38,272 bases of DNA from a virus. Within the stretch, counting starts at the first letter, position 1; every line of letters begins with the position of its first letter. Below the pieces are notes generated by a model that worked only from the letters and a program-made list of their open reading frames with translations, was not told the origin of the DNA and made no database searches. Of this stretch, positions 1-38,272 are shown one piece after another. The DNA is taken from the IMG/VR virus record IMGVR_UViG_3300042434_000607, positions 1 through 38,272 of that record; one strand, given 5' to 3'. Both the position numbers and the translations under genes were made by a program.

Positions 1-26
1 GTAGGTGGCATGCCAAGTTGGCATGG

Positions 27-1172
27 CTAGCAGGCCCCTCGCATAGGCAGCCTACGCTGGCCATCCCACGCATCGCTCTTTCTGCTGTTGCACTGCCTGC
101 AAGCGCACCGCACGTTGTGCCAATCGTGGTCACCACCTTTACTCAATGGTATCGGGTGATGGTCAACCGTTGCAGCCCTCGCATGATTGAAGTTAGCGCC
201 ATTGTGGCACTTGCAACCGCACACGTGGCACTTAAATCCGTCGCGGAGCAGGATGTCCTTTCTTCTACATTTCGGGTTGTAAAAACCACCGTACTTCCTA
301 CATCGCTTGCGATAGTCGCCGACGCGTTTTTTAAGTTCTCGTCTCTGTTTCGCAAGAGCAGCTTTCCTGCAATCCTTGCAATGCGGAGGCGGGCCAAAGG
401 CCGTCGCGTTTTCAACCGTCTTTCCGCATTTACACCGCCTTGGTTCTCGCCAGTTCTTGTTGCACTGGTAACTGCAAAACCGAGACGCACCTGGCTTGCA
501 AGCGTTGCCGCAAGCCTCACACCACTTCGTCGCTGCAAGAGCCTCCCATAATCCAGCACCGTGCTGATGCACGCCACGCATTGCCTGCTCCACTGTGCGA
601 GCCCATTTGACCGATGGGGCACTCGCATACCTGCCGCCCTTGTGCCAGCGTCCTCTCTCTACGGCGGAATTGTCCCTTGATACGCGACCGGCCCTAAGTG
701 CTGTGAAGTAGCAGGGCTTTGAGCAGTACAAAGCCTTGTCGTTCTTGCCGTTTGGCCCTTTGGGCGATCTCCTGAACTGTTTGCCGCACTCAATGCAGTT
801 CTTGCTTATTGGCCGCAGTGCTTCCCGCATGCACGCTCTACCGCAGAACCTATGCCCTTGGGATTTGCGTGTGAGGTTTGTTGTGAATTTCTTTTTGCAC
901 TGCTGGCAAGTCAGCAAGACCCTGCCGCCGCTTGAAAGGAATTGGCAGTCGCGACTGCAAAACTTCGTTTTTGGGTGCCTCGCAAGCCACTGGCGACTGC
1001 AATGCAAACAAATACGCAGATACCCGGCGTCAGCCTTCTTGCGCCTGCTTTTCCTTGCTTGGGCGTTGTGCCACTCTCGCTGGCATAGGTCGCATCGCTT
1101 AGAAATCGGCCCCTGTCTGATCGGGGACACAAAAAGCTGCTGGCAATCAACGCACGCTTGCTTTCGGCACAT
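27..1172 (-). CDS. HNH endonuclease with multiple zinc knuckles
   Basis: The 381-residue protein has at least six CxxC-type cysteine pairs along its first 270 residues, the pattern of several small zinc ribbons. An HNH nuclease core follows in the last 90 residues (DGFKCHVCG, then VDHHPIPLSKGG, then a CRQCNSRK zinc pair). HNH enzymes nick or cut DNA; next to a terminase they usually assist cohesive-end packaging. The start is well set by AAGGAGG upstream of the ATG. It is the last gene before the window edge and follows a smaller HNH gene. It is much longer than ordinary packaging HNH proteins of 100-150 residues, so it could instead be a free-standing homing-type nuclease. The nuclease fold is clear; the role is inferred. 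Confidence 0.85.
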   Translation of the reverse strand: MCRKQACVDCQQLFVSPIRQGPISKRCDLCQREWHNAQARKSRRKKADAGYLRICLHCSRQWLARHPKTKFCSRDCQFLSSGGRVLLTCQQCKKKFTTNLTRKSQGHRFCGRACMREALRPISKNCIECGKQFRRSPKGPNGKNDKALYCSKPCYFTALRAGRVSRDNSAVERGRWHKGGRYASAPSVKWARTVEQAMRGVHQHGAGLWEALAATKWCEACGNACKPGASRFCSYQCNKNWREPRRCKCGKTVENATAFGPPPHCKDCRKAALAKQRRELKKRVGDYRKRCRKYGGFYNPKCRRKDILLRDGFKCHVCGCKCHNGANFNHARAATVDHHPIPLSKGGDHDWHNVRCACRQCNSRKSDAWDGQRRLPMRGAC

Positions 1173-1211
1173 GGAACAAACCTCCTTGTTCCACGCAGCA
1201 TGCGCGCACTG

Positions 1212-1526
1212 TCAATGTTTACGGCGAGCAGCCTCCCTTACGGTCTTCCTGGAGTGGCACGACCGACATCGGCACGCGCCGTTGCTCACGTCGTACCGCA
1301 GGTCGGGCCGCTCGACCACGGGCACGATGTGGTCGGCATGGTTGGCTTGGTCGATGCGACCGCAGTCCACGCAGGCCCAAGAGTCACGGGTAAGCACGGC
1401 TTGCCTCCAAAGGCGGTGCCGCTTGTCCGTATAGCCACGCGCCGACGCACTTGGCCTGGTGCTGTCGTCACGCATGTAGCGTGTACGCAACCGTGGCGGC
1501 CTGTGTGTGGGCATCCTGCTGGGCAT
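1212..1526 (-). CDS. Small HNH endonuclease
   Basis: This 104-residue protein has a typical HNH core: WACVDCG, then ANHADHIVPV, then a CRCRSCHSRK zinc pair near the C-terminus. The length fits the phage HNH proteins that work with the terminase during packaging. The ATG lies in a TAATG overlap with the gene before it, which suggests translational coupling; an internal ATG at residue 18 is an alternative start. It lies just upstream of the larger HNH gene, and both would precede the small terminase on a circular map. Which of the two serves packaging cannot be told from sequence. Confidence 0.88.
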   Translation of the reverse strand: MPSRMPTHRPPRLRTRYMRDDSTRPSASARGYTDKRHRLWRQAVLTRDSWACVDCGRIDQANHADHIVPVVERPDLRYDVSNGACRCRSCHSRKTVREAARRKH

Positions 1527-1804
1527 TAGTTCTTTGTCTCGGTGTTGGGTTCGGCCGCGCTGGACACGTAACCACGCTCGCCCGTGCGTGGCTGCAACGC
1601 ATACAGGAGCCGAGTCTGCTCACCGAGCGCCGTGGAGATGTCTTTTTGCGTGTCGCCCAACTGCTCGAGGAACTTGGTGTGAGCCTGCACAAGCGGCAGC
1701 AGTACGTCTTGCCGCAGCATCCAGCCGCAGGCCACCGCAACCAGCACAGGAAAGCCCCACCGCTCAATGATGGTGGCCAGTGTCGCCTTGACTTCGTCGC
1801 TCAT
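1526..1804 (-). CDS. Holin-like small membrane protein
   Basis: This 92-residue protein has one hydrophobic segment at about residues 17-31 (GFPVLVAVACGWML), then an amphipathic, probably coiled helix and a polar tail. That layout is common in phage holins of the single-span type that make the inner membrane permeable at lysis. The ATG sits in an ATGA overlap with the preceding gene, which is why I prefer it to a longer in-frame start. Neighbours include another membrane protein, a lipoprotein and a papain-like peptidase, so a lysis role is reasonable. Holins are too diverse for the call to be certain. Confidence 0.55.
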   Translation of the reverse strand: MSDEVKATLATIIERWGFPVLVAVACGWMLRQDVLLPLVQAHTKFLEQLGDTQKDISTALGEQTRLLYALQPRTGERGYVSSAAEPNTETKN

Positions 1805-2160
1805 TTGGTCAACTCGTGTTTCATGACAATGAGAAAAGCCCGATTCGCTCGATGCTCCAGCCACCACTCGATGATCTTCTGCACGATCAACGTGACGAGG
1901 CCCTGGAGCAGGAACGCCCAGAGCATGCCGTAAGAGGCGGAATCCACATTGGTACAGGCGTGATGCAGACGCTTTACCGATCGCTCGATGTCGGCCGCCA
2001 CGATAGCCCGCTCCTCATCCGACACGGCCGCGTTCATGTAGTCGGCTGGCCATGCCTCGATCGTGAGTTGCACTAGGTCGTTCACTGTGGACCGTCCGGC
2101 AATAAGCCGCCGGGCAGGAAGCGACCTCCATACGTGTTTCTGCAGTCCGTCGAGGTTCAT
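1801..2160 (-). CDS. Small membrane protein of the lysis region
   Basis: I do not recognise this 119-residue protein. About 80 soluble, mostly helical residues precede one hydrophobic stretch (LWAFLLQGLVTLIVQKIIEWW) at about residues 80-100, and the end is basic. It overlaps both neighbours by four bases (ATGA at each end), so it is translated as part of the operon with the lipoprotein before it and the holin-like gene after it. A holin, antiholin or inner-membrane spanin component are all possible. A longer upstream in-frame start exists but would read through the preceding gene and has junk-like composition. Confidence 0.6.
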   Translation of the reverse strand: MNLDGLQKHVWRSLPARRLIAGRSTVNDLVQLTIEAWPADYMNAAVSDEERAIVAADIERSVKRLHHACTNVDSASYGMLWAFLLQGLVTLIVQKIIEWWLEHRANRAFLIVMKHELTK

Positions 2161-2402
2161 CGTTTGCCGGTTCCTTTGCACTCTGGGCATTGGATCTTCA
2201 CCCGGCCGTCGCCAATGATGCCGGTGCCGTTGCAGTTGTCGCACTTGCCGGACGGTGCAGGAGGAGGCGTCGGCGTGATCTGCGAACGCAGACGCGTCAC
2301 GGCATAGGCCGCCTCGCACGCGAGGTCGGCATACATGCCGCTGCGGTCGGCAGCAGTGCCGCAGCCAGCTACGAACGCAAGCAGCAGGGCGGCCCACCTC
2401 AT
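2157..2402 (-). CDS. Predicted lipoprotein with DnaJ-type zinc finger
   Basis: This is a short protein of 81 residues. It starts with a hydrophobic signal (MRWAALLLAFVAGC) that ends in a VAGC lipobox, so Cys14 is probably lipidated after export. The C-terminal third carries two CxxCxGTG units (CDNCNGTG and CPECKGTG), the repeat that binds zinc in the DnaJ central domain. A proline-rich linker lies between. Size, lipobox and position beside holin-like genes resemble an outer-membrane spanin, but spanins do not normally carry zinc knuckles. The start overlaps the stop of the peptidase gene by four bases. The lipobox and zinc pairs are visible; the function is unknown. Confidence 0.7.
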   Translation of the reverse strand: MRWAALLLAFVAGCGTAADRSGMYADLACEAAYAVTRLRSQITPTPPPAPSGKCDNCNGTGIIGDGRVKIQCPECKGTGKR

Positions 2403-3319
2403 AGCGACACTCCGGTCCAGTTGGGCATCTTCGATGCCTTGAACCCGCTGTATCCCGCGTAGGCGTACGAGTCGCGCCCCGACAGCATCTTGTCGCACAC
2501 GTCGGCGTCGATCCAGAACGAGCACGCCTTGACCTCGTCCGGGATGTTCTCCGGGAAGTGCTTACCAACGGTGTTGGACCGTCCCCACGAGTTGAAACAC
2601 AGCAGGCCGGGCCGCTTGCCCCAGCGCAATCCGCCCAGCGTCATACAATGCCACCAGACACCGCCTGGCTTGCAAAAGCCCGCATCGTCACGGCTCATCG
2701 AGAAGCCCTGACCACTGCACACGACGACCGGGTAGCCGTTGGCGATTGCCTTGGCAGCCTCCACGAACGACGTGGCGAGCGTGGTCTCGCTGCACCGTCG
2801 CAGGTAGGCAAACCGCTCAAGTGAGTGTGGCACGCCGTCACGGCCCCACTCACGCTCGCGGGCCGAGGAGTGCGAGTCGATCCGCGTGCCGCCGTAGTCC
2901 TGCCCGTAGTGCAGGCACCCGAAGTCTCGCACGCTCTTGGCCGCGTGGAACCCTGTGCTGCCGTCGCCCCCGTTGTTGACTGCTTGGCCGCGGGCCTCGA
3001 CGCGGCTGAACCCGTAGATACTGGCCTCGACCGTCCGGCCGCCCCATTGTTCAGACTCACGCCGCCAATGGATGTCGCAGGCCGCCAGGAGGTCGATCCC
3101 GAGCGACGCGCCCCAGCCGACACACGACCCGACGTTGCCCTGGCTGCCTCGCTTCCACGAGGGCATGCACTTGAGAAGCGACTCGTACAGGAAAACGTCG
3201 GTCTTCTCGTCGGTCTTCAGGTCAGGCCCGGCTTGGGCAAGCGTAGGCCGTGCCAGCGACGACACGAACGCCTCGGCGCCTGATGGGTCGGGATCGTAGC
3301 CGAAGGCGTGATGTGCCAT
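2399..3319 (-). CDS. Papain-like (C1 family) cysteine peptidase
   Basis: The 306-residue protein shows the papain active-site set in order. Gln60 and Cys66 lie in QGNVGSCVGWGAS with the papain Gln-to-Cys spacing of six, His224 in VWWHCMTL, and Asn243 in CFNSWG, the conserved NSWG box. No signal peptide is seen, so export would need a holin or the protein acts inside the cell. It sits in the predicted lysis block between exported proteins and a lipoprotein. It could cleave peptide cross-bridges as an unusual lysin, attack host surface protein, or process virion proteins. The catalytic set is seen; the fold follows from the family; the role is inferred. Confidence 0.8.
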   Translation of the reverse strand: MAHHAFGYDPDPSGAEAFVSSLARPTLAQAGPDLKTDEKTDVFLYESLLKCMPSWKRGSQGNVGSCVGWGASLGIDLLAACDIHWRRESEQWGGRTVEASIYGFSRVEARGQAVNNGGDGSTGFHAAKSVRDFGCLHYGQDYGGTRIDSHSSAREREWGRDGVPHSLERFAYLRRCSETTLATSFVEAAKAIANGYPVVVCSGQGFSMSRDDAGFCKPGGVWWHCMTLGGLRWGKRPGLLCFNSWGRSNTVGKHFPENIPDEVKACSFWIDADVCDKMLSGRDSYAYAGYSGFKASKMPNWTGVSL

Positions 3320-3322
3320 GCG

Positions 3323-3793
3323 TCACCCCTTGGCAATGCCGGCCCAAGCGATTGCCTTGCAGACCTCGACGTACGCTTTCCGCACGTCGGCGTCGACCGG
3401 CTTGACCTCGAGCGACAGCACCGACTCCATGGCCGTTTCGACGGCCTCCCGCAGGCCCTGGTACGCGCCCGGCTTGTGCTCGCCGATCCGACGCCAGCCG
3501 ATGTCGAGGGCCAGGATCGTAAAAGCCCGCAGGCTGCGGGTGTCGGTAAACACGACCTCGGTGGCCACGGCATCTCCCGCCACCACAACGGCCGCCTTCT
3601 CCCACAGTTGCTGCCACAACAGCTTGTCACCCATGGGGGCAGACTTCAGAGCTTCGATCACTGGCGTAACAAGGCGTTGCATGTCGTCACGAGGTGTTTC
3701 AACTGCTGGCGGTGCCAGGTTCTTAACCGGAGGCAGCCCACCAACGGCCACAGCCGCCAAAGCAATCGCCAAAGCGAACCGCAGAGCAGTCAT
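3323..3793 (-). CDS. Exported protein of unknown function
   Basis: The 156-residue protein begins with a signal peptide (MTALRFALAIALAAVAVGG); the mature part is helical and charged, with no motif I recognise. The chosen ATG gives an ATGA overlap with the gene before it; an upstream in-frame ATG would put 16 basic residues before the signal. It precedes the papain-like peptidase by three bases and probably belongs to the same lysis or envelope group. Possible roles are a periplasmic helper of lysis or a superinfection factor; nothing in the sequence decides. Confidence 0.65.
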   Translation of the reverse strand: MTALRFALAIALAAVAVGGLPPVKNLAPPAVETPRDDMQRLVTPVIEALKSAPMGDKLLWQQLWEKAAVVVAGDAVATEVVFTDTRSLRAFTILALDIGWRRIGEHKPGAYQGLREAVETAMESVLSLEVKPVDADVRKAYVEVCKAIAWAGIAKG

Positions 3794-4062
3794 TGGGCGT
3801 CCTTGCCGTTGCGGAGCATCACGTCGAGCAGCTGCTGGCACAGTGCCACGCCGTCACTCAATCCCGCGGCCCGCAGCTTATTGGCCAGGTCGAGTACCAC
3901 ACGCATTTCGGCAAGTCCGACCGGGGCGGCTGGGGAGGGCTCTTGGGTTCTGAGCGTTTTGGCCCAGGCATAGGCTTGGCGGCATCCAGCCACGATTGCT
4001 GGCGAAGCCACAAGAGCCACAGCCGCCAGCCCGGCGACGAGTCGAACAGCGGCATCGGTCAT
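3790..4062 (-). CDS. Small membrane protein or lipoprotein
   Basis: This 90-residue protein has a hydrophobic N-terminal stretch (residues 6-26) ending in VAGC at Cys27, which would fit a lipobox. Few positive charges precede it, so it may instead be a plain membrane anchor. The rest is a helical, soluble domain (LAEMRVVLDLANKLRAAGL) of unknown function. It overlaps both neighbours by four bases. The VAGC ending recurs in the lipoprotein at 2157-2402, so the two could be functional partners, but no family is recognised. Confidence 0.6.
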   Translation of the reverse strand: MTDAAVRLVAGLAAVALVASPAIVAGCRQAYAWAKTLRTQEPSPAAPVGLAEMRVVLDLANKLRAAGLSDGVALCQQLLDVMLRNGKDAQ

Positions 4063-4361
4063 CGCTTGAGCGCCTCCGCCTGAAGCAGGCACCACCGCAC
4101 CAGCGACTCACCCTCGGCCGTCCGCAGCACGGCAGCGAGGTGTCGAATGAACTCGTCGTCTGCTCGGCTGTTCGTCTTCGACGCCACCCACTCGCAGGCG
4201 TCGGCCACGATCAGACCACGCTTGAACGGGTCCGACTCCTGTGCGAACCGCTGGCCGTAGCCGATCAGCGGGGCATACGCCTGCACCAGGGCGATCTTCT
4301 GCCAGATGGAAAGGCTTTCGCCGTACTCTGCCGCCTCAGCGGCCGTCATTTCAAAGCTCAT
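4059..4361 (-). CDS. Conserved hypothetical phage protein
   Basis: This is a soluble, mostly helical 100-residue protein with no known domain. The start is set by GGAGGTG upstream of the ATG; a longer in-frame ORF exists but its first 46 residues are not protein-like. Its C-terminal end overlaps the next gene by four bases. It lies between a possible DNA-binding protein and the exported proteins of the lysis region. I cannot assign a function. Confidence 0.55.
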   Translation of the reverse strand: MSFEMTAAEAAEYGESLSIWQKIALVQAYAPLIGYGQRFAQESDPFKRGLIVADACEWVASKTNSRADDEFIRHLAAVLRTAEGESLVRWCLLQAEALKR

Positions 4362-4374
4362 GCGGCACCTCCAT

Positions 4375-4734
4375 CTACCAATCTGGCTGCATTTCGGGGT
4401 TGTCTTGCAGTTCGGCCGGCGTTTCGTACGCCCGCAACTGAAATGACTGTGTCTTAGTGACGCGACGGTCCTGCTCGGTCGCATCGTCCCACGCTGCACG
4501 GATGCGCTGCGTGGCCGCCAGGATCTCTTCCGGTGTCGGGTCTCGCTGCTCGCTCCGCTTCGGCTTGAACCGGAACCGCCGGTCGTGCCGAGGTGCCAAC
4601 GGCACGACGCCCTTCAGCCGGATCAGCTGATCCTTGGTGATCGTCCAATGGGTGCAGATCGCCACCATGGCGGAATGAGAATCCCACTGCATCCGCAGCA
4701 GGTTCAGGTCAATCGTCGCCGTGTTGCCCGCCAT
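4375..4734 (-). CDS. Hypothetical protein, possibly DNA-binding
   Basis: The first 50 of 119 residues (from WDSHSAMVAICTHWTITKDQ) look like a short helix-turn-helix followed by a basic arm rich in Arg and Lys. This is faintly like GcrA-type regulators that pair a small N-terminal HTH with a basic tail. The rest is helical with no motif. It overlaps the end of the glycosyltransferase gene by 26 bases. A regulatory role for the following lysis genes is possible but rests only on this resemblance. Confidence 0.5.
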   Translation of the reverse strand: MAGNTATIDLNLLRMQWDSHSAMVAICTHWTITKDQLIRLKGVVPLAPRHDRRFRFKPKRSEQRDPTPEEILAATQRIRAAWDDATEQDRRVTKTQSFQLRAYETPAELQDNPEMQPDW

Positions 4735-5596
4735 CGAGCCACCTCATGACACAACGCTGCGACGGGTTCAGGAACAGAGCCCGCCCGGTCGCCTTGCTCA
4801 CGCTCTCGTGGAACGTGACGTGTTCGCAGTCCGAACCGTCGTACTTGCCAGCCAGATACTCGTCAGTCCGGTAGATGCACAGGCCGCCCATGGCACTACA
4901 CACCGGCACCGGTGGGCTGCCCACCGGAGGCAACCAGTGATGCTTCCAGCCTCCGACTCCCGCCGTGTAGTCATCCCAATACGAGTTCAGCCGGAGCGCC
5001 CAACAGTCGTAGTGCAGCCACGCCTCGATCGGCCTGGTGTGGCCTTCGGCGTTTGTCTCGTACGCCGGATGCTGCAGCAGCGACACGCTGGCCATGCCGT
5101 ACGCCTCCGGCAGCTCGAGCAGCCAGCCGATGCCGTTGAGCACGCCTTGGTGTGACCAACCGCCCCACGCGTCGAAGTCGACGACCACGACGTAGTCCGA
5201 GTCGCCAGCACACTCACGCACCCACCGCTGGCAGGCCGTGCGGTACTCGGCCAGGGCCTCCGTGCGGCGGCCTGCAAACTCGGCCGAGAACTGCTCGCGG
5301 CCGAGCCTCTGGCTCGTGAACGTCGCCTGCCGATGCTCGCGGCAGAAGTCGGCCAGCACCTGGTCGGTGGCGTCCTCGTTGTCGTTCGTCTCGACGTGCA
5401 GCTGCCACGACCTGGCCGAGGCGCCAAGCATGGCGACACGCTCCAGGTTGACCTCCAGAGGCCCCGCACAGTTGCGGGCGAGGCCGACGATTGCGATCCG
5501 GCTGTCGTGCAGTTCCTGCTCGCCGGCCGACACCATCTCGGCAAAGTCAGCCTCGAACGGCTCGACGGGCATCAGCAGGTTTTTCGGTAGCTTCAC
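4709..5596 (-). CDS. Glycosyltransferase, GT-A type
   Basis: The 295-residue protein opens with a nucleotide-binding strand (RIAIVGLARNCAGPL), then a VETNDNEDATDQ segment, and a DxD-like metal site (VVVVDFDAWGGWS, Asp140 and Asp142). This order is typical of GT-A enzymes that move a sugar from a nucleotide donor. The start is a GTG overlapping the preceding stop (GTGA) with AGGTGA upstream; a longer ORF in this frame is not protein-like. It is paired with a second glycosyltransferase. The target may be phage DNA, a virion protein or the host envelope; the sequence does not tell. Confidence 0.72.
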   Translation of the reverse strand: MKLPKNLLMPVEPFEADFAEMVSAGEQELHDSRIAIVGLARNCAGPLEVNLERVAMLGASARSWQLHVETNDNEDATDQVLADFCREHRQATFTSQRLGREQFSAEFAGRRTEALAEYRTACQRWVRECAGDSDYVVVVDFDAWGGWSHQGVLNGIGWLLELPEAYGMASVSLLQHPAYETNAEGHTRPIEAWLHYDCWALRLNSYWDDYTAGVGGWKHHWLPPVGSPPVPVCSAMGGLCIYRTDEYLAGKYDGSDCEHVTFHESVSKATGRALFLNPSQRCVMRWLDGGQHGDD

Positions 5597-6219
5597 CGTA
5601 TCACCTGCGACATGGTGCGTTTCAGCCACTCGATTCTCTCCTGCATTGGAAACACGCCGCACGGGTGGTACACGAAATCGCCCGGCTGCCAGTGGCCACC
5701 GACTTCGTCCCGCTCGTTGGCTGGCCGGTTCCACACGCACGAGTTGAAGGCCCGGAGCGGTGCCACGGTGAGTACGTCCACGCCAACCGATGCGAGCTCG
5801 CCAAGCAGGGTCTGCCACCCACACCGCAGGCCCACCCACCGGTCACGCTCTTCGGAAATAGTCTGCAGCAGAGCGCGTGCCTTGGTCGTGTCTCGCCATA
5901 CCATGCTGCCGCAGTTCAAGCGGTTCCACGACACGATTCCTTCCTCGCACACCGTGACGTGCGGCCCGATGCACGCGAGCTCGTGGATAGGCTGCCGCAT
6001 GTCCGTGATGACAGCGTCACAGTCGAGCGTCCACAGCATGTCGAACCGGTCGAGGTAGTGGCACAACAGATCGACTCTGGCCACCGCCTCGTCATAGGGC
6101 TGGTTGTCGCAGATCAGCGAGTACCCGTGCCGCAGGCAATACTCAAGCTTGTTCGGAACGGTGAGCGTGGCCAAATCGGCAATGTTCGCCGACACGCTCG
6201 TTACGAGTGCCACATTCAC
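5593..6219 (-). CDS. Glycosyltransferase-like protein with DxD motif
   Basis: The 208-residue protein begins MNVALVTSVSANIADL and has a DxD motif in MLWTLDCDAVITD (Asp66, Asp68) after a helix that contacts donor sugar in GT34- or GT8-like enzymes. A Trp- and His-containing loop lies near the end (WQPGDFVYHPCG). It starts at GTG, overlapping the RusA stop by four bases (GTGA), and overlaps the next glycosyltransferase in the same way, so the two are co-translated and may act one after the other. Family assignment is by motif order only. Confidence 0.68.
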   Translation of the reverse strand: MNVALVTSVSANIADLATLTVPNKLEYCLRHGYSLICDNQPYDEAVARVDLLCHYLDRFDMLWTLDCDAVITDMRQPIHELACIGPHVTVCEEGIVSWNRLNCGSMVWRDTTKARALLQTISEERDRWVGLRCGWQTLLGELASVGVDVLTVAPLRAFNSCVWNRPANERDEVGGHWQPGDFVYHPCGVFPMQERIEWLKRTMSQVIR

Positions 6220-6614
6220 GTCACACGCACGGTCGTCCGTGCCTCCGTGCCGTAGCTCTTCTCGATCACCAACCGCCGCACCTGCTTGTCGTTCCCAAGC
6301 ACAGGCCCGATGGCATCGAGCACGGCCTTCGCCACGTTGTCCACGTCCGGCAGAGGAACAGCTGGAGCCGATGGCTTGATGCCACTTTTCGTCAGGTGCG
6401 ACTTCGGCCGCACGAACACGGCGTCGATCACGACCTCGACCGTGGCCGTAGTAGGCCGCAGGCCGGCGTCGACCGCGGCCAGCTGCAGCGCCTTGCGGTA
6501 CGCGTGGATCGGGTGCTTGGCCTCGACGTACGCACGGCCGAACCCGCCCCGCGTCGAGATCCTCGGACGCGGTTGCGGTACAGGCTCGCCGTCTACGCTG
6601 AACGTGATGGACAT
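6216..6614 (-). CDS. rusA: RusA-type Holliday junction resolvase
   Basis: This 132-residue protein matches RusA in length and pattern. The N-terminal strand GEPVPQPRPR is followed by a basic region and the acidic active site PLPDVDNVAKAVLDAI (Asp90, Asp92, Asp100), with Asp109 later. RusA dimers cut four-way DNA junctions, which arise in phage replication and recombination, and so prepare DNA for packaging. It lies downstream of the sliding clamp and fits with the Sak4-like recombinase and SSB-like protein of the same operon. A small hairpin abuts the start codon. Confidence 0.92.
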   Translation of the reverse strand: MSITFSVDGEPVPQPRPRISTRGGFGRAYVEAKHPIHAYRKALQLAAVDAGLRPTTATVEVVIDAVFVRPKSHLTKSGIKPSAPAVPLPDVDNVAKAVLDAIGPVLGNDKQVRRLVIEKSYGTEARTTVRVT

Positions 6615-6632
6615 GCCGCCGATGTTGGCGGC
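6615..6632 (-). other. Hairpin at the RusA start codon
   Basis: A 6-bp GC stem with a 6-base loop (GCCGCC-GATGTT-GGCGGC on the plus strand) directly abuts the ATG of rusA and covers the place where a ribosome binding site would be. It may tune translation. It has no T-run on the minus strand, so it is not a convincing terminator. Confidence 0.35.
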
Positions 6633-6645
6633 TGTGTCAACTTTT

Positions 6646-7749
6646 TCAGTCAGCGAGTGGCATGATCACGCCATGCACGTCGCCGCACTTCAGCCGCACG
6701 GCATCGCCAGGCTTCGTCGCTTGGATCTCCACGTTCGGCTCGCCGTCCTTGGCCAGGCCAGCCAGGAAGTCGAGCACGAACTTCGGGTCGAGCTTCACGC
6801 TGGCGGCGTTGCCAAACTCGACGATGTCGCACGTAACGCTCGACTCGCCGGCCTCGCTGCTCTGGGCATGCAGGTGCATGCCCTCCTTGGAGAACGAGAA
6901 GTCGACGCCCTTGCTCGACTCGCTCGTGGTGATCGCAGCGGCCCTAGTCGCATCGGCCAGCACGTTGCGGCTCACACTCGTCGGCTTGGCCTCGGTCTTC
7001 GGAAACACGTCCCGCCAACGCGGGAACCGTCCCTCGACCAGCCGGGCCGTCACCACGGTCGACCCGATGGTACAGACCAGCGTGTTCGTGCTGGCCTCGA
7101 GCTCGACTATCTCCTCGCCGCCGGCCTCCTTGGCGATGTCGGCCAGCATCTTGGCCACCCGCTGCGGGATCAGCGTCTCGGAGTCGTCCACGGCCAGGTC
7201 GTGCTCGGCCTCGGCCATGGTGAGCCGCCGGCCGTCGGTGGCCACGCAAGAGACCTTGTCGCCCTTCACCTCGACCATGACGCCACCCAAGGCATAACGG
7301 CTGCTCTTCAGGTCGCAGGCGTCCACCACGGCACGCACCAAGCCGGCGAACTGGTCTGCCGGTAGCTTGATCCGGTTCTTGGCACCGTCCGCCGTCATGG
7401 TCGGGAACTCCAGCGGGTCTTCCGTGGGCAGCGTCCACGACCCACGCACCGTGGACAGCACGCAGCTGCTGTCCTTCGGCGTGATGGTGATCTCGTCGTC
7501 TCGGCACTCGGACAGGATCGACCACACACGCTGCATCGGCAGCAGCAGGGCCGGGCCGTCAAACGGCACAGCGGCCGTCACCTGCACCTCGAGGTCCGTG
7601 CCGACCACCTGGCCGCCGGAGATCAGCACGTTGCGGAGAATCGGCTTCGGCGTGCGGTCAGTCACCGCGCTTTTCACGGTCGATAATGCCGCCTTGAACG
7701 CCGCGACGCTCAACACGATGCCATTGCGATTTTTGGAAGTCGTAACCAT
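6646..7749 (-). CDS. dnaN: DNA polymerase III beta sliding clamp
   Basis: The 367-residue protein has the normal clamp length and the three-domain layout: N-terminal domain with RNVLISGGQVVGTDLEV, middle domain with SSRYALGGVMVEV and VATDGRRLTMAE, and a C-terminal end MPLAD like the MPMR-type tail of bacterial clamps. Beta clamps ring DNA and tether the replicative polymerase and repair enzymes. No DNA polymerase is encoded in the window, so this clamp presumably recruits host enzymes or displaces the host clamp. The start ATG has AAGGATT upstream and lies inside the end of a small membrane ORF. Confidence 0.93.
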   Translation of the reverse strand: MVTTSKNRNGIVLSVAAFKAALSTVKSAVTDRTPKPILRNVLISGGQVVGTDLEVQVTAAVPFDGPALLLPMQRVWSILSECRDDEITITPKDSSCVLSTVRGSWTLPTEDPLEFPTMTADGAKNRIKLPADQFAGLVRAVVDACDLKSSRYALGGVMVEVKGDKVSCVATDGRRLTMAEAEHDLAVDDSETLIPQRVAKMLADIAKEAGGEEIVELEASTNTLVCTIGSTVVTARLVEGRFPRWRDVFPKTEAKPTSVSRNVLADATRAAAITTSESSKGVDFSFSKEGMHLHAQSSEAGESSVTCDIVEFGNAASVKLDPKFVLDFLAGLAKDGEPNVEIQATKPGDAVRLKCGDVHGVIMPLAD

Positions 7750-7858
7750 GTGGAGAATCCTTTCGCTTGAGGGAAACGCCCACGGCGATGCCGAGGGCAA
7801 AAGTCAGTCCGTTGACCAGCACACCCGTTGCCAGAAACACCGCGTGTTCGATACTCAT
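7658..7858 (-). CDS. Small membrane ORF overlapping the clamp start
   Basis: This 66-residue ORF starts at an ATG in an ATGA overlap with the LexA-like gene. It encodes a hydrophobic segment (AVFLATGVLVNGLTFALGIAVGV) followed by a basic tail. The last 92 bases overlap the sliding-clamp gene in another frame. The coupled start and clean membrane segment support a real gene; the tail after about residue 35 may have no own role. Alternatively it only carries ribosomes toward the clamp start. Its function is unknown. Confidence 0.5.
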   Translation of the reverse strand: MSIEHAVFLATGVLVNGLTFALGIAVGVSLKRKDSPHGYDFQKSQWHRVERRGVQGGIIDREKRGD

Positions 7859-8094
7859 GCGTTCACCTTGATCCCCCGCACCGCGTGCGGCTTGCGGCTG
7901 ATCCAGCCCTTTTTCTCCAAGGCGTCAAGGTGCTGCGTCACGCCGTGCGGCGATTTGATCGACAACGCCGTGGCGATCTCCCGCACGGTTGGCGAATAGA
8001 GCTCGATGTTCGCCACGATGAACTCGTACACTTCCTGCTGCCTCGCCGTCAGCGGGGTCTTTTCTGCCGTGGTCATCTGCTGCTCCTGCGTCAT
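7855..8094 (-). CDS. LexA-like DNA-binding domain protein, no peptidase domain
   Basis: This 79-residue protein is the winged-helix DNA-binding half of LexA only: LTARQQEVYEFI, SPTVREIATALSI and HLDALEKKGWISR line up with LexA helices 1-3 and the wing. The Ser-Lys self-cleaving half is absent and the gene stops cleanly, with ATGA overlaps at both ends, so this is not a truncation artefact. It could bind operators as a constitutive repressor or compete with host LexA at SOS promoters. It is co-translated with replication genes. Confidence 0.85.
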   Translation of the reverse strand: MTQEQQMTTAEKTPLTARQQEVYEFIVANIELYSPTVREIATALSIKSPHGVTQHLDALEKKGWISRKPHAVRGIKVNA

Positions 8095-8315
8095 GGTGTC
8101 ACCTCATCCAACAATTTCGTGGCCGTCTCCTGGCACAACGAGTCGCCCTGGGCCAGGTCGAACGCGTGCGGGTAGTGCTTCAGCAGCCGCCGGGCCTCCT
8201 GCCTGACGGCGGCCGGGATGCGTTTGCACCCGTCCGGCATGTACGGGCTCGATAGCCGGACCAGGAACGCACGGGTCCAGACGATCGCGGCAGTGCGCTC
8301 GGATGGCATGGTCAT
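8091..8315 (-). CDS. BPSL0761-like conserved hypothetical protein
   Basis: This is a 74-residue soluble protein. The pattern MTMPSERTAAIVWTRAFL, then VRQEARRLLKHYPHAFDL resembles small BPSL0761-family proteins, whose function is unknown. AGGAGG upstream and an ATGA overlap with the DUF1376 gene fix the start at 8315. The stop overlaps the LexA-like gene by four bases. It is part of the early operon. Confidence 0.7.
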   Translation of the reverse strand: MTMPSERTAAIVWTRAFLVRLSSPYMPDGCKRIPAAVRQEARRLLKHYPHAFDLAQGDSLCQETATKLLDEVTP

Positions 8316-9118
8316 GTGGTGACCTCCTGGTGTGCTCGGGCCTTGTGGCCGCGGGCCGTGTCTGTGAACTCGCCACCGAGCATCCGCGCGACGAACGACC
8401 CACGCTCCGGGTCGCGCTGGCAGAACTGGCGCAGCGTCGGTGGCGTCTTGAACCCGGAGCAGGCGCCCTTCTTGATCTCTGGGATCGCCGTGATCGCTTC
8501 CTGGAGCCATCCAGGCTCGCTCAGGCGGTCGATCGCCTCCGGTGGTGGCTCCGTAGACCTCCACTGCCGCTTCTCGCCCCAGGCGGCGTTCCAGGCGTCC
8601 CGTAGCTGGCCCCATGCCCTGCCTGTTTCCTCATCCAATCCAGCCGGAGGCGGGGGAGGAGGAGGAGGAGAATAAGACATGGTCATGGAAGCATCGTCCG
8701 AGCATGTGCTGCCGCATATGCGGTCGCATATGCCGTCGCATTGCTCGCCGCATCCGGGATCGCCGGATTCGGCCGAGTTATCGCCATCGGGCACCTTGCC
8801 GGCGTTCCTGTTTGACCACCTTGCGGAGGCGGACTGACGAGCCCGCTCGCTCCGTTCGTGGGACAGGTGCCGCTCGTGCTCGAGGCGGACGTTCCGTAGC
8901 TTCCCGCCGACGCCCGGCGGGAACTTGTGCTCAAGGGTCTTCCAGCACTTGCTGACCCCAGGGGAGATCAGCTCAAGCCGTTTCATGTCCTTCGGCAGGC
9001 CATCCTGCTCCCACTGTGCGACCAGCAGGATCATGTAGTGGCCTCGCTCCTCGGCCGACCACCCAAGAGTGGCGGCGAGGAAGTCGCGTCCGAAGAATGG
9101 GAACCAACTACCGGCCAT
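8312..9118 (-). CDS. DUF1376 protein, possible replication initiator
   Basis: The first 90 of 268 residues fit the DUF1376 pattern (WFPFFGRDFLAATLGWSAEE, then HYMILLVAQWEQDGLP), found in phage and prophage proteins near replication genes. The middle contains an odd cysteine run with Cys every three or four residues and then eight prolines in a row. The C-terminal part is helical and may contact DNA or replication partners. The start overlaps the previous stop (TAATG); a start five codons earlier is possible. With no primase or helicase seen, it is the best candidate for an initiator or helicase-loader role, which is inference. Confidence 0.72.
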   Translation of the reverse strand: MAGSWFPFFGRDFLAATLGWSAEERGHYMILLVAQWEQDGLPKDMKRLELISPGVSKCWKTLEHKFPPGVGGKLRNVRLEHERHLSHERSERARQSASARWSNRNAGKVPDGDNSAESGDPGCGEQCDGICDRICGSTCSDDASMTMSYSPPPPPPPPAGLDEETGRAWGQLRDAWNAAWGEKRQWRSTEPPPEAIDRLSEPGWLQEAITAIPEIKKGACSGFKTPPTLRQFCQRDPERGSFVARMLGGEFTDTARGHKARAHQEVTT

Positions 9119-9441
9119 TACGCTAACCTCCACACCACGGCCATCCGACCGCTGCTCGTCTTCCTGGTCCCGGCCTCAACCACCAGACCACGCCGCACAA
9201 GCTCGATCCGCCTGGGCCTCTGGGTGCTGGGGTTCATCCGCAGCCGGTGCTGCATCTCCTCGTCGGTCAGGCCAGCCGCGTTCTCACGCAGGAGCTCGAG
9301 AACCCGCAGCTGCATGGCGTTCAGCGTCTTCGGCTCCAGCGAGTCGGCCGCCATGGCCGAGGTCGCCGAGCCTTGGACGGCCGGCGGCCTGGCCGCAAAC
9401 AGCGGCAACGTTGCCATCGTGTCGGGGTAGTAGTCGCTCAC
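9118..9441 (-). CDS. Winged-helix DNA-binding protein
   Basis: The 107-residue protein has a winged-helix fold from about residue 42: MQLRVLELLRENAAGLTDEE, a recognition helix with STQRPRRIELVRRG, and a wing ending in VVWRLA. About 35 disordered residues precede it. The GTG start overlaps the stop of the tiny HTH gene (GTGA); an ATG eight codons later is possible. It is probably a transcription or replication factor of the early operon; the binding site is unknown. Confidence 0.72.
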   Translation of the reverse strand: MSDYYPDTMATLPLFAARPPAVQGSATSAMAADSLEPKTLNAMQLRVLELLRENAAGLTDEEMQHRLRMNPSTQRPRRIELVRRGLVVEAGTRKTSSGRMAVVWRLA

Positions 9442-9575
9442 TTGCCGAGCTCCTTTGCGATCGTGCAGATCACCGACCTGCTCACGCCCAGGCGGATGGC
9501 CACCTGCTTGTTGGTGCAGCCCTGCTCCAACAGCTGCCGCACCCGCTCGCGTGAGACTTTCTTTTCCATTGGCAT
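9438..9575 (-). CDS. 45-residue helix-turn-helix protein
   Basis: This very short gene has a ribosome binding site (GAGGT) and ends in a GTGA overlap with the following winged-helix gene. The protein is almost only one HTH: RVRQLLEQGCTNKQVAIRLG, then VSRSVICTIAKELG, like the resolvase and transposase HTH_7 or HTH_23 type. At this size it probably works as an oligomer or as an auxiliary DNA-binding factor. Function beyond DNA binding is not known. Confidence 0.7.
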   Translation of the reverse strand: MPMEKKVSRERVRQLLEQGCTNKQVAIRLGVSRSVICTIAKELGK

Positions 9576-9737
9576 GTCTGACCTCGTCGTGTATTGGCCC
9601 GGTTACGCCGGGCAGGCGGCTCGGTCACCGGGGAAGGCTTCCCAGCCCGAACTGCGGTGGTCGGTTCGATACTCCCGCGGAACGACCCATGCGGCGGATG
9701 CAGACGCCGCTGCGGCCAGGGCGGGCCGGTCCGTCGT

Positions 9738-10052
9738 TCACTCGTAGCGGATCACCGCGAACCAGCCGCGAGGCCCGCGGGCCACGGCCTGTTCGACGAT
9801 CCGGTAGCGGCCCCGCTGGGCGTCGCGAAAGAAACAACATGACTCGATCGCCTTCTGCGGCGAGCTCGAGGAGTAACCCACACCCTCTCGCCGGCCGTTC
9901 AGCACGCGGCAGTGAGCGAGCCGCCCGGTGCGGGCGTTCTCCTCGGCCTGCTGCTGGGCCGTCACCGTCGTCGTGACCGTGATCACCTGCTCGGCCTTGG
10001 CCGTGGCGGCACCGATCATCAGCAGGCAACCCATTAAAATTGCGAATCTCAT
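9738..10052 (-). CDS. Small exported protein with Cys-Cys motif
   Basis: The 104-residue protein has a signal peptide (MRFAILMGCLLMIGAATAKA) with probable cleavage after AKA. The mature part carries VGYSSSSPQKAIESCCFF and ends VARGPRGWFAVIRYE. I recall similar small exported proteins with a YSxxSPxxAIxxCC pattern from planctomycete genomes; this is from memory, not a search. AAGGAGG lies upstream of the ATG. It is isolated by 162 bases from the next gene. It may change the host envelope in lysogens; this is speculation. Confidence 0.68.
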   Translation of the reverse strand: MRFAILMGCLLMIGAATAKAEQVITVTTTVTAQQQAEENARTGRLAHCRVLNGRREGVGYSSSSPQKAIESCCFFRDAQRGRYRIVEQAVARGPRGWFAVIRYE

Positions 10053-10097
10053 TTCGATCCCTCCTTGGAACCAATCGAACCAGGGCAACGTGCCCAC

Positions 10098-10334
10098 TTA
10101 CCACTCGCCGCCGAAACGGCTTCTCATCCTGTCGCTGTACTCGTCCTCGCGGCCCGCCCTGTAGGCGGCTCTCGCGTTGACGTTGCCGGGCTTGATCACC
10201 AGCGGTGTGACCGCCGGCCCGTCAAGCACCTTGGCCATGTCGGTCTCGACCATCAGCGGCTCGGCCTGGTCCTCTCGGGCCAGCCGTGCCTTCGCTTCCT
10301 CGACCGTCTCGAAATCCTTGCGAAACGTGCTCAT
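10098..10334 (-). CDS. Hypothetical phage protein
   Basis: This 78-residue, highly charged protein has no recognised domain. It starts with helical MSTFRKDFETVEEAKARL and ends with an Arg-rich SDRMRSRFGGEW. GAGGAGA upstream of the ATG supports the start. It follows the SSB-like gene by nine bases and is likely co-transcribed with recombination genes. A small accessory factor of replication is possible. Confidence 0.6.
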   Translation of the reverse strand: MSTFRKDFETVEEAKARLAREDQAEPLMVETDMAKVLDGPAVTPLVIKPGNVNARAAYRAGREDEYSDRMRSRFGGEW

Positions 10335-10343
10335 GGCTTCTCC

Positions 10344-10838
10344 TCAGAACGGGATGTCGTCGGAGCCGATGGCGCTCGCCGCGGCCCGCACTTTTGCCGC
10401 AGCCGTGCGGGCAGGCTTCGCGGCCTGCTGTGGCACAGGGCCGGGCAGGTACTTCTTGATCACGGCCGAGACCTTGCCGGCCTTGCTCGTGTAGTGCTCG
10501 ACCATGGCGATGACCGTCTGGCCGAGCACGGCCTCGGGCGACACCCGCAGCGTGTTGCCGTCCGCCTGCAGGCCGATGGCCTTGGCCAGCTCGGCACCCA
10601 TGTACGGGCGGTGCTTGGGCAGGTCGTGGTAGATGTGCCTGTGGGTGGCGTCGAACTCCAGCCGCAGCTTCAAACAGATGCCGTCCGGGTTCGTCTTCTC
10701 GTCCGTCTTCCACTGGTTCGGGCCGACCTCAGCCGCCACGACCTTCAGCCGGTGCGTGCCGACCGGCACGATGTCGTACTCCTCTGGCCTGGTGCCGTGC
10801 ACGTCCTGCGTTTCGTCCATCGTCCATTCGATGTCCAT
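10344..10838 (-). CDS. SSB-like protein with DDIPF tail (DUF669-like)
   Basis: The 164-residue protein is built like DUF669 proteins of phage recombination operons: a beta-rich domain (VPVGTHRLKVVAAEVG, CLKLRLEFDATHRHIYHD) followed by a flexible Ala-rich linker. The end SDDIPF is the acidic tip with which bacterial SSB recruits replication and repair proteins. The ATG at 10838 has AGGAGAGG upstream; an ATG at 10901, which overlaps the previous gene and has GGAGGTGA, is an alternative. The gene follows the Sak4-like recombinase directly, the expected partner arrangement. Single-strand DNA binding is inferred. Confidence 0.75.
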   Translation of the reverse strand: MDIEWTMDETQDVHGTRPEEYDIVPVGTHRLKVVAAEVGPNQWKTDEKTNPDGICLKLRLEFDATHRHIYHDLPKHRPYMGAELAKAIGLQADGNTLRVSPEAVLGQTVIAMVEHYTSKAGKVSAVIKKYLPGPVPQQAAKPARTAAAKVRAAASAIGSDDIPF

Positions 10839-10887
10839 ATCGTCGTTCCTCTCCTGGTTGGGTTTCCGCTTCATCTGGGTCCACGAG

Positions 10888-11844
10888 TCATGCCACGCCA
10901 TTGGTCGTCACCTCCGGCTCGATCTGCTGGTGCCGCATATTCACAAGTGCGGTGAGCTGCTCGGCGGCCTCAGGCGACAACTGGCCTTCCGAAACCAGGA
11001 CTTCCATCCGGTCGGCAATCTTTCCGAGCGTCCGCACAGACGTTGCCTGTGCGATGTGCTCGGCAATCTTGATTCCGAGCGGAACCTCGCCAGGCTGGCC
11101 GGCCCCTGTACCGCTGGTAGCGTCAGCGGTTCTTGCAGGCGTCGGCGCCGACGCCACAGGGGCCGGGAGCCCGTCCGAGAGCCACGACGCGAGGTCGCGG
11201 CCGAAGTCTTCGCCAGGCTTTTCGATCAGCTTGTCCTGGAACTTGCCGGTGCGGTCCTTGATCACGTTGGCGACGTGCTCGGTCGAGATCTCGACCAGCA
11301 GGTCGAACTCGTACTCGACGCCCTTGCCCTGCTCGGGAGCCAGGCCGACACGCTGTGGCGTCTTGCGGCCGTTGTTGTCCACGGTCGTCCACTCGGTCTT
11401 CGACCGCATCGTGGCGATGACGTGGCCGGGGTAGGTCAGGATCGCCTGCACCAGCCGACGCTGCAGCGGCGTGCCTTCCGACCAGGCCGACCATGTGTTC
11501 CCGCGGTACTTGGCCTTGGCCAGCTTCTCGACCTCTTCCAGGAGCGTCTGCCAGCCGTGCGACAGCGAGTCGATCACCAAGACCGGGTAGCCGGCCTTGG
11601 CCGCTTCGCCGATCGCAGCCACGTAGCCGTCGATGGTCTGGTCGGCGAGCTCGAGCACGTCGAACGAGAACCGGTCGGCGTACTTGCTGGCTGATCCACG
11701 CTCGGTGTCGATCACCGCCACCGTGCCGCCAGCAGCCAGGCCAGAGGCCACCCGCAGGCTCGTGAAAGTCTTGCCGGCCCCGCTGGGGCCAAAGATCGCA
11801 GCCCTGAGTTTTGCGGCTGCCTTGGTTGCCTTTGTGAATCCCAT
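10888..11844 (-). CDS. Sak4-like RecA-fold recombinase ATPase
   Basis: This 318-residue ATPase has Walker A GPSGAGKT (residues 19-26), a DTERGSA segment, and Walker B VLVID (88-92), in the compact RecA fold of phage Sak4 or AAA_24 proteins. Sak4 proteins anneal single-stranded DNA with an SSB partner; such a partner is encoded next. The C-terminal 80 residues are a helical extension after a linker rich in Ala and Pro. The start has AAGGA upstream; a longer ORF in the frame is not protein-like. Confidence 0.85.
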   Translation of the reverse strand: MGFTKATKAAAKLRAAIFGPSGAGKTFTSLRVASGLAAGGTVAVIDTERGSASKYADRFSFDVLELADQTIDGYVAAIGEAAKAGYPVLVIDSLSHGWQTLLEEVEKLAKAKYRGNTWSAWSEGTPLQRRLVQAILTYPGHVIATMRSKTEWTTVDNNGRKTPQRVGLAPEQGKGVEYEFDLLVEISTEHVANVIKDRTGKFQDKLIEKPGEDFGRDLASWLSDGLPAPVASAPTPARTADATSGTGAGQPGEVPLGIKIAEHIAQATSVRTLGKIADRMEVLVSEGQLSPEAAEQLTALVNMRHQQIEPEVTTNGVA

Positions 11845-11989
11845 CTGTCGTGTCCTTTCGTGTTCTTCGTTCTGGAATGTGGAACCCGCTCCGCATCCTG
11901 CTCGGCGGGCAATGCTGTGCGTCCGTGCTCCGCGGCCTCCGGCCGCCTCCTTCCGACCAACGGTTCCACCGCTGGCCGTTCCTGTGCGT

Positions 11990-12241
11990 TTAGAAGGGCA
12001 ACACGTTGCCAAGCGGCCACGGCCTCGGGTCGACCTCCACGATGTCGTCGACGGTCTCCAAGAGCACCTTGCCGTCGTGGTGGCCGATCACCTGGCCGTC
12101 GTCGTACGAGCTCTGCGGCCAGCCGGCGAGGCGGTAGGTGACGCCACTGCCGATCGGGAACCGGTCGGCGAGCGAGGAACTGATGGTGTGTTCGGGCATT
12201 GCGGCGACGGCGGCCGCGTACTCTCGATCATGTGCGTCCAT
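11990..12241 (-). CDS. Small hypothetical early protein
   Basis: This is an 83-residue protein with a beta-rich C-terminal half (SGVTYRLAGWPQ, DGQVIGHHDGKVLLE), similar in feel to small SH3-like barrels but not recognised. The ATG at 12241 is chosen because AAGGAGA sits at proper distance; the ATG three codons earlier would overlap that site. It is the first gene after the promoter candidate at 12272-12299. The 145 bases to the next gene show only a short GC hairpin. Confidence 0.58.
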   Translation of the reverse strand: MDAHDREYAAAVAAMPEHTISSSLADRFPIGSGVTYRLAGWPQSSYDDGQVIGHHDGKVLLETVDDIVEVDPRPWPLGNVLPF

Positions 12242-12271
12242 GTGGGGCATCTCCTTTGCTTGTGGGGTGGA

Positions 12272-12299
12272 AGTGTACGTCTGACCAGTTGCGCGTCAA
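12272..12299 (-). promoter_or_regulatory. Candidate early leftward promoter
   Basis: On the minus strand TTGACG and TACACT are separated by 16 bases. Transcription would start near 12265, about 24 bases before the ATG at 12241, with AAGGAGA between. This is the best match to a sigma-70-type promoter for the main early operon. It lacks the GTAACG motif seen in the neighbouring candidates. The stretch from here up to 12395 shows no gene. Confidence 0.55.
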
Positions 12300-12395
12300 T
12301 TAGTGGATGAGGATTCCAGTTGGCGTTTTGGGGATTTGAAACTGCGTCCATTGCTGGTTGTTTTATGTGTGCCGCTACCGTCACTTTGGAGCAAC

Positions 12396-12423
12396 AGCGT
12401 ACCGATAGCGTTACTTCTGTCAA
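12396..12423 (-). promoter_or_regulatory. Candidate promoter with operator-like motif (site A)
   Basis: On the minus strand TTGACA (12418-12423) and a weak TACGCT (12396-12401) are 16 bases apart. The spacer holds GTAACGCTATCGGTAC at 12399-12414, beginning three bases after the -35 box. The same arrangement recurs at site C (12929-12956). The -35 box overlaps the stop of the 47-residue ORF. A related half (GTGACGGTAGCGGC, 12371-12384) lies just downstream. Confidence 0.5.
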
Positions 12424-12563
12424 CCAAGAAAACGCGAGAGCGTTGAAACCAGCAGGTCGATGACGCTGGCTACCGCCTGAGCGGTGCTCGAGTCGGTGCC
12501 GAGTTCCTGGCCGAACCTGACAAGGACGAGGGCTTGCAGCAGGCGGTCAATCTTGCGTTTCAT
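12420..12563 (-). CDS. 47-residue hypothetical protein
   Basis: This short ORF begins MKRKIDRLLQALVLVRFGQE and continues as an amphipathic helix pair ending in STLSRFLG. AAGG lies about ten bases before the ATG. It stands in a gap between two transcription units, and its stop overlaps the -35 box of site A. The helical, non-random composition supports a real peptide, but no family is known. It might be a small early regulator. Confidence 0.5.
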   Translation of the reverse strand: MKRKIDRLLQALVLVRFGQELGTDSSTAQAVASVIDLLVSTLSRFLG

Positions 12564-12594
12564 CGCGGGCCATCCTTGGCGTGAGAATCCTTGA

Positions 12595-12620
12595 GCCCGC
12601 TGGCGAGATTGCCAGCGGGC
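12595..12620 (-). terminator. Hairpin after an early gene
   Basis: A perfect 10-bp inverted repeat, GCCCGCTGGC and GCCAGCGGGC with a 6-base loop, lies 12 bases after the stop of the gene at 12632-12877 and before the 47-residue ORF. No T-run follows on the minus strand, so termination would be partial or depend on a factor. Confidence 0.5.
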
Positions 12621-12631
12621 GTGGTCGTTGG

Positions 12632-12877
12632 TCAGGCCGCAAAGCAGCTCAATGGGAGGCGAATGGTCGCCTTGTCGATGCCGCGACCGATTGAACGAAA
12701 GTCAGGGCTGACAGTCAGAACGTACTCGCCAATCAGTTGAGCCCATTCAACCTTGCGAACGATGTAGTGCCCGCCGCCATTCTTCGTGCGAATCTCGTCG
12801 CCAGCCCTGACCGAGCAGCCAGCAGCAGCCATCTCGTCGGCAATCATCTGAATCCCCTTGAGCGTTGCGGCGTTCAT
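12632..12877 (-). CDS. Small hypothetical early protein
   Basis: This is an 81-residue protein with an N-terminal helix (TLKGIQMIADEMAAAG) and a beta-rich remainder (DEIRTKNGGGHYIVRKVEW, YVLTVSP). No family is recognised. The ATG at 12877 has GGAGACG upstream; a longer ORF starts in the leader. Transcription probably begins at site C, about 45 bases upstream. A regulatory or lysogeny role fits the place but is not shown. Confidence 0.6.
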   Translation of the reverse strand: MNAATLKGIQMIADEMAAAGCSVRAGDEIRTKNGGGHYIVRKVEWAQLIGEYVLTVSPDFRSIGRGIDKATIRLPLSCFAA

Positions 12878-12928
12878 GGTTTCGTCTCCGGTTTGCGTCC
12901 TGCGAGTCTCATTCGCTCGCATGGCCCC

Positions 12929-12956
12929 ATTGTAGCGTTATCGTTACTACGCACAA
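12929..12956 (-). promoter_or_regulatory. Candidate promoter with operator-like motif (site C)
   Basis: On the minus strand TACAAT (12929-12934) is a strong -10 box, with TTGTGC (12951-12956) 16 bases upstream. The spacer holds GTAACGATAACGCTAC (12932-12947), again starting three bases after the -35 box as in site A. A bound protein would block polymerase. The downstream gene is 12632-12877. Confidence 0.6.
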
Positions 12957-12999
12957 GGGGGCTTGAAAAATATTTTTTGAGGGGCGGTTTTCCCGAGAG

Positions 13000-13263
13000 T
13001 TATTCGGTTTTCCGCTTCCGCTTGGGCTTGGGCTCAGCCTTCCGCTCTGATTTCCGCAGGTTCGAGCGGGTGGTCAGGCTGGCCTTGAGGGCAACCACGT
13101 CCGACCGCTTGACCAGCCAAGCCCTTTCGCCAGCCTTCCAGCCCGTCAGGCGGCTGTCCTCTGCGATGAGCAGGCGACGAATGTAGCCCTCGGTGCAGCC
13201 GGCTAGCTTCACCGCCTCGGCAATGGTAATCCACTCTTTGTCTGGCGAAGCCACGGCAATCAT
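13000..13263 (-). CDS. Excisionase-like HTH protein
   Basis: The 87-residue protein has an HTH_17 or excisionase-type winged HTH: WITIAEAVKLAGCTEGYIRR, then a wing with GWKAGERAWLVKRSDV. A basic tail (KPKRKRKTE) follows. Excisionases bend DNA at attachment sites and direct the integrase to excise the prophage. It is divergent from the integrase, 271 bases away. The ATG lies right behind the promoter candidate; a GTG three codons on (13254) has AGGAT at better distance and may be the true start. Confidence 0.75.
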   Translation of the reverse strand: MIAVASPDKEWITIAEAVKLAGCTEGYIRRLLIAEDSRLTGWKAGERAWLVKRSDVVALKASLTTRSNLRKSERKAEPKPKRKRKTE

Positions 13264-13269
13264 CCTGTC

Positions 13270-13298
13270 AATGTAACGCTACCGGCTCTACCGTGCAA
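13270..13298 (-). promoter_or_regulatory. Candidate promoter with operator-like motif (site B)
   Basis: On the minus strand TTGCAC (13293-13298) and TACATT (13270-13275) are 17 bases apart. The spacer contains GGTAGCGTTAC, the reverse complement of the GTAACGCTA motif of sites A and C, plus a second GGTAGAG. The start point would fall close to the ATG of the excisionase-like gene. The stretch 13299-13477 beyond it holds no gene; an attachment site may lie there but none is recognisable. Confidence 0.5.
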
Positions 13299-13477
13299 AT
13301 CTACGCATTTGCCAAGCTGCCGTATTTCACGACACAGTCACCTATCGCACGGACAACCTTGGTCCGTTCACTGGAAACGCTGTACACTATCAACTCACCC
13401 CAAACGGGGCGATTGTTTTAGCGGATGGGGTGTAGATCCCACCGCCGTCCACCATGTACGCAGGTTTGAACGGATAG

Positions 13478-13506
13478 TTGAACAACCGTACAGGTGGTCA
13501 TACAAT
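13478..13506 (+). promoter_or_regulatory. Integrase promoter candidate
   Basis: TTGAAC (13478-13483) and TACAAT (13501-13506) are 17 bases apart, a good sigma-70-type match. The start point near 13513 precedes AGGAG (13521) and the ATG (13535). A second TTGAAC at 13466-13471 gives direct repeats 12 bases apart across the -35 region, a possible regulator site. Confidence 0.6.
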
Positions 13507-13534
13507 CGCCTCCAACCCAAAGGAGACGACGAAA

Positions 13535-14509
13535 ATGATGCTGAGAGAACTGCTGATCGACCGTGTTGCCCCGCTGAAGAACCTCTCGGACAGGTCCGTG
13601 AAGATGTACGAGAGCACCCTGGACCGCTTCCGCGACTTTCTGGGGCATGAGCCGACCGTAGACGACCTGACCGACCTGACGGCCGCGAAGTTCTTGCGAT
13701 GGCGGCAGACGCACCAACACAGCAAGTTTAAGCTGATCTCGCCGGCCAGCTTGGCCAAGGATTCCGCGCACCTGCGGAGTTTGTGGACCTGGCTAGCAAA
13801 GAAACGCTGGAAGCGGTCGGACGGCGAACTGATCGAGTTCCCGGACTATGCCAGGCCAAGGGTGCCAAAGCCCGTACCGAAGGCGTACAAGGCCGAGGAG
13901 CTCGCCAGGCTGGTCGAGGTGGCCCGCACGCGGAAGGGCTACATATGCGGCAAGCCGGCCGCCTGGTATTGGCCGACGAAAATACTGGCCATGTTCCAGA
14001 CCGGGGAACGGATCGGCGCCATCTTGGAGATACGCTGGTCGGAGGTGGACCTCGAGCGGCACACGCTGACGTTCCTGGCAGCCACGCGTAAAGGCCATAG
14101 GGAGACGATTACACGGCCGATCACGCCGGAACTGTCTCGGATGCTGGCTGCGCAGAAAGGGGCTCCTAATGAGCGTGTGTGGCCTTGGCTGGATGACCGG
14201 GAGATGCTGTCGCTCTACGGCAGCCTGCGAGTGCTGTGCAGGGTGGCTGGCGTGCCATACAAGCCATTCCATTCCGTGAGAAAAAGCACCGCGAGTTATC
14301 TGAAACGGGCTGGAATTTCAGCAAGAAAACAGCTTGGTCATTCCTCGGAGGAAATGGCCGAAACTCACTATTACTGCGAAGACATCGTTGGCAGGGAAAA
14401 CAACCTGGACTACCTGCCCGACATCGACAGACCGCACGAGCCAGACGCGAACCCCAAAAAGCTCCCACCGGAAGGCGAGGAATCCACGGGCGACAAGCCA
14501 GCAGCCTGA
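13535..14509 (+). CDS. int: Tyrosine recombinase (integrase)
   Basis: This 324-residue integrase is the only plus-strand gene. An N-terminal SAM-like core-binding domain (about residues 15-95) is followed by the catalytic domain. The catalytic set is Arg159 (FQTGERIGAIL), Lys186 (RKGHRE), His246 and Arg249 (FHSVRKS), His269 (LGHSS) and Tyr279 or 280 (THYY). It inserts phage DNA at a host attachment site, so the phage is temperate. AGGAG nine bases before ATGATG sets the start; an upstream in-frame ATG would lie in the promoter. The tail after residue 290 is polar and probably flexible. Confidence 0.95.
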   Translation: MMLRELLIDRVAPLKNLSDRSVKMYESTLDRFRDFLGHEPTVDDLTDLTAAKFLRWRQTHQHSKFKLISPASLAKDSAHLRSLWTWLAKKRWKRSDGELIEFPDYARPRVPKPVPKAYKAEELARLVEVARTRKGYICGKPAAWYWPTKILAMFQTGERIGAILEIRWSEVDLERHTLTFLAATRKGHRETITRPITPELSRMLAAQKGAPNERVWPWLDDREMLSLYGSLRVLCRVAGVPYKPFHSVRKSTASYLKRAGISARKQLGHSSEEMAETHYYCEDIVGRENNLDYLPDIDRPHEPDANPKKLPPEGEESTGDKPAA

Positions 14510-14520
14510 CGGCAGACGGC

Positions 14521-14556
14521 GAGCGGCGCGGGGAAAGGATGTAACCCGCGCCGCTC
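14521..14556. terminator. Bidirectional hairpin between convergent genes
   Basis: A perfect 12-bp inverted repeat (GAGCGGCGCGGG at 14521-14532 and its complement at 14545-14556, 12-base loop) lies between the 3' ends of the integrase and of the late operon. No T-run flanks it. Its place suits a two-way terminator that keeps late transcripts from entering the integrase gene antisense. Confidence 0.65.
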
Positions 14557-14571
14557 AAGCCGCCGCCCGGA

Positions 14572-15099
14572 TCAAGTGTCCCGCTCTTCGCGGTGGAGCA
14601 GCAGTGCCAACAGGCTGTACGAGGCCAGGTCGAACAAGTTGTCGTCGAGCGACTCGTTCTCCAGCCGGCCGGTTGCGTTGTACGTCGCCAACCGCGTCAC
14701 CTTGTCGGACAGCCGCACCATGGCGGCTTTCCAGGCCGGGATGCCCACGAACGTCGCCCCGTTGCGGATGTTGCGAAGTGGGTCCGTTCCCGTCGGGCAG
14801 CCGTAGTCGGATGACTTCCGCCGGTGCATCTCTTTCAGGGCGTCGCACAGGTCGAAGAACGCCTGGCTCGTCGGGTGCACGTCCGACTTCAGCAGCGAAC
14901 TGCCGAGGAACCGCTGGCCCTCGCAGCACGACGAGGCCCGGCTCAGCAGATCCGCAGCACACTCCTGGGCGGGCTGGCAGCCGGCCAGGGCGGGCGGCCT
15001 GTAGCCCTGCAGCTTCGGGTCGGTTGGGTCTGTATTGCCAAGCCGCTCGCTCACGGCGGCCTTGATCGCGGCATTGGCCTCAAGAAACGCAGCAGTCAT
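14572..15099 (-). CDS. MazG-like or DUF1599-type protein
   Basis: The 175-residue protein has, in its second half, the pattern MHRRKSSDYG, GIPAWKAAMVRLSDKVTRL and LDDNLFDLASYSLL. It resembles DUF1599 and related all-alpha NTP pyrophosphohydrolase-like proteins of phages, in which Glu and Asp bind metal and a nucleotide. It could clean or adjust nucleotide pools. The N-terminal 80 residues are variable. It is the last gene of the late block and overlaps the phosphoesterase gene by four bases. Confidence 0.65.
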   Translation of the reverse strand: MTAAFLEANAAIKAAVSERLGNTDPTDPKLQGYRPPALAGCQPAQECAADLLSRASSCCEGQRFLGSSLLKSDVHPTSQAFFDLCDALKEMHRRKSSDYGCPTGTDPLRNIRNGATFVGIPAWKAAMVRLSDKVTRLATYNATGRLENESLDDNLFDLASYSLLALLLHREERDT

Positions 15100-16175
15100 T
15101 TGGTGTCCTTTCGCAAATCGCGGTCGCAGAACAGTGGATACGCACGCGTCACCTCATGCCGGCCGTGGTCGATGATGGCCATGCCCTGGCACGGCCGCTC
15201 CGGTGAGGCGACACGCTCAGCGTATGGCGAGTGTCCAATGACTGAACCGTTGGCGACGTACCGCGCCCCACGCAGCCAGCCCCATGAGTGGTAGTGGCCG
15301 AAGATCGTCAGGTCGGCCTTGCGGCCGGCATCCCACCTGGCGATCGCCTTGCTGGCCGGAAGCGCGAGACCGTAGACGCCACCGGCAAATCGAATGGAGT
15401 GGCCATGGGTCGTGCGGACCAGGAACCCGTCGAGGTCGACGTAGCCCAGGTGGCCCTCGGCGATCTGCCACTGCACGTTCTTGTTCTTCTCCTCGCGAGC
15501 CAGCGTGAAGTACATCAGCTGTTCCCACGAGTGTTCTAACTCCGTGGCGATGCGGTTCTTCTCGGTGCTGCGGCCGTGGTTGCCGGCGTTCGTGCAGACG
15601 ATCACCTGCTCGGCGTGCTTGGCGACGTTGTCGATCAGCCCACGCAGCCGCTCGGCGATCCACCTAGTGGCGTTCATTGGCGACAGCTGGGCCACTTCGA
15701 CGCAATCCGGGTGAATGTGACCGGTCAGAAAGTCCCCGCCCAACCAGATGAGCACGCGGCGGATGTCTGCCTGGTTACGTTCGTGGTGCAGGCACTCGAC
15801 GAACCGCTCCTCGAGCTCGGCCAGCCGGGCCTGGCATACGTCGAGCGAGTAGTCGTTTTCGCCATTTACGGTTTCAGGAAGTACGCGCTCTTCGCAGTGC
15901 ACGTCCGACAGCATGAGGATCGCCGTAGCCAGGTGCTTGGCCCGCTTCTTTCCCTTGACACTCTTGGTCAAGGCCACCGGCTGCACGCCCTTGAGCGACG
16001 AGATCGCGTCGGCCCGCTCCCGCTCCTTGTCGATCTGAGCCAGGGCGGCTTTGTACCGACTTCGGTACGTTGCCAACTCCGACCGCAGCCGGGCGAGCTC
16101 GGCGTCGGCCTCCAGCTGGGCGGCATGGCTCACATGCTCAGCCACGTCGTCGATCAGCTTCGCTTGTTTAGCCAC
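15096..16175 (-). CDS. Calcineurin-like metallophosphoesterase
   Basis: All five metal-binding motifs are visible in 359 residues: SDVHCEE (Asp91, His93), GGDFLTGH (Asp148), NAGNHGR (Asn199, His200), TTHGHS (His257, His259) and FGHYHS (His294, His296). The first 70 residues form a likely coiled coil with Ala, Arg and Glu repeats. Relatives include SbcD or Mre11 nucleases and other phosphodiesterases. No SbcC partner is present, so DNA end processing is only one option. The GTG at 16175 with GGAGTGA is preferred to the longer ATG at 16208. Confidence 0.85.
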   Translation of the reverse strand: MAKQAKLIDDVAEHVSHAAQLEADAELARLRSELATYRSRYKAALAQIDKERERADAISSLKGVQPVALTKSVKGKKRAKHLATAILMLSDVHCEERVLPETVNGENDYSLDVCQARLAELEERFVECLHHERNQADIRRVLIWLGGDFLTGHIHPDCVEVAQLSPMNATRWIAERLRGLIDNVAKHAEQVIVCTNAGNHGRSTEKNRIATELEHSWEQLMYFTLAREEKNKNVQWQIAEGHLGYVDLDGFLVRTTHGHSIRFAGGVYGLALPASKAIARWDAGRKADLTIFGHYHSWGWLRGARYVANGSVIGHSPYAERVASPERPCQGMAIIDHGRHEVTRAYPLFCDRDLRKDTK

Positions 16176-16402
16176 GCGATCACTCCCTGGACGCCAGCGG
16201 TCTCCCATCCACGCTTCCGGCAGGACTCGATGACGGCACGGGCATACGCCAGCTTCTGGTGGGCCGCAGGGTCAAACGCGGCCCGGACGGCCTCAAGCTC
16301 GACCTGAGCGTCCGCCGGCAGCCTGTCGAACCAGGAGCAGAACCCTGGCATCGAGTTGGTGACTTTGGAAAGCACCTCGTCCGCGAGCGATGTCTTCGCC
16401 AT
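16154..16402 (-). CDS. Hypothetical phage protein
   Basis: This is an 82-residue helical protein: LADEVLSKVTNSMPGFCSWF, LPADAQVELEAVRAAF, and a Trp-containing C-terminal helix. The second half has the look of a small HTH (YARAVIESCRKRGWETAG), but I cannot confirm this. It starts in a TGATG junction with the metallopeptidase gene. The end overlaps the phosphoesterase start by 22 bases in another frame. Confidence 0.6.
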   Translation of the reverse strand: MAKTSLADEVLSKVTNSMPGFCSWFDRLPADAQVELEAVRAAFDPAAHQKLAYARAVIESCRKRGWETAGVQGVIAWLNKRS

Positions 16403-16698
16403 CAGTCCTCCATCCTTCGCCACCTGAGCGCCCACAGCACGCGGGCGATGTCGGCGGCCTGCTCGGTCACGGCTTCCTCAGAGAACGAAGGGTTGAGGGC
16501 GTGCAGCAGCTCGTGGATCAGCAGCTCGAGGCCGCTGCGGCCTTTGGAATAGGCCCGCTCGTCAATGAGGATCTTCTCCTGCACCTCGGGATTCTTGGCA
16601 TCGGCGAGGTAGGTCCAGCCGACGGCACCGCCTCGCAGCCTGGTGAACTTCACCGGCCACACCCTGCCCGCCAGCTTGAAGTGGTGCGTCTCGCCCAT
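16402..16698 (-). CDS. Small zinc metallopeptidase-like protein
   Basis: This compact 98-residue protein has a zincin motif LIHELLHAL (HELLH at 62-66) and downstream acidic residues (SEEAVTEQAADI) that could supply the third ligand. It has the size of small phage metallopeptidases related to SprT or WSS1 proteins. Possible substrates are host regulators or virion proteins. The gene is separated from its upstream neighbour by 21 bases and coupled to the next gene. Confidence 0.68.
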   Translation of the reverse strand: MGETHHFKLAGRVWPVKFTRLRGGAVGWTYLADAKNPEVQEKILIDERAYSKGRSGLELLIHELLHALNPSFSEEAVTEQAADIARVLWALRWRRMED

Positions 16699-16719
16699 GC
16701 CTGCATCGTGGCAGGGGCG

Positions 16720-17028
16720 TCAAGCGGGAGGCTCGTCGGGCTGCGTGCCAATCCCGAGCCGGTAGCCGACTTGGTTGAGCAACTCCTGCCGCTGCTGACA
16801 TCCGCAGTCGCGGCCCACCAAGGCAGAGACTCGCTCCTTCGTGATGCCTACCGCAGCCAGGCCGTCAGCAACCATGTCGCCTAGGCCGTGGCGAGGGTAC
16901 GACGGATGCAATGGGTCTACTGTCAAAATGTCGCCGTCACTGCGTGCGACGCACTCAATAACGGCGTTAAGGGTAGTTCCCCTGTTGCGGCATAACTGCT
17001 CAAAATGCTGGCGACGGCAGCGAATCAT
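16720..17028 (-). CDS. Conserved hypothetical protein with CGC motif
   Basis: The second half of this 102-residue protein (GLGDMVADGLAAVGITKERV, then GRDCGCQQRQELLNQ) looks like a small domain I have seen next to tail genes of phages of GC-rich hosts, possibly planctomycetes, from memory only. Three or four cysteines in the N-terminal part and CGC near the end could bind zinc. It starts in an ATGA overlap with the gene before it. Function unknown. Confidence 0.6.
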   Translation of the reverse strand: MIRCRRQHFEQLCRNRGTTLNAVIECVARSDGDILTVDPLHPSYPRHGLGDMVADGLAAVGITKERVSALVGRDCGCQQRQELLNQVGYRLGIGTQPDEPPA

Positions 17029-17924
17029 GGCGCCTGTTGCAAGAAATCAAGCGTTCCAGACAGCGAAAACACAGGCGGATTAGAGAGCGTGCTTGGCGAG
17101 AAAGAATACGCCAAGAACGACGGCGGAATTACCCGTGTGTCGTCATACGACGCTGCGTTAGTGCTTCTAGATATCGGAATCAAATACGGGCCAGGGTCAA
17201 CGAAGGATATCCACGACGTTGAGCCCACGTCGCCATCGCAATAGGCAGACTCCAGCGAATCACCGTTCTGCAAGATTAGTCTCGGAAAAAAACCACCCGA
17301 AAACGACAAAACAGACGCCGTCGAGGTTATCGTTTGACGCGGTAGCACATATGTCGCTGGCGTTTGCTGCCCGGTCGTGTACACCGTGTTCGTGATGTCT
17401 TGTACCGTTGTGGTCTGCCCGATGAGCGACATCCCAAAGCAATTGGCAGCATAGTCGGCGCATCTGACTATTCTAAGAGACAGCTTGTATGACACTTGCA
17501 AAGAAATAAGCTGAACGTACCTTGCAAAAGGATTCCTGTTTTCGCTGTCAAAAGTGTGCGTAAAAGGAGGCCACGAGCCTGAGTCGCATAGAAAGCGCTC
17601 TCGCTGCGAAGAGCTTCGCCCCGTTATCACGTCCACGCTTGCCACCAAAAGCGTGTGCGATCCAAGTGGAGGAAACACAGAGCCAACTGCAAAATCAGTG
17701 TTTGCGTGTGTGACAGTAAGGCGATTTGCCACTCGCTTCACATACTGGTCTCGCGTTAAAACCTGCCCCTCGGAAAGTGTCAGCGAGTAGTCGGCGGCAG
17801 TTGAGGCATTAGGGCCACCAAAAATAACTCCTGGGTACAGAACCTTTACGGATGTGTCGACAATGCAAGACTCAAAGTCAGGCAACTCGCCACAGCAACA
17901 CGGACTACACGCCGCTCCCAGCAT
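17025..17924 (-). CDS. Hypothetical virion-associated protein
   Basis: This is a 299-residue, beta-rich protein with many Ser and Thr residues and a cysteine-rich start (CSPCCCG). The sequence is less GC-rich than its surroundings, with more A and T at third positions, which hints at recent acquisition or strong variation. It sits between fibre genes and small enzymes, so a fibre, tail-tip or host-recognition accessory is likely. No family is recognised. Confidence 0.6.
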   Translation of the reverse strand: MLGAACSPCCCGELPDFESCIVDTSVKVLYPGVIFGGPNASTAADYSLTLSEGQVLTRDQYVKRVANRLTVTHANTDFAVGSVFPPLGSHTLLVASVDVITGRSSSQRERFLCDSGSWPPFTHTFDSENRNPFARYVQLISLQVSYKLSLRIVRCADYAANCFGMSLIGQTTTVQDITNTVYTTGQQTPATYVLPRQTITSTASVLSFSGGFFPRLILQNGDSLESAYCDGDVGSTSWISFVDPGPYLIPISRSTNAASYDDTRVIPPSFLAYSFSPSTLSNPPVFSLSGTLDFLQQAP

Positions 17925-17925
17925 G

Positions 17926-18276
17926 TCAGCACTCCGCGGCGATGAGATACCACGACGTGCCGTCTTTCGCGATTGCGCAATTCCTAGCGGAGCCTCGTGC
18001 CGGAATAGCCGCGAATAGATTCGTCGCGCTAACCGTACTCGTCACGCCCAGAAACGTGACCGTCTTGCTGGTGTTGATCGCCCACGCGCCGGTAAACGTG
18101 CAGACGCGGAACACCTTGCCGGACGCAGCACCACCTCGAGGCCCCCACTCCAGCGGCCCGAGGTCGCGGTCGCCGGCCTCCACCTGGCGGACGACCTTGC
18201 CAATCCGCTCCGCGGCCGGCTTGGTGAACGTCACACGCTGCGTGCCAGCAGCTGCACCGTCAGGTTTCTTTGCCAT
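17926..18276 (-). CDS. Small virion-type protein
   Basis: This 116-residue protein starts with a basic segment (TKPAAERIGKVVRQVEAGDR) and then a beta-rich domain (GKVFRVCTFTGAWA, SWYLIAAEC). It lies between the LamG fibre and the Cys-rich protein and is probably part of, or accessory to, the tail tip. The start is three bases after the stop of a 42-residue membrane ORF. No known family can be named. Confidence 0.62.
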   Translation of the reverse strand: MAKKPDGAAAGTQRVTFTKPAAERIGKVVRQVEAGDRDLGPLEWGPRGGAASGKVFRVCTFTGAWAINTSKTVTFLGVTSTVSATNLFAAIPARGSARNCAIAKDGTSWYLIAAEC

Positions 18277-18279
18277 GCG

Positions 18280-18408
18280 TCACCAATAGCTCAGGATCAC
18301 TCGTCCAATCGCCCACCGCATCGCAGCCGCCCCTGCGCGAGCCGACAGCACCAGCGCGGCGGCACCGGCTGTGGCGAGGGCGACGATGAAGATGGGGAGT
18401 CGGATCAT
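18280..18408 (-). CDS. 42-residue single-span membrane protein
   Basis: This short gene begins at an ATG in an ATGA overlap with the LamG fibre gene and ends three bases before the next start. The protein is MIRLPIFIVALATAGAAALV and a short basic, Trp-containing end, one clear membrane span. It was found by following the four-base junction. It might act in entry or at the host membrane; nothing more can be said. Confidence 0.6.
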   Translation of the reverse strand: MIRLPIFIVALATAGAAALVLSARAGAAAMRWAIGRVILSYW

Positions 18409-19505
18409 GAATCTGGAAACGGCGTCGCCTGCGGCGTGAATGTCGTGCCGTTTGGATAACGACAGACGCCAGTAGTGATCCGCAGTTCATCGATGTTTCC
18501 GATGAAGTCGCGTCCCGTCAGCACGCCGTCTCGCCCGATTCGGATTATCGAGTCGGAATTGGCGCTATACGACTGCGTCATGTCGTACGTCATCGACGCT
18601 CGCTGAACACCGTCTATGTACATGCGAATGACGTTCCCGCTGTCTCGGCATACTGCCAGGTGGTGCCAGTTGTTGTCGTTCAGTCCGTTGATTGATGACC
18701 CTAGCGCACTGCCGCCAAGACCGAGCGAAAACAGGTAGATGTCACCCGAGCTCGACGACACGTTGTTGATGTTGATGACGTAGTCATAGGCTCCCTCTAC
18801 GCCTTCTCGTCCGCGATAGAAGAGGCAGGCGTATTGCGTGGTCGAGTTCGTGCGAAACCAGAACTCGACGGTGTGCAACTGGTTGGAAAAGTGCAGCGAA
18901 GACTGGCCGACGGTCGGAGTCTGGATAGAGTCACCGCTGCCATCAAAGTACGCAGAGCGACCAAACACGCTTTGCGCTGCGCTTTGCGTGGCATTTCCGC
19001 TGGTCGTAATAGCCCTTGGAGTTCCGCTGGAGTCAACAAATGCGCTGCCCAGACCGTCCATGTGCAAAAGCAGCGAGACGTTGCTGAAACTTGGGTCTGT
19101 CGCCCACGACGACAACGCCGCCCGCTCCCATGTATTCGCTGCGGTTGCGACGTACAGGTAATTGCCGTCATACGCGATCTGCCCCGCAGTGCCGCTCGCC
19201 GTCGCCGACGCTGGCACGCTCGACCATGAGAGGCCAGAGCCGCCAGACGCAGCCAACACGCCGTCGGTGATCGTCAAGCCGCCGCCGACCTTGACGCCGC
19301 CAAGCACGGAGGCGGATGCGGTTGGCAGCGTGTATGAGCCACCACCGCTCCCGCCGAGCGTGATCGCTTGAATCGTGTTCTGCGGCGTCTTCACGAACAG
19401 CTTGTTGTCCGCGTAATTGATGCACACCTCGTTGATTTCGAGGTCGCTGGTGAGCGGCACGGCACCGGCGGTGTAGCTGCGACGCAATTTGATTTTGTTA
19501 GCCAT
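18405..19505 (-). CDS. Tail fibre with LamG-like domain
   Basis: The 366-residue protein begins MANKIKLRRSYTAGAVPLTS, the head segment it shares with the fibre at 29772-30536. A Gly- and Ser-rich stalk (about residues 50-130) follows. The C-terminal 220 residues form a concanavalin- or LamG-type jelly roll: VSLLLHMDGLG, AYFDGSGDSI, TVEFWFRTN, NWHHLAVCRD, RMYIDGVQ and GNIDELRIT are the usual strands. Such domains bind glycans, so this is a probable receptor-binding fibre. It follows the RCC1 fibre by seven bases. Confidence 0.82.
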   Translation of the reverse strand: MANKIKLRRSYTAGAVPLTSDLEINEVCINYADNKLFVKTPQNTIQAITLGGSGGGSYTLPTASASVLGGVKVGGGLTITDGVLAASGGSGLSWSSVPASATASGTAGQIAYDGNYLYVATAANTWERAALSSWATDPSFSNVSLLLHMDGLGSAFVDSSGTPRAITTSGNATQSAAQSVFGRSAYFDGSGDSIQTPTVGQSSLHFSNQLHTVEFWFRTNSTTQYACLFYRGREGVEGAYDYVININNVSSSSGDIYLFSLGLGGSALGSSINGLNDNNWHHLAVCRDSGNVIRMYIDGVQRASMTYDMTQSYSANSDSIIRIGRDGVLTGRDFIGNIDELRITTGVCRYPNGTTFTPQATPFPDS

Positions 19506-19512
19506 GAGTCAC

Positions 19513-22500
19513 CTATGTTGCGTAAGCGATTGCGACAGTGTGCGCGACCCCTGCGGAAATGCTTTGCCAAGCGGCAGAACCAATCTGCACAGGAGACAGC
19601 CTGTTTGTCGTGGTCCCGTCACCAAGCTGCCCGTTGGAGTTCAGCCCCCATGCCCACAACGTGTTGTCGCTGCGGATGGCAACTGTGTGCGAGCCTCCAG
19701 CCGCGACGGCCAGCCATGAACTAGAGCCAACCTGAGTCGGCGACACGCTATCGACAGTAGTTCCATTGCCGAGTTGCCCGCTTGAGTTCAGCCCCCAGGA
19801 CCACAGCGTGCCATCGCTGCGAATGGCAACGGCAAAATAATCGCCAGCCGACACAGACTTCCACGCTGACGATCCGATCTGAACAGGCATCAGACGGCTC
19901 GTTGTCGTGCCGTCCCCCAACTGTCCATAATTGTTCGCGCCCCATGACCACAGCGTGCCATCATTCCGAACGGCACTCGAAAAATAACTGCCAGCAGACG
20001 CTTGCCTCCACGTCGCCGCGCCTACCTGGAATGGCGAACGTCCTCCGTAATAGTCTGCCGTTGGCAATTGCCCAGAGCTGTTGTCTCCCCATGTCCACAG
20101 CGTGCCGTCGCTACGAATGGCAACGAAATGGCTCCAGCCAGCAGCAGCCGTACTCCATGTAGATGCACCAACCTGCACTGGCGACGATCTGTTTGTAGTC
20201 GTGCCGTCACCAACCGGGTAGCGCCCCCATGCCCATAGCGTGTTGTCGCTGCGAATGGCAACTCCACCATTTACGGCACCGGCCACAGACTTCCACGAAG
20301 ACAAGCCGATCTGCACAGGAGACAGCCTGTCAACAGACGAGCCGTCACCAAGCATCAAGTTATTGTTGTCGCCCCATGCCCACAACGTGTTGTCGCTGCG
20401 GATGGCGTGCGTGAAACGATAGCCTGCCGAAATTACTTTCCATACCGACGAGCCTAGTTGCAGCGGAGATGAGCGGCCCGTCAGCGTGCCGTCGCCTAGC
20501 TGACCTTGGCTGTTTTGCCCCCATGTAAACAGCAGCGAAGGCACCGAAAGCAATGCGGCGACGCTCGTCACGCTGGTCAGCCCAGAAGACGAAACGACGG
20601 CACGATACTGCCGCTCGTTGGAGTCGCCAGCAATCCCAGACAGCGACAGCGTCGATGTGGTTGCGCCGCTAACGGCAGACCACGATTCGCCGCCATCTGA
20701 GCTTTGCTGCCATTGGTAGCCAAGCGTGCCAGATCCAGTGGCCGTAACTGAGAACGTCGCCGTGCCACCGCTCGCAGTCTGATCTGACGGCTGTGACGTG
20801 ATCGCAATATCCTGCACGGACAATAACGCCGCACTGCTCGTAACGGAGGCGGCATCCGCCGTTGAAACTACTACCCGATACTGGTCGCCGTTGTCCGCTG
20901 CTTGCAGCAGGCCGGTCAATGAGATAGTCGCACTTGTTGCGCCGCTGACGTTCGCCCACGAACCGCCAAAATCAAGTTTCTGCCACTGATACGACAACGA
21001 CGCCAGACCTGTCGTTGCTGCTGTGACAGAAAACGCAGCCGCCCCGCCTGCTGCGGTCTGGTTTGACGGTTGCGCGGTAATCGTAATTTGCGGCACCGTC
21101 AGCGTTGCGGAATTGCTTGTCACGCTGGCTGCGTTTGCCGCAGAGACCAACACGCGGTATCTCGCGTTGTTGTCTGCGACAACCGTCATGCCAGACAGCA
21201 CCAGCGTAGCCGACGTGGCACCTGAGACGTTCGCAAACGCCACGCCTGCGTCATTTGATCGCTGCCACTGGTAGGCGGGCGTGCCTGACGGAGCAGAAGA
21301 AGCCGTTACCGTGAACGTGGCATCTCCGTTGACGGCGGTTTGGCTCGTCGGCTGCTGCGTAATCGTGATCGTGTTATTCGCCTCGACCGTCAGCGTGGCC
21401 GCATTGCTCGTCACGCTCGCAGCGTTTGTAGCCGACACAACGACGCGGAACCTCGCTCCCCCATCGGCCTCGACCGTCAGGCCGGTGAGCGAAAGAGTGG
21501 CCGAAGTTGCCGACACCACATTTGCCCACGTCACGCCTGCGTCATTTGATCGCTGCCACTGGTAGCTCGGCGTGCCGCTGGGGCTGACCGTCGCCGCAGC
21601 CGTAAACGTCGCCGCCCCACTGCTAGCCGACTGATTAGTCGGCTGGGTTGTAATCGTGATCGTGTTCGCAGGCACCGCAAGCAGCGCGGAATCGCTGGTC
21701 ACGTCCACTGCGTTTGTCGATGACACCAAGACGCGGTAGCGGTCGCCGTCGTCAAGAGTGTTGAGCAAGCTCGACAAGGACAGAGTCGAAGACGTGGCAC
21801 CAACGATGCTGAAAAACTCCCCGAACCCGCCGTCTTGTCGCTGCCATTGGTACGAAAGCGTCCCGCCAGGCGTCGAGGTTGCCGACACGCTGAACGTCGC
21901 CGCCCCATTGCTCGCCGTCTGTGCCGCAGGCTGCTGCGTGATCGTGATGGTGTTCTGGGGAATGAAGCCTTCAAACTCCCCACCGTCCACCGTTCCGTTC
22001 TGGTCAAGCCCACCACTCGCCGAGATCGTGAGCGTGCTATTCGCCGACGAGATCGTGACGTTGCCGCCCGCCGCCAGCGTGACGCCGCCGGTCAAGTTGT
22101 TCAGCGCCGTGACGTAGTTGTGGGCGTGGTTCGCCGCAGCCGCCCCCAGCGTCGATAGGGAGGGCAGCGTGTGAACGTGGTCGGCCCTGGCTGCGAGGTT
22201 CGACGAGCCAGCCGATGCCGTGCCCAGATTCGACGGCGTGGCGTCGGAGAGCGTGAGGTTGGAGCCGCCAGTTCCAGCGGCCCCCTGCGGGATGCCAAAC
22301 GCCAAGGCGACGTTCGAACCGCCATTGCTCGTCGTCGCCGTGACCGTGGCATCGGAGCCAGCGGAGAGCGTCGTGGCGGAAGCTGAGAACGTCGGCGTAA
22401 TGCCGTTGGTTCCGGTCGCTCCGGCCGCCCCGGTCTGGCCGGCCGGCAGGCCAAAGTTCAGCGTTAGGTTCGCCCCGCTGTTGGAGCTCGAGCTCGTCAC

Positions 22501-22719
22501 CGTGGCGTTAGAGCCAGGAGCGAGAGTCGAGACCTGGCCCACGGTGATCGTCGTGGATGGCGGCCCCTGCGGCCCCTGCGGGCCTGCTGGCCCAGCGGGG
22601 CCAAGGCCGGAGCCCACGGCCAACGAAAACGCCGTGCTGCTTGGCACGGTGACCAGGACGGCAGTGCCGCCTGACACACTAACGCCAGCAGCTGTAGACG
22701 AAACAGCGACGTTGATCAT
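19513..22719 (-). CDS. Large fibre with collagen, Ig-like and RCC1 domains
   Basis: The 1068-residue protein has, in order: an N-terminal beta segment; a collagen-like GPAGPAGPQGPQGPP run (40-54); a phage stalk with HVH (181-183) and HAH (198-200) metal-type motifs; DGGEF (245-249); five Ig-like domains of about 95 residues (about 256-728), each with SYQWQ-type Trp and YRVVVS-type Tyr strands; and seven RCC1 repeats (729-1068), each starting near TLWAWG and ending AIRSDN. Seven repeats make a closed beta-propeller. It is probably a receptor-binding tail fibre. It overlaps the BppU-like gene before it by four bases. Confidence 0.9.
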   Translation of the reverse strand: MINVAVSSTAAGVSVSGGTAVLVTVPSSTAFSLAVGSGLGPAGPAGPQGPQGPPSTTITVGQVSTLAPGSNATVTSSSSNSGANLTLNFGLPAGQTGAAGATGTNGITPTFSASATTLSAGSDATVTATTSNGGSNVALAFGIPQGAAGTGGSNLTLSDATPSNLGTASAGSSNLAARADHVHTLPSLSTLGAAAANHAHNYVTALNNLTGGVTLAAGGNVTISSANSTLTISASGGLDQNGTVDGGEFEGFIPQNTITITQQPAAQTASNGAATFSVSATSTPGGTLSYQWQRQDGGFGEFFSIVGATSSTLSLSSLLNTLDDGDRYRVLVSSTNAVDVTSDSALLAVPANTITITTQPTNQSASSGAATFTAAATVSPSGTPSYQWQRSNDAGVTWANVVSATSATLSLTGLTVEADGGARFRVVVSATNAASVTSNAATLTVEANNTITITQQPTSQTAVNGDATFTVTASSAPSGTPAYQWQRSNDAGVAFANVSGATSATLVLSGMTVVADNNARYRVLVSAANAASVTSNSATLTVPQITITAQPSNQTAAGGAAAFSVTAATTGLASLSYQWQKLDFGGSWANVSGATSATISLTGLLQAADNGDQYRVVVSTADAASVTSSAALLSVQDIAITSQPSDQTASGGTATFSVTATGSGTLGYQWQQSSDGGESWSAVSGATTSTLSLSGIAGDSNERQYRAVVSSSGLTSVTSVAALLSVPSLLFTWGQNSQGQLGDGTLTGRSSPLQLGSSVWKVISAGYRFTHAIRSDNTLWAWGDNNNLMLGDGSSVDRLSPVQIGLSSWKSVAGAVNGGVAIRSDNTLWAWGRYPVGDGTTTNRSSPVQVGASTWSTAAAGWSHFVAIRSDGTLWTWGDNSSGQLPTADYYGGRSPFQVGAATWRQASAGSYFSSAVRNDGTLWSWGANNYGQLGDGTTTSRLMPVQIGSSAWKSVSAGDYFAVAIRSDGTLWSWGLNSSGQLGNGTTVDSVSPTQVGSSSWLAVAAGGSHTVAIRSDNTLWAWGLNSNGQLGDGTTTNRLSPVQIGSAAWQSISAGVAHTVAIAYAT
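19583..20406 (-). repeat. Exact in-frame repeats between RCC1 blades
   Basis: A 35-base stretch at 19646-19680 recurs without change at 20372-20406, and a 22-base stretch at 19583-19604 recurs at 20309-20330. Both pairs are 726 bases (242 codons) apart, linking blades two and seven of the RCC1 propeller. Perfect identity points to recent duplication or gene conversion. Confidence 0.85.
21241..21565 (-). repeat. Exact in-frame repeats between Ig-like domains
   Basis: A 34-base stretch at 21241-21274 is repeated identically at 21532-21565. The distance is 291 bases (97 codons), one Ig-like unit, so domains two and three share it in frame. It encodes the strand with the conserved YQWQRSNDAG. 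Confidence 0.85.
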
Positions 22720-23084
22720 GGAGCGAAAGCCTTGAGCGTGCCGCTCAGAAACGTGCGAGTCACCGACGACGAAGAAACCCCTCGCATGTACCAGCGGTAG
22801 GTCTTGGCCGGATCGAGGGAGCCAGTATGCTGTTCAGTCAACGACAGGTTGATTTGTCCTGCCGCTGCGTCAACGACTGTCACCGTGAAGGTCGCAGCCG
22901 TTGTTCCCTGCGTGTTCACGCCAACCGGATTCACGAAGGACACGTTTGTCGCCGCTTCGTAAACGATCGCCGACCAACTGTAGCCGGTTGTGTCAATGCT
23001 CAGGTCGGCAAGCATGCCGAACTCATCGCCCACGGTGAGCGAGATGTTTAAGGCGCCAGGAAGTGCCACGAATTCGGAGGCCAT
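22716..23084 (-). CDS. BppU-like baseplate or fibre-attachment protein
   Basis: The 122-residue protein has the pattern of N-terminal BppU-type beta domains: LPGALNISLTVGDEFG, GYSWSAIV, AAAGQINLSLTEQ and YRWYMRG. It is clearly related to the protein at 30808-31131 (shared LPG, GDE-x-G, AAG-x-x-N, LTEQ, RT-x-L-x-G). It probably joins fibres to the tail tip. It lies first in the enlarged fibre cassette and is coupled to the RCC1 fibre gene. Confidence 0.72.
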   Translation of the reverse strand: MASEFVALPGALNISLTVGDEFGMLADLSIDTTGYSWSAIVYEAATNVSFVNPVGVNTQGTTAATFTVTVVDAAAGQINLSLTEQHTGSLDPAKTYRWYMRGVSSSSVTRTFLSGTLKAFAP

Positions 23085-23116
23085 AACGTCAACCTACTCT
23101 GTATGGGAAATGTCTT

Positions 23117-23989
23117 TTAGAACGGCGGCCTGCCGAACAACGGGGCGAAAGCAACCTCCCGATGCACGCGGCGGTAGAGAATGTCAGGGGCTACCCCTGA
23201 GCCTTTGAGCGAGCCGTTGGCGTTTAGGGCCACAGGATTCGACGACGCGACCTTGTCGCCGCTGTCCGGGTCGATGACATACGCCCGCTTCTGTTGGCTC
23301 CCCTCGAGGTAGTTGTAGCCGACGTTCGGAAGCATCAGCCGCCACCCACTCTGGCGATAAGCCAACTCAACCGACACCGACCAATACTTCAGCTCCGATC
23401 CGTTGACGACCTCGACCTGCTGCTGGCCGCTGATCCCCTGGCACTTCCACTGATACGGCTGCGCGCCCAGGTACGCGTCTGCGTTCACGCAGTTGGTCAC
23501 TTGGGCGGCCACACCGACGGGAAACGACGGGCGATTGCCTGAGATCGTGCAGCGGAGCTCGCTCTCCTCGGTCATCGCCCCCTCAAAGAAGTCGCCGGCC
23601 GAGTTGACCAGGACGCGCATGTCGCCATTCCCGCTGCCATGAAAGTAAGCCAGCGCAGGGACTGCGGCCCCGCCTGTCGAGAAGGACCAGATGTCGGCAC
23701 GGGCCAGCGGGTTGGGGTCGCTGTCCTGCGTGCCGATCGCGGGCACGGAGTACGAGTACGTCACCTCGACATGAAAGCGGTCTAGCTCGGTTACGGCACC
23801 TTCGTTGCACAGCAGATAGCCGTATTCCGGGTGCGGCGTGCCGTGGAATATGCCGACAGCGTTGAGGGCTTCCTGTGTGTTGACAGGGCCGTCCGTTGTC
23901 AGGTGGTACTTGATCTCGGCAGTCGGCGACTCACCGAACCTGTGCGAAAACGTGCGAGGGATGACCTCGCGAAATGCGAGAACTGGCAT
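23117..23989 (-). CDS. Minor tail protein, probable distal tail component
   Basis: This is a 290-residue, beta-rich protein directly after the tape measure, where siphophages encode the distal tail protein or a tail-hub protein. Recognisable are YGYLLCNEGAVTEL, a VEVTYSYSV strand and a C-terminal VNPVALN-like stretch (SSNPVALNANGSLKG) as in hub-type tail proteins. The start is in a TAATG junction with the tape-measure stop. Exact family not certain. Confidence 0.68.
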   Translation of the reverse strand: MPVLAFREVIPRTFSHRFGESPTAEIKYHLTTDGPVNTQEALNAVGIFHGTPHPEYGYLLCNEGAVTELDRFHVEVTYSYSVPAIGTQDSDPNPLARADIWSFSTGGAAVPALAYFHGSGNGDMRVLVNSAGDFFEGAMTEESELRCTISGNRPSFPVGVAAQVTNCVNADAYLGAQPYQWKCQGISGQQQVEVVNGSELKYWSVSVELAYRQSGWRLMLPNVGYNYLEGSQQKRAYVIDPDSGDKVASSNPVALNANGSLKGSGVAPDILYRRVHREVAFAPLFGRPPF

Positions 23990-26900
23990 TAGGCTGCCCC
24001 CACGATGTCAACCACGCCGCCGAGCTTGCCGATCTCTCGGGCAATCTTCTGGAGCTCGGCCAGCTGCTTTCGGTATTCGCCAATCGCCGGATCTTCCCGG
24101 CCCGTGGCCAGCCGCAGGAACTCGCTGGCCCCTTCGCTCGTTCGCACGTCCGTAGCCTGCACGGTCTGCTGAGAAACCTGCGAAAGGGCGTCGAGCCGGT
24201 CCGCCTCAATCTCCGCAGCACGCTGGGCGTACTGCTCGTTCAGGTCACGGATACGCTCGGCAGTCTTGAGGGCATCCTCAAAGCCAGAGCGGATCGCGTC
24301 GGCAGCCTGCTCAAAGGTTTCGGGGTCGATGACCTTCGCCTCGAGGTCCGCCTCCAGCTGGGCCAGCTGCTCCTGGGCTGCGGTGAACGCCTCTGGTGCG
24401 ATTTCAAAATTGACGTACGAGAACGTCTCGTCGAGCTTGTCACGCACCGACGCAATCGCCCGCTCGGCGTCCTGTGTCGAGAACCCAAACTGGGCCGTCT
24501 CTTCAGCAGCGGCCTGAGCCTGGTCGAGAACCTGCAACCGCCGGATGGCAGCATCTTCGGCAGCCTTATCGCCGCTGGCACGGGCCTCGACGATGGCCGC
24601 CTCTGTCTCCTCGATCTGCCTGACGATCGCCAGGAGCGTGTCGGCTGGCGTCGCTCCGTCACCGCCGCCGAGACCTTGTGCGGAAATGAACGCGTCGGCC
24701 AGCTTGCGGTCGGCCTCCACGGCAGCAGCTGCAGCACGCTCAGCCGCTGCGATCTTTTCGTCGGCTGCCTTCTGGGCAGCTTCGGAAGCAAGAGCCTGAG
24801 CCTGGGCCTCTTTGTCCAGCGTTTCGATCTTGGCTTCGAAGGCTGCCTTCTCCTGCTCGGCCGCCTTCTTCGCCTCGTCGGCAGTCAGCGTACCGTCGGC
24901 TTGCAGTTGTGCGATCTGCTCGAGCGAGTTCTGGTAGGCGAGAGCGGCCTGGAATCCGGCGTCGCCAAACTCGGCCGCCGCCGTGGCAGCCGTGCCGATC
25001 TCCTTGGCGAACTGCGAGGCGGCCAGCGTGGGCTGCGACAGGTCGAGTTCGGGAATCACCGGCTCTTCGACCTCGGCGGTGATGCCGAGGAAGTTCTCGG
25101 CAATGGTGAGCAGGCGTCCAACGGTCCCGCCGATGGCGTTGGCGATCGTTTCGAATGTGGACGACACGCCACCGAATACGGACGAGATCACGCCGCCGAT
25201 CTGTTCAATGGCAGACTGCAGGCCGAAGAACTCAGCCCACGACGCCAGCGTGTCGCCGATGTAGCTGCCGACCTGTGAGAGCGCCGTGCCGATGATGTTG
25301 GCAACACGCGAGACGGTTTCGCCAAGACCGCCAAGGTTGTCAGCAACTGCACCGAGCGGCGAGAACGATACGGCGAAATCTGTAGCAGCTACCGCGCCGT
25401 CGACAAGATACCGCACAACGTCGATGAACGCGGTGCCGAACGATTCACCGACCGCGCCGAACGCTTGGGCCAGGTCTCCGATAGGCGAGATGATTTCTCC
25501 GATCACGCGGCCGATACCGCCGATGACCACGCCAACAACCTCGAACGCTGTACCCAGACCAGACAGCACCGGCTCCAGCACGTCGCCAATCGGCCCGACG
25601 ATGGCATTGATTCCGCCCAGGAACTCGGCTGAGCCTTGTGCGATGCCTTCGCCCAGGCCGACAAACGGCAATAGGAGCAGCTCGCCGAGCCGGGAACTGG
25701 CAACGCCCAGCGCGTCGATGCCTGCACCGAAGTCATCAATGCGGCCACGGTCGATGGCCGACAGTGATCCGCCGAGTCGCTCGATGTCGTCTGCCGCTGG
25801 GCCGAGGTTGGCGAAGAACGGCAGCAGGTCGGCGCCGCTCTTGCCGAAGATCTGCATCGCAGCGGCCGTCCGCTTCGCCGGATCTTCGATGCCCTGCAGT
25901 TGTTCGCCGACCAGGCGAATCTGCTCCTCCGGGCTCAAGTTCTCCAAGTCCGTGAACGAAATGCCCAGCTTGGCCAGGGCCGCAGTCGCGGCCTTGCTCT
26001 CCTCGTCTGCACCGGCGAGCGTCTTCTGCAGCTTGCCGAAGGCGCTGCTGACTGATTCGATGGAAACGCCCGAGCGGTTGCCCGCTTCCTCGAGCGTCTG
26101 GATGAACTCAAACGACACGCCCAGCTTGTCGGCCGTGTTGCCGAGCGTCTCGACGCGGTCCTCGAGGTCGAGCAGCCCGCTGGCCACCGCGGTAGCACCC
26201 GCACCAAACGCAGCCACCGCAGCGAGGCCGACAGTGAACGGATTCACCATCCCAGCCACCGAGGCTCCGATGTTGGCAAGGCCGCCAGACAGGCCGGCAC
26301 CGCCGCCGAAGACCTTGCCGAGACCCTCGCCAGCAGACGCCAGACCTGACAGACGGCCGGCCACATTGCCGATCGGGCCTGGCAAGGCCGACAGCACGCC
26401 GGACAACTCGTTGAACTTCATCGTGCCGCCGTCGCCGGCACCGTCGACAGAATCACCGAACTTGTCGGCCGCGCTCGTCGCCTTGGCCCACTCCGTGGCG
26501 GCCTTGTTTAAAGCCGAGTTGTACGTGTCCTGCGAGATGCGGCCGGCGGCCAGGTGGTCGTTCAACTCTTGGACCTGGGCGTCGTACTTCTGCTGCGGCG
26601 TGAGGTTGGCCTGCGTGATCTGAGCCGCGCGTGCCAGGGCCTTTGCCCGGTCAGTCTCGGCCGCCGCCGCTTCTTCGTTGGCTCCGCTGGCCTCTGCCGC
26701 GGCACGGGCATAGGTCTCCTCGCTGATCGCTCCGGCCGCGAGCAGCTGGCCCAGCCGCTCGAGCTCGGCCGTCCGCCGTTCCTCGGCCGTCGCCACCTGC
26801 TCGGTGATACGTGCTCCTTCGGCAAACGCCGCCGCCGCCGTTTGGGCGCTGCCCACAATGGCCTGCAGTTCGGAGGCGTACTCCTGGGCAGAAATCTGCC

Positions 26901-27120
26901 CGGTCTTGAGGGCACTGCCGAGAAACGCGATGTCCGTGGCCACCTGCTGCTGGGCCGCAGCTGCCGCACCGCTTGCCGCCGTGAACGAGTCGAAGAGCGA
27001 CGACGCAGCCGCGGCCTGCTTGCCAAGGTTCTGCAGTTGACGGTCGACCTGCGACAGCCCCTTGGTCATGCCATTGGCATTGGCCGAGAACTGCACGCCG
27101 AGTCCGATAACCGTCGCCAT
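23989..27120 (-). CDS. Tail tape measure protein
   Basis: This 1043-residue protein starts with a coiled N-terminus (GMTKGLSQVDRQLQNLGKQA), continues with long Ala-rich helices, a central hydrophobic Gly-rich region (about residues 230-310 and 500-680) and Ala- and Glu-rich coiled coils near the end. This is the standard make-up of phage tape measures, which set tail length and help DNA entry. Assuming about 0.15 nm per residue, the tail would be about 150 nm long. It follows the assembly chaperone genes with a TAATG junction. Confidence 0.92.
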   Translation of the reverse strand: MATVIGLGVQFSANANGMTKGLSQVDRQLQNLGKQAAAASSLFDSFTAASGAAAAAQQQVATDIAFLGSALKTGQISAQEYASELQAIVGSAQTAAAAFAEGARITEQVATAEERRTAELERLGQLLAAGAISEETYARAAAEASGANEEAAAAETDRAKALARAAQITQANLTPQQKYDAQVQELNDHLAAGRISQDTYNSALNKAATEWAKATSAADKFGDSVDGAGDGGTMKFNELSGVLSALPGPIGNVAGRLSGLASAGEGLGKVFGGGAGLSGGLANIGASVAGMVNPFTVGLAAVAAFGAGATAVASGLLDLEDRVETLGNTADKLGVSFEFIQTLEEAGNRSGVSIESVSSAFGKLQKTLAGADEESKAATAALAKLGISFTDLENLSPEEQIRLVGEQLQGIEDPAKRTAAAMQIFGKSGADLLPFFANLGPAADDIERLGGSLSAIDRGRIDDFGAGIDALGVASSRLGELLLLPFVGLGEGIAQGSAEFLGGINAIVGPIGDVLEPVLSGLGTAFEVVGVVIGGIGRVIGEIISPIGDLAQAFGAVGESFGTAFIDVVRYLVDGAVAATDFAVSFSPLGAVADNLGGLGETVSRVANIIGTALSQVGSYIGDTLASWAEFFGLQSAIEQIGGVISSVFGGVSSTFETIANAIGGTVGRLLTIAENFLGITAEVEEPVIPELDLSQPTLAASQFAKEIGTAATAAAEFGDAGFQAALAYQNSLEQIAQLQADGTLTADEAKKAAEQEKAAFEAKIETLDKEAQAQALASEAAQKAADEKIAAAERAAAAAVEADRKLADAFISAQGLGGGDGATPADTLLAIVRQIEETEAAIVEARASGDKAAEDAAIRRLQVLDQAQAAAEETAQFGFSTQDAERAIASVRDKLDETFSYVNFEIAPEAFTAAQEQLAQLEADLEAKVIDPETFEQAADAIRSGFEDALKTAERIRDLNEQYAQRAAEIEADRLDALSQVSQQTVQATDVRTSEGASEFLRLATGREDPAIGEYRKQLAELQKIAREIGKLGGVVDIVGAA

Positions 27121-27494
27121 TAGTCACCCGCCAAGTCTCGTGCCAACTGTTCCAACGCGTCCTGTATCTGCAGATCGTGCTGCGGTGCTTTCACAACCGG
27201 AACAAAGTCCTCCGCCTTCGGCGTCCTGCCGCGTGGGCAGTACGGCGCAAGCGTCGCACTGGCCACCAGGCCCGTCTGCCGCCATGTGTCAGGAAGCGGA
27301 TGGAAGTGCCGGTGGTATGCAATCCACTCGGCAAACTCCCGGCTGTCCATTTCCTGGCACAGTTGCTTGACCGTCATTCCGAGATGTGCCGCCAGACGAA
27401 ACAGAAAAACACGCGTCGGGCGGACTGCTAGTTTTTTGCGAGTTCCTCCACGTCCTTGTCGGTGAGAGCGTTGTGCTCCATGGCCTTGGCCCAC
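27120..27494 (-). CDS. Tail assembly chaperone, frameshift extension (GT part)
   Basis: This frame is expressed by -1 slippage from the chaperone gene before it, not from an own start. The part after the slippery site has 103 residues: LAVRPTRVFLFRLAAHLGMT, then EMDSREFAEWIAYHR, the motif of the T domain in lambda-like GT proteins and of phage DUF4035. The GT protein of 221 residues (118 plus 103) binds the tape measure during tail assembly. The first 20 or so residues of the bare ORF are not translated. The gene ends in a TAATG junction with the tape measure. Confidence 0.88.
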   Translation of the reverse strand: MGQGHGAQRSHRQGRGGTRKKLAVRPTRVFLFRLAAHLGMTVKQLCQEMDSREFAEWIAYHRHFHPLPDTWRQTGLVASATLAPYCPRGRTPKAEDFVPVVKAPQHDLQIQDALEQLARDLAGD

Positions 27495-27784
27495 ACGCGG
27501 CTCATCACCTTGGCCGACTTCTTTGCCAGCTGCTCGACCTCCGCGTCGGTGAACAGCCGCTGGCCCTTCTCGTCACACAGGCAGCGTGCCAGGAACTTCG
27601 TGCGGAAGTTCTCGACGCCCTTGCCCTTGTTGGCCACCCAATCGTTCTCGTAGCTGTCTCGCTCGCCGCACGTCATCACGCGGATGAACACGCTGCCGCC
27701 CCACTCCTTCACCTTGACCTCGAGGAGGCCCAGGTCGTCCGCCGCCAGGATTTGTTCTTTCGTCAGTGCCACGGTTTCATCCAA
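27428..27784 (-). CDS. Tail assembly chaperone (G protein)
   Basis: The 118-residue protein matches phage tail chaperones in size and place: a short beta part (LLEVKVKEWGGSVFIRVMTC) and helices (WVANKGKGVENFRTKFLARC, LFTDAEVEQLAKKSAKVM). It ends right after the slippery heptamer. The start is a TTG overlapping the tail-tube stop; a GTG at 27772 is an alternative. It coats the tape measure before tube assembly. Confidence 0.88.
   Translation of the reverse strand: MDETVALTKEQILAADDLGLLEVKVKEWGGSVFIRVMTCGERDSYENDWVANKGKGVENFRTKFLARCLCDEKGQRLFTDAEVEQLAKKSAKVMSRVWAKAMEHNALTDKDVEELAKN
27431..27437 (-). other. Programmed -1 frameshift site
   Basis: The minus strand reads A-AAA-AAC with codons GCA AAA AAC followed by TAG, the classic X-XXY-YYZ heptamer. 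Slipping back one base continues as CTA GCA GTC into the overlapping frame and gives the GT fusion. Most ribosomes stop and yield the G protein. Confidence 0.92.
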
Positions 27785-28085
27785 TCAGGTCGAACGTGAA
27801 CGTGTAACGCGTCACATCGTTGGGAGCCGCGGTGGCTCCCTTGCCCGTACATACTGCGTTGTATGTCAAGCTGACGCCGCCACCGCTGATAACGAGCGAC
27901 CCGTATTGGCCCCAATTGAAAGAGCCCGGAGCGAGTCCCTCGACGCTCACGCTGCCACCGCTTGGTGCATACGCATTGCCGCGACCGATAGGTATGCCGC
28001 CGCCAAGCTCCAACTGCACGCTTGTCAGCTCGGTCAGTGAAGAACCGGCAAACGACACCGTGCAGCCTTGCGAGTATGTCGCCAC
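27777..28085 (-). CDS. Tail tube protein paralogue 2
   Basis: This is a 102-residue beta-rich protein: MATYSQGCTVSFAGSSLTEL, then GSLVISGGGVSLTYNAV and a TFTFDLIG end. It is similar in layout to the protein before it (MAT-x-x-QG start, LVISGG core), so the two are tandem paralogues of the major tail protein or a tail decoration. GGAGG lies before a GTG start. It precedes the chaperone pair as tail-tube genes normally do. Confidence 0.75.
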   Translation of the reverse strand: MATYSQGCTVSFAGSSLTELTSVQLELGGGIPIGRGNAYAPSGGSVSVEGLAPGSFNWGQYGSLVISGGGVSLTYNAVCTGKGATAAPNDVTRYTFTFDLIG

Positions 28086-28103
28086 GGAAACCTCCGTAGC
28101 GGA

Positions 28104-28472
28104 CTAGACCCGCGCGACTCGGAAGGTGGCCTGGCCCCGCGTGGCGTCATTCGTCGCCAGCGTCACGCTGGAAGAACTGACCGTGGCAGCAGCACTGAGC
28201 GTCAGGCCGCCAGAGATCACCAGCGTGCCGGTCGACCCGTCGGTGATCGGCGCGGTGCCGAGGTACTCGATGCTGACCTCGCGCCCCGTGTCCGTGGCCG
28301 AACCCTTGAGGGGGCGATCCATGGTGGCAACGCTGCTGCCTGCGGACAGGCCGAGGTGGGACACGTCGATGGTGTCGCCAGCCGACACGTCGGTCATCGA
28401 GTAGGTGATGTTCGTGACCGTGTAGCCCGTGCCGCCGAACGTGAGCGTCGTGCCCTGACCGTGAGTTGCCAT
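28104..28472 (-). CDS. Tail tube protein paralogue 1
   Basis: This is a 122-residue beta-rich protein: MATHGQGTTLTFGGTGYTVT, DTIDVSHLG, then GTLVISGGLTLSAAATV. The I-D-V/T-S-H-L segment after a Gly- and Asp-rich turn is typical of phage major tail proteins. It is followed 18 bases later by its paralogue. It is more complete than the second copy and is the better candidate for the main tube subunit. Confidence 0.78.
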   Translation of the reverse strand: MATHGQGTTLTFGGTGYTVTNITYSMTDVSAGDTIDVSHLGLSAGSSVATMDRPLKGSATDTGREVSIEYLGTAPITDGSTGTLVISGGLTLSAAATVSSSSVTLATNDATRGQATFRVARV

Positions 28473-28475
28473 GAG

Positions 28476-28898
28476 TTAATTCTCCACCCAAAAGAGGTCG
28501 TAAGTTTGCCGGACCAGATAGAGCGAGTTCTCCGCTCCGTCGATCTCCACGAGGTCGTCGGCCTCGTCCATCAGGAGCGACTGCCGCACCTCCGTATTGT
28601 CGAAAGTGCCAGCGAACCCATCCAGAACGCGGCGGCACTTATCCGCCAGGTCTCGCGCCGCCTCGTAGGTCGAGCCGTACACGTAGAGCTCGACCGTGAC
28701 TCGTGGCAGGCCGCTCGGCGTGCCAGCCATGGTCATTTCCCGCAGCACGCGGGCTCGCCGCCAGATGATCAGCGGGAACTGGATCGGGGACGGCCCGACG
28801 TAACGCAGCGGGTAGATGCGTCCGCTGATCAACGCCTGCACGTTGGTGTCCGACACCAGGGCATTGCGCAGAACAGCCTCGGGTGATTTCAGCGCCAT
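28476..28898 (-). CDS. Tail completion protein (DUF3168-like)
   Basis: The 140-residue protein has the pattern of gp17-type tail completion proteins: ALRNAL-like start (PEAVLRNALVSD), ISGRIYPLRYVGPSPIQFPL, VTVELYVYG and ARDLADKCRRVLDG, with the C-terminal strand YDLFWVEN. It caps the tail end that joins the head. The start lies in a TGATG junction with the HK97 gp10-like gene. Confidence 0.82.
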   Translation of the reverse strand: MALKSPEAVLRNALVSDTNVQALISGRIYPLRYVGPSPIQFPLIIWRRARVLREMTMAGTPSGLPRVTVELYVYGSTYEAARDLADKCRRVLDGFAGTFDNTEVRQSLLMDEADDLVEIDGAENSLYLVRQTYDLFWVEN

Positions 28899-29449
28899 CA
28901 GAACGGCCCCTGGAGTGACTTGATTTTGTCGGCGAGCTCGCGGGCGGCCTTGTCGAAAGCGTTGGTCATTTCTTCCACCATCAGCGATTCAACACGCTCG
29001 CGGGTCTGCTCCCATGCCGATCGGATTGGAGGCCGACCGTACGAGCCGCCGACAGGCATCTTCCCTGTTGACACCCTGCGGCCGTCCTGCGTGCGGCGAA
29101 AACGCTCTTTGGTCCCGAACTCGACGAGCCCTTGGTGGTAGCCGAGCTTTGTGTTGTCGTATGGCTCGTTCATCTTCCGGCCAGACTTGAACCCGAGAAT
29201 GGCAATGCCCACACCGGTTCGCGGGTACCGTTTGCTCTTGACGGCGATCGACCGCCGGAGGTTCCCAGTAGGGCCTCTAGGCGTTGCCGCCTTGAGGGCC
29301 TGAAGCGTGCCGCCTTTCTCAGCCGCACGCCGCAGCCCGGCGGCCATGTGCTTGGCGGCCAGGTTCTTCGGCAGTGCCACAAAGGCATTGCGGATGCTTT
29401 CCAGCCCAGGGATGTTCGTCGTGATTCTGATGCCGACCTGCTCAGCCAT
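28898..29449 (-). CDS. HK97 gp10-like head-tail protein
   Basis: The 183-residue protein follows the HK97_gp10 pattern: NIPGLESIRNAFVALPKN, ALKAATPRGPTGNLRRSI and YHQGLVEFGTKERF, with helices at the end. It has the place of the neck or tail-terminator component. The ATG at 29449, inside the end of the adaptor gene, is preferred; a longer start is not protein-like. Confidence 0.85.
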   Translation of the reverse strand: MAEQVGIRITTNIPGLESIRNAFVALPKNLAAKHMAAGLRRAAEKGGTLQALKAATPRGPTGNLRRSIAVKSKRYPRTGVGIAILGFKSGRKMNEPYDNTKLGYHQGLVEFGTKERFRRTQDGRRVSTGKMPVGGSYGRPPIRSAWEQTRERVESLMVEEMTNAFDKAARELADKIKSLQGPF

Positions 29450-29762
29450 TGCGTCGCTCCATGCAAATGGCCTCGTGCTCCGTGCGGTTGCCGTGCTCGA
29501 GCAGGCTGGCGATCTCCAGTGTGCGGCCACGCCATGCGAAACGCATCTGGCTCGTCAGGCCCGGCAGGTACCGCAGCCGCAGCCGGTGCGTGACGGTCGT
29601 TTCCTGCTGGCCCGCCGCCAGGGCCTCGCGCGCCGACACACCCTCGACGCTGGCCCAGACGGCCGATGAGTCGGTCCACGCCAGGACGGTCTCGCCAAGG
29701 GCATTGGTAGTGCCGCTGGCGACTTGGACGGTAACACGCTCTCGCAGTTCGCCCGATCTCAT
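29442..29762 (-). CDS. Head-tail joining adaptor
   Basis: This 106-residue protein has the typical phage_H_T_join pattern: MRSGELRERVTVQVASGTT, then TWVSVEG-like AVWASVEGVSAREAL, HRLRLRYLPGLTSQMRFAW and TLEIASLL. It forms a ring below the portal connector. It is separated from its usual neighbour, the connector at 31128-31739, by the short fibre cassette. Confidence 0.88.
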   Translation of the reverse strand: MRSGELRERVTVQVASGTTNALGETVLAWTDSSAVWASVEGVSAREALAAGQQETTVTHRLRLRYLPGLTSQMRFAWRGRTLEIASLLEHGNRTEHEAICMERRNG

Positions 29763-29771
29763 GCACGCTCC

Positions 29772-30536
29772 TTAGAACGATCCGCCGTCTACCGATGACG
29801 ACGGGTCCAGGTAGTCGGTGCCAGCAGTCGCAGCGGCGTAGCCCGTGCCGTTGCCCTTGAGGAGGCCAGAGACAGCAGACGTAAGCCCGAGCCCGCCGTA
29901 ACCCACAGCAACCGCCGTGCCTTGCCAGACGCCGCTGGAGATCGTGCCGACGCTGGTCAGGCTCGATCCGGTGACGCCGCTGCCAAGAGCAGAAGACGAC
30001 AGCACGGCCGTGCCGTTGATCGCGTAGCTTTTTCCACTCACGAGGTTGACGTGCTCGCTGCTCGTCCACGCGTCGATGGAGTCGGTCCACGTCAGGGTTT
30101 TGTCCGTCGTCCCCTTCAGCGTGATGCCGCCGCCGTCGGCTGTCTCGTCGGATGGTGATGCCGTGTCGCCGAGAATTACGTTTTTGTCTTCGACAACCAG
30201 GCTCGTACTGTTGATATTCGTCGTCGTGCCGTTGACGGTCAGGTTGCCGGTCACGGTCAGGTTCGATGAGATCGTGCCGCCAGTAAGCGGCAGGTAGTTC
30301 GCAAGCTGCGAAGACACATCCACGGCGGCGACCGCGCTTGTGACGTAGCTCTTCGTAGCGAACACTCCGTCGCCCCCTATAGCGATCACGCTCGTGGCGT
30401 TGCCGTCCTGCCCGAGCCCCTTGCCGTAGTAGAGGACGTTCTCGACTTCATTAAACGCGCACTCCGCGTTGAGAAGAGTCGCTGGAGCGCCAGCGTTCCC
30501 AGATACTCGCCGCTTCAGCCTGATCGTGTTCGCCAT
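29772..30536 (-). CDS. Fibre-like protein of the short cassette
   Basis: The 254-residue protein begins MANTIRLKRRVSGNAGAPAT, akin to the head of the LamG fibre (MANKIKLRRS). It continues with a repetitive stalk (TISSNLTVTGNLTVNGTT, GITLKGTTDKTLTW, SLTSVGTISSGVWQGTAV) and ends VDGGSF. Such stalks are typical of trimeric phage fibres. No receptor-binding head is present. GAGGAGA precedes the ATG. Confidence 0.75.
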   Translation of the reverse strand: MANTIRLKRRVSGNAGAPATLLNAECAFNEVENVLYYGKGLGQDGNATSVIAIGGDGVFATKSYVTSAVAAVDVSSQLANYLPLTGGTISSNLTVTGNLTVNGTTTNINSTSLVVEDKNVILGDTASPSDETADGGGITLKGTTDKTLTWTDSIDAWTSSEHVNLVSGKSYAINGTAVLSSSALGSGVTGSSLTSVGTISSGVWQGTAVAVGYGGLGLTSAVSGLLKGNGTGYAAATAGTDYLDPSSSVDGGSF

Positions 30537-30547
30537 GACCTATCTCC

Positions 30548-30811
30548 TCAGAAGTTCGCGCCGTCGATCACAAGATTTGATTCTGGTGCATCCCGCCATT
30601 TGCCATCCGCGTACCGCAGGAGGTCGCCAGGCTGCGGCGAGTCGATTTGCACATCTGCCAGTGACGCCAGGGTATTGCTGCTGGCCGGCCCTTGCGGCCC
30701 GACGCCGCCAATGACGTTGACAGACACAGCAGAAGCCGCGACAGACGCCGACACAGCCGTTCCTGAAACGGTGGCCGTGATCGGGTTGCTAGTGACGTTG
30801 GCCGTTGTCAC
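30548..30811 (-). CDS. Short fibre-linker protein with collagen-like turn
   Basis: This 87-residue protein is rich in Val, Ala, Ser and Thr (ITATVSGTAVSASVAASAVS) with GPQGP, then SLADVQIDSPQPGDLLRYAD and an IDGANF end. The order matches the first 250 residues of the 1068-residue fibre, including the final DGxxF motif, so it is the short paralogue. The GTG start overlaps the previous stop (GTGA). Confidence 0.7.
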   Translation of the reverse strand: MTTANVTSNPITATVSGTAVSASVAASAVSVNVIGGVGPQGPASSNTLASLADVQIDSPQPGDLLRYADGKWRDAPESNLVIDGANF

Positions 30812-31131
30812 CCGACGACCTCCACCAGACCCTGCAGTGCGGTCCTCCGCACACTACCCGGAGCGTCCCACTCAAGACGCCAGCCGTACGTGCCGACCGG
30901 TAGAGCGGCCGTCTGCTGCTCCGTAAGTGCAATGTTCACGACGCCGGCCGCGGCATTGGTCAGCGTGGTCGTGAACGCCGTCACTGTGTTGCCGGTAACC
31001 AGCGATGTGATCACCGCCGAGACCGTGTAGCCGGTCATGGTCGTGGGCGAGAAGTCGATCGTCGTGCCGAGCTCGTCGCCGCGGCGAAGCGACAGCCCCA
31101 GCTGGCCGGGAAGTTGGCTGTACGTGCTCAT
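30808..31131 (-). CDS. BppU-like protein of the short cassette
   Basis: This 107-residue protein, with LPGQLGLSLRRGDELG, GYTVSAVI, AAAGVVNIALTEQ and YGWRLEW, is the paralogue of the protein at 22716-23084. It would attach the small fibre to the virion. The ATG is in an ATGA overlap with the connector gene before it. Its presence between connector genes is unusual. Confidence 0.72.
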   Translation of the reverse strand: MSTYSQLPGQLGLSLRRGDELGTTIDFSPTTMTGYTVSAVITSLVTGNTVTAFTTTLTNAAAGVVNIALTEQQTAALPVGTYGWRLEWDAPGSVRRTALQGLVEVVG

Positions 31132-31739
31132 CGGTAAGTCCCCCAGCGGCACGAGTCGAGCAGGGAGTTCACGCCGAACTCGATTTCCTTAGACACAGTG
31201 CCGGTCAGCACAGACTCACGCCGGTCATACCAGTGAGCCACCAGCATCAGAATTGCGTGCCGGATCTGCGTAGGCACGCTGCGGCCGTCCTCGCCGTACC
31301 CGCCCCACCAGGTGATCATCACCGAGTTATCGTCGCGGCGATGCACGGGCCACGCCTGCTCGTACAGCGGGCTGATGGTGCCAGGCGTGGAGTGCCGGTC
31401 GACCCGGTACTCGTTCGACGGGAACACCACCACGGCACCGGTCTCCGTGGTGTACGTGATCGCCACTGAGGTGACGGCCGAGGCGGTTGCCATCGGCGGC
31501 CGTGGTAGCTCAATGTTGTCGAGGCCGTTCGGCGGAAACCCGTCCAGCCGCATCGTCCACTGCGTGTGAACCAGCGAGCGGTCCAGGTACTCCTCGACCC
31601 ACCCTCGAGCAGCTGCCACCAGGCCCATGATGTAGTTGTTGTCGTCGTCCGTATCGACGCGCAGGTGGGCCTTGGCGTCCGTGATGGTCACGGGCTCCAC
31701 GACAGACTGCGTGGCTCGTGTCAGGCTGCGGTACGTCAT
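31128..31739 (-). CDS. Head-tail connector (gp6-like)
   Basis: The 203-residue protein fits connector proteins of the HK97 gp6 or phiE125 gp8 type: PVTITDAKAHLRVDTDDDNN, LVAAARGWVEEYLDRSLV, and near the end IRHAILMLVAHWYDRRESVL. Twelve copies normally sit under the portal. It overlaps neighbours by four bases on both sides. Confidence 0.88.
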   Translation of the reverse strand: MTYRSLTRATQSVVEPVTITDAKAHLRVDTDDDNNYIMGLVAAARGWVEEYLDRSLVHTQWTMRLDGFPPNGLDNIELPRPPMATASAVTSVAITYTTETGAVVVFPSNEYRVDRHSTPGTISPLYEQAWPVHRRDDNSVMITWWGGYGEDGRSVPTQIRHAILMLVAHWYDRRESVLTGTVSKEIEFGVNSLLDSCRWGTYR

Positions 31740-31933
31740 CGCGTGCGTTTCCTGCGTGGCGTGGCGTCGGCCGTCTTCACTGGCGTTTCGACCGCAGCCG
31801 TTTCGATCAACTGCTGCTGTTTGTCCTCAACCGCGATTTTTCTGGCGAGCAACTCGGCAGCCAGGCCGCCGGGGATGTCCACCGTCTGACCTGAGCAGTA
31901 AGCACGCCACGACCGGATGAACTTCAGTTTCAC
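31736..31933 (-). CDS. Short phage protein near head-tail connectors
   Basis: This 65-residue protein starts VKLKFIRSWRAYCSGQTVDI and has PGGLAAELLARKIAVE, a pattern often found in short proteins between capsid and connector genes, then a basic tail. The GTG start in a GTGA overlap, with AGGA six bases before, is preferred over an upstream ATG. Role unknown; a small capsid or neck accessory is possible. Confidence 0.65.
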   Translation of the reverse strand: MKLKFIRSWRAYCSGQTVDIPGGLAAELLARKIAVEDKQQQLIETAAVETPVKTADATPRRKRTR

Positions 31934-32667
31934 GATTGTCCTACGCTCCATGCAGTTTCGGGGGCCTTGTTCGCCTTCATCCAATCGCTCGTGTATTGGA
32001 AAACCGGCTTGCCGAGATCCTTGCCAGGCCACGTCACGACGTACTCGCCGTGGCCGATCGACACCCGCGGCGTAACGAAACACTTGTTCCCTGAGTCACG
32101 CCACGTCCGCCAGAACCCTATGTCCGAGTCCACGCGGCCCTCGCCGTAACTTCCCTGCGGGTCCGGTTGTTCCCAGAACCAGGGCTTCTTCATTCGCTTC
32201 AGGGCGGCCGTCGAGAGGATCGTGCAGCCGAAGTGGGCGCTATCTACCTGCTGCACAGGCTCGGCAAACCACGACGTGGGCAGCGTCGTCGAGCCGCTGG
32301 CCGGCGGGTCGTCTAGTGTGCCGAGCAGCGTCAGCATCGGCCGGCCGTCCTCTCGCTTCACCTGCAGCGGAGCTATGGCATCGCACTGGAACGCCAAGGC
32401 CATAGCGAACAGCTGTTCGATATCCTGGCGGGAAACAAACGTGTCGAAATCAAGCGTGATGATGTATTCGCACTGGTCGACGAACTGCTCCATCATCCGC
32501 GTGAGTACCTGGCTCCAGAACGCACCCTGGCCGAGCGTGGGCCGGATGCCCAGCGGCATGAGGGCCTGAGCCCAGCCGAACAGGTTAGCCAGAGGGCCGA
32601 ACCGCGGGCCGGACAGGATCGCCTCGGCCCGGATCTCGACCTCGGTGCCCCCTACCTTGATGACCAT
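31930..32667 (-). CDS. Capsid-adjacent glycosyltransferase, GT-A type
   Basis: The 245-residue protein carries ILSGPRFGPLANLF at the start, a DxD motif in YIITLDFDTFVSRQDIEQLF (Asp73, Asp75), and the loop VDSAHFGCTILSTAALKRM, followed by SDIGFWRTWRDSG. These are features of GT2-like enzymes. GGAGGTT precedes the ATG. It is the only gene between major capsid and connector proteins, so a virion protein, above all the capsid, is a plausible acceptor; this is inference. Confidence 0.72.
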   Translation of the reverse strand: MVIKVGGTEVEIRAEAILSGPRFGPLANLFGWAQALMPLGIRPTLGQGAFWSQVLTRMMEQFVDQCEYIITLDFDTFVSRQDIEQLFAMALAFQCDAIAPLQVKREDGRPMLTLLGTLDDPPASGSTTLPTSWFAEPVQQVDSAHFGCTILSTAALKRMKKPWFWEQPDPQGSYGEGRVDSDIGFWRTWRDSGNKCFVTPRVSIGHGEYVVTWPGKDLGKPVFQYTSDWMKANKAPETAWSVGQS

Positions 32668-32682
32668 GCAACCTCCAAATGA

Positions 32683-32716
32683 GAGCGGGCGGCTCCCGTG
32701 TGAGAGCCGCCCGCTC
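32683..32716 (-). terminator. Strong hairpin after the major capsid gene
   Basis: A perfect 13-bp inverted repeat (GAGCGGGCGGCTC at 32683-32695 and its complement at 32704-32716, 8-base loop) lies between the capsid stop and the glycosyltransferase ribosome site. No T-run follows, so it would lower rather than stop downstream transcription, or protect the capsid mRNA end. Confidence 0.65.
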
Positions 32717-32741
32717 AGGATTGCACTGCTGTCAAGCAGGA

Positions 32742-34076
32742 TCAGACACCACGCAGGGCGATGACCGGGCCGGGCACCGTCGAGCTGCCGATCGTGTGGT
32801 GGGAAATTCCCACCCGAGCGATCGCCCGGATCACGGTCTGGTCGGACAGGAAGTTGACCTGGTCGCTGCTCTGGATCTCCAGCCCCGCACGGGTGCCGTA
32901 GATCGAGGAGTTGGCCAGATCGCCGTAGAGGCACATGACCTTGCCGGTGGCATCGTCGCTGCCCGGCAGCTGGTCGGTGAACACGACCGGCGAACCGAGG
33001 AACGTGAGGCCGAGGCCCTGCGACAGGCCGACCGAACCACCCTGGTTCAGGTCGAGGGCCTGCATGCAGGTGGCGAAGAAGTACGGCGAGCAGTACCACT
33101 TGGCACCCGCCCGGCTGTGCTGCGGAACGGCAGCCATCATGGCGAGCAGGTTCGCCTTGGTCACCTCGTCCGGCGTGTCACCGGCAGCGGCCACAAGCGA
33201 CGCAGCGTAGTCGTAGGTGGTCACCTCGCTCGCCGTGGTGGTCTTGAGCAGACCGCCGGCGTGAGACGTGACGATACCCGCGACACCCGGAGCGTTGCTC
33301 GGGTTGCCGAGCCACGCTGCCGCCTCCACGGCATTGCTGATGCCGAGGGCCAGCTCAGCCGCGACCCAGTCGGCGATCGAAACGATCGAGTCCTGGAGCA
33401 GCTCGCTGGACACCACCACGGCGGCGCCGAGCTTCTTGGCCGTCACGGTCACCTGGGTGGCCGACGGGTCGGCCGGAGTGATCGCGGAGTTTTCCGAGAT
33501 CCACCCACCGCTCACGCCCGCCGTCCGCTTCGGGAACAGCACCACGTCGCTCGGCATCTGAACGCTGGTGGCGTTCGACGCGAAGGCCGAGTATTGCTCG
33601 ACGAGCCGCAGCACGGTGCTCGACAGCACGTCGGGCACGAAGTTGCTGCCGGCACCGGACGCACCACCGAGGGCACGCACCTCGACGCCGTGGTCCTCGC
33701 ACCACCGCTTGGCGTGAGCGTCGCCGCTCTTCGCCTTGAACCACATGCCCGCCTTGTAGGCGTCCTCGGCCTTCCCGAACGCACGGAGCCGGCCCGAGAA
33801 CGGAACCGCCTCGACGCGGGCCTTCTCGCTCCGCTCCTCGGTCACCTCGGGGGCAGGCGTGCAGCGGTCGACAACCGCCCGCAGGTTCTTGGCCGACTCG
33901 GCCACGTTCTTCTCGAAGTCGATCTTCTTGGAGAGCTTGGCGGCGTCGGCCGTCAGCGTCTCGAGCTCGAGGTCGCGCTCGGCGATCTTGTCGGCGTCGC
34001 CTTCGATGGCCCGCACGGCGTCGATCCGGTTGGCGAGGGCAGCCGCCTCGTCCTGAAGCTTCTTGAGGTTGTCCAT
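32742..34076 (-). CDS. Major capsid protein, HK97 fold
   Basis: The 444-residue protein begins with a delta-domain coiled coil (MDNLKKLQDEAAALANRI through about residue 85), which replaces a separate scaffold and is normally removed by the prohead protease. The HK97 core follows: VEQYSAFASNATSVQMPS, GGWISENSAITPADPS, LGAAVVVSSELLQDS and LGSPVVFTDQLPG. AGGAG lies 11 bases before the ATG; an earlier in-frame ATG is less likely. A strong hairpin follows the stop. Confidence 0.95.
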   Translation of the reverse strand: MDNLKKLQDEAAALANRIDAVRAIEGDADKIAERDLELETLTADAAKLSKKIDFEKNVAESAKNLRAVVDRCTPAPEVTEERSEKARVEAVPFSGRLRAFGKAEDAYKAGMWFKAKSGDAHAKRWCEDHGVEVRALGGASGAGSNFVPDVLSSTVLRLVEQYSAFASNATSVQMPSDVVLFPKRTAGVSGGWISENSAITPADPSATQVTVTAKKLGAAVVVSSELLQDSIVSIADWVAAELALGISNAVEAAAWLGNPSNAPGVAGIVTSHAGGLLKTTTASEVTTYDYAASLVAAAGDTPDEVTKANLLAMMAAVPQHSRAGAKWYCSPYFFATCMQALDLNQGGSVGLSQGLGLTFLGSPVVFTDQLPGSDDATGKVMCLYGDLANSSIYGTRAGLEIQSSDQVNFLSDQTVIRAIARVGISHHTIGSSTVPGPVIALRGV

Positions 34077-34125
34077 GTGTCGTGAGACTCCTGCGGCGGT
34101 ATTGCCGATGGAGTCCACGGTGCCA

Positions 34126-34296
34126 CTAGGGACGGGGTACCTTGCAGAAGCGAACGCCAGAAAGTGTTGTTTTCACAAACGCAACAGCACGCGCGCCGCA
34201 CCTCGGGCAGCGCAGATACCGCTGCCGCTCGTCACCGACCGGACGGCTGGAACGGCAGCGCAACTTTTCGCCGCAGGTGCAGCGTGCGTCAGACAC
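34126..34296 (-). CDS. 56-residue zinc-ribbon protein
   Basis: This short gene has a GTG start overlapping the protease stop by eight bases, with GAGG upstream. The protein has CTCGEKLRC and RYLRCPRCGARA, four to five cysteines in a zinc-ribbon layout, with Arg-rich flanks. It lies between protease and capsid genes, where compact phages often have a small accessory gene. A nucleic-acid or capsid-assembly role is possible; none is known. Confidence 0.68.
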   Translation of the reverse strand: MSDARCTCGEKLRCRSSRPVGDERQRYLRCPRCGARAVAFVKTTLSGVRFCKVPRP

Positions 34297-34927
34297 GGCG
34301 AAGCCTCAGAACCGCGGCGGCTGCCGCATCACGGGCCAGCGAACGCTTCGCAACAACAGCGGCCGCCGTCTCGGGCTGCGACTGCGTTGCCAGCCACGCC
34401 TCGTACGAACGCATCGCAACGCCGGCCGACGTGCTGGGGTACGCGGGAACCAGAACCGGCCCCACGTCGTAGAGTCCAGACACCTCGCGGATCTGCCGCA
34501 CGGCCTTACCATCGTCGCCCTGGCGGAAACCTTCGCCAGCCTTGTCGACCGTGAAAGCGAACGACGAGCCGCGAACGTCACGCCGCTGGATCAACTCCAT
34601 CACGTCGGCACGGCTCACGGGAGGCGTCACGACGTACCGCAGGCCCTTGTCGTCCGACGAGAGCTCGAGCGTGCCGCTCGACGTGCGGCCCAGCACGATG
34701 TTGCTGTCGTGGTTGAACAGCGCCACAACGTCCTGGCGGCCCCGCTGGCGGCTCAGGATCTTGTCGAAGGCACCGGGCAGGATCTCCTCACGGAAACCGC
34801 CCAGGTCGAGCGACAGCCGGTTGTAGACCGCAGCGTATCCGATGATGGCTGCCCGGCCGTCGGCCCGGCTCTCGACGATCAGTTCCTGCTCGTCCTCAAA
34901 GGCGAAGTCGCGGCGTTCAATTTCCAT
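34289..34927 (-). CDS. HK97-type prohead protease
   Basis: The 212-residue protein shows the family order: IIGYAAVYNRLSLDLGGF, VVALFNHDSNIVLGRT with catalytic His73, and RGSSFAFTV with Ser121 or Ser122 as nucleophile, then a C-terminal Ala-rich tail. It cleaves the capsid delta domain during maturation and then itself. It overlaps the portal gene by 11 bases. Confidence 0.93.
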   Translation of the reverse strand: MEIERRDFAFEDEQELIVESRADGRAAIIGYAAVYNRLSLDLGGFREEILPGAFDKILSRQRGRQDVVALFNHDSNIVLGRTSSGTLELSSDDKGLRYVVTPPVSRADVMELIQRRDVRGSSFAFTVDKAGEGFRQGDDGKAVRQIREVSGLYDVGPVLVPAYPSTSAGVAMRSYEAWLATQSQPETAAAVVAKRSLARDAAAAAVLRLRRV

Positions 34928-36203
34928 CGGTAGCGTCCTCCTCGGATTGGTCCTCGGTGTCGTCGGCTGGGCTTTCCTCGTCCTCGACCGGCGGCTCGGG
35001 CATCGGCTCCGCGGCCGGCTCCTCTCCCACCTTGTCCAGCGTGGTCATGTTCAGCTGCACAAAGTGCTTGTCGCCTTCCGGGCCGATCGGGTTCAGGTTC
35101 TCAAGCTCACGGATCTCGTTGATCGTCATCCAGCCATTTTGCAGTGCCGACACGTAGTAGGCCGACCGGCTGGCGTGATCACCACGCAGCAGGCCGCTCA
35201 CGCTGTGCTCAGCGAAGTACCGCTCGTCGTCCACGATGAGGTCACGGCTGATGGCAGCCTCCCACCGCTTCAGGTGCGGCAGCAGGCAGTGCTGGACGAA
35301 TTCCGTCCCCTGTACCTCGATATTCGAATAGGTCGACCGTGTCAGGTCTTGAATCATGTGCGGTGGTACACGGAACGCCCGGCAGATCTCGATGACCTGG
35401 TACTGCCGGGTCTCAAGGAACTGCGCCGCCTCGTTGCTGCCGCTGAGCTCGTGGGCCTTCACGCCGTTAGGCAAGACCGCCGTGCGGTGTGCCCGGTCCG
35501 GCCCGCGGTGCATCCGCTCCCACTGCTCCCTTAGCCGCTCCGACGCTTCGGCCGGGATCGGGTTGTCAGACTCCAGGACAATGCCGGGCCGGGCACCGTT
35601 GCCGAAGTAGGTGGCACCGTGAGACTCAAGGGCCTGTGCCAGGCCGATGGCATTGCGGAACAACTGGTACGTCGGCACTGGCTTGATGCCGTCCTCGGTC
35701 GTGAACCGCAGGGCGAAAATCTGGTCCTGGCTGTAGACCGTCTGCCGGCCGTTTGGCTCGCGGTAGCGATACCGCACCGTGCCGTCCTCCAGCCGCTCGG
35801 CCTCCATCCTGGAGGAGTGCAGCGGCCACAGCTCAGAGACCGCACCTCGAGCACCTGGGCGGATCTCCGCGTAGGACGCACCATAGTGCAGATACATCCC
35901 GGTCATCCAATCCCGGAACTCCTGTGCCGTCTGCCACGGGTTCGGCTGCATGTGCAGGAGCCGATAGACGGGGTTCGCCGGTGCCTTGGCCTTGCCGCCG
36001 TTCAGCAGCCGCTCGTAGACGTGCAGCGGCAGCGAGCTCACAGCGTCGGAGATGACGCGGATGCAGGCCGTGTAGGCCGAGCATGCCATGGAGTTGTCGG
36101 CTGTGACACGGACGCCGGAGGCCGTGCGGCCGCCACCCATGTCGTGCCACTCCACGCCACGCAGGTCGATCATCTTGAAGTCGGCGGCAGCGTTCTCGCT
36201 CAT
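34917..36203 (-). CDS. Portal protein, HK97 family
   Basis: The 428-residue protein has the usual portal features: SAYTACIRVISDAVSSLPLH near the start, YRLLHMQPNPWQTAQEFRDW, YGASYAEIRP, VLPNGVKAHELSGSN, CRAFRVPPHMIQDLTRSTY and NIEVQGTEFVQHCLLPHLKR. A long acidic tail ends it. Twelve copies form the DNA channel of the head. It is coupled to the large terminase gene by ATGA. Confidence 0.95.
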   Translation of the reverse strand: MSENAAADFKMIDLRGVEWHDMGGGRTASGVRVTADNSMACSAYTACIRVISDAVSSLPLHVYERLLNGGKAKAPANPVYRLLHMQPNPWQTAQEFRDWMTGMYLHYGASYAEIRPGARGAVSELWPLHSSRMEAERLEDGTVRYRYREPNGRQTVYSQDQIFALRFTTEDGIKPVPTYQLFRNAIGLAQALESHGATYFGNGARPGIVLESDNPIPAEASERLREQWERMHRGPDRAHRTAVLPNGVKAHELSGSNEAAQFLETRQYQVIEICRAFRVPPHMIQDLTRSTYSNIEVQGTEFVQHCLLPHLKRWEAAISRDLIVDDERYFAEHSVSGLLRGDHASRSAYYVSALQNGWMTINEIRELENLNPIGPEGDKHFVQLNMTTLDKVGEEPAAEPMPEPPVEDEESPADDTEDQSEEDATDGN

Positions 36204-37801
36204 AGCGTGATGATGTCCCAGGATTGGTCGGGCGGCGTCGTGGTGGCTACGGCATGAAGTCCGAGAGCCATGACCAGCGACACAATGCCGTCGATACGCT
36301 CGGTGCTTTTCGCCTTGCTCGGCTTGATGTTGCCCTGGTGGTCAGACTGCACCGCGACGTTCCCAGCCATCCACGACAGCACCGGGTGGTTCGCGTGGCG
36401 AATACGCTCCGACAGCACAAGGTTTTCCAACTGCTTGCTCGGGCTCGACATTGAGCCATAGCCCTGCCCAAATCCTGTCACCTGGAGGCCATCTCCTTGC
36501 AGTTGTGTTGCCAGCTGCGTGGCGTTCCAGCGGTCGATCCCCACCTGCCGGATGTTGTACTTCTGCGACAGTTCGACGATGTCTCGCCGGATCACGTCGT
36601 AGTCTGTGACGTTGCCATCGGTGGCTCGGATGTACCCGTCACGGATCCAGCCGATGTAGTCCACTTTGTCCCGCTGGGTCCGCTCGGCAGCGTTCTCCTG
36701 CGGCACCCAGAAGAACGGCATCACGTCGAACGAGCCGTCGTCGGCCTGACTCACAAGCACCAGGGCGCTCAGGTCGTACGTGGTCGCAAGGTCGAGGCCC
36801 GCGTACCACTCCCGATGCTCGAGGTCGGCCGACAGCGGCCCGCCGCACTTGGCCCATGTGTCGGGCGAGATCCACCGCACGTCCTGCGTTGTCCAGACGT
36901 TGAGCCGGTAGCGAAGGAACGCGTTGAGCTTCGACGGCGACTGCTCAGCCTCGCGGGCATCGGCGGCGAACGACTCCACTGTGATCGTCTCGCCGAGTGA
37001 CGGGTTCGCCTTGTGCCACGTCTTCTGGTCCTTCCAATCGTCCTCGGGCGAGGCCGCGTAGATACACCCAAAGAACGCAGGGTCGACGGTCGGGTCCGCG
37101 ATGCACCGCTCGGCGTACGCGTGCTGTTCCCAGCAGATACTCTTGCGGTCGTAGCCGGCCGTCGTGATCGACAGCAGCAGCGGCGAGCGTCTGGCCGCAC
37201 CACCGTACCGCAGGGCATCCCACAACCTGCGGTCCCGCTGGGCGTGGAGCTCGTCGAAGAGCAGGGCGTGGATGTTGAGACCCTCGGCCCGGAACGCGTC
37301 GGCCGACAGCACCCGATAAAACGAGTTGCTCTTCTTGTGCACGATGGTCTTGCGGCTGTCGATCACCTCGAGGTGGCGAGACAAAGCAGGCGATGCCCGC
37401 ACCATCGACGCAGCCTCGCGGTAGATGATGCCAGCTTGCTCGCGGTCGCATGCCGCACCGTAGACCTCGGCACCAGGCTCCGAGTCGAAAGCGGTCATGT
37501 AGAGCGCAATTCCGGCAAGTGTGGTACTCTTGCCTTGCTTCTTCGGGAGTTCGATGTACCCGACGCGATGCTTCCGTGTGCCGTCTGGGTGCAGCCGGCC
37601 GAAGAGCTCACGCATTACGTGATGCTGCCACGGCAAGAGCTTGAACGGCTTGCCAGCATTCTGCCCTTTGCTGTGGCGAAGGATCTTCTCGAAGAAGTGA
37701 ACAACACGCTCGTACTTGGCCTGACCCTCTTTGCAGAGATCAGGCGCCGTGGAGCTTGAAGAAGTCTTCGACTTCGTCGGTAGGCTTTTCTTGCTTGGCA
37801 C
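36200..37801 (-). CDS. terL: Terminase large subunit
   Basis: The 533-residue protein has an ATPase domain with LLPWQ (56-60), Walker A PKKQGKST (86-93), Walker B LLFDE (180-184) and the motor coupling motif SITTAGYD. The nuclease domain has GLDLATTYD (Asp337) and GIDRWNA (Asp423). It is of the Terminase_1 or HK97 type and cuts and pumps DNA into the prohead. The start is GTG inside the small terminase gene (62-base overlap); no better start is present further on. Confidence 0.95.
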   Translation of the reverse strand: MPSKKSLPTKSKTSSSSTAPDLCKEGQAKYERVVHFFEKILRHSKGQNAGKPFKLLPWQHHVMRELFGRLHPDGTRKHRVGYIELPKKQGKSTTLAGIALYMTAFDSEPGAEVYGAACDREQAGIIYREAASMVRASPALSRHLEVIDSRKTIVHKKSNSFYRVLSADAFRAEGLNIHALLFDELHAQRDRRLWDALRYGGAARRSPLLLSITTAGYDRKSICWEQHAYAERCIADPTVDPAFFGCIYAASPEDDWKDQKTWHKANPSLGETITVESFAADAREAEQSPSKLNAFLRYRLNVWTTQDVRWISPDTWAKCGGPLSADLEHREWYAGLDLATTYDLSALVLVSQADDGSFDVMPFFWVPQENAAERTQRDKVDYIGWIRDGYIRATDGNVTDYDVIRRDIVELSQKYNIRQVGIDRWNATQLATQLQGDGLQVTGFGQGYGSMSSPSKQLENLVLSERIRHANHPVLSWMAGNVAVQSDHQGNIKPSKAKSTERIDGIVSLVMALGLHAVATTTPPDQSWDIITL

Positions 37802-38210
37802 CTAGCCGCGTCCTGCTGGTAGGAGTCAATCCAAACTCGCCCATTAGCGAAGCCTGCAGGCTCACTAATCCTCGATATAGCGGCCCGGCTGGGTTCGGTT
37901 TCACGCCGCCGAGGTCCGTCTTCATGACCGGCCCAGTGGCACGCAGCTCGAGCAGACACGCCTGCGAAGCAGCGTACACCTCGCACAAAGTCGCCAAGGC
38001 TTCGCCGTCGGCCAGCGTCAACGTTCCGAGCTCCAGAAGAAGCGGCACAAACTCGTTCCACTTCTCGACTGCGAGCGGCTCGACGAGCAGTCGCTTCGGC
38101 ATCGGCGGCGAGCCCACCGGCGCCGGAAGGTCCGGCCGGATCTTCCGTTTGCCCGGATTGCCGGCCAGCTTTTTCACAGAGGCCGGTGTCGGCCTGCGTC
38201 CATTCGGCAT
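37740..38210 (-). CDS. terS: Terminase small subunit, P27 family
   Basis: The 156-residue protein starts MPNGRRPTPASVKKLAGNPG, the signature of P27-like small terminases, with PPMPKRLLVEPLAVEKWNEF and a helical core, and LMGEFGLTPTSRTRL near the end. It recognises the packaging site and hands DNA to TerL. It lies near the right end of the window; five more residues are possible at the start. Confidence 0.92.
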   Translation of the reverse strand: MPNGRRPTPASVKKLAGNPGKRKIRPDLPAPVGSPPMPKRLLVEPLAVEKWNEFVPLLLELGTLTLADGEALATLCEVYAASQACLLELRATGPVMKTDLGGVKPNPAGPLYRGLVSLQASLMGEFGLTPTSRTRLGAKQEKPTDEVEDFFKLHGA

Positions 38211-38272
38211 ACGACTACCCCACAAATTGCCGGGAAAAACGTCGTTTCAATTTGCGGCCGCGCGCTCCGAGG
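38211..38272. other. Right end, probable packaging (cos) region
   Basis: These 62 bases upstream of the small terminase hold no gene. Together with the first 26 bases of the window they form the gap between the HNH genes and terS on a circular map, where cos sites of HK97-like phages lie. No direct terminal repeat between the two window ends is seen. GCGGCCGC and a GC-rich end are present. Confidence 0.4.

Follow-up and report, generated by a model that had tools for sequence, protein, structure and literature searches.

An RCC1 beta-propeller as the putative exchangeable head of a probable tail fibre from an uncultured tailed phage

Altogether, our analysis favours, with a probability of about 0.75, the reading that the 1068-residue protein encoded at positions 19513-22719 of the window (the whole stretch of DNA analysed, a 38,272-base IMG/VR virus contig) is a tail fibre that belongs to an uncultured tailed phage and bears an RCC1 propeller as its adhesin head. 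In our model, the N-terminal part would be the virion anchor, with the shaft and the five Ig-like domains as spacers, and the C-terminal seven-bladed RCC1 propeller is a putative host-binding head, itself one of several cassettes that may be exchanged on the same shaft. Binding would probably involve the face formed by the S1-S2 and S3-S4 loops of each blade, because the sequence varies most there in the family. Receptor binding by the predicted head is indirectly supported by the swapping of heads between relatives, the position of the gene after the tape measure, the variable loops on one face in the wider family and the occurrence of other RCC1 proteins in virions; the presence of the window fibre in the virion, host binding, the face used and the oligomeric state are inferred. 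A first-pass annotation, made from the letters alone, had recognised this architecture correctly, and the binding head that it guessed is the reading with the best support.

Architecture of the fibre gene

The open reading frame given in the first-pass annotation is real and encodes 1068 residues; it had to be assigned to the minus strand, the plus strand at 19513-22719 containing many stops. The first base of the start codon is at 22719 and 19513 marks the C-terminal end, which puts the propeller at the lower coordinates. The gene and its parts are as follows.

19513..22719, minus strand: fibre gene, 1068 aa, open reading frame
22558..22602, minus strand: short collagen-like run of five Gly-X-Y triplets, residues 40-54, from the sequence
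21952..22263, minus strand: conserved shaft with DHVH, HNYVT and VDGGEFEG motifs, residues 153-256, common to relatives with other heads
20536..21951, minus strand: five Ig-like domains, residues 257-728, from the sequence and Pfam Ig_3
19516..20532, minus strand: seven RCC1 repeats, closed seven-bladed propeller head, residues 730-1068, from Pfam and the predicted structure

The collagen-like run that had been noted is present as five triplets (GPAGPAGPQGPQGPP), with a second, interrupted Gly-X-Y stretch at about residues 91-105; it is very short, and the window fibre lacks both a long Gly-X-Y run and a match to Pfam Collagen (PF01391), which is found in 2 of 28 scanned family members. The shaft ends in VDGGEFEG and is followed by five Ig-like copies, as proposed, which we counted by eye and for which the sequence support includes an Ig_3 (PF13927) score of 45.8 bits against a cut-off of 30. 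The C-terminal end consists of seven consecutive RCC1 repeats of 49, 49, 46, 49, 49, 49 and 48 residues, again as first described, and judged by their sequence the matches are beyond chance: Pfam RCC1 (PF00415) gives E 1.7e-60 (201.8 bits, cut-off 21.7) and the RCC1-like domain (PF25390) E 3.8e-77 (260.5 bits, cut-off 150).

Predicted fold of the head

Residues 256-1068 were modelled as a single chain with AlphaFold2 from 46 sequences, and the model was compared with known folds by Foldseek and VIA-align. The head is predicted to be a closed propeller of seven blades with four strands each, with pLDDT values of 91-98 over nearly the whole head, in agreement with the fold that had been anticipated from the repeats. 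It matches an RCC1 domain of HERC2 (7q40; Z 51.6, rmsd 1.4 A over 340 residues), human RCC1 (1a12; Z 48.6) and BLIP-II (1jtd; Z 29.7, rmsd 2.5 A over 262 residues). The Ig region is modelled at low confidence (pLDDT about 35-77), so that its five domains are read from the sequence and not from the structure, and the rigidity suggested for the arm in the first-pass annotation gains no support from the model.

A conserved shaft that carries different heads

We collected the shaft family by two scans of viral contigs, cut its members into modules and compared the heads of 24 of them. The family belongs to uncultured phages (L002, L003, L004, L007, L010, L028 and others), and the shaft is 66-88% identical to that of the window in many members and 35-56% identical in more distant ones. 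Among the 24, a true RCC1 head was found only in L005 (99% identical, over 226 residues) and L002 (46%). Other members carry, in place of the terminal RCC1 unit, an Asp-box-like propeller nested in an Ig domain (described below), a 'VRVFAWSGTAWVQRG' repeat (L007, L023, L037), which from its sequence looks like a third propeller, FN3 domains (L046, L050, L063) or laminin-G (L004). The claim that the propeller forms a C-terminal head on a conserved shaft is supported. The window fibre family combines a conserved proximal part with a variable or exchangeable distal head, and different heads on the same shaft are what one would see if the receptor-binding head were exchangeable. Several of the head-swapped contigs have tape measures that are only about 28-30% identical, in contrast to the conserved shaft, and the fibre portion has therefore been passed between phages that are otherwise distant. 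Together, the comparisons suggest that the propeller may be an exchangeable part for gripping the host cell.

In several relatives, an Asp-box-like propeller with repeats of the form S-x-DG-x-TWT-x-R is found within an Ig domain (L002, L003, L004, L025, L028, L036, L039, L053 and others). In L002, L003, L025, L028 and L036, a profile of the shaft plus Ig region breaks off near position 218 and, some 230-270 residues further on, picks up again at 215-219; this interruption places the propeller inside one Ig domain, between its strands YQWQ and FxNVSGATS. The window has nothing at the equivalent site, and its domain is uninterrupted (YQWQKLDFGGSWANVSGATS). A second type of insert lies nearer the start of the Ig domain (L010, L041, L044, L052, L061); relatives thus have the Asp-box-like propeller at either of two sites within one Ig domain. 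The L028 domain was modelled with a mean pLDDT of 82.6, and its propeller resembles virginiamycin B lyase (2z2o; Z 31.7); the Ig halves are modelled at lower confidence, for which reason the nesting is read from the sequence.

Position in the phage genome

The source is an uncultured tailed phage: genes for terminase, portal, protease, major head protein, connector, tail completion and the tape measure all lie before the fibre on the same strand, which, together with the origin of the record in a virus collection, confirms that the fibre is a phage protein. The order tape measure, 290-aa gene, small gene and fibre is syntenic in related loci, and the fibre gene lies, as for a tail fibre, within the tail block after the tape measure. 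The neighbouring genes are as follows.

23989..27120, minus strand: tape-measure protein, from PHROGs
23117..23989, minus strand: 290-aa protein after the tape measure, conserved in related loci
22716..23084, minus strand: 122-aa small protein directly upstream of the fibre, a relative of which precedes the fibre in six related loci, weak PHROGs matches
18405..19505, minus strand: second modular fibre with a laminin-G (lectin-like) domain, adjoining the propeller fibre downstream, Pfam Laminin_G_3 E 8.2e-19

Solved structures gave only weak sequence matches to the shaft or the 290-aa protein. Among isolated phages, we found neither near DNA relatives of the window nor its shaft. One scan of genome contigs for a host returned a single weak match of 35 residues in a Rhodoferax metagenome-assembled genome, and matches of the terminase, capsid and recombinase point to mixed hosts.

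Variability on one face of the propeller

Comparison of close pairs of RCC1 heads shows the repeat to vary at positions 6, 8, 9, 17, 19, 38 and 39, and all seven map to the S1-S2 and S3-S4 loops of the predicted blades. In an antiparallel meander these loops lie on the same face. Over eight independent pairs, amino-acid difference was 0.23 and 0.33 in the S1-S2 and S3-S4 loops versus 0.058 and 0.029 in the opposite loops, and dN/dS was 0.95 at the seven hot positions, which were picked from overlapping data, versus 0.17 in the strands. Within single proteins, the S1-S2/S3-S4 face was the more variable one in 185 of 189 seven-repeat heads; for the window head, the values are 0.57 on this face and 0.44 on the opposite one. 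Among full-length relatives that have an RCC1 head, L002 is the closest to the window, and comparison of these two gave no asymmetry between the faces. We therefore take the concentration of variation on a single propeller face across the wider family of RCC1 heads as supporting evidence only. No reverse transcriptase of a diversity-generating retroelement was found among the proteins scanned, in which small ORFs were covered in part.

RCC1 proteins across viral contigs

The idea that RCC1 propellers are rare in phages does not hold: the window head matches at least 599 viral stretches, and viral contigs commonly encode RCC1 propellers. The usual form is a stand-alone gene of about 390 aa within a tandem cluster, while fusion to a fibre is a minority form, found in the window, L002 and perhaps L104. 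Among the matches listed, 127 of 141 distinct complete RCC1 ORFs have exactly seven repeats, with 14 repeats in five and 21 in three. The ranking of loci against a seven-repeat query favours sevens, but many of the counted ORFs are neighbours of a ranked match and not the match itself. Tandem stand-alone RCC1 genes in contigs L067-L145 and L147-L225 share a few recurring short N-terminal tags. One of these, GVQYSGIWTMQQ, was considered as a tag that might also occur on other heads and was rejected, all 76 of 76 tagged ORFs carrying RCC1; the tagged ORFs that are complete have seven repeats in 72 of 72 cases.

Phage 121Q (L226) and L229-L231 have a cluster of about a dozen RCC1-like genes, which is far more mosaic between these related coliphages than its surroundings. 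In four 121Q-like coliphages, flanking genes are 98-100% identical where compared and genes of the RCC1 cluster about 30 to 100%; the repeats of this type of cluster are too degenerate for the repeat profile used in the face test. In cyanophage BUCT-ZZ01, the RCC1-bearing gene lies close to a tail fibre gene; this and the mosaic coliphage clusters count in favour of the adhesin reading.

Relation to known proteins and alternative explanations

The window head is a clear member by sequence of the RCC1 family (PF00415; 1a12, UVR8 and the HERC2 RLD, 7q40), with which it shares seven repeats of about 50 residues and Z scores of 48.6-51.6. In eukaryotes, proteins of this family have roles in signalling, chromatin or ubiquitin pathways, whereas the window domain terminates a phage fibre, and we do not expect it to have the activities of RCC1 proper in Ran nucleotide exchange and chromatin binding. 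BLIP-II (1jtd) is a bacterial seven-bladed propeller of RCC1 type that binds a protein partner, but it is a smaller chain, a beta-lactamase inhibitor and not part of a fibre. Phage proteins with RCC1 repeats (PHROGs 4219, 7220 and 16766; in W70, GAP32, 121Q and S-SRM01) are mostly stand-alone, while the head of the window is fused to a shaft and Ig domains. Phages phi11 and PRD1 are known to have propellers in their receptor-binding proteins, and one has been proposed for phiKZ (PMC4901313). Those of phi11 Gp45, PRD1 P2 and phiKZ gp131, in receptor-binding or peripheral virion proteins, are not built of RCC1 repeats, and the phi11 and PRD1 propellers are five-bladed (PMC4901313). In phi11 Gp45 the propeller is placed between a coiled-coil stem and C-terminal tower domains (PMC4901313); the window protein is of a different type, its propeller being seven-bladed and C-terminal with nothing after it.

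Phage RCC1 proteins are usually labelled as DNA-condensing, and PHROGs files families 4219, 7220 and 16766 under DNA metabolism, yet such proteins are present in published virion proteomes: three in W70 virions (PMC11370258) and one in GAP32 virions (PMC5259590), each by mass spectrometry. In two close jumbo coliphages, two RCC1 proteins are among the most divergent proteins (PMC13070987). A role of the window RCC1 domain in binding or ordering the packaged DNA, along the lines of a proposal for jumbo coliphage RCC1 proteins, agrees with the PHROGs category; the proposal itself, made by the phAPEC6 authors, derives from the family name and from the DNA contacts of eukaryotic RCC1 (PMC7247149) and thus rests on a name and not on a test. 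Because the RCC1 domain of the window closes a modular fibre, encoded in the tail block, at its C-terminus and is swapped in relatives for lectin-like or other propeller domains, we consider a DNA role highly improbable.

The fibre could instead sit on the head or neck in the manner of a Hoc-like decoration and aid weak attachment to cells or surfaces without being the main receptor-binding protein. Its Ig-like domains match PHROGs families of head decoration, a gene related to the small upstream one stands among the head and connector genes of the window (30808-31152), and in L003 the relative of this small gene is flanked by the fibre and a P0007 relative. However, Ig-like domains are also common in tail fibres, and the window gene follows the tape measure and is itself followed by another fibre gene, making a place on the head or neck rather unlikely. 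Alternatively, the propeller may be a structural spacer or an enzyme, with binding left to the laminin-G fibre, whose lectin-like domain is encoded directly next to it; enzymes make up several of the propeller families, and the propeller nested in relatives has a fold similar to that of virginiamycin B lyase. We know of no enzymatic RCC1 domain, and with a terminal position that fits a head better than a spacer and heads that differ as whole units between relatives, this explanation appears improbable. A host-binding RCC1 head on a tail fibre is therefore the reading that we prefer.

We found no proposal of RCC1 propellers as phage adhesins in the openly accessible literature; some apparent mentions of RCC1 in papers turned out to be strain names or gene numbers. 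It is tempting to speculate, and here the odds seem to us evenly balanced, that RCC1 seven-bladed propellers are a major and mislabelled class of phage adhesin heads, in which a fixed scaffold presents one hypervariable face. Hundreds of environmental phages would then have such heads, some encoded by tandem genes that stand alone and others, like the window fibre, borne as a cassette that can be exchanged on a shaft open to other types of propeller as well. An RCC1 domain fused to a fibre, on a shaft that swaps heads, points to adsorption rather than a role with DNA, and if this is true PHROGs 4219, 7220 and 16766 would move from DNA metabolism to virion adhesins. The interest of the window fibre thus lies not in rarity but in showing a common phage domain, labelled as DNA-condensing, in the place of an exchangeable fibre head.

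Further observations on the window and L005

An integrase-like ORF (PF00589, 34.9 bits against 27.1) is encoded at 13478-14509 on the plus strand, whereas the structural genes are on the minus strand; the source phage is probably temperate. A gene at 5593-6219 (minus strand) has a weak match to glycosyltransferases (PF05637, 27.5 bits against a cut-off of 23). The small proteins encoded at 22716-23084 and 30808-31152, both on the minus strand, are related to each other, the latter lying among the head and connector genes, and relatives precede fibre genes in other phages; the two are possibly fibre adaptors. The gene at 29772-30536 (minus strand) encodes a short, fibre-like protein of 254 aa with SVDGGSF at its end. 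In the other fibre, this motif is followed by the Ig domains and head, and the short protein looks by its sequence like a fibre without a head. Finally, L005 is 94-96% identical in DNA to the window in this region, and its downstream laminin-G fibre (687-2543) has 619 aa compared with 366 for that of the window (18405-19505), owing to an extra laminin-G-containing stretch of about 750 bases; the difference is a recent gain or loss of a module.
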